A stretch of 64,000 bases of DNA from Ectothiorhodospira shaposhnikovii. GTDB lineage: Bacteria > Pseudomonadota > Gammaproteobacteria > Ectothiorhodospirales > Ectothiorhodospiraceae. Shown here piece after piece: positions 1-64,000 of the stretch. Position numbers and translations under genes: made by a program. The notes below the pieces were generated by a model that worked only from the letters and a program-made list of their open reading frames with translations, was not told the DNA's origin and ran no database searches. The number at the start of each line of letters is the position of its first letter. Within the stretch, counting starts at the first letter, position 1. The stretch is taken from NCBI RefSeq assembly GCF_022227765.1, contig NZ_JAJMLZ010000004.1:186001-250000 (forward strand). The letters are read 5' to 3'.

Positions 1-511
1 TCAGCACCGTCCCGTGGGCTGACCAGCCATGGCCCACCCCCAGCCAGCCCCGCCATTCCGGCAGGGGGGCATCCTCGGGGGGGCAGACCCGTTCCTCGCC
101 TGCTGCGACGGCCAGGCCGTCCTCGTCTCCCCGGAAGGCGCCCCAGTAGACTTCTCCCATGCGCGCATCCAGGGCGGCCAGTACCTGGTCCGCCCCTTCA
201 TCCAGACCCTGCTGGGCCAGTGCCGCCAGGGTGGAGACGGGCACTACCGGCAGATCGGCGGCAAAGGCGGCACCCTGGATCACCCCGACGGCGATCCGGA
301 CCCCGGTAAAGGCCCCCGGCCCCCGGCCGAAGGCCAGGGCATCCAGCTGCCCCAGGGACAGGCCCGCCTCCGCCAGCAGCCCCTCCATCATGGGCAGGAT
401 CAGGCGGGCATGAGCGCGGGGTTCCACCTCGAAACGGACCCAGACATCCCGGTCCAGGAGCAGGGCGGCGGAACAGGCCTCGGTGGCGGTTTCAATGGCC
501 AGCAGTTTCAT
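1..511 (-). CDS. tsaB: TsaB, tRNA t6A biosynthesis protein (3' end cut by window edge)
   Basis: Partner protein of the threonylcarbamoyl transferase complex (TsaB-TsaD-TsaE), which installs t6A37 on ANN-decoding tRNAs in the cytoplasm. Read on the minus strand from ATG at 511, the protein begins MKLLAIETATEACSAALL, the characteristic TsaB opening of an ASKHA-fold protein, and continues with FGRGPGAFTGVRIAVG, the second family signature, near residue 65. About 170 codons are present; the family is usually 220-235 residues, so the C-terminus lies beyond position 1. The start overlaps the LOV gene stop by 4 bases (ATGA), which indicates translational coupling. No competing identity. Confidence 0.93.
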   Translation of the reverse strand, partial: MKLLAIETATEACSAALLLDRDVWVRFEVEPRAHARLILPMMEGLLAEAGLSLGQLDALAFGRGPGAFTGVRIAVGVIQGAAFAADLPVVPVSTLAALAQQGLDEGADQVLAALDARMGEVYWGAFRGDEDGLAVAAGEERVCPPEDAPLPEWRGWLGVGHGWSAHGTVL

Positions 512-987
512 TCGGGGTCTTCACCGGGGTGGTTGTGGGTCCGGGGCAGGGCACCGAGTCGGCTCAGTTCCCGGCGGGCGGCTTCCAGGGCCTGCTCGGC
601 CTCCACCTGGTCGGTGATGTCCTTCTGGATGCCGATGTAGTAGGTCAGCCGGTCCTCGTCATTGAATACCGGCGTGATGCTCAGTTCGTTCCAGAACAGG
701 CTGCCGTCCTTGCGGTAGTTGCGCAACCGCACCCGGCAGGGGATGCCGCGTTCCATGGCGTCGCGGATTTGCGCCAGGGCGGCCTGATCCCGATCATCGT
801 TCTGCAGGAAACGACAGTCCTGGTACAGAATCTCATCGGCGCGATAACCGGTCAGCCGTTCAAAGCCTTCGTTCACGTAGATCAGGATGGTGTCCTCGCC
901 CTCCCGCTCGGCAATGGTCACGCCGTCATTGCAGGCGTCCACCGCCAGGGCGAGCAGGGCGGGATCAATCAGACGTTCGCGTGCCAT
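508..987 (-). CDS. Short LOV-domain blue-light photoreceptor
   Basis: A 159-residue stand-alone LOV (light, oxygen, voltage) flavin photoreceptor with no effector domain. The core DCRFLQ motif places the photo-adduct cysteine at Cys58. Flavin-contacting positions known from the family are all there: Gln62, Asn90 in NYRKDG, Asn100 in FWN and Gln121 in YIGIQ. The ILYQDCRFLQ wording and the RNYRKDGS..FWNELSITPV stretch closely match what I remember of the Pseudomonas putida short LOV proteins, which also have Asp before the Cys. A charged C-terminal helix (about 123-145) is the usual dimer and signal helix. It lies 1 base downstream of an FNR-like regulator and overlaps tsaB. The output partner is unknown; acting through the adjacent regulator is inference. 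Confidence 0.9.
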   Translation of the reverse strand: MARERLIDPALLALAVDACNDGVTIAEREGEDTILIYVNEGFERLTGYRADEILYQDCRFLQNDDRDQAALAQIRDAMERGIPCRVRLRNYRKDGSLFWNELSITPVFNDEDRLTYYIGIQKDITDQVEAEQALEAARRELSRLGALPRTHNHPGEDPE

Positions 988-988
988 G

Positions 989-1783
989 TCAGATCCGGGA
1001 GAGGGATTCCGAGCCGCTCAGGGTCTCCAGGGCTTCCAGGTTGTGGAGATGGATGATGCCCGCCTTTTCGGACAGATAACCCCGTCGTTTCCAGTCGGCG
1101 AAGAACCGGCTGACAGTCTCCACCGTGAGGCCCAGCAGTTCACCGGTCTCGGTGCGGGACAGCGGCAGGGGCATGCTGGGGTAGTGGCCGTTCTTGGCCC
1201 GCCAGTAAAGCAGGAAGGTGGCGAGTCGTTCGCTGGCCTTTTTGGTGCCCAGTTCCAGGGCCAGGTTTTCCACCTGCTGCAGGGCCACTGCCCAGCGGGC
1301 CAGCAGGGCATGATTCAGGGTGGGATGTTCCGCCTGCAACTGCTTGAGCACCGGCAGCGGCAGGCGGCAGATCTGGACCGGGGTCAGGGTGGTGGCCGTG
1401 TGGTTGTAGGCAAGGCCCATCAAGCCTTCCGCCCCCATCACGTCTCCCCGGGTCAGCAGGCGCAGGATCTGGTCACGACCATTCACGGCGGTGCGGGTCA
1501 GCTTGATCACGCCGTCCTTGAGGGTGAACGCGGCGTTGGCCGCGGCACCTTCCCGGTAAAGAACATGACCCGCGGGCAGGTCCAGATGTTCCGCCGGGTT
1601 GTTGAGGCTGAACACCACCTCGTCCGGCAGGTCGCCGAACAGGCTGACACCCCTGACCGGACAGCGACGGCAGTCGTTGTCCATTTGGGGCGCCACGGGA
1701 CGACCCGGCAGGGCATGCTTGCGCCGCCGATGGGGAATCGCCGGGTCTTCAGCGCCCAGCATCGGATCACATGGGTTGGACAA
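989..1783 (-). CDS. Crp/Fnr-family transcription regulator, FNR-like with atypical Cys set
   Basis: A 264-residue cyclic-nucleotide-fold regulator with a C-terminal winged helix. The recognition helix GLTVETVSRF carries the E-x2-SR pattern of FNR, so a TTGAT-N4-ATCAA half-site preference is expected. Relative to E. coli FNR (Cys20, 23, 29, 122), Cys38-x2-Cys41 and Cys139 match in spacing (41 to 139 is 98, against 99 in FNR), but the position of FNR Cys29 is Ser47; Cys5 is an additional N-terminal cysteine. A conventional four-Cys 4Fe-4S cluster is therefore doubtful. The start overlaps the upstream DUF3365 gene by 17 bases; an internal Met at 1762 is the alternative. It sits in one unit with a haem protein and a LOV receptor. 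Confidence 0.85.
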   Translation of the reverse strand: MSNPCDPMLGAEDPAIPHRRRKHALPGRPVAPQMDNDCRRCPVRGVSLFGDLPDEVVFSLNNPAEHLDLPAGHVLYREGAAANAAFTLKDGVIKLTRTAVNGRDQILRLLTRGDVMGAEGLMGLAYNHTATTLTPVQICRLPLPVLKQLQAEHPTLNHALLARWAVALQQVENLALELGTKKASERLATFLLYWRAKNGHYPSMPLPLSRTETGELLGLTVETVSRFFADWKRRGYLSEKAGIIHLHNLEALETLSGSESLSRI

Positions 1784-2351
1784 CGGTGAACGCTCCCCTT
1801 ATCTGACCTTCTTCATAGCCGCGGGCCTGGTCGTCGGGATACATGCGCAGCAGGGCATGTTCCACGTCATAGCGGATTTCCTGACCGTGGCAGGTCAGGC
1901 AGGCTTCGCCGACGGGGATGGCACGCATGTACCGGAACTCACGCACTTCCCCGCGCTGATAGATTTCGTAGAATTCCATGGTCTGAGGGGATTCCCCGGC
2001 CGCCAGCCTGGCCTCGAAGGATTCCAGGACCAGCCGCTCCCAGGCGTCCGGGGCATTCTCGGGATTGCGGATCCTGAGACTGGTACGGCCGATCTCCAGC
2101 CGCCGGTCGGTGGATACATCCCGCGAAATCTCTCCGGCCCGCTGACTGCAGACCTCGATTGCGTGCAGGGGGCCGCCGCTCTCGAGTGCCTGTTTGAGTT
2201 CCCCTTGCAGACTGCCGCCGAAATGCTGCACGGCGGCGCGGCTGGCATCGACCCGGGATTGGGTCTCCGGGGGCAGTTCCTGGGCAGACAGGCCCAGGCT
2301 GCCGGTAGCGAGCAGCAGGATCGCCAGCGTGGTCAATGGATATCGTTTCAT
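1767..2351 (-). CDS. Exported DUF3365 (Tll0287-like) c-type haem protein
   Basis: A 194-residue protein with an N-terminal signal peptide (hydrophobic residues 8-22, cleavage near SAQ) followed by a DUF3365 domain. It carries one c-type haem motif, C151LTCH155, preceded by the family segment around MRAIPVGEA. Cys68 (AIEVCSQRA) is a further conserved-looking position. Family members are redox or gas-sensing periplasmic haem proteins, often alone or fused to sensor kinases. The start is ATG 2351 with a GGAGGG ribosome site 6 bases upstream, preferred to the in-frame start 21 bases earlier. It is the promoter-proximal gene of the haem-FNR-LOV-tsaB unit, so a redox-sensing role is plausible but not shown. 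Confidence 0.85.
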   Translation of the reverse strand: MKRYPLTTLAILLLATGSLGLSAQELPPETQSRVDASRAAVQHFGGSLQGELKQALESGGPLHAIEVCSQRAGEISRDVSTDRRLEIGRTSLRIRNPENAPDAWERLVLESFEARLAAGESPQTMEFYEIYQRGEVREFRYMRAIPVGEACLTCHGQEIRYDVEHALLRMYPDDQARGYEEGQIRGAFTVVQPM

Positions 2352-2479
2352 GTCATGCCCTCCGGGCAACACGGCGGATACGGCCTAACCATGGGTCTTT
2401 CTCATGCTTTTCATACTAGCATGGTATGGAACTTACCTGGCTATCGAAAGATGCCTTTTCCGGGGGGCTTTTGCGTTCC

Positions 2480-3022
2480 TCAGTCACTGAGTCGGAGCAG
2501 CACCAGCACGGCACCGGTGCCACCGTCCGCGGGTCGGGCGGAGCAGAAGGCCAGAACCTCCGCGCGCTGTTGCAGCCAGTGGGCCACCCGGCTCTTGAGT
2601 ACCGGACCCCGGTTGCTGGAGCGCAGGCCCTTGCCGTGGATGATGCGGACACAGCGCAGGCGTCGCTCCCTGGCGGCGGCCAGGAACAGCACCATCTCTT
2701 CATGGGCTTCGCGGGCCGTCATGCCGTGCAGGTCCAGTTCCGCTCCGATCCGGTAATGGCCCCGCCGCAGCTTCTTGAATACCTGGCGCTGCAGACCTTC
2801 GCGCATGTAGATGAGTTCGTCGCCGGGCTGGATGTCGGTGACCTGAAAGGGATCATCGATCATGTCCTCCAGGGCACGGCGATGTTCGGCCTCGGTCTGA
2901 CGGGGGCGAGGCGGCGGCCGCCGTGGCTGCAGCATGGCCCGGTCGGTGTGCACGGGCGCCACCGGGCCGACGGCCTGGCGGAAGAGGTCAAAGTCATCAT
3001 CCTGCGAATCGGAAGGCGGCAT
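2480..3022 (-). CDS. smrB: Smr-domain endonuclease, SmrB-like
   Basis: A 180-residue protein with a disordered charged N-terminus (1-60) and a C-terminal Smr domain. LDLHGM at 96-101 and IHGKG at 128-132 are the two Smr signatures. The lead-in FKKLRRGHY before the DLHG motif matches the SmrB/YfcN subfamily, which cleaves mRNA at collided ribosomes in E. coli; total length (about 183 in E. coli) also agrees. It is divergent from surE and separated from it by 137 bases. Subfamily assignment is from remembered sequence and is less certain than the domain. Confidence 0.85.
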   Translation of the reverse strand: MPPSDSQDDDFDLFRQAVGPVAPVHTDRAMLQPRRPPPRPRQTEAEHRRALEDMIDDPFQVTDIQPGDELIYMREGLQRQVFKKLRRGHYRIGAELDLHGMTAREAHEEMVLFLAAARERRLRCVRIIHGKGLRSSNRGPVLKSRVAHWLQQRAEVLAFCSARPADGGTGAVLVLLRLSD

Positions 3023-3159
3023 GTCAGGAATCCGTTGCCGGTGGCTTGAGTCTGGACGGGTGTCGGCTGCCTGGGTTTGTCGGTCGGAAAGATGCGCCGG
3101 ACATGCGCCGGGGACAGGCTTTCCAGTATATTAACCGCTTGACTTCAAAGTGACTCGAT

Positions 3160-3912
3160 ATGCGCATACTGCTCAGTAACGATGATGGTGTCCACGCGCC
3201 GGGCCTGCAACTGCTGGCCAAGGCCCTCAGAACCTGTGCCGACGTCCATGTGGTGGCACCGGACCGTGATCGCAGTGGTGCCAGTAATTCCCTCACCCTG
3301 TCCCGTCCGTTGCGGCCTGAAATCCTCGACAACGGCGACGTGCGGGTGGACGGCACGCCGACGGATTGTGTCCATCTGGCCATCACCGGCCTGTTGGCGG
3401 AAGAGCCGGACATGGTGATCTCGGGCATCAACGCGGGCGCCAACCTGGGGGATGACGTGCTCTATTCAGGCACCGTGGCCGCCGCCATGGAAGGTCGTTT
3501 TCTCGGTTTGCCGGCCATCGCCGTCTCCCTGGCCGGGTATCCCTGTCAACACTTCGATTCCGCCGCCCGGGCCGTGCTGGAACTGCTGGAACGGTTGCGC
3601 AACATGCCCCTGCCGTCCGACACCATCCTCAATGTGAATGTTCCGAACCTGCCCTGGGATGAGATCCGCGGTTTTCAGGCCACTCGTCTGGGCCACCGTC
3701 ACAAGGCGGAGCCGGTGACCCGTTCCACCGATCCCCGGGGCCGTCCCATTTACTGGGTGGGTCCCGCAGGGCCGGAACAGGATGCCGGACCCGGCACGGA
3801 TTTTCATGCCATCCGTTCCGGGTATGTCTCCGTCACGCCGATCCAGGTGGACCTGACTCGTTACGATGCCATGGATGTGGTGAGTCGCTGGCTGACGGGA
3901 GAGCGGGCTTGA
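3160..3912 (+). CDS. surE: SurE 5'/3'-nucleotidase (survival protein)
   Basis: A 250-residue metal-dependent nucleoside monophosphate phosphatase. The N-terminus [10 protein letters not shown] carries the metal-binding pair Asp8-Asp9; Ser39 in DRSGASN and the glycine-rich [12 protein letters not shown] segment complete the usual active site. Full length for the family (about 250). It is the first gene of the surE-pcm-yqaA-nlpD-rpoS series conserved in many gammaproteobacteria, which are stationary-phase and damage-survival genes. The ATG has only a weak ribosome site upstream. Confidence 0.97.
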
Positions 3913-3935
3913 ACCACGATCTTGCGGGAATCGGC

Positions 3936-4574
3936 ATGACCTCCCAGCGTGCCCGGGATCGGCTGGCCCGCCGGCTGCAGGAGCTGGGCATCCGCGACCC
4001 ACGGGTGCTGGAAGTGATGCGCTCCACCCCGCGACACCTGTTCGTGGATGAAGCACTGGCCCATCGTGCCTACGAGAACACGGCCTTGCCCATTGGTTTC
4101 GGCCAGACCATTTCCCAGCCCTATATCGTGGCCCGGATGACCGAGGCCCTGCTGGAAGACGGGGTGCCGGAGCTGGTGCTGGAGGTGGGCACCGGGTCCG
4201 GGTATCAGGCGGCCGTCCTGGCCCAGCTGGTGGGGCGCGTGGTCAGCCTGGAACGGGTCCGGCCCCTGCAGCGTCGTGCCCGGGAGGTGCTCAGCAGCAT
4301 GCGTCTGCACAATGTCAGCCTGCGCCACACCGACGGCACCCAAGGCTGGCCGGAGCATGCGCCCTATGACGGCATCCTGCTCACCGCGGCGCCCCGGCAA
4401 TTGCCCGAGGCTCTGTTGTTGCAGCTCAAGGTGGGCGGGAGACTGCTGGCCCCGGTGGGGGGAGAGAACGAGACCCAGTCTCTGGTGCGCATCACCCGTA
4501 CCAGCAAGGCGTTCGTGAAGGATGAACTGGGGCCGGTGAGTTTCGTGCCCCTGCTGCCGGGAGAGGTGCCATGA
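3936..4574 (+). CDS. pcm: Protein-L-isoaspartate O-methyltransferase
   Basis: Repairs isoaspartyl residues in aged proteins by SAM-dependent methylation. The SAM-binding motif [15 protein letters not shown] and the upstream substrate-site segment [12 protein letters not shown] are intact. I chose ATG 3936 because it gives the family N-terminus [10 protein letters not shown] and 212 residues, the usual length; a TTG at 3909 that overlaps the surE stop would add nine residues. The stop overlaps the next gene by 4 bases (ATGA). Its position directly after surE is the conserved arrangement. Confidence 0.96.
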
Positions 4575-5155
4575 GGCTGTTCGGTCCACTCTATGATCGG
4601 GTCATGGGCTGGTCTCGCCACCGCCATGCCCCCCGCTATCTGGCGGCCCTGTCCTTTGCCGAGTCATCCTTTTTCCCGGTGCCGCCGGATGTGATGCTGG
4701 CCCCGATGGCGGCGGCCAGACCCCATCAGGGCCTGTATCTGGCCTTCATCACCACCCTGTTCTCGGTATTGGGCGGGGTGCTGGGCTATGTGCTCGGCTA
4801 TCTGGCCTTCGGCATGCTCGAGCCGGTGATCGTCAATGCCGGGTATGGGGAAGAGCTGTCGCTGGCCCAGGAATGGTTTACCGTCTGGGGGGTGTGGGTG
4901 GTGCTGGTGGCCGGGTTCTCGCCCATTCCCTACAAGCTGTTCACCATCACCGCCGGTGCCCTGTCCATGGCCCTGCTGCCCTTCATCATTGCTTCGTTCC
5001 TGGGGCGGGGGGCGCGGTTCTTTGCCGTGGCCTTGCTGATCAGCTGGCTGGGACCTCGGGTGGAACCAAAATTGCGGCCCTATATCGAATGGCTGGGATG
5101 GCTGACGGTGGTCTGCCTGCTGCTGGCGGTTGCCCTCTATCAATGGCTGGGATGA
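4571..5155 (+). CDS. YqaA/DedA-like (VTT-domain) membrane protein
   Basis: A 194-residue polytopic inner-membrane protein. Hydrophobic segments fall at roughly 25-50, 57-85, 105-130, 135-158 and 172-192. [16 protein letters not shown] and [15 protein letters not shown] are the paired re-entrant motifs typical of the YqaA branch of the DedA/VTT superfamily, whose members are linked to lipid flipping and envelope homeostasis. It is translationally coupled to pcm (ATGA) and lies between pcm and nlpD, as in many gammaproteobacteria. The transported lipid is not known for this branch. Confidence 0.9.
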
Positions 5156-5165
5156 ACAAGACACG

Positions 5166-6095
5166 GTGAAGGGACTGGCACTTATTCTGCTGCTGTTACT
5201 GCTGGTATCGGGCTGTGCCGCCATCAAGCCCGAAGAGCCGGCGTTCCGTTCCGGCACCTATACCGTGCGCCAGCATGAAACCCTCTATTCCATCGCCTGG
5301 CGCTATGGCCTGGAATGGCAGGAACTGGCCCGCTGGAACGGGATCAGGGAGCCCTACACCATCTATCCCGGTCAGCGCCTGCGGATGAATCCGCCGCCGG
5401 GGCAGTCCAGGACGGCATCGGCATCGGCACCGACACCGGCCACCACGCCGGCGCCGCGGACCACGGCGGCGACGCCCCGGGAAACCCGGACCGAGCCGCC
5501 GCCGCGGGCGGCCACGCCGACGCCGACGGCTTCCGCTTCCGCGCCTCCCGCCACGCGTCCCGCTCCCACCGCATCGGCCCCGCCCCCGACTTCATCCTCT
5601 CCGGCCCCGACGCCGCGGCCGTCTTCACCGGCCAGTTCCACGCCGCCCCGGCCGGCCCCCGTGGCCCAGCCGGTGCGTGAGCCGACCACCCCCACCGCCA
5701 CCCCCGCCCAGGCGGCCACCGGTCCCCTGGTGTGGCAGTGGCCCACCGAAGGGCAGGTCATTCGTCGATTCGATGCCCAGGGAACCGGGAAGAAAGGTAT
5801 TGCCATCGCCGGTCAGCGGGGCCAGCCGGTGCGTGCCGCGGCCCCGGGTCGGGTGGTCTACAGCGGCAGTGGACTTGTCGGATATGGAAAGCTTATCATC
5901 ATCAAGCATAACGACAGTTACTTAAGTGCTTACGGCCATAATGAAAAAATCCTTGTAAATGAAGGTGCCATGGTATCCGCAGGGCAGCAGATCGCCTTGC
6001 TGGGGGATACCGGTACGGATCGTCCCATGCTGCATTTCGAAATCCGCGAGGACGGCAAGCCGGTGGATCCCCTGCGCTACATGCCGGGCCGATAA
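5166..6095 (+). CDS. nlpD: NlpD-type lipoprotein, LysM and degenerate M23 domains
   Basis: An outer-membrane-facing lipoprotein that in E. coli activates amidase AmiC for septal peptidoglycan splitting. I place the start at GTG 5166, giving a compact lipoprotein signal with lipobox LVSGC (Cys17). A LysM domain ([18 protein letters not shown] onward, about 30-75) is followed by an extreme Ala/Pro/Thr-rich linker (about 80-185) and a C-terminal LytM/M23 domain. That domain lacks the zinc ligands of active M23 peptidases: LHFEIR replaces the HxH motif, as in NlpD/EnvC activators. rpoS follows 34 bases downstream; in relatives the main rpoS promoter lies within nlpD. Confidence 0.93.
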
Positions 6096-6129
6096 TCAAG
6101 GGGCGTGGCAGCCCCGCACAGGAGGTCAC

Positions 6130-7158
6130 ATGCCCAAAAGGCGAGACGAGAACCCCGTGTACGAGGATGTGGAGGAGAGACTGGAGGACGATGTCAGGGA
6201 TGGGCCGCTGGACCCGGAGGCACAGGAATCGGCGGCATCCCTGCCGGATGAGGCAGAGGCGGTCGATGAGTCGGAAGACGACGGGGAGCCCATGGTCTTC
6301 GCCGCGGGCGAAGTTCCCAAGAGCGACATGGATGCCACTCGGATCTATCTGAGCGAGATCGAGTTCTCGCCCCTCCTGACACCGGAGGAGGAGGTCCATT
6401 ACTCGCGCCTGGCCCAGCAGGGGGACGAGTACGGCCGTCGCAAGATGATCGAGTGCAATCTGCGCCTGGTGGTCAAGATTGCCCGCCGTTACATGAATCG
6501 CGGCCTGGCCCTGCTGGATCTCATCGAAGAGGGCAACCTGGGTCTGATCCGCGCCGTGGAAAAGTTTGACCCGGAACGGGGGTTCCGCTTTTCCACCTAT
6601 GCCACCTGGTGGATCCGCCAGACCATCGAGCGTGCGATCATGAATCAGACTCGCACCATTCGCCTGCCCATCCACGTCATCAAGGAACTGAACGTCTACC
6701 TGCGGGCCTCCCGCCAACTGGCTCAGGAACTGGATCACGAGCCGACGGCGGAAGAGGTGGCCAGACACCTGGACAAACCGGTGCAGGATGTGAAGAAGAT
6801 GCTGGCACTGTCGGAGCGGGTGACGTCAGTGGACCTGCCCATCGGCAAGGAGAGCGACCGTCCCCTGCTGGATGTGATTCCCGACGAGCAGACCCCGGAG
6901 CCCTCGGAACTGATCCAGGACGAGGACGTGATCCACTATGTGGACGAGTGGCTGATGGAGCTGGATGAAAAACAGCGGGAAGTGATCGTGCGCCGCTTCG
7001 GGCTGCATGGCTTCGAGCGCAGCACCCTGGAGCAGGTGGGGCTTGAACTGGGCGTCACCCGGGAACGGGTCCGGCAGATCCAGATGGATGCCTTGAAGCG
7101 TCTGCGCAAGATCCTGGAAAGCCGGGGGTTTTCCGAAGAGACGCTGCTGCAGAACTGA
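6130..7158 (+). CDS. rpoS: RNA polymerase sigma factor RpoS (sigma-38)
   Basis: Stationary-phase and general stress sigma factor. The 342-residue protein has an acidic N-terminal extension (1-55), then region 1.2 ([21 protein letters not shown]), region 2 with [18 protein letters not shown] and [16 protein letters not shown], region 3, and region 4 with the helix-turn-helix [16 protein letters not shown] 6130 has a strong AGGAGGT site 5 bases upstream; longer in-frame openings run back into nlpD and are not used. Location behind nlpD and the length separate it from the larger RpoD. Confidence 0.97.
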
Positions 7159-7176
7159 AGCGCCCCGCGGCGGGCG

Positions 7177-7557
7177 TCATCCATGCCCCGGCAGCATCAG
7201 GGCGGCGGCCACCCGCCGCCCTTCGTTCATGATGACGTTGTAGGTACGGCAGGCGGCGGGGGTGTCCATGACTTCCAGGCCGATGCCCCGATCCCGGAAC
7301 AGACGCAGGATATCCCGGGGCGGGAACTTCAGCACCGGACCGGTTCCCAGCAGGATGATCTCCGGTGTGTGTGTCAGAATGGGTTCCAGGGCGGCCGCCG
7401 TCAGTGTATCCGGTTGTTCGATCCCCCAGTCCGGGATGAGGGCATGGGGCAGGACCACCAGGCTGCCCTCATAGCGGGTCTGGTTGACCTGCACCCAGGT
7501 GGCGTCATGGGCCGTGATCACGTGCCGGCCGTCACCGTATTCGCGTGTCATCTTCAT
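7177..7557 (-). CDS. Mth938-like domain protein of unknown function
   Basis: A 126-residue single-domain protein of the Mth938/DUF498 family (related to human AAMDC and NDUFAF3). Family features are the ALIPDWG stretch, PEIILLGTGPVLKFPP in the centre, and DTPAACRTYNVIMNEGRRVAAAL at the C-terminus. It is convergent with rpoS with an 18-base gap and divergent from alaC. In bacteria these proteins often neighbour protein-export or respiratory assembly genes; here the neighbourhood gives no functional hint. Confidence 0.88.
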   Translation of the reverse strand: MKMTREYGDGRHVITAHDATWVQVNQTRYEGSLVVLPHALIPDWGIEQPDTLTAAALEPILTHTPEIILLGTGPVLKFPPRDILRLFRDRGIGLEVMDTPAACRTYNVIMNEGRRVAAALMLPGHG

Positions 7558-7695
7558 GGGGTCGAAGCTAACGCCGCGATGCCGTCAAGGCAAGTGCGGC
7601 CCGCCCCTGATTGACAGCCTTTCGGGTGCCCAGTATCGTTTCCGGTTCATCTGCAGTCTTCTCTTTCATTCCCTTCTGCAACGCGGATTACCCCT

Positions 7696-8901
7696 GTGAT
7701 CGAAGAGTTTCCGAGAATCAAGCGCCTTCCCCCCTACGTCTTCAGCATCGTCAACGACCTGAAGGCCAAGGCCCGTGCCAGAGGCGAGGATGTGATTGAT
7801 TTCGGCATGGGGAATCCGGATCAGCCCACCCCGGATCACATCGTCGACAAGCTGGTCGAGGCATCCCGGCGCGGTGATACCCATCGCTACTCCATGTCCA
7901 AGGGCATCCCACGCCTGCGTCGGGCCATCTGCCGCTGGTACAAGGAGACTTATGATGTGGATCTGGACCCGGAAACCGAGTCCATCGTCACCATCGGTTC
8001 CAAGGAAGGTCTGGCCCACCTGGCGCTGGCGACCCTGGGACCGGGTGACGCGGTGCTGGTGCCCAATCCGGCCTATCCCATTCACCCCTACGGCTGCGTC
8101 ATTGCCGGCGCCGATATCCGCCATGTCCCGCTGACTCCGGATGTGGACTTCTTTGCGGAACTGGAGCGGGCCATCCAGGATTCCTGGCCGCGTCCGAAGA
8201 TGCTGATCCTGAATTTTCCCGCCAACCCGACCACCCAGTGTGTGGAACTGGAGTTCTTCGAGAAGGTGGTGGCCATTGCCCGGGAACACAAGATCTGGGT
8301 GGTTCACGACCTGGCCTACGCCGAGATCGTGTTCGACGGCTACAAGGCGCCCTCCATCCTGCAGGTGCCCGGCGCCAAGGACCTGGCGGTGGAGTTCTAC
8401 ACCCTGTCCAAGACCTACAACATGCCCGGCTGGCGGGTGGGTTTCATGTGCGGCAATCCCACCCTGGTGTCCGCCCTGGGACGGATCAAGTCCTACCTGG
8501 ACTACGGTACCTTCACCCCGATCCAGGTGGCGGCCATCACCGCCCTGGAAGGTCCCCAGGAGTGCGTCGAGGAAATCCGGCAGCTCTATCGGGTGCGCCG
8601 GGATGTGCTTTGCGACGGCCTCAATGCCCTGGGTTGGCCGGTGGAAAAGCCCAAGGCCACCATGTTCGTGTGGGCGCCCATCCCCGAACAGTATCGGCAC
8701 ATGGGATCTCTGGAGTTCTGCAAGAAGCTGTTGCGGGATGCCAAGGTGGCGGTCTCCCCGGGGATCGGTTTCGGCACCTACGGCGATACCCATGTTCGCT
8801 TCGGCCTGATCGAAAACGAGCACCGGACTCGCCAGGCCTTGCGTGGGATCAAGGCCATGTTCCGGGCCGATGCCAGGGCCGAGGCCCGGCGCGACGACTG
8901 A
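7696..8901 (+). CDS. alaC: AlaC-type alanine aminotransferase
   Basis: A fold-type I PLP aminotransferase of 401 residues, closest to E. coli AlaC (glutamate-pyruvate transamination for alanine synthesis). Near-identical stretches to what I remember of AlaC include IDRLPPYVF-like [30 protein letters not shown] and [19 protein letters not shown]. The PLP lysine is in [12 protein letters not shown]. Start is GTG 7696 with no clear ribosome site. In related genomes alaC is often followed directly by hom and thrC; here they lie 13 kb downstream with the chemotaxis operon between them. A strong terminator follows. Confidence 0.93.
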
Positions 8902-8932
8902 AAGACGGCCCGTCAGCCTGTACTTCGACACG

Positions 8933-8961
8933 GGGTGACCTTCGGGTCGCCCTTTTTTTTT
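8933..8961 (+). terminator. Rho-independent terminator after alaC
   Basis: Eight-base stem (GGGTGACC at 8933-8940 with GGTCGCCC at 8945-8952, one G-T pair) closed by a TTCG tetraloop and followed by nine T residues. It separates alaC from the chemotaxis operon. Confidence 0.92.
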
Positions 8962-9037
8962 GCGCAGTTCGTCACGTTCCGACTACCGATCCTTTTGGAT
9001 TGAATTTAGGATGTGTCCGGAATGGGGCCTTCAAGGC

Positions 9038-9064
9038 TCAAGAATGTTCAATCCGGGCCGATGA
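9038..9064 (+). promoter_or_regulatory. Candidate sigma-28 (FliA) promoter of the chemotaxis operon
   Basis: TCAAGAAT at 9038-9045, an 11-base spacer and GCCGATGA at 9057-9064. The known FliA consensus is TAAAGTTT-N11-GCCGATAA, so the minus-10 element matches at 7 of 8 and the spacer exactly; the minus-35 element matches about 5 of 8. Transcription would begin near 9071, just ahead of the cheY ribosome site AAGGAG at 9080. Confidence 0.55.
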
Positions 9065-9089
9065 TGACGGGTAAGAGATAAGGAGAAGT

Positions 9090-9461
9090 ATGCCAATGCC
9101 CAAAACGATCCTCACGGTGGATGATTCCGCCTCGATTCGTCAGATGGTGACCTTCACGCTCAAGGGGGCGGGTTATGCCGTCACCGAGGCCGTGGATGGT
9201 CAGGACGGACTCGACAAGGCCCGTGCGGGTCGGTTCGATCTGGTCTTCACCGATCAGAACATGCCGCGCATGGACGGCATCAGCCTGATCAAGGCCCTGC
9301 GAGGACTGCCTCAGTACAAGACGACTCCCATCCTCATGCTGACCACCGAGTCAGGGGACGCCATGAAGGCCCAGGGACGTGCCGCCGGCGCGACGGGGTG
9401 GCTGGTCAAGCCTTTTGATCCCCAGAAGTTGCTGGAGGTCGTTCGCAAGGTCATCGGCTGA
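9090..9461 (+). CDS. cheY: CheY-type response regulator
   Basis: A 123-residue single-domain receiver. The acidic pocket is in LTVDDSAS, the phospho-acceptor Asp is in LVFTDQNMPRMDG, the conserved Thr/Ser switch lies in MLTTES and the Lys in LVKPFDP. AAGGAG sits 5 bases before ATG 9090. It is the first gene of the che operon, directly ahead of cheA, so it is the likely motor-binding or system-specific output. It differs from E. coli CheY in having GWLVKPF in place of GYVVKPF. Confidence 0.94.
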   Translation: MPMPKTILTVDDSASIRQMVTFTLKGAGYAVTEAVDGQDGLDKARAGRFDLVFTDQNMPRMDGISLIKALRGLPQYKTTPILMLTTESGDAMKAQGRAAGATGWLVKPFDPQKLLEVVRKVIG

Positions 9462-9498
9462 ATCAGGAGGCTCCACAACCCGTGCGGGGACAAGCGGC

Positions 9499-11724
9499 AT
9501 GACCATCGACATGAGCCAGTTTTATCAGGTGTTTTTCGACGAGGCCGCCGAGCACCTGAGCGAAATGGAAAGCCTGCTCCTGGAGCTGGACGTGACGTCG
9601 GCCGACAAGGAGATGCTCAACGCCATCTTTCGTGCCGCCCACTCCATCAAGGGCGGGGCCGGTACTTTTGGTTTTACCGACATGGCTCAGGTGACCCATG
9701 TGCTGGAGACGCTGCTGGACCGCCTGCGCAAGCAGGAGCTGCAGCCGACCACCGCCATGGTGGATGCCTTTCTGGATGCCGGTGACGTGCTCAAGGCTCA
9801 GCTGGTAGCCCATCAGGAAGGGGGGATTTATGAAGATCCCCGCATCGCCGAGGTCTGTGGCAGACTGGAAAGACTCTCCGTGGTCGGGGCGGATCAGGCA
9901 ATCCCCGCGACAGCCGCCGCCCCGTCCCGGCAGGTCACCCGTGACGGGACGCCTCGGGACGGGGCCGACCTCGCTCCGGCCGACGCTGAACCGTCCTGTC
10001 CGGTCTGGTTGATCCGGATTCATCGAGCGCAGGCGGGACTCACGCCGGACACGTCACTGGATGGACTGGTGTCGGCTCTGGGCGAGTTGGGACGCCTTGA
10101 ATCCCAGGCGGCGGATGCGAATACCCTGTGCTGGCAACTGACCGCCCCGGTCTCCCATGACCAGATCGTGGAATTGCTGGACTTTGTGTGTGATGCCGCC
10201 GGCGTACAGGTGGAAGTCCTGGATCATTCCCCGGCGGCGGATGAAGATCCCGGTTACGGTTTTTTTGAACCATTGCCCGACATTTCCGCCGACGCGGCGT
10301 CGGTCGCGGATGAGGAGCCGGGATTCGGCCTGTTCGAAGATGCGCCGGGAGCGGTGCAGGCGCTGGATCAGGAGCATCCCGGGTATGGTCTGTTCGGCGG
10401 TAGTCCGGGGATGGTCCAGATTGCGGAACTGGCGGCCTCCACCCCGCCTCCCAGCGGCACCGGTTCTCCACCGGAAGAGGGACGTCAGCCTCCAGCGCGG
10501 CGGATGCCCGCCGGTGATGCCTCCATCCGGGTCAGCGTGGAAAAGGTGGACCAGCTCATTAATCTGGTGGGAGAGCTGGTGATCTCCCATGCCATGCTGG
10601 CGGAGTCGGTGTCGGGCCTGGACCCGGTCAGCCATCAGTCCATCTTCAACGGCCTGTCCAACCTTGAGCGCAATTCGCGGGATCTGCAGCAGGCTGTCAT
10701 GTCCATCCGCATGATGCCCATCAGCTTCGTGTTCAATCGGTTTCCCCGGGTGGTGCGCGATACGGCCGCTTCCCTGCAAAAGAAGGTCAACCTCAAGCTG
10801 GTGGGAGAGGATACCGAGCTGGACAAGGGCCTGATCGAGCGTCTGGCCGATCCATTGAATCATCTGGTGCGAAACAGCATCGACCACGGTATCGAACCCC
10901 CGGCCCAGCGTCTGGCCGCCGGCAAGTCCGACACCGGACAGATTGTACTGCGTGCCAGCCACCAAGGCGGCAACATCGTGGTGGAGGTGAGCGACGACGG
11001 TGCCGGACTCAACCGGGACAAGTTGCTGGCCAAGGCCGCGGAGAAGGGCATTCCCCTGCCCGATCACCCGTCCCCCAAGGAGGTCTGGCAGCTCATCTTT
11101 GCCCCGGGCTTCTCCACCGCGGAGAAGGTGACCGACATCTCCGGCCGTGGCGTGGGCATGGATGTGGTGCGTCGGAACATCGAACAGATGAATGGTCGGG
11201 TGGAGATCGACTCCGAACCCGGCAAGGGCACTCGCATCGTGATCCGGCTGCCCCTGACCCTGGCGATTCTGGACGGCATGTCGGTGCGAATGGGAGACGA
11301 GATCTTCATCCTGCCGCTGACCGCCATCCGCGAGTCGGTCCAGCCCCGGCGCGAGCAGGCGAAGACCATATCGGGCAAGGGCCGCGTCTTCCAGGTGGGC
11401 GGGGATTACCTGCCCCTGGTGGAGCTGGACCGACTCTTTTCCCGTGGCAGGCGCAGGACCGCCCTGGAAGAGGGCATCGTGGTGATCGTGGACACCAACG
11501 AGGGTCGGGCAGCGCTGCTGGTGGATGAGCTGATGGCCCAGCATCAGGTTGTGATCAAGAGTCTGGAAACCAATTATCGCAAGGTGGAAGGGGTGTCCGG
11601 GGCCACCATCATGGGCGATGGAAGGGTCGCCCTGATCCTGGATGTGGACGAACTGATGCGGCTCAATCGCAAGTTCGGGTTTTCAACGGCAATCCCCGAG
11701 GCACGGGAGCAGGCACATGACTGA
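9499..11724 (+). CDS. cheA: Chemotaxis histidine kinase CheA
   Basis: A 741-residue class II kinase that phosphorylates CheY and CheB. P1 Hpt domain (about 5-105) has the phosphorylated His48 in [16 protein letters not shown]. The long linker holds three copies of a P-G-(Y/F)-G-x-F motif (about 247, 271 and 290). P3/dimerisation begins near 335 ([20 protein letters not shown]), the P4 ATPase has N-box [14 protein letters not shown] near 452 and G-box GRGVGMDVV, and the CheW-like P5 ends the protein. ATG 9499 was chosen because longer frames run back over cheY. It overlaps cheW by 8 bases. Confidence 0.96.
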
Positions 11725-12220
11725 GACACCGAAGGACAGGGCGGGCATCAGCGGCGATGACCGTCGAGAATATTTGACCTTCACTCTGGGGGATGAGGAG
11801 TACGGCATCGATATCCTCAATGTCCAGGAGATTCGCGGCTACGATGCCGTCACGAAGATCGCCAATTCCCCCGACTTCATCAAGGGCGTGATCAACATGC
11901 GCGGGGTGATCGTGCCGATCATCGACATGCGCCTGAAGTTCCATCTGGGGGTGGCCGAGTACAACCAGTTCACGGTGGTGATCATCCTCAACATCAGCGG
12001 CCGGGTGGTGGGCATGGTGGTGGACGGTGTTTCCGATGTCATCGCCCTCAAGTCCGAGCAGATCCGTCCCGCGCCTGAATTCGGCGCCATTCTGGACACC
12101 GCCTATATCGACGGGCTGGCCACGCTGGATGACCGCATGGTCATCGTGGTGGATATCGAAAAACTCATGAGCAGTGGCGAGATGGGGTTGGTGGATCAGG
12201 TTCAGTCCGGCTCGATCTAG
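11717..12220 (+). CDS. cheW: CheW coupling protein
   Basis: A 167-residue scaffold linking receptors to CheA. It has the two-barrel CheW pattern: [21 protein letters not shown], then [19 protein letters not shown] and the C-terminal [13 protein letters not shown]. Full length. It overlaps the cheA stop by 8 bases, which suggests coupled synthesis with the kinase. Confidence 0.95.
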
Positions 12221-12254
12221 TCATTTTGCTCAGAAACCGGTAGAGGATACGCAC

Positions 12255-14693
12255 ATGCGCTGGTTCGACAATCTTTCAGCAGGGATCAAGATCGGTTTTC
12301 TCGGTGGGGTGCTGATCCTTGCCCTGGGCTACGCCGCCTACGAGGCCTACCTGGGCTTCAGCAGCTGGGCCAATTATTCACAGCAGATCCGCGACAATCG
12401 ATTGCCCTCCATCCGGGCCCTGGGCAATCTCAATACCGAGCGCATGGTGATCCGGGCCCAGACGGTGGAGGTCCTGGTCCAGGATGAAGCCTATACGGAC
12501 AAGACGGCCCTGCGCAGCATCGCCAGCCAGCGGGCGCGCTCCTGGGAGATCATCGATCGCAACTGGAACGAGATCAGCAGTATTCCCCGAATGACGGAGG
12601 AAGGGCAGCGGGTCTTCACCCGGCTCAGTGGGGAATACCTGGCCTGGAGAACCATTTATGTCGAACTCGATCGTTTGATTGAGGCCATGATCAACACCAC
12701 GGACCCGGTGCGCTACGACCAGTTGATGGAAGAATACCGGGCCACCATGAACCGGATGGTGCCCATGTCCAACACCATGGGAGCCACCTTCGATGAACTG
12801 GTGGCCGGCAACATGGCCCGCGCAAGCGCCCAGGCCACCGAGGCGGTCGAGGCTTCCGAGTCCGAGATTCGTCAGTTGGTCTGGCTGGCCGCCATCGCCC
12901 TGTTGCTGGCCGTTGCCCTGGCCATCCTCACCGTTATCAGCATGGTACGGCCCCTCAAGGCGCTGGTGACCCATTTCCATGCCATCGGCGAGGGTGACTA
13001 CGATCAGAAGATCCAGTCCGACCGCAAGGACGAGATCGGCCTGGCCCTCAAGGGCCTCTCGGAAATGCAGGCCAAGCTCAAGGCGGACATTGCCGAGACC
13101 CGGCGCGTGGCGGCGGAAAATCTGCGTATTCGGTATGCCCTGGACAGTGTCTCTTCCAGTGTGATGGTGTCCGAACCCGGCGGTCAGATCATCTACGTCA
13201 ACGAAGCAGTGGTGGGCATGTTCCGCCGGGCCGCCAACGAAATCCGCAAGGATCTGCCCAGCTTCAATCCGGATCAGGTGCTGGGTGCCAGCGTGGATAT
13301 CTTCCACAAGAATCCGGCCCATCAGCGTCAGATGATGGACACCATGCGTTCCACCCATGACACCCAGATCAAGATTGGCGGGCGCACCTTCCGCCTGGTG
13401 GCCAATCCCATTATGAACACCGGCGGTGAACGGGTGGGCGTGGTGATCGAGTGGACGGACCGTACCGAGGAGCTGCGCGTGGAGGAGCAGGTCAGCGCCC
13501 TGGTGGAAGGTGCCGTGAAAGGGGACTTCACCAAGCGCATCCCCACGGAAGACCTGAGCGGTTTCTTCAAGCGTCTGGGCGAGGGCGTCAATACCCTGAT
13601 GGAAAAGACCGCCACGGGACTGGCGGAAGTGGCCCGGGTGCTGGACGCGGTCTCCCACGGGGATCTGACCCAACAGGTGAACGGCGACTACGAAGGCACT
13701 TTCGGCCAGCTCAAGAACGATACCAACAGCACGGTGAATCGCCTCAAGGAACTCATCGGCCAGATCAAGGAATCCGTGGACGCCATCAATACCGCGGCCC
13801 GGGAGATTTCGGTGGGCAACGCCGATCTGTCCCAGCGGACCGAGGAACAGGCCTCCAGCCTGGAGGAAACCGCCTCCAGCATGGAACAGCTCACCTCCAC
13901 GGTGAAACAGACCGCCGACAATGCCCGTCAGGCCAATCAGTTGTCCAATACCGCCCGTGAAACCGCGACCCAGGGGGGCGACAAGGTCAGGGAAGCCGTG
14001 ACCTCGATGAAGGCCATCACCGAAAGCTCCGAAAAGATCAGCGAGATCATCACGGTCATCGATGGTATTGCCTTCCAGACCAATATCCTGGCCCTGAACG
14101 CCGCGGTGGAGGCGGCCCGTGCCGGTGAGCAGGGGCGGGGCTTTGCCGTGGTGGCGGGGGAGGTGCGCAATCTGGCCCAACGTTCGGCCTCCGCCGCCAA
14201 GGAGATCAAGGCCCTGATCGCCGAGGATGCCGCCACCATCAGCCAAGGCAGTAAACTGGTGCTCGAAGCCGGCGAGGCCATGGAAGAGATGGTGAATCAG
14301 GTCAAGCGCGTGGCTGACCTGATTTCCGAGATCTCCGCCGCCGCCGACGAGCAGAGCTCGGGGATCGAGCAGGTGAACACCGCCGTGACCCAGATGGATG
14401 ACGTGACTCAGCAGAATGCCTCGTTGGTGGAAGAGGCGGCGGCCGCTGCCGAATCCCTGGAAGAACAGGCCCAGGGTCTGGCCCGTGCGGTCAGTGTCTT
14501 TCGGGTGGATGACCTGAGCATCGGGACCGGGGCCGTACTGACCCCGCCCCAGCGCAAGGCCCTGCCGGCGGCGGGTGCCACCAGACCCAAGACGCAGTCG
14601 ACCACCAAGGCGATGCCCAGACCTGCCGCCGGCAGCGTGAAAAAGACACCGCCGCCGAGCAAGCCCTCGGATGACGAGTGGGAGGAGTTCTGA
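12255..14693 (+). CDS. Methyl-accepting chemotaxis receptor with PAS domain and CheR-tethering tail
   Basis: An 812-residue receptor. A first membrane segment (about 10-30) and a second (about 208-232) enclose a helical periplasmic domain of the four-helix-bundle type. HAMP follows (233-285), then a cytoplasmic PAS domain (about 288-415, [20 protein letters not shown] onward), a second HAMP-like helix and the signalling hairpin with tip [21 protein letters not shown] Pro/Lys-rich flexible tail ends in EWEEF, a CheR/CheB-binding pentapeptide like NWETF of E. coli Tsr. ATG 12255 gives the clean membrane segment. It lies inside the che operon, so it is probably the main receptor. The ligand is unknown; the PAS domain could sense redox or a cofactor. 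Confidence 0.93.
14681..14692 (+). promoter_or_regulatory. Ribosome site pointing to a CTG start for cheR
   Basis: GGAGGAG at 14681-14687 encodes the last Glu codons of the receptor and sits just before CTG 14690-14692, whose TG begins the receptor TGA stop (CTGA overlap). The only standard start nearby, GTG 14678, lies upstream of this site. Confidence 0.5.
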
Positions 14694-15514
14694 GTCGGGA
14701 ATTTCACTTTACCGATCAGGATTTCGAGCGCGTCCGCGGCCTGATCCATGCCCACGCCGGTATCTCTCTCAACCCGGGCAAGCGCGACATGGTCTATAGT
14801 CGCCTTGCCCGGCGGTTGCGGGCCTGCCGGCTGCAGTCCTTTGAGCAGTATCTGAATGGACTGGAAGTGGACACCCCGGAATGGGAGCAGTTTGTCAATG
14901 CCCTGACCACCAATCTGACCGCCTTCTTCAGGGAGTCCCATCACTTTCCGGTTCTGGCCGCGCACCTGGTCAATGCCCATGCGGTGCACCGGCGCCCGTT
15001 GCGGATCTGGTCCGCCGGCTGCTCGACCGGTGAGGAACCCTATACGATCGCGATGACGGCCATCAATGCCTTCGGCTCCTGGACGCCCCCGGTGAAGATT
15101 CTGGCCACCGATCTGGACACCCAGGTGGTGGAGCATGCTTCGGAGGGCATCTATGCCATGGAACGGGTGAGCAAGGTGCCGGCGGAGGAGATGCGGCGTT
15201 TTTTCCTGCGTGGCCGCGGTCGTCAGGAGGGGATGGCCCGATTGCGTCCCCAGGTCAGGTCACTGGTCACCTTTCGTACCCTGAACCTGCTGGGCGGCGC
15301 CTGGCCGTTGAAAGGCCCTTTTGATGCCATATTCTGCCGTAACGTGTTGATCTATTTTGACAAGCCGACACAATACCGGCTGATGAGCCGCTTTCATCCT
15401 CTCATGCCCCCAGGTTCATTGCTGTTCGTGGGGCACTCGGAGAGCCTGGCCCATGCCGCGGATCTGTTCCGGCTCAAGGGAAAGACCATTTACGAGCCTG
15501 TCATTCGGGCTTGA
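14690..15514 (+). CDS. cheR: CheR chemoreceptor glutamate methyltransferase
   Basis: SAM-dependent methylase of receptor glutamates. N-terminal helical domain ([25 protein letters not shown], about 3-75), then the Rossmann domain with [18 protein letters not shown], the ATDLDTQVV strand and [11 protein letters not shown]. The beta-subdomain that binds pentapeptides is present, matching the EWEEF tail of the adjacent receptor. I give the start as CTG 14690 because the predicted N-terminus (L/M)SREFxFT is what homologs have after their Met and a ribosome site precedes it; GTG 14678 (four residues longer) is the conventional alternative. Confidence 0.92.
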
Positions 15515-15525
15515 GACCTGACTGC

Positions 15526-16137
15526 ATGACCAAGAGCTTTGAAGAAGTCCTGGCCACCACCCATTACTTTGACAGACATTTCGAGACGAATGCAGTCAAG
15601 GTGCTGCCCGGGGAATACTATGTGTCAGAGCCCGGCCTGCTCATGGTGACGGTGCTGGGATCCTGTGTGGGCGCCTGCATTCGGGATCGTGTCAGCGGGA
15701 TCGGCGGGATGAATCATTTCATGCTGCCCGATGACCGTCGCGAAGAAGATTCCAGGGTGGGGAGTGCCATGCGCTATGGTGATTACGCCATGGAAATCCT
15801 CATCAACGAGTTGCTCAAGAAAGGCGCTCGGCGCGCCAATCTGGAGGCCAAGCTGTTTGGGGGCGGGAATGTGATTGCCGGCTTCACGCAGAACGTGGTC
15901 GGAGAGCGCAATGCACGTTTTGCCGTGAATTATCTCAAGACCGAGGGGATTCCCGTGGTGGCCAGGGATCTGATGGGGAATCTTCCACGCAAGGTGTATT
16001 TTTTTCCGGCGGATGGACGGGTGCTGGTACGCAAGTTGAAGACGTTGCGAAACGACACGCTCCTGGAGCGGGAAATTAAATACAGTCAGCGACTGCGACA
16101 GGCCCCCGTGGCCGGGGACGTGGAGTTGTTTTCCTGA
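15526..16137 (+). CDS. cheD: CheD receptor glutamine deamidase
   Basis: Deamidates receptor glutamines to allow methylation and can bind CheC in other bacteria. Catalytic Cys and His are in [12 protein letters not shown] and [21 protein letters not shown] and [18 protein letters not shown] are further family blocks. 203 residues from ATG 15526; a TTG at 15511 overlapping the cheR stop would add five. No cheC is present in the operon. Confidence 0.94.
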
Positions 16138-16205
16138 GCGGTGGCCTTGCCGCTCATGGGACATGCCTCGGCCCGGTGACTGTGTGGATGATGAGGAAAC
16201 AAGAC

Positions 16206-17435
16206 ATGCAGGGCTTGAGTGTGAAGGACGTGATGGATGATCTGAGGCGACACTGGCCCGCGGCACTGGTCAGTGTGGTGATATTGCTGGTGCTGGTGTT
16301 GTTGCCGGCCTGGTTGCCGGCCTGGCTTGCCGTGCTGCTGGTGGCGCTGACCTGGCCTGTCTCCATGATCATGACCGGGCGACCGGGGGCTTCCCCAGCG
16401 GTGGATGAATCCCACGCAGGGGACAGGGGCGAGGCCTCTGCCGACCATGATCAGGCGCTGTGGAGCCTGGTGCTGGAAATCGACCAGTTGATGGTCAGTG
16501 AAATCGATGAGCTCCGGGAGTTGGTGCGGCAGGCGGGCAACCTGGTGTCGCACGCGGCCGGTGATCTGCGGCAGAGTTTTGAGAATCTTTCCGTGACCTC
16601 CCAGGAGCAGCAGGCATTGATCCTGCGTCTGGTGGGCGGTTTTTCGGGCAAGGTCGATGCCGACGGGGACATGATCGATCTCAACAACTTCATGCACGAG
16701 AACTCGAGGGTCATGAACGACCATGTGCAGATGTTGATCGACGTGAGCAAGCACAGCGTGGAAGTGGCCCATCAGGTGGATGATCTTTCCTCGCAGATGG
16801 AACAGATCTTTTCCCTGCTGGACAGTGCCAAGCATATCGCCGGGCAGACCAATCTGTTGGCGCTCAATGCGGCCATTGAAGCGGCCCGGGCGGGGGAGGC
16901 CGGCCGAGGCTTTGCCGTGGTGGCCCAGGAGGTGCGCAAGCTGTCGCGGGATTCGGACAAGTTCAACGAAGAGATCCGCAGTCTGGTGGAGCAGGCCAGC
17001 CGTGTATTCGCCTACACCCGCGAGATCGTCGGTCGCATGGCCTCCCAGGACATGAACGCCTCGATCGATGCCAAGGGGTCGGTGGACGAGATGATGGCAC
17101 AGGTACGGAAGATGAACCGGGTGATGGAGGAGGGGCTGCAGCGGGTTTCGTCAGGGGTGACGTCGGTACATCAGAATGTGGGCGACGCGGTGCGTCTGCT
17201 CCAGTTCGAGGACATCACCGCGCAGGTGCTGGAGCGGGCCGTTCGCCGCATCGACTTCATGGAGCGGTTCGTTGCCGAATTGCGTCAGTTGCCCTTGGCC
17301 GAACCGGGGCACTCAAGGAGCCAGTTGCAGGATTCACGGACTCGACTGGAGGCGCTGCGCTCCCAGTTGAGGGATGCCGCCCATCGGCCCGTGCATCAGA
17401 AGTCCATGGAAGAAGGCGAGATCGAGCTTTTCTGA
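16206..17435 (+). CDS. Membrane-anchored MCP-domain protein with CheZ-like C-terminal motif
   Basis: A 409-residue protein with no recognisable ligand-binding domain. Two close hydrophobic stretches (about 20-40 and 42-60) anchor a cytoplasmic coiled coil carrying the MCP tip ([20 protein letters not shown]) and no HAMP. After the descending helix comes [15 protein letters not shown]: Asp336 and Gln340 have the D-x3-Q spacing of E. coli CheZ (DLTGQ, Asp143/Gln147), the residues CheZ uses to dephosphorylate CheY. The protein ends GEIELF. No separate cheZ is in this operon. GAGGA before ATG 16206 decides the start over a GTG 30 bases earlier. It may be a receptor-like phosphatase; that is inference. 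Confidence 0.8.
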
Positions 17436-17490
17436 TGTCCCCTCGCGGCGGTATCGCCGCCCGTCCCAAGATTTGGAGGAACCGCAGGGT

Positions 17491-18564
17491 GTGCATGACT
17501 TGAACCGGAAGATTCGCGTATTGATCGTCGATGATTCGGCGCTGATCAGAAAGGTCCTGACCGAGATCCTCAACACCGCGCCGGATATCGAGGTGGTCGG
17601 TACTGCCCAGGATCCCTATGTGGCACGGGAGCGGATCAAGGGTCTGAATCCGGATGTGCTGACGCTGGACGTGGAAATGCCCCGCATGGACGGCCTGACC
17701 TTCCTGCGTAATTTGATGCGGTTGCGACCCATGCCGGTGGTCATGGTCTCCTCCCTGACGGCCCGGGGGGCCGATGTCACCCTGCAGGCCCTTGAACTGG
17801 GGGCGGTGGACTTCGTCACCAAGCCGACCCTGGATGTATCCCGTGCCCTGACTGAATACGCGGATCAACTGATCGACAAGGTGCGCATGGCGGCGGGTGC
17901 CCGGGTGCGTAGTCAGGTACAATTGGCCGCGCCGCCGCCCAAGCATTCGGTGGATCAGGTGATCCCGGCCCGTCCGGCGCCGGTACGGCTCCATACCACG
18001 GATCGGCTGCTGGCCATCGGTGCATCGACGGGCGGGACCGAGGCGGTCAAGGATGTGCTCATGGGGCTGCCCACCGACTGTCCGGCGGTGGTGGTCGCCC
18101 AGCATATTCCGCCCGGTTTCAGCCGGGCCTGGGCGGAGCGCATGAATCGGCAGACCTCGCTGGTGGTGAGGGAGGCGGAGGAAGGGGATCGCCTGGTGAG
18201 CGGTCACGTCTATATCGCGCCCGGCGATCATCATCTGCTGGTGGCCAGGGATGGGGCGCGTTACGTCTGCCGACTCAGCCGGGGGGAGCCGGTGAACCGT
18301 CACCGCCCCAGCGTGGATGTGCTGTTCCGTTCCGTGGTTCAGGCCGCCGGCACCAATGCCTGTGCCGCGCTGTTGACCGGGATGGGCGCGGATGGGGCGC
18401 AGGGACTCAAGGAACTCCATGACGCGGGCGTGTTCACCATTGCACAGGATGAGGCCACCAGCGTGGTCTGGGGCATGCCGGGAGAGGCCGTGAAGCGGGG
18501 CGCCGCCGCGAAGGTACTGCCATTGCAGGAGATCGCCGCCGCCTTGCTCAGGGCCTCTTCGTGA
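17491..18564 (+). CDS. cheB: CheB chemoreceptor methylesterase/deamidase
   Basis: A 357-residue receiver-methylesterase. The receiver (about 8-125) has VLIVDDSALIR, acceptor Asp in TLDVEMPRMDG and Lys in FVTKP. The esterase domain (about 165-355) has the Ser-His-Asp triad in AIGASTGGTEAV, VAQHIPPGFS and GMGADGAQGLKEL. Start GTG 17491 follows GGAGG by 10 bases; a longer frame back into the preceding gene is not used. It opposes CheR and completes the adaptation pair. Confidence 0.95.
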   Translation: MHDLNRKIRVLIVDDSALIRKVLTEILNTAPDIEVVGTAQDPYVARERIKGLNPDVLTLDVEMPRMDGLTFLRNLMRLRPMPVVMVSSLTARGADVTLQALELGAVDFVTKPTLDVSRALTEYADQLIDKVRMAAGARVRSQVQLAAPPPKHSVDQVIPARPAPVRLHTTDRLLAIGASTGGTEAVKDVLMGLPTDCPAVVVAQHIPPGFSRAWAERMNRQTSLVVREAEEGDRLVSGHVYIAPGDHHLLVARDGARYVCRLSRGEPVNRHRPSVDVLFRSVVQAAGTNACAALLTGMGADGAQGLKELHDAGVFTIAQDEATSVVWGMPGEAVKRGAAAKVLPLQEIAAALLRASS

Positions 18565-18619
18565 TGTCGGGCTTGGGGTGTGTGGGCTGCCTTATCAGAT
18601 TTAGAGCGGAGTATGTGCC

Positions 18620-18925
18620 ATGAGTATCAGTCGCAAGGTCGACAGCGATAAAGGTGTTGTCATCATCAGTATCGAGGGGCGTTTCGACTTTTCCGAACAC
18701 CGCCCGTTCCGTGATACCTACCGGGACATAGCCCCGGGTTCCATGCGTTTCATGGTGGATCTGTCCCGAGCCGACTATCTGGACAGCTCGGCCCTGGGGA
18801 TGTTGCTGCTGCTGCGCGAGCATGCGGGCACGGATGCCGGCCGCGTCACCATCCGGGGATGTACCGAGGATGTCAGGAGAATCCTTCGAATCGCCAACTT
18901 CGATCGTCTGTTCACGCTCGAATAG
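18620..18925 (+). CDS. STAS-domain anti-sigma-factor antagonist (HsbA-like)
   Basis: A 101-residue single STAS domain. The conserved phosphorylatable serine is Ser56 in DYLDSSALGMLLLL. Such proteins bind an anti-sigma or a partner-switch kinase in the unphosphorylated form and release it when phosphorylated. The next gene encodes its probable kinase/phosphatase, 10 bases downstream, the same pairing as HsbA-HsbR of Pseudomonas, where HsbA controls FlgM and swarming. The target here is unknown. Confidence 0.88.
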   Translation: MSISRKVDSDKGVVIISIEGRFDFSEHRPFRDTYRDIAPGSMRFMVDLSRADYLDSSALGMLLLLREHAGTDAGRVTIRGCTEDVRRILRIANFDRLFTLE

Positions 18926-18935
18926 GAGGGCGCCG

Positions 18936-20633
18936 ATGAATGACGGCCTGACCGCTGCCCCCGGCAACCGTGGCCTGGCGCTGGTGGTGGATGACGAGTC
19001 CGCCAACCGCCTGGTGCTGGCCACCATGCTCAGGCGCGAAGGCTTCCAGGTGATGGAAGCCGCGAACGGCGAGCAGGCCCTGGAGCGTTTCGGAGAAACA
19101 CGGCCGGACATCATCTTCATGGATGTGATGATGCCCGGCATGGGCGGTCTGGAAGCGACACGACAGCTCAAGATCCTGTCCGATACGGACTTTGTTCCGA
19201 TCATCTTTCTGACCGCCCTGCACGACGACCAGTCCCTGGTCCGTTGCATCGAGTCCGGTGGCGACGATTTTCTCTCCAAGCCCTTCAGTTTCAATGTCCT
19301 CAAGTCCCGCATCGTGGCCATGGAGCGGGTCCGTGACCTGCATCGCCACATTGCGGCCAAGAGCCGCATGCTGGCGGGGTTGCTGGAGATCGATCGTCAG
19401 GAGCAGATGCTGGCCGAGCGGATCTTCAGTCATGCGGTCAACGATCGCAATGTGGCTGCCGACCATCTGGGGATCCTGATGCGCCCCGCATCCACCTTCA
19501 ATGGGGATGTGTTGCTCAGTCAGCACCTGCCCGACGGCAGCCTGCGTGTCCTACTGGGCGATTTCACCGGCCACGGCCTGTCGGCGGCCATCGGCGCCCT
19601 GCCGGTGGCCGATGCCTTTCATACCATGACCCGCAAGGGCGTGATCGATGAAGTGGTGCTGGAGGAGATCAATCGCAAGCTGTATCGGTTGTTGCCCGCG
19701 GATCGCTTCATGTGCGCCTTCATGGCGACGTTTTCGGTGACCGGCGATGAATTGCGCTGGTGGAACGGCGGGATGCCGGATGGCTGGCTGTGTCAGGCCG
19801 ACGGTGTCCACCCCATGACGTCCCATGCCCTGCCGCTGGGTATCCTGCCCGAGCTGTCCCATGGCGATGCGCCGCGCCGGCGCGTCCTGCGGAAGGGTGA
19901 TCGGGTCTTGCTCGTCACCGACGGGCTGATGGATGCACAGGATGTCGCCGGTCGTATTTTCGGACAGGCCGGATGGCCGGCGCTGATCGCAGGCTGGCGC
20001 CGTGAGCACAGCCTGCTGGGTCCCTTGCTTGCGTCCCTGGACGCCCATTGCGCGGATACGGATCAGCAGGATGATATCGGCGCGGTGGAGATTCCTCTGA
20101 CCGGGGAGATCTTCGGGGGGGCCGATCTTGGCTTCAATCGATCCACCCCTACCGGCGGTGCCTGTTCGGTATTGTTGCGGGATGGGCGTCTGGCACAACC
20201 CCCTTCGATGGCGCAGCTACTGGACATGCTGGGACTGGCGCAGGCCCTGGCCGACCACCTGAATATCCTGGAGACCATTTTCCACGAGCTCTACACCAAT
20301 GCGCTGGACCACGGTATCCTTCGCCTGCCGTCCTGGATGAAGGCGACAGCAGACGGTTTTTCGGCTTATTATATGGAGCGCGAGTGCAGGCTGGCGGCAG
20401 GCCCCGTCGGCAGCATACGGGTGGACATCTGTCATGAGCCCGGACCGCCCGGCACGATCAGGATCAGCATTACCGACAGTGGCCTGGGGTTTGATCATGA
20501 CAAACCGTGTGAGCCGCTGGGCGCCTCGGTCAAGCCCTGGGGGCGCGGTATCGCCCTGGTGCGGGAACTGTGCGAATCCGTGAACTACTACAATCAAGGC
20601 ACCCAAGTGGAGGCAGTCTATCGGTGTGTCTGA
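18936..20633 (+). CDS. REC-PP2C-ATPase partner-switching regulator (HsbR-like)
   Basis: A 565-residue three-domain protein. The receiver (about 10-130) has LVVDDESAN and acceptor Asp63 in IIFMDVMMPG. A PP2C/SpoIIE phosphatase (about 185-400) shows the metal motifs LGDFTGHGLSAA, LLVTDGLMDAQD and QDDIGAVE. The C-terminal GHKL ATPase (about 430-565) has IFHELYTNALDHG and DSGLGFD, like RsbW-type kinases. It could both phosphorylate and dephosphorylate the adjacent STAS protein under control of its receiver. ATG 18936 follows AGGAGG that overlaps the STAS stop. Confidence 0.88.
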   Translation: MNDGLTAAPGNRGLALVVDDESANRLVLATMLRREGFQVMEAANGEQALERFGETRPDIIFMDVMMPGMGGLEATRQLKILSDTDFVPIIFLTALHDDQSLVRCIESGGDDFLSKPFSFNVLKSRIVAMERVRDLHRHIAAKSRMLAGLLEIDRQEQMLAERIFSHAVNDRNVAADHLGILMRPASTFNGDVLLSQHLPDGSLRVLLGDFTGHGLSAAIGALPVADAFHTMTRKGVIDEVVLEEINRKLYRLLPADRFMCAFMATFSVTGDELRWWNGGMPDGWLCQADGVHPMTSHALPLGILPELSHGDAPRRRVLRKGDRVLLVTDGLMDAQDVAGRIFGQAGWPALIAGWRREHSLLGPLLASLDAHCADTDQQDDIGAVEIPLTGEIFGGADLGFNRSTPTGGACSVLLRDGRLAQPPSMAQLLDMLGLAQALADHLNILETIFHELYTNALDHGILRLPSWMKATADGFSAYYMERECRLAAGPVGSIRVDICHEPGPPGTIRISITDSGLGFDHDKPCEPLGASVKPWGRGIALVRELCESVNYYNQGTQVEAVYRCV

Positions 20634-20670
20634 ATGATCGGTATGTCTGAATTTAAAGGGTCAGTCTCCC

Positions 20671-21813
20671 ATGTCCAGTAGTCCTCATCATCAGGAGCAG
20701 GAATACCCTCTGAGCCGTAATGGTGCCCGCATCATGGTGGTGGATGACGAGCGCGCCAACCTGGTGCTCATGGAGCGGCTGCTGCGCACCGACGGCTATG
20801 CCAATCTGGTGCTGGTCCAGGATCCTCGACAGGTCATGAGTGCCTATCGGGAAGCACGAACGGATCTGATCCTGCTGGATATCCAGATGCCCCATATGGA
20901 TGGTTTTCAGGTCATCGAACAGTTTGCCGCGCTCGAAGACCCGCTGGTACCGCCGATCCTGGTGCTGACCGCGCAGGCAAGCCGTGAATACATGCTGCGT
21001 GCCCTGAACGTGGGGGCGAGGGATTTCATCGGCAAGCCGTTTGATCGGGCCGAGGTGCTGGCACGGGTCCGCAATATGCTGGATGTGCAGCTGGCGCACC
21101 GCATGACTCATGACCAGAAGGACGTGCTGGAACAGATGGTCCGCGAGCGGACCCAGGAGATCCGCAACACCCGCCTGCAGGTGGTTCAGCGGCTGGGCCG
21201 GGCCGCCGAGTACCGGGACAACGAGACCGGCTTTCATATCCTGCGCATGAGCCATACCTGTGAATTGCTGGCCCGGCATGTGGGTTGGAGTCAGGCGGAC
21301 TGCGATCGCATGCTTCATGCCAGTCCCATGCATGATGTGGGCAAGATCGGTATCCCCGACCATATCCTGCTCAAACCCGGCAAGCTCACGCCGGAAGAGT
21401 GGCGCATCATGCAGACCCATACCACCATCGGCGGGGATATCCTCAGTGGAGATGATCCCGATCTGCTGGACCTGGCCCGGGAAATCGCCCTGTCTCATCA
21501 CGAAAAATGGGATGGCAGCGGTTATCCGCTGGGGCTGAGCGGGGAAGAGATTCCCATCAGCGGACGCATCGCCGCCCTGGCGGATGTGTTCGATGCCCTG
21601 ACCTCGGAGCGGACCTATAAGAAGGCCTGGTCGGTTCAGGACGCCCTGGAACTCATTCGGGAGTTGAGCGGCTCCCATTTCGACCCTCGGTTGACCGAGC
21701 TGTTTTTCAGTCTGGTTCCCGAGATCCTGGCTATTCGGGACCGTTTTGCCGAGCCCCCGGGCATGGATGCCGACCGGCACCTTTCCCAGGGGGGCGCCGA
21801 CGGCGACGGTTGA
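20671..21813 (+). CDS. Response regulator with HD-GYP c-di-GMP phosphodiesterase domain
   Basis: A 380-residue RpfG-type protein. The receiver (about 12-135) has MVVDDERAN, acceptor Asp in LILLDIQMPHMDG and Lys in IGKPFDR. The HD-GYP domain has metal-binding His-Asp in MHDVGKIGIPD (about 221) and HHEKWDGSGYP (about 276), so it should be catalytically competent for c-di-GMP hydrolysis. It is the last gene of the che operon, 37 bases after the partner-switch regulator, linking chemotaxis signalling to c-di-GMP level. The cognate kinase could be CheA; that is inference. Confidence 0.92.
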   Translation: MSSSPHHQEQEYPLSRNGARIMVVDDERANLVLMERLLRTDGYANLVLVQDPRQVMSAYREARTDLILLDIQMPHMDGFQVIEQFAALEDPLVPPILVLTAQASREYMLRALNVGARDFIGKPFDRAEVLARVRNMLDVQLAHRMTHDQKDVLEQMVRERTQEIRNTRLQVVQRLGRAAEYRDNETGFHILRMSHTCELLARHVGWSQADCDRMLHASPMHDVGKIGIPDHILLKPGKLTPEEWRIMQTHTTIGGDILSGDDPDLLDLAREIALSHHEKWDGSGYPLGLSGEEIPISGRIAALADVFDALTSERTYKKAWSVQDALELIRELSGSHFDPRLTELFFSLVPEILAIRDRFAEPPGMDADRHLSQGGADGDG

Positions 21814-21861
21814 CCGTGGCCGTGTCCCCGGCATCATGCCCATTGGCTTACCTGATTCCGC

Positions 21862-21867
21862 TATAAT
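21862..21867 (+). promoter_or_regulatory. Minus-10 element of a hom-thrC promoter
   Basis: Perfect TATAAT at 21862-21867, 39 bases before the hom TTG start. The minus-35 region is weak (CCCATT at 17-base spacing). It suggests that hom-thrC is transcribed independently of the upstream che operon. Confidence 0.5.
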
Positions 21868-21900
21868 CTCGCGATTTCCCGCGCCGAAGGAGTGTTCCTG

Positions 21901-23211
21901 TTGAAACCCGTCAAGCTTGGCCTGCTGGGCCTGGGTACCGTGGGCAGCGGTACCGCCAACGTGCTCAAACGCAACAGTGATGAGATCACCCGCCGGGCCG
22001 GTCGGGGCATCGAGATCGTGGCCGCCGCCGGCAAGAACCTGGAGAGTCACAATTGCCGTGACGTCACCGGCATGCGTCTGACCGAAGACGCCTTCTCGGT
22101 GGTCAACGATCCCGAGGTAGAGGTGGTGGTGGAGCTGATCGGCGGCACCACCCTGGCCCGCGAGCTGGTGCTTTGCGCCGTCGACCAGGGTAAGCACGTG
22201 GTCACCGCCAACAAGGCCCTGATCGCCCTGCACGGTAACGAAATCTTCGCCCGCGCCCAGGAAAAGGGCGTCATTGTCGCCTTCGAGGCGGCGGTGGCCG
22301 GCGGCATTCCCATCATCAAGGCGATCCGCGAGGGGCTGGCGGGAAACCGCATCAACTGGGTGGCCGGCATCATCAACGGCACCGGCAACTTCATCCTCAC
22401 CGAGATGCGCGACAAGGGCCGCGATTTTCAGGATGTGCTGGCCGAGGCGCAGCGACTGGGTTATGCGGAGGCCGACCCCACCTTCGACGTGGAAGGTATC
22501 GACGCCGCCCACAAGCTGACCATCCTGGCCTCCATTGCCTTCGGCATCCCGCTGCAGTTCGATCGGGTCTATACCGAAGGGATCACCGGCATCACCCGGG
22601 AAGATGTGGCCTATGCCAATGAGCTGGGTTATCGCATCAAGCACCTGGGGATTGCCCGCCGCACCGAGCAGGGCATCGAACTGCGGGTGCATCCCACTCT
22701 CATTCCGGAGCGACGCCTGATCGCCAACGTGGACGGGGTCATGAATGCGGTCCTGGTATCCGCCGACGCCGTGGGTCCGACCCTCTATTACGGTGCCGGT
22801 GCCGGTTCCGAGCCCACCGGTTCCGCCGTGGTGGCGGATATCGTGGACGTGGTGCGGGCCATGACCACGGACCCGGAGAATCGCGTGCCCCATCTGGCCT
22901 TCCAGGCGGATACCTTGTCGGATACCACCATCCTCCCCATGGAAGACGTGAAGACCTCCTTCTACCTGCGGTTGCGGGTGCTGGATCGTCCCGGCGTAAT
23001 GGCCGACATCACCCGCATCCTGGCCAGCCTGGACATCAGCATTGAAGCCATCCTGCAGAAGGAACAGGATGACGACACCACGGAAGCGGACGTGATCCTG
23101 CTCACCCACGAGGTGCGCGAAGGCAACATGATCCAGGCCATTCGGGAGATCGAGGCCCTGGAAACCGTGAAGACGCCGGTGATCCGCATTCGCCTTGAGA
23201 ATCTGAAGTAA
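21901..23211 (+). CDS. hom: Homoserine dehydrogenase
   Basis: Reduces aspartate semialdehyde to homoserine for threonine and methionine synthesis. The 436-residue protein has the NAD(P) loop KLGLLGLGTVGSG, VVTANKALIA, the catalytic region GIINGTGNFIL and the A-D-P-x2-D motif EADPTFDVEG, and a C-terminal ACT domain (about 345-425, RLRVLDRPGVMADIT) for threonine feedback. TTG 21901 is preferred because AAGGAG lies 8-9 bases before it; GTG 21892 abuts that site. Confidence 0.95.
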   Translation: MKPVKLGLLGLGTVGSGTANVLKRNSDEITRRAGRGIEIVAAAGKNLESHNCRDVTGMRLTEDAFSVVNDPEVEVVVELIGGTTLARELVLCAVDQGKHVVTANKALIALHGNEIFARAQEKGVIVAFEAAVAGGIPIIKAIREGLAGNRINWVAGIINGTGNFILTEMRDKGRDFQDVLAEAQRLGYAEADPTFDVEGIDAAHKLTILASIAFGIPLQFDRVYTEGITGITREDVAYANELGYRIKHLGIARRTEQGIELRVHPTLIPERRLIANVDGVMNAVLVSADAVGPTLYYGAGAGSEPTGSAVVADIVDVVRAMTTDPENRVPHLAFQADTLSDTTILPMEDVKTSFYLRLRVLDRPGVMADITRILASLDISIEAILQKEQDDDTTEADVILLTHEVREGNMIQAIREIEALETVKTPVIRIRLENLK

Positions 23212-23235
23212 GCCATCCGTACCCGAGAGACCATC

Positions 23236-24375
23236 ATGCCTTTTCGACCCCGCTACACCGGTATCATCGAGCGTTATCGCGACCGTCTGCCGATCCACGA
23301 TGACACCCGCATCATCGGTCTGGGGGAGGGCAACACGCCCCTCATCCGCCTGAACAACATTCCCCGCCTGATCGGCAAGGAAGTGGACATCTACGTCAAG
23401 TACGAAGGTCTGAATCCCACCGGCTCCTTCAAGGACCGGGGCATGACCATGGCTGTGACCAAGGCGGTGGAGGATGGCTCCAGGGCCATCATCTGCGCCT
23501 CCACCGGCAACACCTCCGCGGCTGCGGCGGCCTATGCGGCCCGGGCCGGCATCACCGCTTTCGTGCTGATCCCCGACGGCAAGATCGCCCAGGGCAAGCT
23601 GGCCCAGGCCATGATGCACGGCTCGGTGGTGATCCAGATCAAGGGCAATTTCGATGACGGCATGCGCCTGGTGAAGGAGGTGGCCGACAGTGCGCCCGTG
23701 ACCATCGTCAATTCCGTCAATCCCTATCGTCTGCAGGGTCAGAAGACGGCGGCCTTCGAGATCGTGGAGGAACTGGGTCGGGCGCCGGATTACCACTGCC
23801 TGCCGGTGGGCAATGCGGGCAACATCACCGCCCACTGGATCGGTTACTGCGAGTATTCCTCCGCTTCCGGCGATCATGTCACCGAATCCTGCGGCTTCTG
23901 CAAGGGGCGCTGCATGTATGCCGGTGGCGCGGTGGTGGGCAACCGGCCCAGGATGGTGGGTTATCAGGCCGCGGGCAGCGCACCCTTCATGCGCGGTCAC
24001 ATGGTGGATAACCCGGAAACCGTGGCCACCGCCATCCGCATCGGCCATCCTCAGTCCTGGGACTATGCCTGGAAGGTCAAGGAAGAGTCCGGCGGCTGGT
24101 TTGACGAGTGCAGCGACGAGGAGATCCTGGCGGCGCAGAAGCTTTTGGCGGAGAAGGAAGGCGTGTTCTGTGAGCCGGCTTCGGCCACCTCCCTGGCGGG
24201 GGCGTTGCGGGACGTGCAGCAGGGCAAGATCCCCGAGGGCTCCAGCATCGTCTGTACCCTGACCGGGCATGGCCTGAAGGACCCCGATACCGCCATCCGC
24301 CAGTCCACCCGGGCGCCTCTGACGGTGGATGCCACCCTTGACTCGGTGAAGCGGGCGATCCTGGAGAACATGTAA
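23236..24375 (+). CDS. thrC: Threonine synthase with Cys-rich insertion
   Basis: PLP enzyme converting O-phosphohomoserine to threonine. 379 residues; PLP lysine in [10 protein letters not shown], phosphate loop PVGNAGN, and [17 protein letters not shown] substrate loop. Between [11 protein letters not shown] and [14 protein letters not shown] is an insertion of about 25 residues with Cys219-x2-Cys222-x3-Cys226, which I do not recall from well-studied enzymes of this class, where the two blocks are nearly adjacent. It follows hom by 24 bases, forming the usual hom-thrC unit. Confidence 0.95.
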
Positions 24376-24416
24376 GGTCTCCTGTCCCCTTACCCCGGCC
24401 CTCTCTCCCCGCATCC

Positions 24417-24486
24417 GTCACTCCCGCGAAGGCGGGAGTCCGGTATTTTCAGTCCACCACTGGATTCCCGCTTACGCGGGAATGAC
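24417..24486. repeat. 70-bp double-hairpin intergenic repeat, copy 1
   Basis: Two inverted stems, CTCCCGC...GCGGGAG near the left end and ATTCCCGC...GCGGGAAT at the right end, joined by about 25 variable bases. Outer bases are GTCA and TGAC. The same 69-70-bp layout recurs at 26169 and 35564. It lies downstream of thrC and could act as a terminator or RNA-stabilising structure. Confidence 0.85.
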
Positions 24487-24528
24487 GATGACAAGCTGCA
24501 AAGGCGTAGGTTTTATCGTCACTCCGAC

Positions 24529-24565
24529 GGGGCTTTTCGTCACTCCCGCGAAAGCGGGAGTCCAG
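24529..24565. repeat. Half copy of the intergenic repeat with GGGGCTTTTCGTCAC lead
   Basis: A single CTCCCGCGAAAGCGGGAG hairpin preceded by the 15 bases GGGGCTTTTCGTCAC. The reverse complement of that lead occurs at 26271-26285 beside copy 2, so the repeat family has a recurring flank. Confidence 0.75.
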
Positions 24566-24616
24566 GCCAGGAACAGGGGGTAGGCAGCATTTCCTTTCCT
24601 TTCCCCGGCGTCCCCC

Positions 24617-25474
24617 TCACTTCACATGCAACCCCCCCACCCAGTCACGGGCAAACTGCCACGCCACCCGGCCGCTGCGCGATCCCCGCAGCAGGGCGAA
24701 CCGCAGTGCCTGGGTCCGGCAGTGATCATCCATGGTCACGCCGCCCAGTCGTCCCAGCCAATGTTCCACCACCGCCAGATACTGTCCCTGGTTGAAGGGA
24801 TGAAACGATACCCAGAGTCCGAACCGCTCGGACAGGGACACCTTCTCCTCCACCGCTTCTCCCGGGTGGATCTCGTCCCCCTCCCGTCGGACTTCCAGGT
24901 TGTCCGTCAGTCGCTCGGGCATCAGGTGGCGCCGGTTGGATGTGGCATAGATCAGCACATTCTCCGGCGTGCCTTCCAGGGCGCCGTCCAGGGCCGCCTT
25001 GAGTGCCTTGTAGGCAGGTTCGTCCGCCTCGAAGGAAAGGTCATCGGCAAACAGGATGAACCGCTCGGGGCGCTCCCGCAGGGGGGCGACGATCTCCGGT
25101 AGATTGACCAGGGCCTGGGCGTCCACCTGCACCATGCGCAGCCCCCGATCCGCGTAACGGGTCAACAGGGCGCGCATCAGGGATGACTTGCCCGTGCCCC
25201 GGGCGCCCCAGAGCAGGGCGTTGTTGGCGGGCAGTCCCTGCACGAACTGGCGGGTATTGCGATCCAGGAGCGACTTGGGACGGTCGATGTGCAGCAGGTC
25301 ATCCAGATCCAGGGGCGGTACACTGGGAATCCCCTGCAGATGGTGATCTCGCCAGCGAAAGGCGGGGGCCTTCCAGTCGGGCGCCGGGGCGGCCCCGGGC
25401 AGCAGGGCGTCCAGGCGGTTCAGCAGGGATTCGGCCTGGTCCAGCAGGTGATTCAGCGGATGGGTGTCTTGCAT
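24617..25474 (-). CDS. DUF815 AAA-type ATPase
   Basis: A 285-residue P-loop ATPase of the DUF815 family. Walker A is GARGTGKS (90-97), Walker B FILFADD (139-145), and YATSNRRHLMPERL is the sensor-1/arginine region. The N-terminal 70 residues are helical and lead into the family segment around PPLDLDDLLHIDRPK. Family members are widespread in proteobacteria and their role is unknown. Convergent with thrC across the repeat region. Confidence 0.88.
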   Translation of the reverse strand: MQDTHPLNHLLDQAESLLNRLDALLPGAAPAPDWKAPAFRWRDHHLQGIPSVPPLDLDDLLHIDRPKSLLDRNTRQFVQGLPANNALLWGARGTGKSSLMRALLTRYADRGLRMVQVDAQALVNLPEIVAPLRERPERFILFADDLSFEADEPAYKALKAALDGALEGTPENVLIYATSNRRHLMPERLTDNLEVRREGDEIHPGEAVEEKVSLSERFGLWVSFHPFNQGQYLAVVEHWLGRLGGVTMDDHCRTQALRFALLRGSRSGRVAWQFARDWVGGLHVK

Positions 25475-25604
25475 GCGACGTCAACGGGTTTGAGGGGAAG
25501 GCTTGCCTGATTGTGTATCTTACCGCAGGCCGCGCAGCCTGGATCAGTGAGTCCGGGCCGAAAGTCCCCGGCCCTTGCCGGGAAGTGAAGTGACCGTTTT
25601 TCGC

Positions 25605-26054
25605 TCATGATTTGCCGATCTGGCTGAGGTTGAGGCTGCGGATGGCCAGGAAGACCTCCCTCAGGAAGGCCAGCAGGGCACCGATGAGGGAGAACATGGC
25701 CAGTACGAACAGGGCGCCGATGAGCAGGGGATTATCGATGCCGAGAAAGTATTCGATGAAGGCGGAGACGATGGTCAGGCAGATCAGCAGGGCGGTGGTG
25801 ATGCCCAGGGTGATGCCCAGGTGCACCATTCGCACCCTGGCCTCCAGTAGCTCCAGTTCCCGGATGGCGGTCTTGTGGAACTCGTGGTCTTCGTGACGGA
25901 TGCGTGCCTGCAGGTAACGCCGCCGATCCACCACCCGGGACAGTCTGGAGACGAAGGCGTTGATGAAGCCCGCGATGCCCACCAGCAGGAACACGGGGGC
26001 AACCGAAAGCTGGATCACGGTGGAGATATCGTAAAGGGTCTGTGTCGACGACAT
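25605..26054 (-). CDS. DUF2721 membrane protein
   Basis: A 149-residue inner-membrane protein with an N-terminal segment (ISTVIQLSVAPVFLLVGIAG, about 9-28), a charged cytoplasmic loop beginning SRLSRVVDRRR, and two further membrane segments (about 75-98 and 108-132). The P-V-F-L-L-x-G and R-x-V-D-R-R patterns identify the DUF2721 family; no function is known. It is separate from the DUF815 gene by 130 bases. Confidence 0.87.
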   Translation of the reverse strand: MSSTQTLYDISTVIQLSVAPVFLLVGIAGFINAFVSRLSRVVDRRRYLQARIRHEDHEFHKTAIRELELLEARVRMVHLGITLGITTALLICLTIVSAFIEYFLGIDNPLLIGALFVLAMFSLIGALLAFLREVFLAIRSLNLSQIGKS

Positions 26055-26391
26055 GGTTTTTCCCGATGGGGTTTCCCGTGGTGTTGTAATGGCCCGCGCG
26101 GACCCGCTTCATTCCCTCATAAACGAGTGTCCAGTGGAAGTAGGGATCGTCCGTCACAGGTGACTACCGTCATTCCCGCGGAAGCGGGAATCCAGTGGCG
26201 GACCGAGGTGACTGGACTCCCGCCTTCGCGGGAGTGACGAAAAAACAGAGTGACGAAAAGAGCCGAGGCAGTGACGAAAAGCCCCGAGGAGTGGCGGCAT
26301 GGGGCTTTTTTCAGGGCTGCCTTCGCAATTTATCCGGCTCCGCTGTGCTATGGTCATAGGCGAGATGAACAGACTGATCCAGAGGTGCCGC
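26055..26391. other. 337-base intergenic stretch between DUF2721 and hemerythrin genes
   Basis: Contains repeat copy 2 (26169-26238) and then three spaced copies of GTGACGAAAA at 26234, 26250 and 26271. No open frame looks coding. The ribosome site for the hemerythrin gene (AGAGGTG, 26381) is at its right end. No convincing sigma-70 promoter. Confidence 0.6.
26169..26238. repeat. 70-bp double-hairpin intergenic repeat, copy 2
   Basis: Same layout as copy 1 but with the two stems exchanged in sequence: the ATTCCCGC-type stem is at the left and CTCCCGC-type at the right, so this copy is in inverted orientation. Ends are GTCA and TGAC. Confidence 0.85.
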
Positions 26392-26832
26392 ATGATGACC
26401 GAGCACACCGAGTCTGCAGATATACCCCAGGTGGCGGCAAATTTTATGGACAAGGACCATGACGAGGCCTTGGCTTTGCTGGCGCGGGTGGTCCGGTGTC
26501 TTGAGGAGATGCCGACATCAAAGGCGGAGAGCGGTCGGCTGCGTGATGATCTGCGCGATTTCATCGAGCACAGTCGCGCTCACTTCCGGCGTGAGGAGGC
26601 GCTGATGAAGGCAGTGGAATTCCCGCCGTTCCAGCTCCACAAGCAGGAGCATGATGCCCGCCTGGAGGCGCTGGTGGCCTATGTGGATGATCTGGATGCC
26701 GGTGTCATGGAGCCGGCGGACCTGAAGCCGTTGCTGGTGGAGGATTTCGTGCCTTGGTATCGGCGGCATTGCGCCACCATGGACAAGGCCACCGCCCGGT
26801 TCGTGGCTCGAAAGGAGGGCGGCGAACCGTAG
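26392..26832 (+). CDS. Bacteriohemerythrin-like O2-binding protein
   Basis: A 146-residue di-iron hemerythrin domain. All seven classic ligands can be placed: His23, His64, Glu68 (HFRRE), His83, His87 (HKQEH), His126 and Asp131 (HCATMD). Family members store or deliver oxygen, often in microaerobic motile bacteria. ATG 26392 follows AGAGGTG by 4-5 bases; longer upstream in-frame starts lack support. A long palindrome covers its stop codon. Not fused to a receptor. Confidence 0.88.
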   Translation: MMTEHTESADIPQVAANFMDKDHDEALALLARVVRCLEEMPTSKAESGRLRDDLRDFIEHSRAHFRREEALMKAVEFPPFQLHKQEHDARLEALVAYVDDLDAGVMEPADLKPLLVEDFVPWYRRHCATMDKATARFVARKEGGEP

Positions 26833-26859
26833 AGGCACGGCATGCCGTACCTCTACGGT
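26826..26859. terminator. 34-bp near-perfect palindrome between convergent genes
   Basis: Arms ACCGTAGAGG and CCTCTACGGT enclose ACGGC-AT-GCCGT with one mismatched pair. It includes the hemerythrin TAG stop and lies 11 bases from the ettA stop. No T-tract on either side, so it is a probable bidirectional transcript-end hairpin rather than a classic terminator. Confidence 0.55.
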
Positions 26860-26870
26860 CCATCCTCGGG

Positions 26871-28538
26871 TCAGCCCTCCAGGCGCCGGTACTTCACCCG
26901 GTGGGGCTGGTCCGCCTGGGCACCCAGGCGCTTCTTGCGGTCTTCCTCGTACTCCTGGTAGTTCCCCTCGAAGAACACCACGTTGCCGTCCTCCTCGAAT
27001 GCCAGGATGTGGGTGGCGATGCGGTCCAGGAACCAGCGGTCGTGGGAGATCACCACTGCGCTGCCGGGGAAGGCCAGCAGGCCTTCTTCCAGCGCCCGCA
27101 GGGTTTCCACGTCCAGGTCGTTGGTGGGTTCGTCCAGCAGCAGCAGGTTGCCGCCGCTCTTGAGCAGCTTGGCCAGATGCACCCGGTTGCGTTCCCCCCC
27201 GGAGAGCTGCTTCATCTGCTTTTGCTGATCGCCGCCCTTGAAGTTGAAGCGGCCCACGTAGGCCCGCGAGGGCATCTGGTACTGCCCCACCTGGATGATG
27301 TCCTGGCCGTTGGAGATCTCTTCCCAGACGGTCTTTTCATCCGCCAGGGCGTCACGGCTCTGATCCACATAGGCCACCTGGACCGTCTCGCCGATGCGGA
27401 TGGTGCCGCTGTCGGGCTGTTCCTGGCCCACGATCATGCGGAACAGGGTGGACTTGCCCACGCCGTTGGGTCCGATGACGCCGACAATACCCCCGCGCGG
27501 CAGGCTGAAGCTCAGGTTCTCGTACAGGATCCGGTCGCCATAGGCCTTGCCGACCCCGTCCAGTTCCACCACCACGTCACCCAGGCGGGGGCCCGGCGGG
27601 ATGTAGATTTCCTGGGTCTCGCTGCGTTTCTGGAATTCCTGGGAGGAGAGTTCCTCGAAGCGCTTGAGGCGGGCCTTGCTCTTGGAAGTACGGCCCTTGG
27701 GGTTGCTGCGCACCCATTCCAGCTCCGCTTCCATGTTCTTGCGGCGGGCGCTTTCCTGCTTTTCCTCGATGGCCAGGCGCTTTTCCTTCTGTTCCAGCCA
27801 GGAGGAGTAGTTGCCTTCCCAGGGGATACCGTGGCCCCGGTCCAGTTCCAGGATCCAGCCCGCCACGTTGTCCAGGAAGTAGCGGTCATGGGTGACGGCC
27901 ACCACGGTGCCGGGAAATTCCTGCAGGAAGCGCTCCAGCCAGGCCACGGATTCGGCATCCAGGTGGTTGGTGGGTTCGTCCAGGATGAGCATGTCCGGGG
28001 AGGAGAGCAGCAGACGGCACAGGGCCACGCGGCGGCGCTCGCCGCCGGAGAGCTTGGTGACATCGGCGTCCCAGGGGGGCAGGCGCAGGGCGTCGGCGGC
28101 CACTTCCAGCTTGCGATCCAGATCCCAGGCGCCGGCGGCGTCGATCTTGTCCTGCAGTTCCGCCTGTTCCGCCAGCAATGTGTCGAAGTCGGCGTCCGGA
28201 TCGGCAAATGCTTCTGCAATGGCGTTGAACCTGTCCACCAGGCCCTTGATCTCGCCGACACCGTCCTCCACGTTGCCGCGCACGTCCTTGGCTGGGTCCA
28301 ACTGGGGTTCCTGGGGCAGGTAGCCGATCTTGATGCCCGGCTGGGGACGGGCCTCGCCGACAATATCCTTGTCCACGCCGGCCATGATGCGAAGCAGGGT
28401 GGATTTGCCGGCCCCGTTGTACCCCAGCACGCCGATCTTGGCGCCGGGGAAGAAGTTCAGATAGATGTCCTTGAGGATTTCCTTCTTGGGCGGGACAACC
28501 TTGCCCACACCATTCATGGTGTAGATGTACTGGGCCAT
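26871..28538 (-). CDS. ettA: EttA, energy-dependent translational throttle ABC-F protein
   Basis: A 555-residue cytoplasmic ABC-F ATPase that binds the ribosomal E site and gates elongation according to ATP/ADP ratio. Two Walker A motifs (GYNGAGKST and GPNGVGKST), two signatures (LSGGERRR and LSGGERNR) and two Walker B motifs ending DEPTNHLD and DEPTNDLD are present. The N-terminus [18 protein letters not shown] and full length match EttA rather than Uup or YheS. No membrane segments. Confidence 0.96.
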
Positions 28539-28679
28539 GGATTCAACCTGTGAGTGAAACGTAACCCCTTATTATGTGGAATCGGTCGTGGACTTTCCAG
28601 TGACATAAGGCCTTGCCGCTGATGCCCCGGCATGGTTCGCTGATCGGAAAACGGCTTGCGCGGCGACGGAGGGTCTGCA

Positions 28680-30566
28680 ATGCTGAAGCCCCCTCAGCCT
28701 GGCATGCAACGTCCCGGACCTGACTGTCATGATCTCATCCATCCTGCCGGATCAAGGAACGCTTTGATGGGGCGGCCCGATGAGAGATGGCCCTTGCTGC
28801 ACGGGATGATGGCGGGAGGATTGGCCCTGTTGCTGTTCCTGGCGGCCGACACGGCCTGGGAGCGTCAGCTGACGGATCGGGCTCGGGCCGAGGTCACCAG
28901 CCAGCTGTCGACCCTTAGGGCGCGGCTGGAAGGAGAGCTCAATACCACCATCTTTCTCACCCGGACACTGGCGACCTACACTGCCCTGAATCCGTCCCTG
29001 AGCGAGGGTGATTTCAGCCGCGTGGCCGGCCAATTGATGGATGAAGCCCGGCAGGTCATTCGCAATATCACGTTGGCACCGGATAATGTCGTCCGTTTTG
29101 TTCATCCCCTGGAGAGTAATCAAGCGGTACTGGGGCTCGATCTGCTCCATCACCCCCTGCAGGGAGAGTCGGTCCGACGCATGATCGCGTCGGGTGAACC
29201 GGTACTGGCCGGTCCCTGGCCGTTGGTGCAGGGCGGCGAGGCCCTGATCATCCGTGTGCCGATTCATGTGCAGGAGGCGGGTGCGCCCGAACGTTACTGG
29301 GGACTGACCAGCGTGCCCGTCGACATGGAGGCGATCTACGCGCTGACGGGGCTGCGTGAGTTTCAGCAAGCACTGGACATTGCCATCCGCGGTCGTGACG
29401 GCATGGGGGCGCGGGGGGAAGTCTTTTTCGGCAATCCCGCGCTGTTCGATGACAGTGCCGTGCAGCAGGAAGTGACGATGCGGGGCGGTAGCTGGGAATT
29501 GGCGGCCGTGCCCCGGGAAGGCTGGCGGGCGGCGGCGGGAAGGCCTCCGGCCTGGTACCTTGCGGGTGTTTTGCTGGTGCTTGTCTGTGCCTTGACGGTC
29601 AGGAAGCTCTCCGATCAGGCCCTTCGGGTCAGGACTTCCGAGTTGCGATATCGCGCCCTGAGCGAGCGCCTGGAGGCCATCATTACCGCCATGCCCGATA
29701 TCTGCTTCGTGCTGGATCACGAGGGGCGTTATCTGGATATCTTCGGCGGTCAGGATGCGCGTTATTACCACCGCGGCCATCAGGCCTTGCTGGGCAGGCG
29801 CCTGCACGAGGTATTGCCCGCGGACAAGGCGGATGCCTTCCTACGGATGATCCGGGCGGCGCTGGACAGCGGGCATTTGCAGTTCATGGAATATGACTTG
29901 AAGGCGTCCGAGGTCGACGGTCTGGATCCAGGGTCGGGGCCGGGGGAACATCTGTGGTTCGAGGCCAGGATCATGCCCCTGGGGGCCCATGTCATGGAGT
30001 GCCCGGCGGTGATCTGCATAGCGGTGAACATCACCCAGCGCAAGCAGGCCCAGGATCGTATCCGATACATGGCCTTGCATGACCCGCTGACCGGCCTGGC
30101 CAACCGCGCTCTGCTGCAGGATCGCGTCCTGCACGCCCTGGAGCAGTCACGGCGCCATGGCACCTATAGCGCGGTACTGCTTCTGGATCTGGATGAGTTC
30201 AAGCCGGTCAATGACCGTTTTGGTCACGAGGCGGGCGACAGGCTGTTGTGCGAGGTGGCCAGACGCCTGGAAGGTTCGGTGCGGGCCATGGACATGGTGG
30301 CCCGGCTCGGGGGGGATGAGTTCGTGATTCTGTTGGAGGATTTTCCCGGGGTCGAGTTGCCCTGCGTGGTGGCCGAGAAACTGCTTGCGGTGCTGAACGC
30401 GCCCATCCCGGTGCAGGACAGCGAGTGCACCATCAGCGGCAGCATCGGCATCAGCATCTTCCCCCTCCATGGGGAGGATCATGACGCCTTGATGCGCCAT
30501 GCGGACCAGGCTCTGTATCAGGCCAAGGCGCGGGGCAAGAACCGCTATCAGGTTTTCACTGCCTGA
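28680..30566 (+). CDS. CHASE-PAS-GGDEF membrane diguanylate cyclase
   Basis: A 628-residue c-di-GMP synthase. Membrane segments (about 43-58 and 287-305) flank a periplasmic CHASE-type domain (about 60-280). A PAS domain (about 325-460, AIITAMPDICFVLDHEGRYL) precedes the GGDEF domain. The active-site motif RLGGDEF is intact near 543, and RAMD, five residues before it, is a full inhibitory I-site, so product inhibition is expected. ATG 28680 follows GGAGG by 7 bases. It overlaps the 3' end of yadH by 11 bases, tail to tail. Confidence 0.92.
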   Translation: MLKPPQPGMQRPGPDCHDLIHPAGSRNALMGRPDERWPLLHGMMAGGLALLLFLAADTAWERQLTDRARAEVTSQLSTLRARLEGELNTTIFLTRTLATYTALNPSLSEGDFSRVAGQLMDEARQVIRNITLAPDNVVRFVHPLESNQAVLGLDLLHHPLQGESVRRMIASGEPVLAGPWPLVQGGEALIIRVPIHVQEAGAPERYWGLTSVPVDMEAIYALTGLREFQQALDIAIRGRDGMGARGEVFFGNPALFDDSAVQQEVTMRGGSWELAAVPREGWRAAAGRPPAWYLAGVLLVLVCALTVRKLSDQALRVRTSELRYRALSERLEAIITAMPDICFVLDHEGRYLDIFGGQDARYYHRGHQALLGRRLHEVLPADKADAFLRMIRAALDSGHLQFMEYDLKASEVDGLDPGSGPGEHLWFEARIMPLGAHVMECPAVICIAVNITQRKQAQDRIRYMALHDPLTGLANRALLQDRVLHALEQSRRHGTYSAVLLLDLDEFKPVNDRFGHEAGDRLLCEVARRLEGSVRAMDMVARLGGDEFVILLEDFPGVELPCVVAEKLLAVLNAPIPVQDSECTISGSIGISIFPLHGEDHDALMRHADQALYQAKARGKNRYQVFTA

Positions 30567-31332
30567 TCCCGATGCCCTTGTTGAGCAGGTAGAGGGCGAT
30601 ACCGTAGAGCGCCAGGATGAAGCCGATGATGATGCCGTAGGACAGCCACAGGCTGAAATCCGTTACCCCCAGAAAGCCGTAGCGGAAGGCATTCACCATG
30701 TACAGGATCGGGTTGAACATGGAGACGCCCTGCCAGAACTCCGGCAGCAGGCTGATGGAATAGAACACCCCGCCCAGGTAGGTGAGGGGGGTGAGAATGA
30801 AGGTGGGGATGATGGAGATGTCATCGAAGCTGCGGGCAAACACCCCGTTGATCAGCCCGGCCAGGGAGAACAGGGCCGCGGTGAGGACCACCACGGACAG
30901 GGCCACTGCCGGGTTGTGGATGCTCAGGGGGCTGAAGAACAGGGACACCAGGGTGACCGCCACTCCCACCGCCAGGCCCCGGCAGATGCCGCCGCCCATG
31001 AAGCCCAGGATGATCAGATAATTGGGGACGGGGGAGACCAGCATCTCCTCCAGATGGCGCTGGAACTTGGAGCTGTAGAACGAGGACACCACGTTGGCAT
31101 AGGCGTTGGTGATCACCGCCATCATGATCAGACCCGGGATGATGAAGTCCATGTAACGGATGCCGTCCATCTCCCCGATCCGGGCGCCGATCAGGCCACC
31201 GAAGATGACGAAGTACAGCCCCATGGTGATCACCGGGGGCAGGATGGTCTGGATCCAGATGCGCGAGAAGCGCAGGACTTCCTTGATGATGATGGTCTTG
31301 AAGGCGATCCAGTTGCTGTGGGCATTCGTCAT
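30556..31332 (-). CDS. yadH: YadH-type ABC-2 transporter permease
   Basis: A 258-residue permease with six membrane segments (about 25-45, 63-85, 110-135, 142-165, 172-195, 227-250). The family motifs LPPVITMGLYFVIFGGLIG and FNPILYMVNAFRYGFLG identify the YadH/ABC-2 branch. It overlaps the ATPase gene by 4 bases (ATGA), forming a two-gene exporter. The substrate is not established for this pair in any organism I can name. Confidence 0.93.
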   Translation of the reverse strand: MTNAHSNWIAFKTIIIKEVLRFSRIWIQTILPPVITMGLYFVIFGGLIGARIGEMDGIRYMDFIIPGLIMMAVITNAYANVVSSFYSSKFQRHLEEMLVSPVPNYLIILGFMGGGICRGLAVGVAVTLVSLFFSPLSIHNPAVALSVVVLTAALFSLAGLINGVFARSFDDISIIPTFILTPLTYLGGVFYSISLLPEFWQGVSMFNPILYMVNAFRYGFLGVTDFSLWLSYGIIIGFILALYGIALYLLNKGIGIRQ

Positions 31333-32252
31333 TTTGCGCGCCCCCTGTCCACCATGTGCATGAAGAGTTGTTCCAGTCGATTGGTCTTGTTGCGCATGCT
31401 GCGCACCTGGATACCTTCCCGGTTCAGGTCCACGAACAGGCGGTTGAGGCTCACGTCCCGATCCACGTCCGCCTCCAGGGTGAGTTCATCCACCCAGCGC
31501 AGGCGATGGCCGGTCAGATCGGGCAGATGCACCAGGGGGCGGGTCAGATCCAGGACGAAGGTCTCCGTGTTGAGCTGACTCAGCAGGCCCTTCATGGTGG
31601 TGTTTTCGATGATCCGGCCGTGATCGATGATGGCGATGTTGCGGCAGAGGGTCTCGGCCTCTTCCAGATAGTGGGTGGTGAGGATGATGGTGCACCCCTG
31701 TTGGTTGATGTCCTTGAGGAACTGCCACATGGAGCGCCGTATCTCGATGTCCACTCCGGCGGTGGGTTCGTCCAGGATCAGCAGTCGGGGCTCGTGGACC
31801 AGGGCACGGGCAATCATCAGACGCCGTTTCATGCCGCCGGAAAGCATGCGGGCCATGTCCTTGCGCTTCTCCCAGAGACCCAGTTCCACCAGGTATTTTT
31901 CCGCCCGTTTCCAGGCCTCCTTGCGGGGGATGCCGTAGTAGCCTGCCTGGTTGACCAGGATTTCCTGTACCGGTTCGAAGGTGTTGAAGTTGAATTCCTG
32001 GGGCACCAGCCCCAGGCAGCGCTTGGCGGCATACAGATCCCGGTCAAGGTCATGACCGAAGATGGACACGCTGCCGCCGCTCTTGTTCACCAGGGAGGCG
32101 ATGATGCTGATGGTGGTGGACTTGCCGGCCCCGTTGGGGCCGAGCAGGGCAAAGAAGTCCCCGGGCTCCACGTCCAGGTCGATGCCTTTGAGGGCCTCAA
32201 GGCCGTTCTTGTAGGTCTTGGTGAGCTGACGGATGCAGAGGGCTTTGGGCAT
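31329..32252 (-). CDS. yadG: YadG-type ABC transporter ATPase
   Basis: A 307-residue ABC ATPase. Walker A LLGPNGAGKSTT, signature MLSGGMKRRL, Walker B LLILDEPTAGVD and switch His in LTTHYLEEAE. The C-terminal extension (about 235-307) is the usual regulatory region of YadG-like exporters. It pairs with the overlapping YadH permease. Confidence 0.94.
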   Translation of the reverse strand: MPKALCIRQLTKTYKNGLEALKGIDLDVEPGDFFALLGPNGAGKSTTISIIASLVNKSGGSVSIFGHDLDRDLYAAKRCLGLVPQEFNFNTFEPVQEILVNQAGYYGIPRKEAWKRAEKYLVELGLWEKRKDMARMLSGGMKRRLMIARALVHEPRLLILDEPTAGVDIEIRRSMWQFLKDINQQGCTIILTTHYLEEAETLCRNIAIIDHGRIIENTTMKGLLSQLNTETFVLDLTRPLVHLPDLTGHRLRWVDELTLEADVDRDVSLNRLFVDLNREGIQVRSMRNKTNRLEQLFMHMVDRGRAK

Positions 32253-32381
32253 GGTCTGTCTGTGGCATTCCCGCAGGAGAGGGCGAGTAAAACAGCAAAT
32301 TCTAACATAACTTCGAAGCCGGGCTTCTGCGCACCGTAAAACCGCGTAAAATGGTCACTCACGCCTTCTCAGGACACACCC

Positions 32382-33770
32382 ATGCTCGACTGCTTCGATA
32401 CCCGTTCCGACGCCGATCTCATCGCCCTCGTCCCGGTGGAAGGGGATACCCTTGAGCCGTGGCTGGCGGATCAGCCGGCACGTATCGGCAACTGGGTGCG
32501 GGCCTCCCGTTTCGAGGGGCGTACCGGCAGTGTCCTGCCCCTGCCGGACGAGGACGGCAAGGTGCGGCGGGTGCTGGTGGGCGTGGACAGCCAATCCTCC
32601 ACCTGGGCCATCGGCAATGTCTCCAGTCGCCTGGGAGAGGGGACCTATCACCTGGCGTGCGACTGGCCGCTGGAACGGCTGACCCGGGCGGCCATCGGCT
32701 GGGGTCTGGGGTCGTATCGCTTCGAGCGTTACAAGACCTCCGAGCGGCCACGGCCGAGGCTGAGCCTGGCGCAATTGCCGGCCGCCGATGCCGATGCGGT
32801 GATGCGGATGGTGACCGCCATCGGACGGGTCCGGGATCTGATCAATACCCCCGCCCAGGACATGATGCCCCAGCACCTGGCCGAGGCGGCCCGGGAACTG
32901 GCCCATCGGCATGGGGCCGTCTTCAGCGAGATCGTCGGCGAGGACCTGCTGACGCAGAACTACCCCTGCATCCATGCCGTGGGCCGTGCCAGCACCCACC
33001 CGCCGCGCCTGATCGAACTGCGCTGGGGAGATCCGGCCCATCCCCGGGTCACCCTGGTGGGCAAGGGGGTCTGCTTCGACAGCGGCGGCCTGGACATCAA
33101 GCCCGCCAGCGGCATGCGCCTGATGAAGAAGGACATGGGCGGTGCCGCCCATGTGCTGGGGCTGGCCGACCTCATCATGGGGGCCGGGTTGCCCGTGTGC
33201 CTGCGGGTGATGGTGGGCGCGGTGGAGAATGCCATCTCCGGCGACGCCTTTCGCCCCGGCGACGTGCTGCGTTCCCGCAAGGGACTGACCATCGAGATCG
33301 ACAATACGGACGCGGAAGGCCGGCTGGTGCTCTGCGACATGCTGGCCGACGCCGCCGAGGAATCCCCCGAGGTGCTGCTGGATTTCGCCACCCTGACGGG
33401 GGCGGCCCGGGTGGCGGTGGGCACCGAGATCGGTGCCTTCTTCACCAATGACGAGACCCTGGCCGAGGGCATCGGCCGGTATGGGGAGGCGGAGGAGGAT
33501 CCCTGTTGGCGCCTGCCGCTGCATGCCCCCTATCGTTCCCAACTGGACAGCCGGATCGCGGACCTGACCAATACCGGCAGCGGACCCTACGCCGGTGCCA
33601 TCACCGCCGCCCTGTTCCTGCAGGCCTTCGTGCCCGACGGGCAGGTCTGGGGACATTTCGACATCATGGCCTGGAACAACCGTAACCGTCCCGGCCGCCC
33701 CAAGGGCGGCGAGGCACTGGGGGTACGTGCCGCCTTTGCCTGGCTGGAGGATCGCTACGGCAAACGCTGA
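32382..33770 (+). CDS. M17 leucyl aminopeptidase family protein
   Basis: A 462-residue two-metal aminopeptidase. Metal-binding and catalytic motifs are GKGVCFDSGGLDIKPASG, MKKDMGGAA and the M17 signature NTDAEGRLVL. The N-terminal non-catalytic domain (1-165) is shorter and unlike that of PepA, and the sequence fits the PepB-related branch common in alpha- and gammaproteobacteria. Probably acts in cytosolic peptide turnover. Monocistronic, divergent from yadGH. Confidence 0.92.
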   Translation: MLDCFDTRSDADLIALVPVEGDTLEPWLADQPARIGNWVRASRFEGRTGSVLPLPDEDGKVRRVLVGVDSQSSTWAIGNVSSRLGEGTYHLACDWPLERLTRAAIGWGLGSYRFERYKTSERPRPRLSLAQLPAADADAVMRMVTAIGRVRDLINTPAQDMMPQHLAEAARELAHRHGAVFSEIVGEDLLTQNYPCIHAVGRASTHPPRLIELRWGDPAHPRVTLVGKGVCFDSGGLDIKPASGMRLMKKDMGGAAHVLGLADLIMGAGLPVCLRVMVGAVENAISGDAFRPGDVLRSRKGLTIEIDNTDAEGRLVLCDMLADAAEESPEVLLDFATLTGAARVAVGTEIGAFFTNDETLAEGIGRYGEAEEDPCWRLPLHAPYRSQLDSRIADLTNTGSGPYAGAITAALFLQAFVPDGQVWGHFDIMAWNNRNRPGRPKGGEALGVRAAFAWLEDRYGKR

Positions 33771-33794
33771 CCTTGGCCTTGGGTGTATTGCCTC

Positions 33795-35225
33795 TCAGTA
33801 GGCCCCCAGGTCCAGGCTGGCCCCGCTGATGCGGCTGATGGCCACCGCATAGGCCGCCGTCCGGTAGTCCATGACCCGGTCATGGGCCCGGCGCATGCGG
33901 TCGATCTCCTGGAAAGCCACCCGCATGGCGTCATCCAGTCCGGAGCGCACCAGGTCCAGTTCGTCGGCACCGCGCAGCAGGGATTCTCGCAGCCAGTCCG
34001 GGGACTGCTCGCCGCTCATGAGTTCCAGGGCGGAGACGATGTGCTGTCCCCGCACTTCGTCCAGGCGGCGTTCCAGGCGGCCGAAGCGCATGTGGGAAAG
34101 GTTGCGGATCCATTCGAAGTAGGACACCACCACGCCGCCGGCGTTGGCGTAGATATCCGGCAGGATCACCGTACCCCTTGCGCGAAGGATCTCGTCCGCC
34201 TCGAAGGTGATCGGGCCGTTGGCCGCCTCAATGACCAGGGGGGCACGGATGCGCTCGGCGTTGCCGGCGTGGATGACCCCTTCCAGGGCGGCGGGAATCA
34301 GGATGTCGCAGTCCCGTTCCAGCGCCGCAGCACCCGGTTCCACCCATTCCACCCCGGGAAACCCCTGTACGCCGCCGGTCCGGTTCATGTACTGGCGGAC
34401 TTCCTCCACGTTCAGGCCCGCTTCGTGGACCAGGGCGCCGTCCCGTTCGATGATGGCGATGATGTGGGCGCCGTCCTCTTCCTGGAGCAGCTTGGCGGCA
34501 TGGTAGCCCACGTTGCCCAGGCCCTGGATGATGATGCGCTTGTCCTTGAGACCGCCTTCTAGTCCGGCTTCGGCTATGGCTTCCGGGTGGCGGAAGAACT
34601 CCCGCAGGGCATAGTGGATGCCCCGGCCGGTGGCATCCAGCCGGCCCGGCATGCCGCCCAATTCCACCGGCTTGCCGGTAACGCAGCCCACGTAGTTGAT
34701 GTCTTCCGGGTACAGGTTCTTGTAGGTGTCCAGGATCCAGGCCATCTCCCGCTGGCCCGTGCCCACGTCCGGGGCGGGGACGTTGGTGGCCGGGCTGAGA
34801 AATCCCCGGCGGGCCAGTTCCCGGGCAAAGCGTCGGGTGATGAGTTCCATCTCGTCGCGGGAATACTGTTCCGGATCGATGCACAGGCCGCCCTTGGAGC
34901 CGCCGAAGGGAATGTCGACGATGGCGCATTTGTAGGTCATCAGGGCCGCCAGGGCCTCGGTGGTGTCCTGGTCGATGCTGGGGGAGAAGCGCAGGCCGCC
35001 CTTGGCGGGCAGGCGGTGGGTGCTGTGTACCGCCCGCCAGCCGGTGAAGGTACGCACCTCACCGCGAATCTTGAGGGGAAAGGTGACCTGCAGGATGGCG
35101 CTGCAGGTCTTGATGGCCCGGTCGGCGCCCGGTTCCAGTTTGACGAAGGCCAGGGCGCGATCCACCATCCGGGCCACGCTCTGCTGGAAACTCACGGGCG
35201 GCGGGGACTGTGTATCGTCCGGCAT
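33795..35225 (-). CDS. Glu/Leu/Phe/Val dehydrogenase, probable glutamate dehydrogenase
   Basis: A 476-residue NAD(P)-dependent oxidative deaminase. GWRAVHSTHRLPAKGGLRF and TYKCAIVDIPFGGSKGG hold the substrate-binding and catalytic lysines, and GLGNVGYHAAKLL is the dinucleotide fold. The length exceeds typical 415-450-residue enzymes because of a C-terminal helical extension (about 415-476). AGGAG precedes ATG 35225. Substrate could be glutamate or a branched-chain amino acid; glutamate is the more likely. Confidence 0.9.
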   Translation of the reverse strand: MPDDTQSPPPVSFQQSVARMVDRALAFVKLEPGADRAIKTCSAILQVTFPLKIRGEVRTFTGWRAVHSTHRLPAKGGLRFSPSIDQDTTEALAALMTYKCAIVDIPFGGSKGGLCIDPEQYSRDEMELITRRFARELARRGFLSPATNVPAPDVGTGQREMAWILDTYKNLYPEDINYVGCVTGKPVELGGMPGRLDATGRGIHYALREFFRHPEAIAEAGLEGGLKDKRIIIQGLGNVGYHAAKLLQEEDGAHIIAIIERDGALVHEAGLNVEEVRQYMNRTGGVQGFPGVEWVEPGAAALERDCDILIPAALEGVIHAGNAERIRAPLVIEAANGPITFEADEILRARGTVILPDIYANAGGVVVSYFEWIRNLSHMRFGRLERRLDEVRGQHIVSALELMSGEQSPDWLRESLLRGADELDLVRSGLDDAMRVAFQEIDRMRRAHDRVMDYRTAAYAVAISRISGASLDLGAY

Positions 35226-35316
35226 GGCTGACTCCTGGCGTATGGGCTGTCTGAGTTCAGCCTACACCCGATCCCGCGGGAGATGCCAATCCCGGGCCGG
35301 GGATCGCTGATCCGGG

Positions 35317-35505
35317 TCAGGTGGCGGGTTTTTGCTGTCGTCGGCCGAGTTTGTCCCTCAGTACCCGCCGGGTGTTCTTGTCGGCGTCGCTGAAGACGAA
35401 GCGGCCGGCCAGCACGCAGCCCTTCATGCCCGGCTCACAGGGGCGGTTTTCCACCTTGTGGCAGAGCCCCTTGCTTTCATGGGGACAACCCCAACCTCCC
35501 ATCAT
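35317..35505 (-). CDS. Cys-rich 62-residue protein of unknown function
   Basis: A small cytoplasmic protein with four cysteines (7, 15, 23, 30) in the pattern CPHxSKGLCxKVxxRPCxPGMKGC, followed by a basic tail. Spacing of about 7-8 residues and a His after the first Cys suggest a zinc or iron-sulfur site. AGGAG precedes ATG 35505 (a second ATG follows directly). A longer in-frame opening reaches into the adjacent repeat and is not credible as coding. It lies between cydC and the glutamate dehydrogenase gene. I do not recognise the family by name. Confidence 0.7.
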   Translation of the reverse strand: MMGGWGCPHESKGLCHKVENRPCEPGMKGCVLAGRFVFSDADKNTRRVLRDKLGRRQQKPAT

Positions 35506-35563
35506 GGTCTCCTGTCTTTTGTCGTTTTCGGCATCTTCCCCGTCATCACTCCCGCTGTCTTCC

Positions 35564-35632
35564 GCCACTCCCGCGAAAGCGGGAGTCCAGGACTCCGGTC
35601 AGTGATTGGATTCCCGCCTGCGCGGGAATGAC
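35564..35632. repeat. 69-bp double-hairpin intergenic repeat, copy 3
   Basis: CTCCCGCGAAAGCGGGAG hairpin at the left and ATTCCCGC...GCGGGAAT at the right, in the same orientation as copy 1, located just downstream of cydC. Confidence 0.85.
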
Positions 35633-35648
35633 GCGATTCCTGCAAAAT

Positions 35649-37325
35649 CTACGATGACGCCATTTCCTGCAAGCGACCCTCCTGCAGCCTGTAGTGGGCG
35701 GTGCAGGGCGGAGCCATGGCCGGCTCATGGGCGATCACCAGGGTTGCCCGTCGGGACAGCCAGGGCGTCAGACGCTGCCTGAGCCGCTCGATGGTGGCCG
35801 GATCCAGCCCCCGGAAAGGCTCATCCAGGATTACCACGGGGGCATCTTTGAGGATCAGTCTGGCCAGGGCCAGACGTCGGGCCTGACCACCGGAGACCAG
35901 GGCACCGCCTTCGCCCACCGCGGTGTCCAGACCCTGGGGCAGGGCGGCGATGAAGTCGTCCAGACCGGCCAGGAACAGGGCCTCGCGCAGGGCCTCTTCG
36001 TCGGCCTCCGGTCGTGCCAGGCGCAGGTTGGCGGCGACGGTGTCGGCAAACAGCACTGTCTCCTGCCCGAGTACCCCCACGGTGTCGTACAGGTCGGTGT
36101 AGCCCATGGACTGGACCGGGATGCCGCACACCCGGGCCTCGCCCGCCTGGGGCGCCACCAGACGCAGGGCCACGGCGGTGAGACTGGTCTTGCCCGCGCC
36201 GCTGGCGCCGGTAACGAGCACGCTCCGACCCGGTTGGAGATTCAGATCCACCCCGTCCAGAATCCAGGGGGCATCGTTGCCGTAGCGCAACCGGATGCCC
36301 TCCAGGGTGAGGCTGCCATCACCGTCGGGCCGTTGGGGGTGGGCCGGTTCCGGCAGGCTGGGACGGGTATGGGCCACCTCCAGCAATCGGGCGGCGGCGG
36401 CACGGATCTGCCCCAGACGCTGATAGGCCCCCGGCAGCATGGCCACGGCCTCGGACAGGCCCAGGGTGGCCAGAACCAGCAGTACCACGATGGGGGCCGT
36501 CACCAAGTCTTGCGACAGCCAGCCCACGCCCAGCCACAGGGCCAGCCAGATCGCCCCCAGACCCGCCAGCATGGCGGCCGTGTCCCCCAGGGCGCCCCAG
36601 CGCACCAGCCGGATCTCGGCCTCGGCCCGGTCCCGTTCGGCGGCGGCCAGGGCGGCCCGTTGCCGGGGCAGGGCGCCGAATACCCGCAGCTCCGCCAGTC
36701 CCTGCACGCCTTCCACCGTCCGTTCCCGCACTTGGGCGGCGGCCTGGATGCGCGCCTCGCCGCTGCGCCCGCCCAGGGCCACGGCGATGGCGGGCAGGAT
36801 CAAGCCGGCCAGGGCCAGCACCGCCACCACCCACAGCACTGCGAGGGGCGCCAGCAGGCCGAAGAACAGGGCGCCCCCGAGCAGGGTGAGGACGGCGGTA
36901 AGGGTGGGCGTGATGACCCGCAGGAACAGACCGTCCAGGGTGTCGATGTCACCCACCAGCCGCTGCAGCAGGTCGGCGGCGCGAAAGCGGGCCAGGGTGC
37001 CAGGATCCAGGGGCGACAGGGCACGGAACAGCCAGCTGCGCAGATCCGCCAGATGGCGCAGCACCGCTTCATGGTTGACGATGCGCTCGGCATAGCGGGC
37101 CACGGTACGTCCCACGGCCAGGGCGCGGATGCCGCCGGCGGGTCGGTAGACATCCAGGGCGATGATCAACCCGGCACCCGCCAGGGCCGAGGCGGTGATG
37201 AACCAGCCGGACAGGGCCAGCAGGCCGGTGGCGGCCACTACGGTGAGGACCGCCAGCAGCAGTCCGCCCAGGAACCAGGGCAGGCGCGGCAGGGAGAGGC
37301 GAAGGAAGGGGATCAGATCTTTCAT
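35649..37325 (-). CDS. cydC: CydC, heterodimeric thiol exporter subunit
   Basis: ABC exporter half that with CydD moves glutathione and cysteine to the periplasm and is needed for bd oxidase assembly. 558 residues: six-helix membrane domain (1-310) and an ATPase domain with Walker A GASGAGKTSL, signature VSGGQARR and Walker B VVILDEPFRGLD. It overlaps cydD by 4 bases (ATGA) and closes the cydABDC unit. Confidence 0.94.
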   Translation of the reverse strand: MKDLIPFLRLSLPRLPWFLGGLLLAVLTVVAATGLLALSGWFITASALAGAGLIIALDVYRPAGGIRALAVGRTVARYAERIVNHEAVLRHLADLRSWLFRALSPLDPGTLARFRAADLLQRLVGDIDTLDGLFLRVITPTLTAVLTLLGGALFFGLLAPLAVLWVVAVLALAGLILPAIAVALGGRSGEARIQAAAQVRERTVEGVQGLAELRVFGALPRQRAALAAAERDRAEAEIRLVRWGALGDTAAMLAGLGAIWLALWLGVGWLSQDLVTAPIVVLLVLATLGLSEAVAMLPGAYQRLGQIRAAAARLLEVAHTRPSLPEPAHPQRPDGDGSLTLEGIRLRYGNDAPWILDGVDLNLQPGRSVLVTGASGAGKTSLTAVALRLVAPQAGEARVCGIPVQSMGYTDLYDTVGVLGQETVLFADTVAANLRLARPEADEEALREALFLAGLDDFIAALPQGLDTAVGEGGALVSGGQARRLALARLILKDAPVVILDEPFRGLDPATIERLRQRLTPWLSRRATLVIAHEPAMAPPCTAHYRLQEGRLQEMASS

Positions 37326-39061
37326 GCAGATTCGCCGATATCGCCGGCATCATGGACCACGCGACCGTCCTGGATGGTGATGACTCGATCCGCCCAGGCC
37401 AGTACCCGAGGGTGGTGGCTGGCGATGAGCACGGTGGCGCCGGCGGTGGCGGAGCGTTCCAGGGCTTCGAGCACCAGGGCTTCGGCCTCCGGGTCCAGCC
37501 CGGCGGTGGGTTCGTCCAGCAACCACAGGGGTGCCTGTTTGAGGGCGGCCCGGGCCAGGGCAACCCGCTGGGCCTGCCCACCGGAGAGACCGCGGCCCCG
37601 TTCTCCCAGCACGGTCTCCAGTCCCTGGGGCAGCCGGTCGGCAAAGGCCATCACCCCGGCGTCGGTGGCGGCCCGGATCACCGTGGCCTGATCCGCGTCG
37701 GGGCGGCTCAGACGGATGTTGTCGGCCAGGGTGCCGGTGAAGAGATGGGGGCGCTGTCCCACCCAGGCAGCTTGGCGCAGGGGATCGGGGGCGGCGCCGT
37801 CCACGCTTACCTGCCCCTGGTCGGGCTCGATGAAACCGGCCAGCAGGTGTAGAAGCGTGGACTTGCCCGCGCCGCTGGGTCCGGCCAGGGCCACCCGTTC
37901 ACCGGGGCGGATATCCAGGTTGATCCCGCTAAGGGCGGTGCGCCGACCTTCATCGAAGCCGACATGCACGTCCCTGAATCGGATCGACACCCCGCCGGGA
38001 CGAGACGGCGTGGGCGTCGGCGGGGTGGATGTCGGTGGGGCTTGTTGCCGCAACAGGGGCAGGAGGGTCTGGGCCGCGCCCAGGGCCGCCGCCCGGTCAT
38101 GGTAGTGCAGGGCCAGCTGCCGCAGGGGCTGGAAGAAATCCGGTGCCATCAGCAGGATGAACAGCCCCGAGAACAGGGTGAGCTGGGTGGCCGGCCCCCA
38201 TTGCAGATAGCCGATCAGGGCGAAACCCACGTACATGGCTACCAGGGCGATGGCGACGGCACTGAAGAATTCGAGCACGGCGGAGGAGAGAAAGGCCACC
38301 CGCAGGACCTTCATGGTGGTGACCCGATAGCCGTCGGCGGCCTCGGCCACTTCCCGTGCCGCCCGTTCCTGAGCGTTGAACAGGCGTAGCGTGGTCAGGC
38401 CCTGGAGCCGGTCGAGAAAGTGCCCGCCCAGGCGGGACACGGTTTCCTGCTGACGCCGACTGACCTGTTCGGCGCCCATGCCCAACAGGGCCATGAAGAA
38501 GGGAATCAGCGGGGCGGTGAACAGCAGGATCAGGGCGGCGAGCCAGTCCTGGGTGAGGGCGGCGATGAAGATCCCCAGGGGCGCCAGCAGGCTCACCGCC
38601 ATCTGCGGCAGGTAGCGGGCGTAATAGCCGTTCATGCCCTCCACCTGCTCGACGATGGCCGAGGAAAGACTGCCGCTGTGGCGATTTGCCAGGCGGACCG
38701 GGCCCAGGGCGGCCATGTGGGCAAAGAGTTCGTCCCGCAGCCGGCTCTGGATGCTCAGGGCCGCCGCCTGGCCCAGGGTTTCCCGGGACCAGTTCAGGGC
38801 CGCCCGCAGCCCCATGACCAGGGCCAGCCAGGCAAAGGCCCCCGTCAGTGCCGACAGGCCGTCGCCATGGGTGATGGCGCGATCCAGGATGAAGGCCAGC
38901 AGGCCCGCCTGGGCGATCACCAGCAGTCCGGACAGGACGCCGGCACCGCTGGCCAGGCTGAGCAGACCCCGGGCCGGGGCGACACGGGCGTTGAGCCAGC
39001 GTTTCGCCTCGGCATTGGGGATGGCGGGGGTGTCGTGGGTGGGGGTGCTTGCGTCGTTCAG
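37322..39061 (-). CDS. cydD: CydD, heterodimeric thiol exporter subunit, probable CTG start
   Basis: Partner of CydC. A 579-residue ABC exporter half with membrane domain (about 30-330), Walker A GPSGAGKSTL, signature LSGGQAQR and Walker B LWLLDEPTAGLD. From CTG 39061 the N-terminus leads through AEAKRWLNARVAPARG, where the family normally begins. No ATG, GTG or TTG lies in frame near this point; the open frame continues far back over cydB without coding character, and the first in-frame Met downstream is about 80 residues in, past the first membrane helix. CTG overlaps the cydB TGA (CTGA), 6 bases after GGAGAGGG. Confidence 0.9.
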   Translation of the reverse strand: MNDASTPTHDTPAIPNAEAKRWLNARVAPARGLLSLASGAGVLSGLLVIAQAGLLAFILDRAITHGDGLSALTGAFAWLALVMGLRAALNWSRETLGQAAALSIQSRLRDELFAHMAALGPVRLANRHSGSLSSAIVEQVEGMNGYYARYLPQMAVSLLAPLGIFIAALTQDWLAALILLFTAPLIPFFMALLGMGAEQVSRRQQETVSRLGGHFLDRLQGLTTLRLFNAQERAAREVAEAADGYRVTTMKVLRVAFLSSAVLEFFSAVAIALVAMYVGFALIGYLQWGPATQLTLFSGLFILLMAPDFFQPLRQLALHYHDRAAALGAAQTLLPLLRQQAPPTSTPPTPTPSRPGGVSIRFRDVHVGFDEGRRTALSGINLDIRPGERVALAGPSGAGKSTLLHLLAGFIEPDQGQVSVDGAAPDPLRQAAWVGQRPHLFTGTLADNIRLSRPDADQATVIRAATDAGVMAFADRLPQGLETVLGERGRGLSGGQAQRVALARAALKQAPLWLLDEPTAGLDPEAEALVLEALERSATAGATVLIASHHPRVLAWADRVITIQDGRVVHDAGDIGESA

Positions 39062-40062
39062 TGGTAACCCTCTCCGATCCGGACCTTGCCGCGGAACACC
39101 CAGTAGGTCCAGGCGGTGTAGGCAAGGATGATGGGGATGACGAACAGAAGCCCGATCAGGGTGAACAGCTGCGAGTCGGGCGATGAGGCCGCATCCCAGA
39201 AGGTGTGGTGGGGCGGGACCGCATAGGGCCACATGCTGATCAGAAGGCCCAGGTAGGCCAGCAGGAACAGGGCCAGGGTGGCGATGAAGGGCGTGCCCTC
39301 GGCTCGCCGACCCAGGCCGCGCCAGAGCCACACACCGGCCAGCAGGGACAGGGTGGGGAAGATCCACAGCACGGCGGCGTGCTCCAGCCAGCGTTCGAGG
39401 ATATGCGGGTGGGCCACGGCGGTCCACAGGCTGACCAGCAGGAAGACGAACAGCACCGCCACCACCATGCGCCCGGCGATGCGGTAGGCCAGGGTCTGCA
39501 GGTCGCCTTCTGTCTTCATGATCAGCCAGGTGGCACCCAGCAGGGTGTAGCCGGCCACCAGGCCCAGCCCGGTCATGACCGTGAACGGGGTGAGCCAGTC
39601 GAAGGCGCCGCCCACATAGGAGAAGCCCTCCACCTCGAAGCCCTGGATGTAGGCGCCCACCACGGCCCCCTGGGCAAACGCGGCCACCAGGGACCCGCCG
39701 AAGAAGGCAATGTCCCAGCGCCGTCGCTTGTGGGGTTCGGCCTTGAAGCGGAACTCGAAGGCCACGCCGCGAAAGATGAGTCCCGCCAGCATCAGGAACA
39801 CACCGATGTAAAGGGCGGGCAGGAACACGGCATAGATGAGCGGAAACGCCGCCAGCAGGCCGGCGCCGCCCAGGATCAGCCAGGTTTCGTTGCCATCCCA
39901 TACCGGGGCTACGGAGTTCATCATGACATCGCGGTGTTCGTCACTGCCGGCAAAGGGGAAGAGTATACCCACTCCCAGGTCGAAACCGTCCATGAACACG
40001 TACATGAACACACCAAAGCCGATGATGACGATCCAGATCAGGGTCAGGTCGATCAGTTCCAT
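39058..40062 (-). CDS. cydB: Cytochrome bd oxidase subunit II
   Basis: A 334-residue polytopic subunit of the quinol oxidase. MYVFMDGFDLGVGILFPF near the N-terminus and WDGNETWLILGGAGLLAAFP are the family signatures; about eight membrane segments. ATG 40062 is chosen for this N-terminus; a longer in-frame opening overlaps cydA. The stop overlaps the cydD start by 4 bases. Confidence 0.95.
   Translation of the reverse strand: MELIDLTLIWIVIIGFGVFMYVFMDGFDLGVGILFPFAGSDEHRDVMMNSVAPVWDGNETWLILGGAGLLAAFPLIYAVFLPALYIGVFLMLAGLIFRGVAFEFRFKAEPHKRRRWDIAFFGGSLVAAFAQGAVVGAYIQGFEVEGFSYVGGAFDWLTPFTVMTGLGLVAGYTLLGATWLIMKTEGDLQTLAYRIAGRMVVAVLFVFLLVSLWTAVAHPHILERWLEHAAVLWIFPTLSLLAGVWLWRGLGRRAEGTPFIATLALFLLAYLGLLISMWPYAVPPHHTFWDAASSPDSQLFTLIGLLFVIPIILAYTAWTYWVFRGKVRIGEGYH
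39059..39075 (-). promoter_or_regulatory. Ribosome site and CTG start of cydD
   Basis: On the minus strand GGAGAGGG (39075-39068) precedes CTG (39061-39059) by six bases; the CTG overlaps the cydB stop as CTGA. This decides the cydD start where no standard codon exists. Confidence 0.55.
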
Positions 40063-40081
40063 GTCTGCGCGCTCCCGGCCG

Positions 40082-41473
40082 TCAGGCCATGGTCTTGTCG
40101 TCGGCGGCGGAAAACGGCCGCTTGGCGTGGGCACCCGGATGGTCTTCCGACAGGTCCGTCTGATCCGGTCCCTGGCGGATGATGCGGACCAGGAAACGGA
40201 TGCCGGCGATGAATACCACCGCGTAGACGGTGACGTAGCCCACCAGGGTGAACAGGGCCATGGCGCCGGTCAGGGAGGGGGTGAGCCCTTCCGCGGTACG
40301 GATCAAGCCGTAGGCCAGCCAGGGCTGACGCCCCACCTCAGTGACGAACCATCCGGCCAGAACGGCCACAAAGGGTAGCGGAATCATCAGGCTGGTCAAC
40401 CTCAGGAAGCGTTTTGATTCCACCAGACGATCCCGCCAGGTGAGCCAGGCGCCCCACAGGGCGATGATGATCATGAGCAGGCCGATGCCCACCATGACCC
40501 GGAAGGACCAGAACACGATGGGCATGTGGGGGCGGTCTTCGGGCGCCCATTCCTTCAGGCCGGGGACCGTGCCGTTCCACTCATGGGTCAGGATCAGGCT
40601 GGCCATGTTGGGGATGCCGATCTCCAGGAAATTGCGTTCCTGGGATTGACTGGGAATGGCGAACAGGAGCAGGGGGGCGCCGTCGGTGGTCTCCCAGACC
40701 CCTTCCATGGCCGCCACCTTGGCGGGCTGGTGTTTGAACGTGTTGAGACCGTGCACGTCCCCCACCAGCAGCTGGGCCGGGGCAGCGAAGGCGAGCATGA
40801 TCAGGCACATCTGCAGGGCCTTCTTGGACGCCTCCGGTGCCTTGCCCTTGAGCAGATACCAGGCCGACACGCCGGCAACCACGAAGCCGCCGGTGAGAAA
40901 TGAGGCCAGAGCCACATGGAAGAAACGGGGGACGAAGGAAGGATTGAAGATGGCCTCGCTCCAGGAAGTCAGGTGGACGATGCCGTCCCGCAGTTCGGCG
41001 CCCGCGGGGGTCTGCATCCAGCTGTTGGCGGAGAGGATCCAGAACGAGGATATGAAGGTGCCCAGGGCCACCATGCAGGCGGCGAACAGGTGGGTACCCC
41101 TGGGGACCTTGTCACGACCGAACAGCAGCACCCCCAGGAACACCGCCTCCAGGAAGAAGGCGGTGACCACTTCATAGGCCAGGATCGGGCCGAGGAAGTT
41201 GGCGCTGGCATAGGAGAATACGCTCCAGTTGGTGCCGAACTGGAACGACATGACGATCCCTGACACCACCCCCATGCCGAACACCACGGCAAAGACCTTG
41301 GTCCAGAAGCGGGACAGTTGCTCGTAGGCGGGGTTGCCGGTCCGGTAGAGCAGGCCCTCCAGCAGGGCGATGTAGGAGGCCAGGCCGATGGTGAAGACAG
41401 GAAAGATGGCGTGGAACGAGACCACGAAGGCAAACTGGATTCGGGATAGAAGTAGGGGGTCAAGCTCCATCAT
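40082..41473 (-). CDS. cydA: Cytochrome bd oxidase subunit I, short Q-loop type
   Basis: High-affinity or cyanide-insensitive terminal quinol oxidase subunit carrying haems b558, b595 and d. 463 residues, clearly shorter than E. coli CydA (522), fitting the short Q-loop (CIO-like) class. RIQFAFVVSFHAIFP holds the N-terminal haem His, NSWMQTPAG and GWFVTEVGRQPWL are the quinol and haem-site blocks. ATG 41473 (or 41470) is chosen over a longer frame. An FNR-type box lies 63 bases upstream. Confidence 0.95.
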   Translation of the reverse strand: MMELDPLLLSRIQFAFVVSFHAIFPVFTIGLASYIALLEGLLYRTGNPAYEQLSRFWTKVFAVVFGMGVVSGIVMSFQFGTNWSVFSYASANFLGPILAYEVVTAFFLEAVFLGVLLFGRDKVPRGTHLFAACMVALGTFISSFWILSANSWMQTPAGAELRDGIVHLTSWSEAIFNPSFVPRFFHVALASFLTGGFVVAGVSAWYLLKGKAPEASKKALQMCLIMLAFAAPAQLLVGDVHGLNTFKHQPAKVAAMEGVWETTDGAPLLLFAIPSQSQERNFLEIGIPNMASLILTHEWNGTVPGLKEWAPEDRPHMPIVFWSFRVMVGIGLLMIIIALWGAWLTWRDRLVESKRFLRLTSLMIPLPFVAVLAGWFVTEVGRQPWLAYGLIRTAEGLTPSLTGAMALFTLVGYVTVYAVVFIAGIRFLVRIIRQGPDQTDLSEDHPGAHAKRPFSAADDKTMA

Positions 41474-41507
41474 GGGTCGGTCCTCGGGCCCGGGTTCGAA
41501 GGTTTGC

Positions 41508-41549
41508 ATTCTGTCCAGTGTGTTCGCTATTTCCCATGATTTTGGTCAA
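41508..41549 (-). promoter_or_regulatory. Candidate FNR/ANR-activated cydA promoter
   Basis: On the minus strand, TTGAC-CAAA-ATCAT at 41549-41536 matches the FNR consensus TTGAT-N4-ATCAA at 8 of 10 positions. CAGAAT at 41513-41508 (4 of 6 to TATAAT) is where the minus-10 element should be if the box is centred at minus 41.5, the class II activation position. The leader would be about 28 bases. Confidence 0.55.
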
Positions 41550-41563
41550 TCTTTGTCGGCTCG

Positions 41564-41608
41564 ATACCCGGTGTGCCGGGTATTGAAAGGATACCGACCG
41601 GATGGTAT
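41564..41608. promoter_or_regulatory. Two palindromic operators ahead of the TetR/SMR genes
   Basis: A perfect inverted repeat ATACCCGG-TGTG-CCGGGTAT at 41564-41583 and an imperfect one, ATACC-GACCGGAT-GGTAT, at 41591-41608. Both have ATACC/GGTAT ends. The second ends 9 bases before the tetR start, typical for autorepression by a TetR-family protein. Confidence 0.6.
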
Positions 41609-41617
41609 GTTCCTGCC

Positions 41618-42187
41618 ATGAATCCCCAAGACGGCTTGCGCAAGAAACAACCGGCCCGGGTTCGGCGGGCACTGCTGGATCAGGGGGCGCGCCTGTGCTC
41701 CGAGCAGGGTGTGCCTGGACTGACCCTGCAGGCGGTCGCGGATGCCGCCGGCGTGACCAAGGGGGGGCTGTTGCACCATTTCCCCTCGAAGCAGGCGCTG
41801 GTGGAGGCCATCTTCGACGACCTGTTGCAGCGTTTCGAACACAGTATCGATCGTCTGATGGCCCGGGATGTCGAGCCCCACGGGCGTTTCACCCGGGCCT
41901 ATGTGACTGCGACGATGGAACTGATCGGCATGGACGAGTTCATCAAGTGGCAGAGCCTCATGATGACCATGCTGACCGATCCGGGCATCAGGCAGGGCTG
42001 GAAGTGCTGGATGGAAGCGCAGCAGGCACGATACAGGGAAACCGATGAGGATGGCCGGCTGGTGCTGGCCCGGTATGCCGCCGATGGAATCTGGCTGGCC
42101 GCGGTGCAGGGGCATTCCAATCTGGAGTCAGACAGGCAAAGAGGTGAGTTGCTGGCACACTTGATCGACATGACGAGGACCCCTTAA
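41618..42187 (+). CDS. TetR-family repressor of the adjacent SMR pump
   Basis: A 189-residue regulator. The N-terminal helix-turn-helix is LTLQAVADAAGVTKGGLLHHFPSK (about 34-57), the TetR pattern; the C-terminal domain is a ligand-binding helical bundle without close recognition. ATG 41618 is used; a longer frame covers the operators. It ends 3 bases before the SMR gene, so both are probably one autoregulated unit responding to a toxic cation. Confidence 0.9.
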   Translation: MNPQDGLRKKQPARVRRALLDQGARLCSEQGVPGLTLQAVADAAGVTKGGLLHHFPSKQALVEAIFDDLLQRFEHSIDRLMARDVEPHGRFTRAYVTATMELIGMDEFIKWQSLMMTMLTDPGIRQGWKCWMEAQQARYRETDEDGRLVLARYAADGIWLAAVQGHSNLESDRQRGELLAHLIDMTRTP

Positions 42188-42190
42188 TCC

Positions 42191-42535
42191 ATGAATCCAT
42201 CTCTGGCCGTTTATGGCGTGCTGGGAATGGCTATCCTGCTGGAAGTGATCGGCACCCTGTTCCTGCAAAAATCGGATCAGTTCACACGCCCCGTGCCAAC
42301 CCTGGTCATGGGGCTTTGCTATCTTGGGGCGTTTTATTTTCTCTCCCATGTCCTGAAGAGCATCCCGGTGGGCGTGGCGTACGCCCTCTGGAGTGGCCTG
42401 GGTATCCTGCTCATTTCTCTGGTGGGTTATCTGGTCTTTCGGCAGTCTCTGGATCTGGCGGCCTGGATCGGTATCAGCTTCATCATTCTGGGGGTCATTA
42501 TCCTGAATGTTTTTTCCAGTTCAGTGCCCCATTGA
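42191..42535 (+). CDS. SMR-family multidrug/cation efflux protein (EmrE-like)
   Basis: A 114-residue four-helix proton antiporter. The essential membrane glutamate is Glu18 in AILLEVIGTLFLQKS; VGVAYALWSGLGILLIS and LDLAAWIGISFIILGVIILN match EmrE closely. Functions as an antiparallel dimer exporting quaternary ammonium-type compounds or osmolytes. Directly follows its likely repressor. Confidence 0.93.
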   Translation: MNPSLAVYGVLGMAILLEVIGTLFLQKSDQFTRPVPTLVMGLCYLGAFYFLSHVLKSIPVGVAYALWSGLGILLISLVGYLVFRQSLDLAAWIGISFIILGVIILNVFSSSVPH

Positions 42536-42662
42536 CGCGCGGGGTATCCGATTCCGTGGTGGGAGAGTGTAATCTGCCTTTTTTCAGTTCCCGCGCCGTG
42601 GCTTGGGCGACGGTCGTTCCCATCAACTTTTCTGCTGGTCTGCCAAAGGCTGTGTCCCGGAC

Positions 42663-43796
42663 ATGAACAGAAGACTCATCAATCGGCGCATGATCCTCAT
42701 GCTGCTGGTCGTATCCCTGCTGCTGGGCGGTGTATTCGGTTACAAGGCCTTCATCAATGCCCTGATCACCGACATCTTCGACAACATGCCCGAACCGGTG
42801 GCCACCATCACCGCCACCGAGGCCAGGGAACAGATCTGGCGACCGCAACTGGAGGCGGTGGGCAGCTTTGCCGCCGTGCAGGGGGCCGACCTGACCACCG
42901 AGGTGAGCGGCATCGTGCAGGAGATCCTGTTCGATAACGGCGCCCGGGTCCGGGCGGGGGATGTGCTGCTGCGCCTTGACAGCCGCACCGATGTGGCTCA
43001 GCTCCGCCGCCTGGAGGCGGCGGCCCGGCTGGCGGATCTGGAACTGGAGCGGGCCCGTCGGTTGGTGCGTCAGAACAATATCTCTGAAGCGGAGTTGCAG
43101 CGCCGGGAGAGCGAGGCCGAACAGGCCGCGGCGGCGGTGCAGGAACAGGCGGCCCGCATCCAGCAGAAGACCCTGACGGCACCCTTTTCCGGGCAGCTTG
43201 GCATCCGCCGGGTGAATGTGGGCCAGTTTCTCTCCGCCGGCGATCCCGTGGTGTCCCTGCAGGCCCTGAATCCGATTTATCTCAATTTCTCCCTGGCGGA
43301 GCGACGCCTGGGCGAGGTGACGCCGGGACAGCCGTTGCGGGTGAGGGTGGATGCCTTTGAGGATACCTTCGAAGGTCGCGTCCGCGCCATCGAGCCGGCC
43401 GTGCGGGCCTCCACCCGTACCTTCGAGGTACAGGCCATCATCCCCAATCCGGAACAGCGGTTGCGCCCCGGCATGTTCGGTCGCGTGACCCTGGATGTGG
43501 GGGAGGAGGCGACGGTGGTGGTGGTGCCCCAGTCGGCGGTGAGTTTCAATCCCTACGGCGACTCGGTCTATGTGATCCAGTCGGGCGACGAGGATGAGTT
43601 GCGGGTGCGCCAGCGTTTCGTGCGTACCGGCACCCGGCGTGGGGATCTGGTGGTGATTCTGGAAGGGCTGGCGCCAGGTGAGCAGGTGGCCACCAGTGGT
43701 CTGCTCAAGCTGCGCAACAACGCCGTGGTGAAGATCAATGATGATCCCGATCTGCAACCCGGCGAAGAGTCGGCACCCACACCGCCCAACGCCTGA
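42663..43796 (+). CDS. RND efflux periplasmic adaptor (membrane fusion protein)
   Basis: A 377-residue adaptor with an N-terminal membrane anchor (about 10-28), no lipobox, then lipoyl halves around a coiled-coil hairpin (about 105-150), beta-barrel and membrane-proximal domains. GADLTTEVSGIVQEILFDNG and KTLTAPFSGQLGIRRVNVGQFL are the paired lipoyl motifs. It is followed 18 bases later by the pump gene. No outer-membrane factor gene is adjacent, so a TolC-type partner encoded elsewhere is assumed. Confidence 0.94.
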   Translation: MNRRLINRRMILMLLVVSLLLGGVFGYKAFINALITDIFDNMPEPVATITATEAREQIWRPQLEAVGSFAAVQGADLTTEVSGIVQEILFDNGARVRAGDVLLRLDSRTDVAQLRRLEAAARLADLELERARRLVRQNNISEAELQRRESEAEQAAAAVQEQAARIQQKTLTAPFSGQLGIRRVNVGQFLSAGDPVVSLQALNPIYLNFSLAERRLGEVTPGQPLRVRVDAFEDTFEGRVRAIEPAVRASTRTFEVQAIIPNPEQRLRPGMFGRVTLDVGEEATVVVVPQSAVSFNPYGDSVYVIQSGDEDELRVRQRFVRTGTRRGDLVVILEGLAPGEQVATSGLLKLRNNAVVKINDDPDLQPGEESAPTPPNA

Positions 43797-43814
43797 TGCG
43801 GCCGGAGAGCCTCG

Positions 43815-46800
43815 ATGCGATTCACTGATGTCTTCATCCGCAAGCCGGTGCTGGCCACGGTGGTCAGCCTGTTCATCCTGCTGCTGGGTATCCGGGCCGG
43901 CTTCGACCTGAACGTGCGCCAGTTTCCGGAGATCCAGAATGCGGTGGTTACCGTCACCACGACTTACATCGGTGCCGATGCCAACCTGATCCAGGGCTTC
44001 ATCACCACCCCCCTGGAACGGGAGATTGCCGCCGCCGAGGGGATCGATTACCTGGTCTCCACCAGTCTCTCCGGCGTCAGCACGGTGCAGGCCTATCTGC
44101 GCATGGACTATGATCCCAACGAGGCCCTGACCCAGATCGCCGCCCAGGTCAACAAGGTCCGTTCGGATCTGCCCCAGGAGGCGGAAGAGCCGGTGATCCA
44201 ATTGTCGGTGGGCGAGACCATCGCCGCCATGTACATGAGCTTCTATTCCGAGGTGCTCAGCGACAACCAGATCACCGACTATCTGGTCCGGGTGGTGGAA
44301 CCTCAACTGGCCACCCTGCCGGGGGTGCAGCGGGCCGAGATCCTGGGGGCACGGACCTTCGCCATGCGCATCTGGCTCGATCCGGAGCGGATGGCGGCCC
44401 TTGACGTGACCGGTGCCGATGTGCGCCGTGCCCTGCAGGCCAATAACGTGCTCTCGGCGGTGGGGAGCACCAAGGGCCGCCTCATCTCGGTGGAGCTGAC
44501 GGCGGAAACTGACCTGTCCAGCGCCGAGGGTTTCGAGCAACTGGTGGTTCGATCGGAGCAGGGCGCCATCGTCCGGTTGCAGGACATTGCCGAGGTGGAG
44601 TTGGGTTCCGAGAGCTATGACAGTTCCGTGAGCTTCAATGGCCAGTCCGCCACTTTCATCGGCATCGAGATCTCCCCGGATGCCAATGCTCTGGATGTGA
44701 TCGCCGATGTTCGACGGGTCTGGGAGCGGGAGATCGAGCCCCAGTTCCCCGAAGGCCTCAAGGGGGATATCGTCTATGACTCCACCCTCTATATCGAGAG
44801 CGCCATCCAGGAGGTGCTGATCACCATCGTGCTGGCGCTGGTAATCGTGGTGGGGGTGATCTATGCCTTCCTCGGTTCCATGCGCAGCGTGATCATCCCG
44901 GCCCTGGCGGTGCCCCTGTCCTTGATCGGCACCCTGTTCCTGATGTTGCTGATGGGGTTTTCCATCAACTTGCTCACCCTGCTGGCCATGGTGCTGGCCA
45001 TCGGCATCGTGGTGGATGACGCCATCATCATGGTGGAGAATGTCCATCGTCATATCGAGGAGGGCATGAAGCCGGTGGAGGCGGCCTTGCAGGGTGCCAG
45101 GGAACTGGCCTGGCCCATCGTTGCCATGTCCACCAGTCTGGTGGCGGTCTTCATTCCCATCGGCTTCGTCGGCGGCATCACCGGCACCCTGTTCGTGGAA
45201 TTCGCCTTCACCCTGGCGGCCTCGGTGATCCTCTCCGGCGTGATCGCCCTGACCCTCTCTCCCATGCTCTGCTCCCGCCTGCTCAAGCCCCATGGCGAGG
45301 GCGGCAAGGGGCGTTTCGAGGCCTGGCTCGATGCCCGCTTCGAGGGGCTTCATCGGCGTTACGAACGTCGTCTCCATGGTGCCCTGGATGATCGCCATGT
45401 GGTGCTGGTGTTCGGCTTCATCGTGCTGGTGTCCTGCTATTTCCTGTTCATCACCAGCAGCAGCGAGCTTGAGCCCCCGGAGGACCAGGGCTTCGTCTTC
45501 TCCATTGCCCAGGGGGATGCCCCCATGACCCTGGATCAGCTGGAGCGCAACACGGCGGTGATGAACCGGTATCTGGACGAGATTCCGGAACTCTCCAACA
45601 TCTTCATCATCAACGGTTTCGGCGGCGGTACCCATTCTGCGGTGGCGGGGTTCGTGCTGGCGCCCTGGGACGAGCGTGACCGCAGCACCCAGGCGGTACT
45701 GGATAACGACCTGCAACCCCGGCTGGAAGAGATCCCGGGTCTGAGCATCTTCGCGTTGGCGCCGCCATCCCTGCCCAGTGCCGGAGGTGGGGCTCCGGTG
45801 GAGTTCGTCATCCGCTCCACCGATCCTTCGGAGAACCTGCTGGAAGTTTCCCGGGAAGTGATCGGCCGGGCCATGGCCAGTGGCCGCTTCATCTACATCG
45901 ACGGTGATCTCAGGATCGACCGTCCCCGAACCGAGATCCATATCGACCGGGAAAAGGCCGCCCTGATGGGGGTGGATATGCAGACCCTGTCGGCGGATCT
46001 TTCCTCCCTGTTCTCCGGCGCGTTCGTGGGACGCTTTGCCCTGGATGACCGGTCTTACCGGGTCATTCCCCAGCTGCAGCGGGTGGATCGGCTGACGCCG
46101 GATCAGATCGAGGATCTCTATACCCGCAACCGGGACGGCGAGCTGGTGCCCCTGGATACCTTGATCACCCTGAAGGACTCGGTGCATCCCCAGCAGCTCA
46201 AGCGCTTCCAGCAGCTCAACGCGGTCACCCTGTCCGGGGTTCCCCGGCCGGGCGTGACCCTGGGCGAGGCCCTGGAGGTGCTGCAGGAAATCGCCGCCGA
46301 TGTCCTGCCGCCGGGTTACAGCGTGGATTATGCGGGGCAGTCACGTCAGTTCATGACCGAGGGCCGCCAGCTGGTGGTGACCTTCTTCTTTGCCCTGCTA
46401 GTGATCTATCTGGTGCTGGCGGCCCAGTTCGAGTCATTCAGGGATTCGCTGATCATGCTGGTGACCGTGCCCATGTCCATTGCCGGCGCGCTGCTGTTCG
46501 TCAGCCTGGGCCTGACCACCCTGAATATCTATACCCAGGTGGGGCTGCTGACCCTGATCGGACTGATCGCCAAGCACGGTATCCTGATCGTGGAGTTCGC
46601 CAACAAGCTGCAGGAACAGGGGTTATCCCGCCGGGAGGCAGTGGAAAAGGCGGCCGGAATCCGGCTCAGGCCCATCCTCATGACCACGGCGGCCACGGTG
46701 CTGGCCATGATCCCGCTCCTGATTGCCAGCGGCCCGGGCGCCGGTTCCCGGTTTGCCATGGGCTTGGTGATCGCCGCCGGCATGACCATCGGCACCCTGT

Positions 46801-46857
46801 TCACCCTGTTCGTGGTGCCGGCGGTGTATACCTATCTGGCACGGGATCGTGCCGGGG

Positions 46858-46874
<17 letters not shown>
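43815..46874 (+). CDS. RND multidrug efflux pump, HAE1 family
   Basis: A 1019-residue inner-membrane proton antiporter with twelve membrane helices and two large periplasmic loops. Proton-relay Asp401-Asp402 lie in GIVVDDAIIMVENVHRHIEEG. The N-terminus FTDVFIRKPVLATVVSLFILLLG and the stretch LTLIGLIAKHGILIVEFAN are typical of the MexW/VexD-like branch rather than AcrB proper. Its last 17 bases overlap the 3' end of the convergent kinase gene. Confidence 0.95.
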
Positions 46875-49001
<2,127 letters not shown>

Positions 49002-49005
<4 letters not shown>

Positions 49006-50174
49006 GGGACCCCTCCCTGTGCCATGTCAAGCAGGCAAAGCACGGAAGACTTGTTCATGAACTCCATGTAATCGTTTCCGGTATTGGCGATTTCGCCCAG
49101 TGTGAAGGCACCGAACAAGGGCATGCCGGCGCCGGCGCCCTCCAGTTCCCGGTGGATCCCTTCACCGAGAAATAACACCCGTGAAATACAGTCGATGAAC
49201 AGGGCCGGGGCGGCGGTGCCGTCGGTGCACTGTGATTCGGCGATGGCCCGGGCCTGGGTGGCGGCCTGGATCAGGGAGTCCGGGGTGCCGTTGAGCAGTC
49301 TGACGAAACAACCTTCCCGGACTTCTCCCACACACATCAGGGATTGATCGCCCACTACCATCAGCGGGTCGCGTACCACCATTTCGCTGTCCAGTTTGGA
49401 GATGCCGAAGGGATAGGCCTTGGCGATGTCGAAAAAATTCTCTCTGGTGATGTCCTGGCCGCCATGCTCCCGGATCATCCGGCGATACACCTCGAAGGCC
49501 GGCTGCCAGTCAAGGGTATGGATGATGTTCCTTTCCGACGAGGTGACTTTGAGGGTGTCGCTGATGGGCTCCCAGCCATGGGTGACGCCGATGCGGCTGA
49601 CCAGAGGGATGCGGGCCAGGACTGCGGTATCCCGGCAAATTCCGTTCGGTGTGATGATGCAGGGTTTCTTTTCAAAGCTCAGTGACCCGGCACCGCCGCC
49701 GACGAAATTGACATCCAGTCCGAAATGCAGGAACAGCGACTCGATGAGGGCGCTGATGCGGCTGGAGAAACCATCCAAAAACACGATAACGGTATTGTTC
49801 TCCAGTGCTTCTGGCCATGCGGCATGGGCCTGTGCAAGGTCCCGGTCAAGATCGGCATGGGCATCGCTGAGTCCATGCACCACGGCGATTTGTGCCGTGA
49901 CGGGCAGCCCGACCAGCAGGGTGCCGTTGGAGTAGGGTTTGCGCTCATGGATGATCTGCGGGAAAACGCCACCGAATACCGGTAACGGACACTCCCGGAA
50001 CAACCGGGTGGCACCCTCATGCGGCCAGTTGTCCTGATCGCAGCCCAGTACCATGATGCTCTCGACCCCGGGTTCCCGCGCCATGCGTTGCAGGCAAGGG
50101 ACAAGCGCATCGAGATGCCCGGTCGGTTCCATGTGAAAGTGGATGGTGTTCGTGATCATGGGATTGGTTTTCAT
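49002..50174 (-). CDS. FIST-domain sensory protein (NosP-like)
   Basis: A 390-residue soluble protein with FIST_N (about 20-215) and FIST_C (about 225-375) domains. Visible marks are VESIMVLGCDQDNWPHEG, FVGGGAGSLSF in the middle and PLFGAFTLGEIANTG at the C-terminus. Known FIST proteins next to hybrid kinases and c-di-GMP enzymes include the haem NO sensor NosP of Pseudomonas aeruginosa; the same genes surround this one (EAL protein 10 bases upstream, hybrid kinase overlapping downstream). Whether it binds haem cannot be read from sequence. Confidence 0.88.
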
Positions 50175-50184
50175 GGAGTGGTAT

Positions 50185-52233
50185 TCACGGAATGTCGGCG
50201 TCGGCGACGCTTTTCATGGTCAGACAGTGCTGCAGTTCATCGGCCCTGACGGGCTTGGAAATCAGGTAACCCTGTATCTCATTGATACCCAGTGCATCCA
50301 GATAGTCCCGCTGACGCTGGTTTTCCACGCCTTCGGCAATGGTCCTGAGGCCAAGGCCCTGGCTCAGGGCCGTCAGGGAACGGATGATGGCCCGGCTGTT
50401 TCTGTATTCGGTGATGTTCTCGATGAAGCTCTTGTCGATCTTGAGGGTGTTAAGCGGGAATTTCAGCAGGTATCCGAATGATGAGTAACCGGTACCGAAG
50501 TCGTCGATGGCAATATTGAATCCCATTTCCCTGAGACGCTTGAGGGTTACGATGGTGTCTTCAGGGCTGTGCATGGCGATGTTTTCGGTGATTTCCAGTT
50601 CCAGGCAACGGGCCGGGATGCCGTGCCGCTCCGTGCAGGCCAGGATTCGGTCGGCCAGATCCTCCTGTTCGAACTGGCGGGCGGACAGGTTGATCCCCAT
50701 GCGCAGATTGACGCCCTGGCGTCGCCAGGCAGCCGCCTGACGGCAGGCCTGCTCAATGATCCAGTCCCCCACATGCCGTATTCTGCCGGTCTCTTCCAGC
50801 AGGGGGATGAACTCGACGGGGGAGATGACGCCTCTCTGGCTGTGCTGCCAGCGGATGAGAGCCTCGACGCCGACGATCCTGCCGCTGGACAATTCCTGTT
50901 GGGGCTGGAAGACCATGAAAAACTCGTCCTTGTCCTGGGCAAGGCGCAGGTCGGTTTCCAACAGGATGCCCATGGCCTTGTTTTCCACCTGGCCTTGCTG
51001 ATGAAACACCAGCTTGGTGCCGCTTCCCAGACGGGCCTTGCGCTGGGCTTGCCGGGCCAGGAGCAGCAGGTCCTCGGCATTGGATCCATCCCGTGGGTAG
51101 ATGCCGGCACCGGCGGAGCACTCCACGAAGACGGCCTTGCCATTGATGAAATGCGCCTTGTCCAGGTGGGAGAGGTAAGCCTCGTGGGAATCCTCCATGG
51201 CCATGGCCACGCCGAAGGTGTCGGCTTCCAGTCGGCAGAGCAGGGTGCCTGGGGCGGCATGTTGCCGCAGACGCTGGGCGAACACCCGCAGGACATTGTC
51301 GCCGGCGGCATGGCCGAAGGCATCGTTGATGCGGTGCAGCCGATCGATGTCCAGAACCATGACCATCCATGGATCTTCTCCCGACCCCATGTCCAGCTGT
51401 TCCTGCAACAGGCGCAGGAACAGCCGTTCCTTGGGTAGGTTCGTCAGTTCATCATGCTCCACCAGATAGAGCACCTGATTTTCCAGTGCACGCAGCCCGG
51501 TCACATCCTGAAACGCGCCGACCATGGTGTCCTGGTCCGCGGATGGCTTGCCCTGCATCCGCAGGATGCGATGTCTGGCCCCATCTCCCAGCCGGACTTC
51601 CAGGTCAAGCCCTTCGTGATGATTCATGCTCAGTTCAAGCTGATTTTTCACCTCGCTCTGCTGCCCGGCATCCACCAGTGCGATGAAGTGATCGACACGG
51701 TCAGGGAGCGGCTCGCGCCACCCCAGCACGGCAGGAGCGTCTTCCGACCAGCGCATTGCCCCGGATTGCCGATGCAGTTGCCAGAATCCAAGCCTGGCCA
51801 ATCGGCAGGCACTTTCCTGTTCGGCTCGGGCCTGCCTTAGCACCGCTTCCCGCTCCGCACCGCCGAGTACATAGCGGACACGTCGGGATAGCAGGGTCGG
51901 GTTGATGGGTTTGGTCATGAAGTCCGTGGCTCCGGCATCGAAGGCCTCATCGATCGACTGGACATCCTCGGCGCTGGTCAACATGAGGATGGGAACCCAA
52001 GTCCCTTCATTATGGGCGCGGATGGCACGCACCACGTCGAAGCCGTTCATCTCCGGCATGGTCACGTCCAGCAGGATCAGATCTGGGCGGTGCCGTACAA
52101 AGGCCTCGACACCGCGCTTGCCGTTGTCTGCCTCAATGACCCCATAACCCTGACGAGAGAGACCGACCCGGATTACGAGCCGAATGGTGGGGTCATCATC
52201 GACGATGAGGATGTTAGAGATGGCAGCGGTCAT
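50185..52233 (-). CDS. Response regulator c-di-GMP phosphodiesterase (REC-PAS-GGDEF-EAL)
   Basis: A 682-residue protein: receiver (about 8-122, Asp in LILLDVTMPEMNG), PAS-like region (about 150-260), GGDEF domain in which the motif is degenerate (RLEADTF), and an EAL domain with GVEALIRWQH, NLSARQF, ELEITE and DDFGTGYSS intact. It should hydrolyse rather than make c-di-GMP. I use ATG 52233, directly before the receiver; ATG 52260 or a TTG at 52290 are alternatives. It is the first gene of the operon with the FIST protein and hybrid kinase. Confidence 0.9.
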   Translation of the reverse strand: MTAAISNILIVDDDPTIRLVIRVGLSRQGYGVIEADNGKRGVEAFVRHRPDLILLDVTMPEMNGFDVVRAIRAHNEGTWVPILMLTSAEDVQSIDEAFDAGATDFMTKPINPTLLSRRVRYVLGGAEREAVLRQARAEQESACRLARLGFWQLHRQSGAMRWSEDAPAVLGWREPLPDRVDHFIALVDAGQQSEVKNQLELSMNHHEGLDLEVRLGDGARHRILRMQGKPSADQDTMVGAFQDVTGLRALENQVLYLVEHDELTNLPKERLFLRLLQEQLDMGSGEDPWMVMVLDIDRLHRINDAFGHAAGDNVLRVFAQRLRQHAAPGTLLCRLEADTFGVAMAMEDSHEAYLSHLDKAHFINGKAVFVECSAGAGIYPRDGSNAEDLLLLARQAQRKARLGSGTKLVFHQQGQVENKAMGILLETDLRLAQDKDEFFMVFQPQQELSSGRIVGVEALIRWQHSQRGVISPVEFIPLLEETGRIRHVGDWIIEQACRQAAAWRRQGVNLRMGINLSARQFEQEDLADRILACTERHGIPARCLELEITENIAMHSPEDTIVTLKRLREMGFNIAIDDFGTGYSSFGYLLKFPLNTLKIDKSFIENITEYRNSRAIIRSLTALSQGLGLRTIAEGVENQRQRDYLDALGINEIQGYLISKPVRADELQHCLTMKSVADADIP

Positions 52234-52358
52234 TGATGACTCGATTCTGGTATCAGGCATGCCCGTGGCGAGTGGGTGCGGTGGTGGCAAAGATTGACTG
52301 AATATGCTTCGCTCAGGTTTTGCTGCGACGATTCACATGATGATCCGGAGACAGACCC

Positions 52359-53336
52359 ATGTCCTTTGTCATGCAGATTCAGAAAATCGGTGGTCCCGAG
52401 GTGCTGGAATGGGTCAGGTCACCCCCGGGGGAGCCGGGGCCGGGGGAGGTTCGTCTGCGTCAGACGGCGATTGGTCTCAATTTCATTGACATCTATTTTC
52501 GTCGTGGGCTGTATCCGTTGCCGAAGCTGCCGTGCGGTCTTGGCATGGAGGCGGCCGGCGTGGTGGAAGCCCTGGGTGAGAACGTGACCGGGTTGCAGGT
52601 CGGCGATCGCGTGGCCTATGCCGCGCCTCCTCCGGGTGCCTACGCTCAGAGGCGGGTCATGCCTGCCGACAGGCTGGTGCGTCTGCCCGAGGATATCCCG
52701 GACGACACCGCCGCCGCCATGATGCTCAGGGGCATGACTGTCCATTATCTGTTGCGGCGCACCTGGCCGGTGGCGGCGGGTCAGCATGTCCTGGTCCATG
52801 CCGCCGCCGGCGGTGTCGGTATCATGCTCTGTCAATGGGCAAGGCATCTGGGGGCCGAGGTGATCGGCATCGTGGGCAGTCCCGAAAAGGCCGATCTTGC
52901 TATGGAACATGGCGCGAATCACGTCATAGTGGGCGCCGGGGAGGGATTTGCCGACAGGGTGAGGGAAATCACCGACGGGCGCGGCGTGGACGTGGTCTAC
53001 GATTCGGTCGGGCGGGATACGTTCATGGGTTCGCTGGATTGCCTGCGACCGTTGGGCATGATGGTCAGCTTCGGCAATGCCTCCGGCCCCGTGCCCCCTG
53101 TGGATCCGGCCGTGCTGGCAGGGAAAGGTTCGCTCTTTTTCACTCGACCCAGCCTGTTTCATTACATTGCCGCCCGGGAAGACCTGGAATGGGCCGCCTC
53201 GGAACTGTTCGAGATGGTCAGGACCGGTGTGGTGGCAGTGCCCATTCATCAACGATACCCTTTGCGAGAAACTGCCCGGGCTCATGAGGACATGGAGGCC
53301 AGGCGCACCACCGGCAGCAGCATCCTGCTGCCCTGA
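52359..53336 (+). CDS. NADPH:quinone oxidoreductase (QOR, MDR superfamily)
   Basis: A 325-residue zinc-independent medium-chain oxidoreductase. ALGMNFIDIYFRRGLY-type N-terminal signature (AIGLNFIDIYFRRGLYP), the nucleotide-binding AAAGGVGIMLCQWA and VDVVYDSVGRDTF identify the quinone reductase subgroup that includes E. coli QorA. Lacks the cysteine ligands of zinc alcohol dehydrogenases. Monocistronic and divergent from the REC-EAL gene. Confidence 0.92.
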   Translation: MSFVMQIQKIGGPEVLEWVRSPPGEPGPGEVRLRQTAIGLNFIDIYFRRGLYPLPKLPCGLGMEAAGVVEALGENVTGLQVGDRVAYAAPPPGAYAQRRVMPADRLVRLPEDIPDDTAAAMMLRGMTVHYLLRRTWPVAAGQHVLVHAAAGGVGIMLCQWARHLGAEVIGIVGSPEKADLAMEHGANHVIVGAGEGFADRVREITDGRGVDVVYDSVGRDTFMGSLDCLRPLGMMVSFGNASGPVPPVDPAVLAGKGSLFFTRPSLFHYIAAREDLEWAASELFEMVRTGVVAVPIHQRYPLRETARAHEDMEARRTTGSSILLP

Positions 53337-53339
53337 GGG

Positions 53340-54083
53340 TTACCAGTTGCCGCCCAGCCCCATCCGACTGTTGCGAAGACAGCCCTGAAAGGCCAGCACC
53401 GAGCCGCCGGCATGGTGATCCCAGCAGGATACGATGGCGTCAAAGCAGGTTTCCAGCCGGCTTCTTTCTCCCCGGGCCCGCTGATGGCATTCGAAGGCCG
53501 CCCTGTCGGAGAGAGTATCCACGGTATGGTGGGTCACGGTCAGCGGTCCCTGGGCCAGTATCCACTGCATGGCTTGGCGGGCTCCGTCCAGGGAAAACTT
53601 CAGGGTGCGGACATCTCCCTGATCATCTTCCACCTTGAGGCGGATTTCACGTCCCTCCATCAAGGATTCCAGAAGGGGTGGCAGCGAGTGTCCGCGGGAA
53701 GGTTCCCAGACCGGCCATTCCAGGCTTTGAGTCCATGAACCCGAGGATGGATCGGGATCGATGGGGGCATCGGGATCCTGCTGGAGGGCATGCTTCCGAC
53801 AGGTCGTGTCCACATCGATTTCCGCTTCCAGCAAGCCATCCCTGATGTGAATGGGAGGCCCGCCATTGACCAGCAGGGCAATCTTGACCGGCCCATTCTG
53901 CGTCTGGCCCACCGCAAGTGCGTGGCCCTCGTCAGTGCGTGTATAGGCCAGCAGGGTCAGCGCCTGTTCTCCGGACGGCTGGCTGTAACTGATCCACCAG
54001 TCCTGGAATCGCTCTGCGGCGAAGGCCGGTAGGCCCGTCGCCATCAACAGACAGGCAATCAGCATCTTCGTCGGCAACGGCAT
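53340..54083 (-). CDS. Exported hypothetical protein
   Basis: A 247-residue protein with a clear signal peptide (KMLIACLLMATGLPAFAA, cleavage about residue 23). The mature part has a beta-rich N-terminal half and a C-terminal region with four cysteines (FECHQ, ETCFDA, SCWDHH, GCLRN) that could form disulfides in the periplasm. AGGAG lies 8 bases before ATG 54083. I do not recognise a family. Convergent with the quinone reductase gene, only 3 bases apart. Confidence 0.75.
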   Translation of the reverse strand: MPLPTKMLIACLLMATGLPAFAAERFQDWWISYSQPSGEQALTLLAYTRTDEGHALAVGQTQNGPVKIALLVNGGPPIHIRDGLLEAEIDVDTTCRKHALQQDPDAPIDPDPSSGSWTQSLEWPVWEPSRGHSLPPLLESLMEGREIRLKVEDDQGDVRTLKFSLDGARQAMQWILAQGPLTVTHHTVDTLSDRAAFECHQRARGERSRLETCFDAIVSCWDHHAGGSVLAFQGCLRNSRMGLGGNW

Positions 54084-54346
54084 GGGATCGGCTCCTGATT
54101 GAATCCGGGGCAATGGTGAAGGGTTTTATATGAGCCGGCGAACTATCCATATGTCAACCATGAGTGCGGCGTGGATTTAGGTCGGGAAAGGCATCTTGAA
54201 AACAAGTAAAAAAGACCGAAGAACCTTGCAAAAATCGCAAATTGACATGCAGGCATCATGCGCTTCTGCTAATCTTCGCTGCAATGCAACATAAATCAGG
54301 TTCATCTGTCTGAACCAGTGAACCCAGCGACGATTGGAGGTTGCCC

Positions 54347-55123
54347 ATGACGACTCAACCCTTCTCCATGCAAGGGAAAACCGGCATCGTCACCGGTCTC
54401 GCCAATGCCGACAGCATTGCCTACGGCTGTGCCCGTGCACTGCACCAGGCTGGTGCCGAAATGATCGTGACTTATGGCCATCCCAAGGCCGAATCCCACG
54501 TCCGCCCTCTGGTCGGTGAAATGGGAGATCCGGAACTGATGCTGTGCGATGTGCTTGATCAGTCCCAGGTGGACGCCCTGTTCCAGCGCGCCGACGAACG
54601 TTGGGGAAAGCTGGATTTTCTGATCCATTCCATGGCCTTTGCCCCCCGGGATGATCTCCATGGTCGGGTGGTGGACTGCTCCTGGGACGGCTTTGCCCAG
54701 GCCATGAACATATCCTGCCACTCCTTCATTCGTCTGGCCCGTCAGGCCGAGCCGCTGATGAAGGAGGGGGGCACCTTGATCACCCTGTCCTATTACGGGG
54801 CCGAAAAGGTGGTGGACAACTACAACCTCATGGGGCCGGTCAAGGCCGCGCTGGAATCCAGCGTGCGCTACATGGCGGCGGAATTGGGTCCGCGGGGCAT
54901 CCGGGTGCATGCCATCTCGCCGGGCCCCATCCGTACCCGGGCGGCCTCGGGTATCCAGGATTTCGAAACCCTGGCCCGGGATGCCGAAACCCGATCTCCT
55001 CTGCGTCGTCTGGCTACCGTCAATGACGTAGGACAGTGCGCCGTTTTCCTGGCCTCCGGGGCTGGACAGTCACTGACCGGCAGCACCCTTTACGTGGATG
55101 CCGGCCACAACATAAGGGCCTGA
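54347..55123 (+). CDS. fabI: Enoyl-[acyl-carrier-protein] reductase FabI-type
   Basis: Short-chain dehydrogenase that completes each fatty-acid elongation cycle with NADH or NADPH. 258 residues. The FabI marks are GLANADSIAYGCARAL in place of the usual glycine motif, FLIHSMAFAP, and the catalytic Tyr and Lys in YNLMGPVK (Tyr-x6-Lys), then PGPIRTRAASGI. GGAGG precedes ATG 54347. It is divergent in sequence from main FabI proteins in places (SYYGAEKV), so a dedicated role with the downstream hydratase-Pta and ackA genes is possible. Confidence 0.88.
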   Translation: MTTQPFSMQGKTGIVTGLANADSIAYGCARALHQAGAEMIVTYGHPKAESHVRPLVGEMGDPELMLCDVLDQSQVDALFQRADERWGKLDFLIHSMAFAPRDDLHGRVVDCSWDGFAQAMNISCHSFIRLARQAEPLMKEGGTLITLSYYGAEKVVDNYNLMGPVKAALESSVRYMAAELGPRGIRVHAISPGPIRTRAASGIQDFETLARDAETRSPLRRLATVNDVGQCAVFLASGAGQSLTGSTLYVDAGHNIRA

Positions 55124-55126
55124 GTC

Positions 55127-56536
55127 ATGGACAAGAAAACCGATCTGGGTTACATCGAGAACCGTACCTTCGATGAGATTCGGGTGGGCGACGAGGCTGC
55201 CATCGAGCGCCGGCTCACCATGGATGACATCAAGCTCTTCGCCATCATGTCCGGGGACGTGAATCCGGCGCATGTGGACGAGGATTTTGCCAAGAGTTCC
55301 CGTTTTCAGGAGATCATCGCCCACGGCATGTGGGGCGGGGCGCTCATTTCCACCGTGCTGGGCACCGAACTGCCCGGACCCGGGACCATCTATCTGGGAC
55401 AGACCCTGCGGTTCCGGGCTCCGGTGGGCCTGGGAGACATCCTGCAGGTGAAGGTCAAGGTCCTGGAAAAGGATCCGGACAAGAACCGCATCAAGTTCGA
55501 TTGCCGGTGTACCAACCAGGAAGGTCGGGATGTCATCGAAGGGGTGGCCGACGTGCTGGCACCCACGGAAAAGATCCGTCGCCCCCGTACCGTGATGCCT
55601 CGGGTGCGCATGTCCGAGCGTGCCCGTCTGCATGAACTTCTGCATGCCGCCACCCATCCGGAGGCGGTGGACATGGCCATCGTGCATCCAGTGGATGCGC
55701 CTTCCATCCTGGGAGCCTATGAGTCTGCCAGGGCGGGCCTGATCCATCCCATCCTCATCGGTCCCGAGGATCGCATCCGCGCGGCAGCGGATGAGGCGGA
55801 GATCGACATCAGCGATTTTCGCATTGTCCATGTCCCTCACAGCCATGCCGCGGCTGAGCAGGCGGTGGCCATGACCCGTGCGGGCAGTGTGGGAGCGATC
55901 ATGAAGGGATCGCTGCATACCGATGAGTTGCTGCGGGAAGTGGTGCGCAAGGATGCAGGCCTGCGCACCGAGCGGCGTATCAGTCATGTGATGGCCTTCG
56001 ATGTCCCGACCTATCCTCGTCCGCTGTTCATCACCGATGCGGCCATCAACATCTACCCCTCCCTGGCCGATAAGGTGGATATCGTCCAGAACGCCATTGA
56101 TCTGGCACACGCGGTAGGTAATGAGATGCCCAAGGTGGCCATTCTGTCGGCGGTGGAGACGGTGAATCCCAAGATCCAGTCCACCCTGGAGGCGGCAGCC
56201 CTGTGCAAGATGGCTGACCGGGGGCAGATCACCGGCGCCCTGATCGACGGTCCCCTGGCCTTCGACAACGCCGTGTCCGAGGCCGCGGCAGCGACCAAGA
56301 ACATCACGTCACCCGTGGCGGGTCGGGCGGATATCCTGGTGGCTCCGGATCTGGAAGCGGCCAACATGCTCATGAAGCAGTTGACCTACCTGGCGGATGC
56401 AACCGGAGCCGGTCTGGTGGTGGGTGCCCGTGTACCCATCGTGCTCACCAGCCGGGCCGATGATGCCATCACCCGTATGGCCTCCTGTGCCCTGGCGTTG
56501 CTACTGGCGGATTATCTGAAGAAAAAGGTTCGGTAA
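55127..56536 (+). CDS. Bifunctional MaoC/PhaJ-type enoyl-CoA hydratase and phosphotransacetylase
   Basis: A 469-residue fusion. N-terminal hot-dog domain (about 13-145): SGDVNPAHVDEDF gives Asp44 and His49 with the spacing of the (R)-specific hydratase pair Asp31/His36 of PhaJ, and AHGMWGGALIS is the second half of the site. C-terminal PTA_PTB domain (about 165-465) shows GSLHTDELLREVVR, TDAAINIYPSLADK and PVAGRADILVAPDLEAANML. It should hydrate short enoyl-CoA and interconvert acyl-CoA and acyl-phosphate. It begins 3 bases after fabI and ends 4 bases before ackA. Confidence 0.92.
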   Translation: MDKKTDLGYIENRTFDEIRVGDEAAIERRLTMDDIKLFAIMSGDVNPAHVDEDFAKSSRFQEIIAHGMWGGALISTVLGTELPGPGTIYLGQTLRFRAPVGLGDILQVKVKVLEKDPDKNRIKFDCRCTNQEGRDVIEGVADVLAPTEKIRRPRTVMPRVRMSERARLHELLHAATHPEAVDMAIVHPVDAPSILGAYESARAGLIHPILIGPEDRIRAAADEAEIDISDFRIVHVPHSHAAAEQAVAMTRAGSVGAIMKGSLHTDELLREVVRKDAGLRTERRISHVMAFDVPTYPRPLFITDAAINIYPSLADKVDIVQNAIDLAHAVGNEMPKVAILSAVETVNPKIQSTLEAAALCKMADRGQITGALIDGPLAFDNAVSEAAAATKNITSPVAGRADILVAPDLEAANMLMKQLTYLADATGAGLVVGARVPIVLTSRADDAITRMASCALALLLADYLKKKVR

Positions 56537-56540
56537 CGGC

Positions 56541-57734
56541 ATGCGAGATATCCTGGTCATCAACAGCGGCTCTTCCAGTCTCAAGTTTGCGCTGCTGGGG
56601 TGGGGAGGGGATCTGTCACTGGACGGTTTTTCCGTCCATTACCAGGGGCACTTCTCCGGATTGGGCGGGCGGCAGGCACGGCTGTCGATTCGGGATGGCC
56701 AGGGAGCGGTCATCCGTGATGATCACCTGATCGCGGATGTCGATCAGTATGACCATGCCGCTGCGCTTTCAGAACTGCTGAACTGGATGGATGCGTTGCC
56801 CGATGCCGGCCGGATCAGTGCCATTGGCCACCGCATCGTCCATGGAGGACGGCATTATCGCGAGCCGGTCCGCCTGGACGAAGGGGTGCTGAAGGATCTG
56901 GAAACGTTGATTCCGCTGGCGCCATTGCATCAGCCTCATGGTCTGGCACCGGTGCGTAGCCTGTTCACGCTACGACCGGACGTGCCCCAGGTAGCCTGCT
57001 TCGACACCAGTTTTCACACCACTCAGGCACCGGTTGCCCAGGCTTTTGCCTTGCCCCGGCATCTGACCGAAGCGGGATTGATCCGGTATGGTTTTCACGG
57101 TCTTTCCTATGATTACATCAGCCGGCGTCTGCCCGATCATCTGGGCACGTTGGAGACGGGCCGGGTCGTAGCCGCTCATCTGGGCAATGGCGCGAGCCTG
57201 TGTGCCATCCGGGACGGTGCCAGCGTGGCTTCCACCATGGGATTTACCGCGCTGGACGGGCTGCCGATGGGAACCCGCTGCGGAACCATCGATCCCGGTG
57301 TGGTACTCCATCTGCTGACCCACGAGAACATGTCACCCGCGCAAGTGAGTGATCTGTTGTACAGACAATCAGGATTGCTGGGGGTATCGGGTGTCAGTGC
57401 CGACATGCGTGACCTGATTCAAAGTCCGGTACCCGCGGCCAGGGAAGCGGTGGAACTGTTCTCCTATCGCATCATCCGGGAAATCGGCAGTCTCGCGGCC
57501 GCGTTGGAGGGGCTGGACCATCTGGTCTTCACGGCGGGTATCGGTGAACATGCCGCGCCGGTTCGGGCTATGGTGTGTCAGGGATGTGAGTGGCTGGGGG
57601 TTCGCATTGATGAGGCACGCAACGAGTGTGGCGAGATACGCATCAGCATGGATGACAGCCCTGTCGGGGTATGGGTCATTCCCACCGATGAGGAGCGCAT
57701 GATTGCCTGGCATGCCGCCCGCTGTTGTCTCTGA
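56541..57734 (+). CDS. ackA: Acetate kinase
   Basis: Transfers phosphate between acetyl-phosphate and ADP. 397 residues of the ASKHA fold: INSGSSSLKFAL at the N-terminus, IGHRIVHGG, CFDTSFHTT, AAHLGNGASLCAI and FTAGIGEHA motifs are intact. With the preceding Pta-domain protein it forms the acetyl-CoA to acetate path. It may also accept propionyl- or butyryl-phosphate, which fits the hydratase fusion. Confidence 0.95.
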   Translation: MRDILVINSGSSSLKFALLGWGGDLSLDGFSVHYQGHFSGLGGRQARLSIRDGQGAVIRDDHLIADVDQYDHAAALSELLNWMDALPDAGRISAIGHRIVHGGRHYREPVRLDEGVLKDLETLIPLAPLHQPHGLAPVRSLFTLRPDVPQVACFDTSFHTTQAPVAQAFALPRHLTEAGLIRYGFHGLSYDYISRRLPDHLGTLETGRVVAAHLGNGASLCAIRDGASVASTMGFTALDGLPMGTRCGTIDPGVVLHLLTHENMSPAQVSDLLYRQSGLLGVSGVSADMRDLIQSPVPAAREAVELFSYRIIREIGSLAAALEGLDHLVFTAGIGEHAAPVRAMVCQGCEWLGVRIDEARNECGEIRISMDDSPVGVWVIPTDEERMIAWHAARCCL

Positions 57735-57772
57735 TGTTCAAGGAAAAACAGCGCAGTCTTGACTAGACTTGG

Positions 57773-57857
57773 GTGACCGGCTTGAACGGTGTGGACCGTG
57801 GCGGCCGGTCACATTGGATATCAGAACCAATAAATCAGCCGCCGACCTCGTGGTCGG
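57773..57857 (+). promoter_or_regulatory. Structured leader ahead of dodecin gene
   Basis: A nine-base outer stem GTGACCGGC (57773) with GCCGGTCAC (57804) encloses an inner hairpin ACGGT-GTGG-ACCGT, and a second hairpin CCGACC-TCGT-GGTCGG (57842-57857) ends five bases before the dodecin ribosome site. It could terminate ackA or control dodecin translation. No T-tract follows the first structure. Confidence 0.45.
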
Positions 57858-57875
57858 GGGGCGAGGAGTCTAGTC

Positions 57876-58082
57876 ATGAGCGTTTACAAGGTCATTGAAC
57901 TGATTGGAACCAGTGAAAAGTCCTGGGAAGATGCCGCCGCCCAGGCCGTGGCCAAGGCCCGATCCAGCTTGCGTGAACTGCGCATCGTGGAAGTCAACAA
58001 ATTGGACATGAGACTGGATGAAGCCGGCAATATCGTGTGCTATCGAGCCCGCTTGAACGTCTCCTTCAAGTACGAAGAATAA
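57876..58082 (+). CDS. Dodecin flavin-binding protein
   Basis: A 68-residue protein of the dodecin family, which forms a hollow dodecamer storing FMN or riboflavin. VYKVIELIGTSEKSWEDAAAQAV carries the conserved Trp that stacks on the flavin, followed by LRELRIVEVNKLDMRL and the terminal strand ARLNVSFKYEE. Full length. GAGGAG precedes the ATG by 9 bases. A flavin store is consistent with nearby oxidoreductases. Confidence 0.93.
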   Translation: MSVYKVIELIGTSEKSWEDAAAQAVAKARSSLRELRIVEVNKLDMRLDEAGNIVCYRARLNVSFKYEE

Positions 58083-58201
58083 GTACCGCCCCGCGGATTG
58101 CCTGTTTTTCCCATCACATGGCAGCGCGGACCGCTCTTGGTCCGTCTGCGCCTCGGACCCGGCGAGCACCGCTTGCCGGGTATTATCCTCTCATCCGGTC
58201 A

Positions 58202-58229
58202 CCTGACAGAAATCAGACTTCTGTTCAGG
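58202..58229. repeat. Hairpin at the 3' end of the transposase gene
   Basis: CCTGACAGAA at 58202-58211 pairs with TTCTGTTCAGG at 58219-58229 with one bulge. It overlaps the transposase stop and may be a subterminal palindrome of an IS200-type end. Confidence 0.4.
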
Positions 58230-59385
58230 CTGCCTTTGCCTGAAACACCTGCCTTGCCATGGCAATTCCCCGCATCCGCCGCCGTCTCCGGCGCTGAGCC
58301 AGTGCCGACAAGGTATCCGCGGTACCGATGACAGGGCCGAAGGTTTTCAACAGATGGTCGGCATGGCGGAGGAACTGCTGCGGTTCCATGCCGAGTTTGA
58401 CCAGCAATCCGGGCGTCTTGTCCGCGATGAAGCCCCGTTTCATCGGATGTACGCATCGTCCCAGAGTTTCAGTCAACTCGAAATAATCCTCCAGTGAAAA
58501 AGGAATGCCGTGTTGCAATCCAGCCTCCGATGCCTCAAAGGGCATCAGTGATGCCTGGGTGATGTTCTGCAATGATTTTTCTGGCTGTAAGGGACCGCTT
58601 TCACTCGCGTGGTCCCGGCGTGAACCGATCCTGAATGGGGTAGGGGAGGGGGGCATCTCAGGCTTTGATGAGGCTGGACCAAGCTTGGAGGTGTTGTCAG
58701 CGCCTCCGGTTCCGACATTGCGGTCCTTATCCGGGGTGATGGTGGCATTTCTGATTCTTCTGGCAATGGATGTGTATTCACTACGCTCCAGAGTGTCCGC
58801 AATCCCCGCCCGGATCGGGTTGAGATCCACATAGGCCATGGCGGCCAGCAAGGCTTGTTCATCCAGCAATGCCTGGCTCTTGAAACGTCCTTCCCAGAAT
58901 CGCCCTTTGACACCGTCCTCCTGATTGGCCTGTCGGGCAATGGACTCGTTCAGTACCCGCATGAACCAGGAAATGTCATGGAGACGTGCCCGATAAATTT
59001 CGGCAAGTTCCTCCACCTGGGCCATTTCAGCGGCACTCATCCGAACTCTGTCATCGGACAGATAGCGCTGGACCGGGGCAGGGCCGGTAAATAGCTGCGT
59101 CCAGCGGGTCAGAATCTGCTCCATGGTCCATCCATAGGTACGGGAGGCATCGACTCTCAGAACCACGTGATAGTGGTTGGACATTACGGCATAAGCAGCA
59201 ATATCGATGGCGAAGACCGAAGATAAGGCAAGAATTCGGCCTTCAATCCAGGCTCTGCGATGCTCGTAGCTGGTGCCGGTCAGCGGATCCTTGCCGCACA
59301 GGAACGCACGGCGTACGCAGCGACTGACCAAGTGGTACCAAGGGGTCTCGTCGAGGCTGATGAGGGATGCGCGAGGTTGAGTCAT
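58225..59385 (-). mobile_element. Y1/HUH-family (IS200-like, RAYT-related) transposase gene
   Basis: A 386-residue single-strand transposase-type protein. The HUH metal motif is His-Tyr-His in VMSNHYHVVLRVD. GRFWEGRFKSQALLDEQALLAAMAYVDLNPIRAG is the conserved C-terminal half of the REP-associated branch (its first 20 and last residues are visible blocks). Between them the aligned catalytic-tyrosine region reads FMRVLNESIARQAN with no Tyr; the nearest candidates are in EIYRARL and QRYLSD. The C-terminus adds 150 residues ending in an Arg-rich stretch. No ribosome site is evident and the 140 bases upstream are strikingly AT-rich. Clear terminal repeats were not found. Confidence 0.85.
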
Positions 59386-59566
59386 GACTTAAGAATAGAC
59401 CCTTTTTTAGTAACATGCAAATAAAGTGGGTGTCCTTTTAAAAAGACTAATGACATCTACACATCAAACTGTCCATAAAAAATGCGTTTCTTCAGCAAAA
59501 GAATAAGGGTAATTTTTTAAACCAGACATGATTGGTCAGTTTCTTAAACAACAGGAGGATCGCCGC

Positions 59567-60148
59567 ATGAAACCTTTGTTCGCCCTTTCGGCTACCGTGG
59601 TATTGGTGTCAGGCATGGCGACATCTGCCCTGGCGGAGCCGGTGACCTACGAAATCGACCCCACCCATACCTTCCCTCGTTTCTCCTACAGCCACTTCGG
59701 GCTGTCCACCCAGACCAGTCAGTTCAATCAGACTCATGGCACGGTGACCCTGGATAAGGAGGGCGGTACAGGGCAGGTGGATATCGTGATCGACATGACC
59801 TCGGTGGAAACCGGGTACACCACTTTCAACGAGCATATCCAGGGAGAAGATTTCTTCGATACCGCCAGCCATCCCGAAGCCAGATTTCAGTCCAGCCAGA
59901 TCAATTTCCAGGACGGTCGCCCGGTATCCATAGACGGTCATCTGACCATGAAGGGGATCACACAGCCGGTGACCCTGGAGGTGAGTCATTTCGCCGCCAT
60001 GGTCCATCCCATGCTGGAAAGACCGGCCATCGGTGCCCATGCCCATACCGTGGTAAAACGCAGCGATTTCAATGCAGACAAGTTCGTGCCCTATGTGGGA
60101 GATGAAATCACCATCAGCATCTCCATGGAGGCTGTGGTGCCCGAATAA
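59567..60148 (+). CDS. YceI-family periplasmic protein
   Basis: A 193-residue lipocalin-like protein with a signal peptide (MKPLFALSATVVLVSGMATSALA cut after about residue 23). VTYEIDPTHTFPRFSYSHFGLS, FNEHIQGEDFFDTASHPEARFQS and MKGITQPVTLEV are YceI signatures. Such proteins bind polyisoprenoids and respond to alkaline or osmotic stress. AGGAGG lies 8 bases before ATG 59567. A terminator follows. Confidence 0.93.
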   Translation: MKPLFALSATVVLVSGMATSALAEPVTYEIDPTHTFPRFSYSHFGLSTQTSQFNQTHGTVTLDKEGGTGQVDIVIDMTSVETGYTTFNEHIQGEDFFDTASHPEARFQSSQINFQDGRPVSIDGHLTMKGITQPVTLEVSHFAAMVHPMLERPAIGAHAHTVVKRSDFNADKFVPYVGDEITISISMEAVVPE

Positions 60149-60179
60149 GCAGGGCAGGTGGGATGTATCAAATCTTTCC

Positions 60180-60205
60180 ACGGCCGGGCTTTGCCTGGCC
60201 GTTTT
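60180..60205 (+). terminator. Rho-independent terminator after yceI gene
   Basis: Ten-base stem ACGGCCGGGC with GCCTGGCCGT (one G-T pair), TTT loop, and four T residues at its end. Confidence 0.75.
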
Positions 60206-60367
60206 CACATGGGATGCCCCCCGACATGCATGCACAATGGCAAAGTACCTGATGTGCCAGGGTGCCGACTGTCATCAATAACCTGAAGGCCACAATCTGA
60301 TACCCTTTGCAGGCTCAGGTTTTTAACCTCATTTCAGGCTTGACAAGACAACGTGGAGGCGCAGGGC

Positions 60368-60859
60368 GTGCAGCAGAATGAACGCAGTGACATCATCGTC
60401 CGAGCAGGGGGCGGGGCTGCCATGGTGATGGCGGCATTGCTCATGGCCGGTTGCGGCCAGAAGGTCTCGGAGGAAGGGTTTTTCGGGGTCTGGACAGTGA
60501 CCGGATTCACCGCCACGGATGAGGCCACGCTGACCGACGAGCAGGCACAGGCTCTGGTAGGTCGCAAGGGCGTCTACTCGAAGCACATTGCCCACTTCGA
60601 GGAGAGTCAGTGTCTCAAGCCCGGGTATGTGGTTCACGCCCTGGGTCCGGACGCCTTTATCGAACGCTTCGGCATCACGCCGGAGGCGTTGGACTTTCCC
60701 GATGGGGACGTGACCACGGTGGAAATCACCTGTTTTGATACGCCGCTGGAAGAGCCCCTGAGCCTCCTGCCCAGAAGCGAGGAGGCGCTGGTCATCGCAT
60801 GGAACGGCGTCTTCTTCGAGACTCACCGCAAGACAGGAGCCCCCCTGTCGGCCCGCTGA
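60368..60859 (+). CDS. Hypothetical lipoprotein
   Basis: A 163-residue protein with a short charged N-terminus, a hydrophobic run (GGAAMVMAALLMAGC) and a lipobox LMAGC at Cys29. The mature part has two more cysteines (ESQCLKPG, ITCFD) and mixed beta character. GTG 60368 is chosen since TGGAGG precedes it by 8 bases; GTG 60353 lies ahead of that site. I do not recognise a family. Confidence 0.7.
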   Translation: MQQNERSDIIVRAGGGAAMVMAALLMAGCGQKVSEEGFFGVWTVTGFTATDEATLTDEQAQALVGRKGVYSKHIAHFEESQCLKPGYVVHALGPDAFIERFGITPEALDFPDGDVTTVEITCFDTPLEEPLSLLPRSEEALVIAWNGVFFETHRKTGAPLSAR

Positions 60860-60879
60860 TGCGGGCTGGGGTGCAGGAT

Positions 60880-60914
60880 AAAAAAACGCCCATCCGATGA
60901 AAATCGGATGGGCG
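60880..60914 (-). terminator. Rho-independent terminator of the phasin gene
   Basis: Perfect 12-base stem (60887-60898 with 60903-60914) and GAAA/TTTC loop; on the minus strand it is followed by seven T residues (60886-60880). It lies 76 bases past the phasin stop. Confidence 0.9.
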
Positions 60915-60989
60915 CAGGGATCAAGCGGATAGGAGAAGACAACTTCAACGGGCGGCCCTGCCCATGACACAATCCTGGTCTGAAGCGAA

Positions 60990-61364
60990 TCAGGCGCTCT
61001 TGCGGGCCTTGGCGGGCTCGATGCTGGTGACGGTGGCCAGACCTTCTTCGCTGAGCTTCTGCACTTCTTCGGCATAACCGCGCTGCAGTTCCACCAGTTC
61101 ATTGGTGTCCTTGGCCACCTTCTCGCTCAGAGACTTGGTGGCTTCGGCCTGGGCACTCACGTAGGCCTGCAGGCTCTTGGGGTCGGTCACGGTCTGCAGG
61201 GCACGCATCTGCTCGATGGTGATCTCGGAATAGCTGCGGAACATGCTGATCTGGTATTCAACCAGCTTGGCCACGTGATCCAGGGTCGCATTGTTGAACT
61301 TGCGCACAGGACCGGCCATCTTTTCGAACTGTTCCTGATTCATATTGAAGAATTCGTTGTACAT
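60990..61364 (-). CDS. Phasin-family PHA granule protein
   Basis: A 124-residue amphipathic helical protein coating polyhydroxyalkanoate granules. FFNMNQEQFEKMAGPVRKFNNATLDHVAKLVEYQ and KSLQAYVSAQAEATKSLSEKV (quoted in parts) are phasin_2-type blocks. AAGGAGA precedes ATG 61364; the longer frame runs through the promoter and is not used. PHA synthase genes are not in the window. Confidence 0.92.
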   Translation of the reverse strand: MYNEFFNMNQEQFEKMAGPVRKFNNATLDHVAKLVEYQISMFRSYSEITIEQMRALQTVTDPKSLQAYVSAQAEATKSLSEKVAKDTNELVELQRGYAEEVQKLSEEGLATVTSIEPAKARKSA

Positions 61365-61413
61365 GGCAAATCTCCTTGAGATGGGTTTGCCAAGGATGGG
61401 CGGATTCCCACCC

Positions 61414-61456
61414 TTGTTGCGTCGCAGCATAGCGCACTTTTTTGTGCGGTGCAACA
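61414..61456 (-). promoter_or_regulatory. Phasin promoter with candidate repressor sites
   Basis: On the minus strand TTGCAC (61454-61449), a 17-base spacer and TATGCT (61431-61426) form a sigma-70 promoter. The spacer holds the inverted repeat CGCAC-A6-GTGCG. TTGTTGCGTCGCAGCA (plus 61414-61429) and TGTTGCACCGCACAAA (minus 61456-61441) share TGTTGC-x3-GCA, resembling TTGC/GCAA dyads bound by PhaR-type phasin repressors. Confidence 0.55.
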
Positions 61457-61606
61457 TTTTCAATCAAACACCAGCGCCACGCGGAAACATAAATACCGTA
61501 AGAATTGGATGCATAATAGGCAGAGTCGAAGTATTTTTGTGATCAGTCAATGTCCGGCGGATCGGCCACCCGCAAACCGGCGGCCGACCGGTTATCAGGA
61601 AAACCG

Positions 61607-62305
61607 ATGATGAATAACAGCATCACAGTCCGACGCACCCTGGTGGGTATTCTGATCTTCGATCAGGTGGAAGTCCTCGACTTTGCAGGTCCGTTCGAGG
61701 TGTTTGCCACCACCCGGCTGGATGAGTCCAGACGCGCCGAAACGGAATCCCCCTTCGACATACGGCTGATTGCCGAACACAAGCGTCCCATCACCACCAC
61801 GGGCGGCATGATGGTACTGCCGCACCATGACTTCACCGATTGCCCGGAACTGGACATTCTGGTGGTACCGGGAGGGAAGGGGGCCCGTCGCGAGATCAAC
61901 AATTCCGTCCTGATGAACTGGATCAGGGAGCGCTCTGATGGCTTATCCCTGCTGGCGGGTGTCTGTACCGGTGCCATGCTGCTGGGCAAGGCCGGCCTGC
62001 TGGACGGTCTGCGGGCCACCACCCACTGGCGCTCCCTCGACTGGATGCGGGATTCATTTCCGGAGGTGATGGTGGTGGAAGACGAATTTGTTGTGGATGC
62101 CGGCTCCGTCATTACCTCGGCAGGGATCTCCGCCGGCATCGACATGGCCCTGCAACTGGTCCTGCGTTATCACGGCCAGGACGTGGCTCGCGCCGCCGCC
62201 CGCTACATGGAGTATCCATTTCCGGAAAACAGCCGTAGGAGAGTGCTCGAAGGCCTGAAACCGCCCACCCAGCACGCTTCCAACGGCGAACGACGCGTCA
62301 ACTAG
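61607..62305 (+). CDS. DJ-1/PfpI-family protein (isonitrile hydratase-like)
   Basis: A 232-residue single-domain protein of the class I glutamine amidotransferase-like fold. The nucleophile is Cys120 in LLAGVCTGAMLLGKAG, Asp26 and Glu31 in LDFAGPFEVF are the conserved acidic positions, and His140 follows in ATTHW. This set matches isonitrile hydratase and the sensory domains of GATase1-AraC regulators, but there is no DNA-binding domain. AGGA precedes ATG 61607 (or 61610). Confidence 0.9.
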   Translation: MMNNSITVRRTLVGILIFDQVEVLDFAGPFEVFATTRLDESRRAETESPFDIRLIAEHKRPITTTGGMMVLPHHDFTDCPELDILVVPGGKGARREINNSVLMNWIRERSDGLSLLAGVCTGAMLLGKAGLLDGLRATTHWRSLDWMRDSFPEVMVVEDEFVVDAGSVITSAGISAGIDMALQLVLRYHGQDVARAAARYMEYPFPENSRRRVLEGLKPPTQHASNGERRVN

Positions 62306-62327
62306 ATTCCGGTAACGGCGGCATTTC

Positions 62328-62364
62328 CCGTTCCAGCGCCCGTAAAATCAGGGTGCTGGAACGG
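62328..62364. terminator. Hairpin between convergent pfpI and maeB genes
   Basis: CCGTTCCAGC (62328) pairs with GCTGGAACGG (62355), with an inner CCC/GGG pair. No T-tract on either strand, so termination is uncertain. Confidence 0.45.
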
Positions 62365-62385
62365 AAAGAGCAGGGTAGGGCGGGG

Positions 62386-64000
62386 TCAGCGCTGCATGGG
62401 ATCCCGCTGCTGTGCCTGGCGGCTATCCGCCTGATTGGCATCCACCACCGCCAGCGCCGTCATGTTGACCAAGCGCCGCACGGACGCGGTTTCATTGAGG
62501 ATGTGCACGGGCCTGGCGGAGCCCAGCAGGATCGGCCCCACGCTGATGCCTTCACCGCTGGCCGCCTTGAGCAGGTTGAACGAGATGTTGGCGGCATCGA
62601 TGTTGGGCATCACCAGCAGATTGGCCTCGCCCTTGAGGCGGCACCCCTGGATGAGCTGATCACGGATCTCTTCCTTGAGGGCGGCATCGGCGTGCATTTC
62701 CCCGTCCACTTCCAGATTCGGGTCCATTTGTTCCAGCAGGGCCCGGGCGCGACTCATCTTGCGCGCCCCTTCGGAGGGCACACTGCCGAAATTGGAATGG
62801 GAAACCAGGGCTACCTTGGGAGCCAGACCGAAGTTGCGCACTTCCTCCGCCGCCATCAAAGTGATCTCGGCAATGGTTTCCGCGTCCGGATTTTCATTGA
62901 CATAGGTGTCGCACAGGAAGAGGGTGCGATGGGGCAGCATCAGCAGGTTCATGGTGGCGAAGGTCCGAACCCCGGGGGCCAGGCCGATCACGTCTTCGAT
63001 GAATTTCAGGTGATAGGCGTGCTGGCCCACCATGCCGCAGACCATGGCGTCCGCATCTCCCGTGCGCAGCAGCATGGCGCTGATCAGGGTGTTGTTGCTG
63101 CGGATGCGGTACTTGGCGATGTCCGGCGTGATGCCCTTGCGGCCCATGATCTGGTGATATTCACTCCACAGGGTACGGAAGCGGGCGTCGGAAGCCGGAT
63201 TCACCAGCTCAAAATCCTCGCCTGGGCGCAGGTTCAGGCCGATGCGCTCGATGCGGGACTCTATCACTTCGGGCCGACCCACCACGATGGGCTGGGCCAG
63301 CCCTTCTTCCAGCACCGTCTGCACGGCACGCAGCACCCGCTCGTCTTCGCCTTCGGCATAGATGACCCGCCGTGGGGCCGCCTTGGCGGCGGCAAATACC
63401 GGTTTCATCACAAACCCGGACTGGTAGACAAAGTTGTTCAGATGATCCCGATAGGTCCACAGCTCCTCGATGGGGGCAGTGGCCACCCCAGAATCCATCG
63501 CGGCCTTGGCCACCATGGGGGCGATCTTGACGATCAGTCGTGGATCAAAGGGTTTGGGGATCAGATAGGAAGGCCCAAACCGCAGCCCTTCATCCCCATA
63601 GGCCTTGGCCACCACGTCGGAAGGCTCCGCCCGGGCCAGTTCCGCCAGGGCCCTGACCGCGGCAATCTGCATTTCCTTGGTGATGGTGGTCGCGCCCACA
63701 TCCAGGGCACCCCGGAAGATGAAGGGGAAGCACAAGACGTTATTGACCTGGTTCGGATAGTCGGATCGTCCGGTGGCCATCATGGCGTCATCCCGTACCT
63801 CCATGACTTCCTCGGGCAGGATCTCCGGGTCCGGATTCGCCAGCGCCAGGATCAGCGGATTGGGGGCCATGCGGGCCACCATGTCCTGTTTGAGCACGCC
63901 ACCGGCGGAAAGCCCCAGAAAGACGTCGGCACCGTCGATGATCTCGCCCAGAGTCCTGGCCTCGGTGTCCTTGGCATAGCGTTCCTTGAAACTGTCCATC
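62386..64000 (-). CDS. maeB: MaeB, NADP-malic enzyme with C-terminal Pta-like domain (5' end beyond window)
   Basis: Oxidative decarboxylation of malate to pyruvate with NADPH. About 538 C-terminal residues are present of the usual 750-770; the Met at 63999 is internal. The malic NAD-binding domain has GADVFLGLSAGGVLK, ILALANPDPEI and GRSDYPNQVNNVLCFPFIFRG; the inactive phosphotransacetylase-like domain begins near VIYAEGEDERVLRA and includes AMVCGMVGQHAYHLK and VMPNIDAANISFNLLK. The Pta part regulates the enzyme by acetyl-CoA in E. coli. Confidence 0.95.
   Translation of the reverse strand, partial: MDSFKERYAKDTEARTLGEIIDGADVFLGLSAGGVLKQDMVARMAPNPLILALANPDPEILPEEVMEVRDDAMMATGRSDYPNQVNNVLCFPFIFRGALDVGATTITKEMQIAAVRALAELARAEPSDVVAKAYGDEGLRFGPSYLIPKPFDPRLIVKIAPMVAKAAMDSGVATAPIEELWTYRDHLNNFVYQSGFVMKPVFAAAKAAPRRVIYAEGEDERVLRAVQTVLEEGLAQPIVVGRPEVIESRIERIGLNLRPGEDFELVNPASDARFRTLWSEYHQIMGRKGITPDIAKYRIRSNNTLISAMLLRTGDADAMVCGMVGQHAYHLKFIEDVIGLAPGVRTFATMNLLMLPHRTLFLCDTYVNENPDAETIAEITLMAAEEVRNFGLAPKVALVSHSNFGSVPSEGARKMSRARALLEQMDPNLEVDGEMHADAALKEEIRDQLIQGCRLKGEANLLVMPNIDAANISFNLLKAASGEGISVGPILLGSARPVHILNETASVRRLVNMTALAVVDANQADSRQAQQRDPMQR

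Follow-up and report, generated by a model that had tools for sequence, protein, structure and literature searches.

A McpA-like short chemoreceptor in an F7 cluster of Ectothiorhodospira shaposhnikovii carries a CheZ-type D-x3-Q motif and may act as a receiver phosphatase

The window analysed here is a stretch of 64,000 nucleotides from E. shaposhnikovii. It contains a chemosensory gene cluster in the order cheY-cheA-cheW-mcp-cheR-cheD-[mcpA-like]-cheB-STAS-REC/PP2C/HATPase, of the kind that Ortega et al. call F7 'stage 1' (PMC7184735). The ORF between cheD and cheB encodes a receptor of the McpA-like type (PA0180/VCA1088/SO_2117). The genes of the cluster are as follows.

9090-9461, + strand: cheY of the F7 cluster, a single receiver domain (PF00072, 1.3e-27)
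9499-11724, + strand: cheA (Hpt, H-kinase_dim, HATPase and CheW domains)
11717-12220, + strand: cheW (PF01584, 1.1e-39)
12255-14693, + strand: second chemoreceptor of the F7 cluster (HAMP, HAMP_2 and MCPsignal; ends in the CheR tether EWEEF)
14678-15514, + strand: cheR (PF01739, 2.1e-59)
15526-16137, + strand: cheD (PF03975, 4.8e-34), with the C-terminus GDVELFS, of the same tag type as in the McpA-like protein
16206-17435, + strand: McpA-like short MCP of 409 amino acids with a CheZ-type D-x3-Q motif (assigned by translation, profile match, gene context and C-terminus; PMC7184735)
17494-18564, + strand: cheB, start approximate (CheB_methylest and Response_reg)
18620-18925, + strand: STAS anti-sigma-antagonist (PF13466/PF01740)
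18933-20633, + strand: response regulator REC-SpoIIE/PP2C-HATPase of the CrsR/HsbR type (domain search)

The known F7 McpA-like receptors PA0180/CttP/McpA, VCA1088/Mlp44 and SO_2117/McpAso occur in the same cheY-A-W-mcp-R-D-B-STAS-PP2C context, except that mcpA follows cheB in stage 1 clusters (PMC7184735), whereas in the window it lies between cheD and cheB. One cheW was found in the window cluster. Receptors of this type combine a transmembrane region and a short signalling domain with a conserved C-terminus, as does the protein encoded at 16206-17435, which ends in E-I-E-L-F and lacks the CheR pentapeptide x-[HFYW]-x2-[HFYW], as the McpA-like class requires. The ORF does not encode an odd fusion; it belongs to a receptor type that was already known.

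Some neighbouring genes have features of their own. The second receptor is apparently transmembrane, with two HAMP domains, the EWEEF ending and an N-terminus that is 4HB-like (PF12729, 2.8e-6, at the cut-off). It is thus unlike the cytosolic Aer2 that is usual in stage 1 F7 clusters, and is perhaps an Aer2-like/Tar-like intermediate. The STAS and REC-PP2C-HATPase genes (18620-20633) resemble CrsA/CrsR, the partner switch through which Shewanella controls RpoS, and such a pair often adjoins mcpA even where cheA is located elsewhere. The cluster closes with a response regulator whose HD domain (PF13487) is of the c-di-GMP phosphodiesterase type (20671-21813).

According to the literature, it is not known what McpA-like receptors do or what their conserved C-terminus is for (PMC7184735, PMC7534058). 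Deletion of mcpA leaves F7 arrays unaffected in Vibrio cholerae and Pseudomonas aeruginosa, and the C-terminus is called conserved with an unclear role (PMC7184735). VCA1088 is without an experimental report on its function (PMC7534058); the same review covers CttP, for which trichloroethylene sensing has been reported in P. aeruginosa. In Shewanella oneidensis, McpAso forms polar clusters together with CheA3, the kinase of F6, and mcpA resides within the F7 operon. Its deletion does not change swimming, and its overproduction raises swimming via CheA3, as does that of three ordinary MCPs (PMC9855816).

The features of the McpA-like protein itself are given below.

16254-16376, + strand: N-terminal membrane hairpin, residues 17-57 (hydrophobic sequence and predicted helices 17-32 and 36-57)
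16758-16997, + strand: core of the MCP signalling hairpin, residues 185-264 (PF00015 MCPsignal, 2.2e-29)
17196-17231, + strand: CheZ-type motif of 12 residues, 331-342 (alignment, hhalign and helical phase)
17211-17213 and 17223-17225, + strand: codons of D336 and Q340, within this motif
17415-17432, + strand: C-terminal tag GEIELF, residues 404-409, of a type common to CheD (F409 in 90, G404 in 87 and L408 in 85 of 91 sequences)

A stretch of 31 residues in the signalling hairpin matches ordinary chemoreceptors, and Pfam searches of the 409-residue protein yielded PF00015 over residues 185-264 alone, with neither a HAMP nor a sensor domain. The original prediction of a receptor hairpin lacking both was therefore accurate. 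It overlooked two hydrophobic helices at the N-terminus (residues 17-32 and 36-57), which indicate that the protein is membrane-anchored. The AlphaFold2 model from which these helices are taken is of moderate quality (pLDDT 77, pTM 0.43) and predicts further helices at residues 74-146, 159-229 and 234-360. Past the hairpin come, in order, the long helix bearing the motif (15 residues, 332-346, including D336 and Q340), a tail, and a C-terminus that closes with GEIELF. When the model was searched with Foldseek and VIA-align, chemoreceptors were the best matches and generic coiled coils the next; CheZ was not among the matches listed.

The motif occupies the place that the second methylation helix (MH2) takes in ordinary receptors, and in an ordinary neighbouring receptor of the same genome the residue aligned with Q333 is the second Glu of a pair. 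As judged by a regular expression, the methylation consensus is mostly lost from McpA-like proteins, being present in 13 of 84 at MH1 and 6 of 84 at MH2, versus 21 and 19 of 37 other MCPs. The protein shares its signalling hairpin and its fold matches with ordinary MCPs and differs from them in having no sensor or HAMP domain, in a methylation consensus that is mostly lacking, and in the motif that replaces the second methylation helix.

In an alignment of 91 McpA-like sequences, which span about 25-80% identity, D336 is present in all and Q340 in 90, the sole exception being a shortened sequence (L158). Together with Q333 (90/91), F334 (87/91, plus three Tyr), F409 and D282 (88/91), they are the best-conserved residues of the C-terminal half, while positions 338-339 and 341-344 drift. 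The D-x3-Q arrangement of these two residues, as first read from the translation, is therefore well founded. All 21 full-length orthologs from an order-level search carry LQFED...Q, and their last residues are ELF in 20 and EFF in the remaining one; the nearest named relative is from Ectothiorhodospira lacustris (80% identity), and a scan of the genome contigs returned a single close relative only. McpA-like proteins are present in 68 of 276 gammaproteobacterial genomes in a class-level search. A phylum-level search and extra loci added a group ending in ITFF and, outside the Gammaproteobacteria, a group without transmembrane helices. Loci assigned by gene order and size as Shewanella-like (L211) and Pseudomonas-like (L197-199) bear the same motif.

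The position of the motif is equally constant. All but one of 86 sequences have it at +122 relative to the hairpin Gln, additional lineages retain QFxDxxxQ at +122 or +123, and the distance to the hairpin tip is fixed in 120 related short MCPs. D-x3-Q is invariant across membrane-anchored and TM-less forms, and the 19 ordinary MCPs of the same genome that are readable through that region all lack the motif at the corresponding place. In a tree of the signalling region, the motif bearers form one large clade, which also holds two rows representing broken or cut McpA genes, and a small long-branch group (L002, L299 and L325); this topology would fit one origin or two origins alike.

The same two residues were originally likened to the active site of CheZ. 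When a profile of the 120 short D-x3-Q MCPs was compared with CheZ by hhalign, the alignment contained no gaps and kept Asp and Gln in register (E 7e-7), and its score of 39.5 compares with 12.0 ± 2.3 (maximum 20.3) for column shuffles. A profile-profile comparison of residues 290-365 with 59 CheZ sequences gave E 5e-5; no column shuffle exceeded 21.1, versus scores of 30.7 for residues 290-365 and 39.5 for the 120 MCPs, and canonical MCPs reached E 0.035-0.038 in such comparisons. However, masking the 11 motif columns abolished the similarity, and therefore the likeness to CheZ is one of the motif only, with whole-domain likeness and common descent left unsupported. Homology along the whole helix was rejected on this ground, the N-terminal half giving an E of only 0.067. 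The Pfam CheZ family (PF04344) scores the protein at 9.4 bits against a cut-off of 30.7 (E 1.2) and matches none of 42 McpA-like members at E≤0.1. The protein is not a member of the CheZ family; the predicted correspondence thus holds in register over the motif and does not extend to the family profile.

Three further agreements are partly independent of the profile match. First, the A-x-x-F-Q residues that precede the CheZ Asp (PMC7750401) are matched in the 120 short MCPs by S/A in 93, F/Y in all and Q/E in 110, which bears out the prediction of CheZ-like flanks. Second, the helical phase, computed with a 3.5-residue repeat and with the motif columns excluded, places D 109-115 degrees and Q 160-167 degrees away from the hydrophobic core, versus 98-111 and 149-162 degrees in CheZ. 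Both residues are thus predicted to lie on the CheZ-like outer face of the bundle, within about 20 degrees. Third, the C-terminus follows Q by 62-77 residues in D-x3-Q MCPs and by 70-81 in CheZ. The acidic C-terminus that had been pointed out as a possible docking peptide is indeed conserved, CheZ-like in spacing and terminated by Phe, although the peptide itself is GEIELF here and VDDLLSSLGF in CheZ.

In sum, McpA-like proteins share with CheZ the pattern [AS]xxF[QE]D[LIM]xxQ, the helical phase, the neighbourhood of a receiver gene, and an acidic, Phe-terminated C-terminus at a similar distance. They differ in having a longer, MCP-type hairpin and a membrane anchor, and in the absence of sequence similarity beyond the motif or of a match to the Pfam family. 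Some 106 residues separate the Asp from the hairpin tip, a distance far greater than that in CheZ. Consequently, the whole bundles are not superposable, and convergence on the motif or its transplantation is as likely as descent. In CheZ and in CheC/CheX, an amide and an acid enter the receiver site, where the amide orients a water molecule and the acid binds the conserved Lys; CheC/CheX/FliY and the Rap phosphatases use in principle the same chemistry, with an amide side chain and, in CheC/CheX, an acid (PMC3035606). The folds and motifs of these proteins are other than those described here, and a profile search found no CheX/CheC-type domain in the McpA-like protein.

The original prediction also held that the operon lacks cheZ. 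This is right, given that a CheZ profile search found no match among the ORFs of the window. The idea that the motif substitutes for CheZ in an organism without it fails, since a standard cheZ (251 bits) is present on another contig (C2) of the same genome, exclusively in the flagellar F6 cluster, and cheZ occurs in 22 of 22 Ectothiorhodospiraceae genomes with a full-length ortholog. In the published survey, stage 1 and 2 genomes have cheZ solely alongside the F6 system of the flagellum (PMC7184735). Relatives that keep the motif without any cheZ above the cut-off, originally proposed as a check, do exist in four genomes (G106, G117, G132 and G223). CheX was considered as the missing phosphatase and rejected, as a profile search found no match anywhere in the genome.

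The E. shaposhnikovii genome encodes five CheAs (PF02895). The F6 cluster has cheY-cheZ, and the pilus-type CheA (a frame of 1828 amino acids) is accompanied by neither cheZ nor a D-x3-Q MCP; the window cluster and those on contigs C39 and C1 have one D-x3-Q MCP apiece and no cheZ. The two latter clusters, MCP-REC-STAS-CheA-MCP-CheW-CheR-CheB (L262, C39) and CheB-CheR-REC-CheA-REC-MCP (L263, C1), each have their D-x3-Q MCP adjoining a receiver gene. Among 57 genomes with CheA, McpA-like proteins are present in 26 of the 39 that have a CheA neither cheZ-linked nor pilus-like versus 1 of the 18 that do not (Fisher p 1e-5, kinship ignored); the one exception has two CheAs close to one cheZ. In many genomes mcpA is located away from cheA (e.g. 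G078, G094, G118 and G132), and so a one-to-one pairing of D-x3-Q proteins with clusters is not proposed as a general rule.

Within 700 bp and on the same strand, 56 of 68 D-x3-Q MCP loci have a receiver gene and 40 of 68 a STAS gene, whereas neither is that near to any of 20 other MCPs of the Ectothiorhodospira genome. A single-domain receiver directly adjoins in 27 of the 68 loci, and a REC-PP2C regulator is nearby in 24. Because chemosensory clusters are rich in receivers, this proximity is supporting rather than decisive.

The C-terminal tag provides another connection. The pattern [VI][ED]LF marks the C-terminus of 61 of 65 D-x3-Q MCPs and 32 of 43 CheD proteins. None of the 533 CheB, CheR, CheW, STAS and single REC proteins encoded at the same loci has it, and it was seen in just one other MCP out of 70 and in 17 out of 4423 unlabelled ORFs. 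Its near confinement to two protein types points to a docking partner that CheD and the D-x3-Q MCPs may share. Both the adjacent CheD (15526-16137) and the D-x3-Q MCPs carry the tag type G[DE][VI]ELF.

Given that the motif sits at the place of MH2 and the methylation consensus is mostly absent, we propose that a receptor has been turned into a receiver phosphatase. A phosphorylated receiver domain of the same cluster would dock on the C-terminal coiled-coil helix of the McpA-like protein, probably aided by the flexible tail and by GEIELF as a tether. D336 would contact the conserved lysine of the receiver and Q340 would position a water molecule for hydrolysis of the aspartyl phosphate, so that the McpA-like protein would terminate the signal of a CheA system without its own cheZ. 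Either the F7 CheY or the REC-PP2C regulator encoded next door would be the likeliest substrate, with CheB and the F6 CheY also candidates. That the protein binds a receiver is, in our judgement, probable; that it catalyses dephosphorylation is plausible, with the chances about equal either way. For the proposal as a whole, namely that a short receptor of the F7 cluster ends the signal of a cheZ-less CheA system through a CheZ-type active site, we consider the balance even, and the original interpretation is to this extent partly supported.

One alternative, which partly overlaps with this proposal, is that McpA is a plain F6 chemoreceptor and that any phosphatase activity would act on the F6 CheY atop that of CheZ. 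The clustering of McpA with CheA3 and its effect on swimming (PMC9855816), the review of CttP (PMC7534058) and the standard cheZ in every family genome with a full-length ortholog speak for it, but ordinary MCPs had the same effect and therefore the overproduction test does not discriminate (PMC9855816). The protein also has no sensor domain, its distribution tracks the non-F6 CheA systems, and paralogs within other CheA clusters carry the same motif; we regard this alternative as unlikely, though worth keeping in view. It is rather improbable that the motif is non-catalytic and serves docking only, with McpA as a scaffold that recruits the REC-PP2C regulator, CheY or another Che protein to the array and thereby links F6 and F7. 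The conserved exposed patch (Q333, D336, I337 and Q340), the REC/STAS/PP2C genes beside mcpA and, in Shewanella, the residence of McpA in F6 arrays with its gene in the F7 operon (PMC9855816) would suit such a scaffold, yet the invariant residues are exactly the two of CheZ chemistry amid drifting neighbours, and bare docking does not call for an amide at D+4 across all lineages. Least probable is a structural motif for receptor-receptor packing, membrane-proximal signalling or adaptation, with a coincidental likeness to CheZ: the fixed +122 position, the MH2 location with Q333 at the second Glu of the pair and the dependence of all CheZ similarity on 11 columns favour it, but the scarcity of the methylation consensus, the predicted orientation of D336 and Q340 away from the core, their invariance in anchored and TM-less forms and the position beside receiver genes argue against it.

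The phosphatase proposal would fit the suggested link between the F6 and F7 systems, as the enzyme would be carried in the F6 array while being encoded with F7; from there, it could act on the F6 CheY, the F7 CheY or a CrsR-type regulator. More broadly, and tentatively, with the balance tipped a little against, a large proteobacterial family of chemoreceptor-like proteins may constitute built-in CheZ-type phosphatases for cheZ-less, non-flagellar CheA systems. These would have arisen by conversion of the second methylation helix into an active site and, like CheD, would carry a C-terminal tag through which both dock to one partner. In the open-access papers searched, we found no description of a CheZ-like motif in chemoreceptors nor, for McpA-like receptors, any mention of D-x3-Q, of its constant position or of the CheZ-like features around it. 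If McpA does have a CheZ-type active site, this would explain what these receptors do and why cheZ is restricted to F6, and a receptor would then act directly on a response regulator. D336 and Q340 offer themselves as mutation targets in tractable species, S. oneidensis among them.

Some minor observations concern other parts of these proteins. D282 (17049-17051) is conserved to the extent given above. Q135 (16608-16610) is invariant in 22 close sequences and present in at least 90% of 42, and hairpin register predicts that it lies roughly opposite D336. Outside the Gammaproteobacteria, some genomes contain a tandem pair of McpA-like units (G404, locus L207 on contig G404:C52; G416, G394, G375, G391 and G412).
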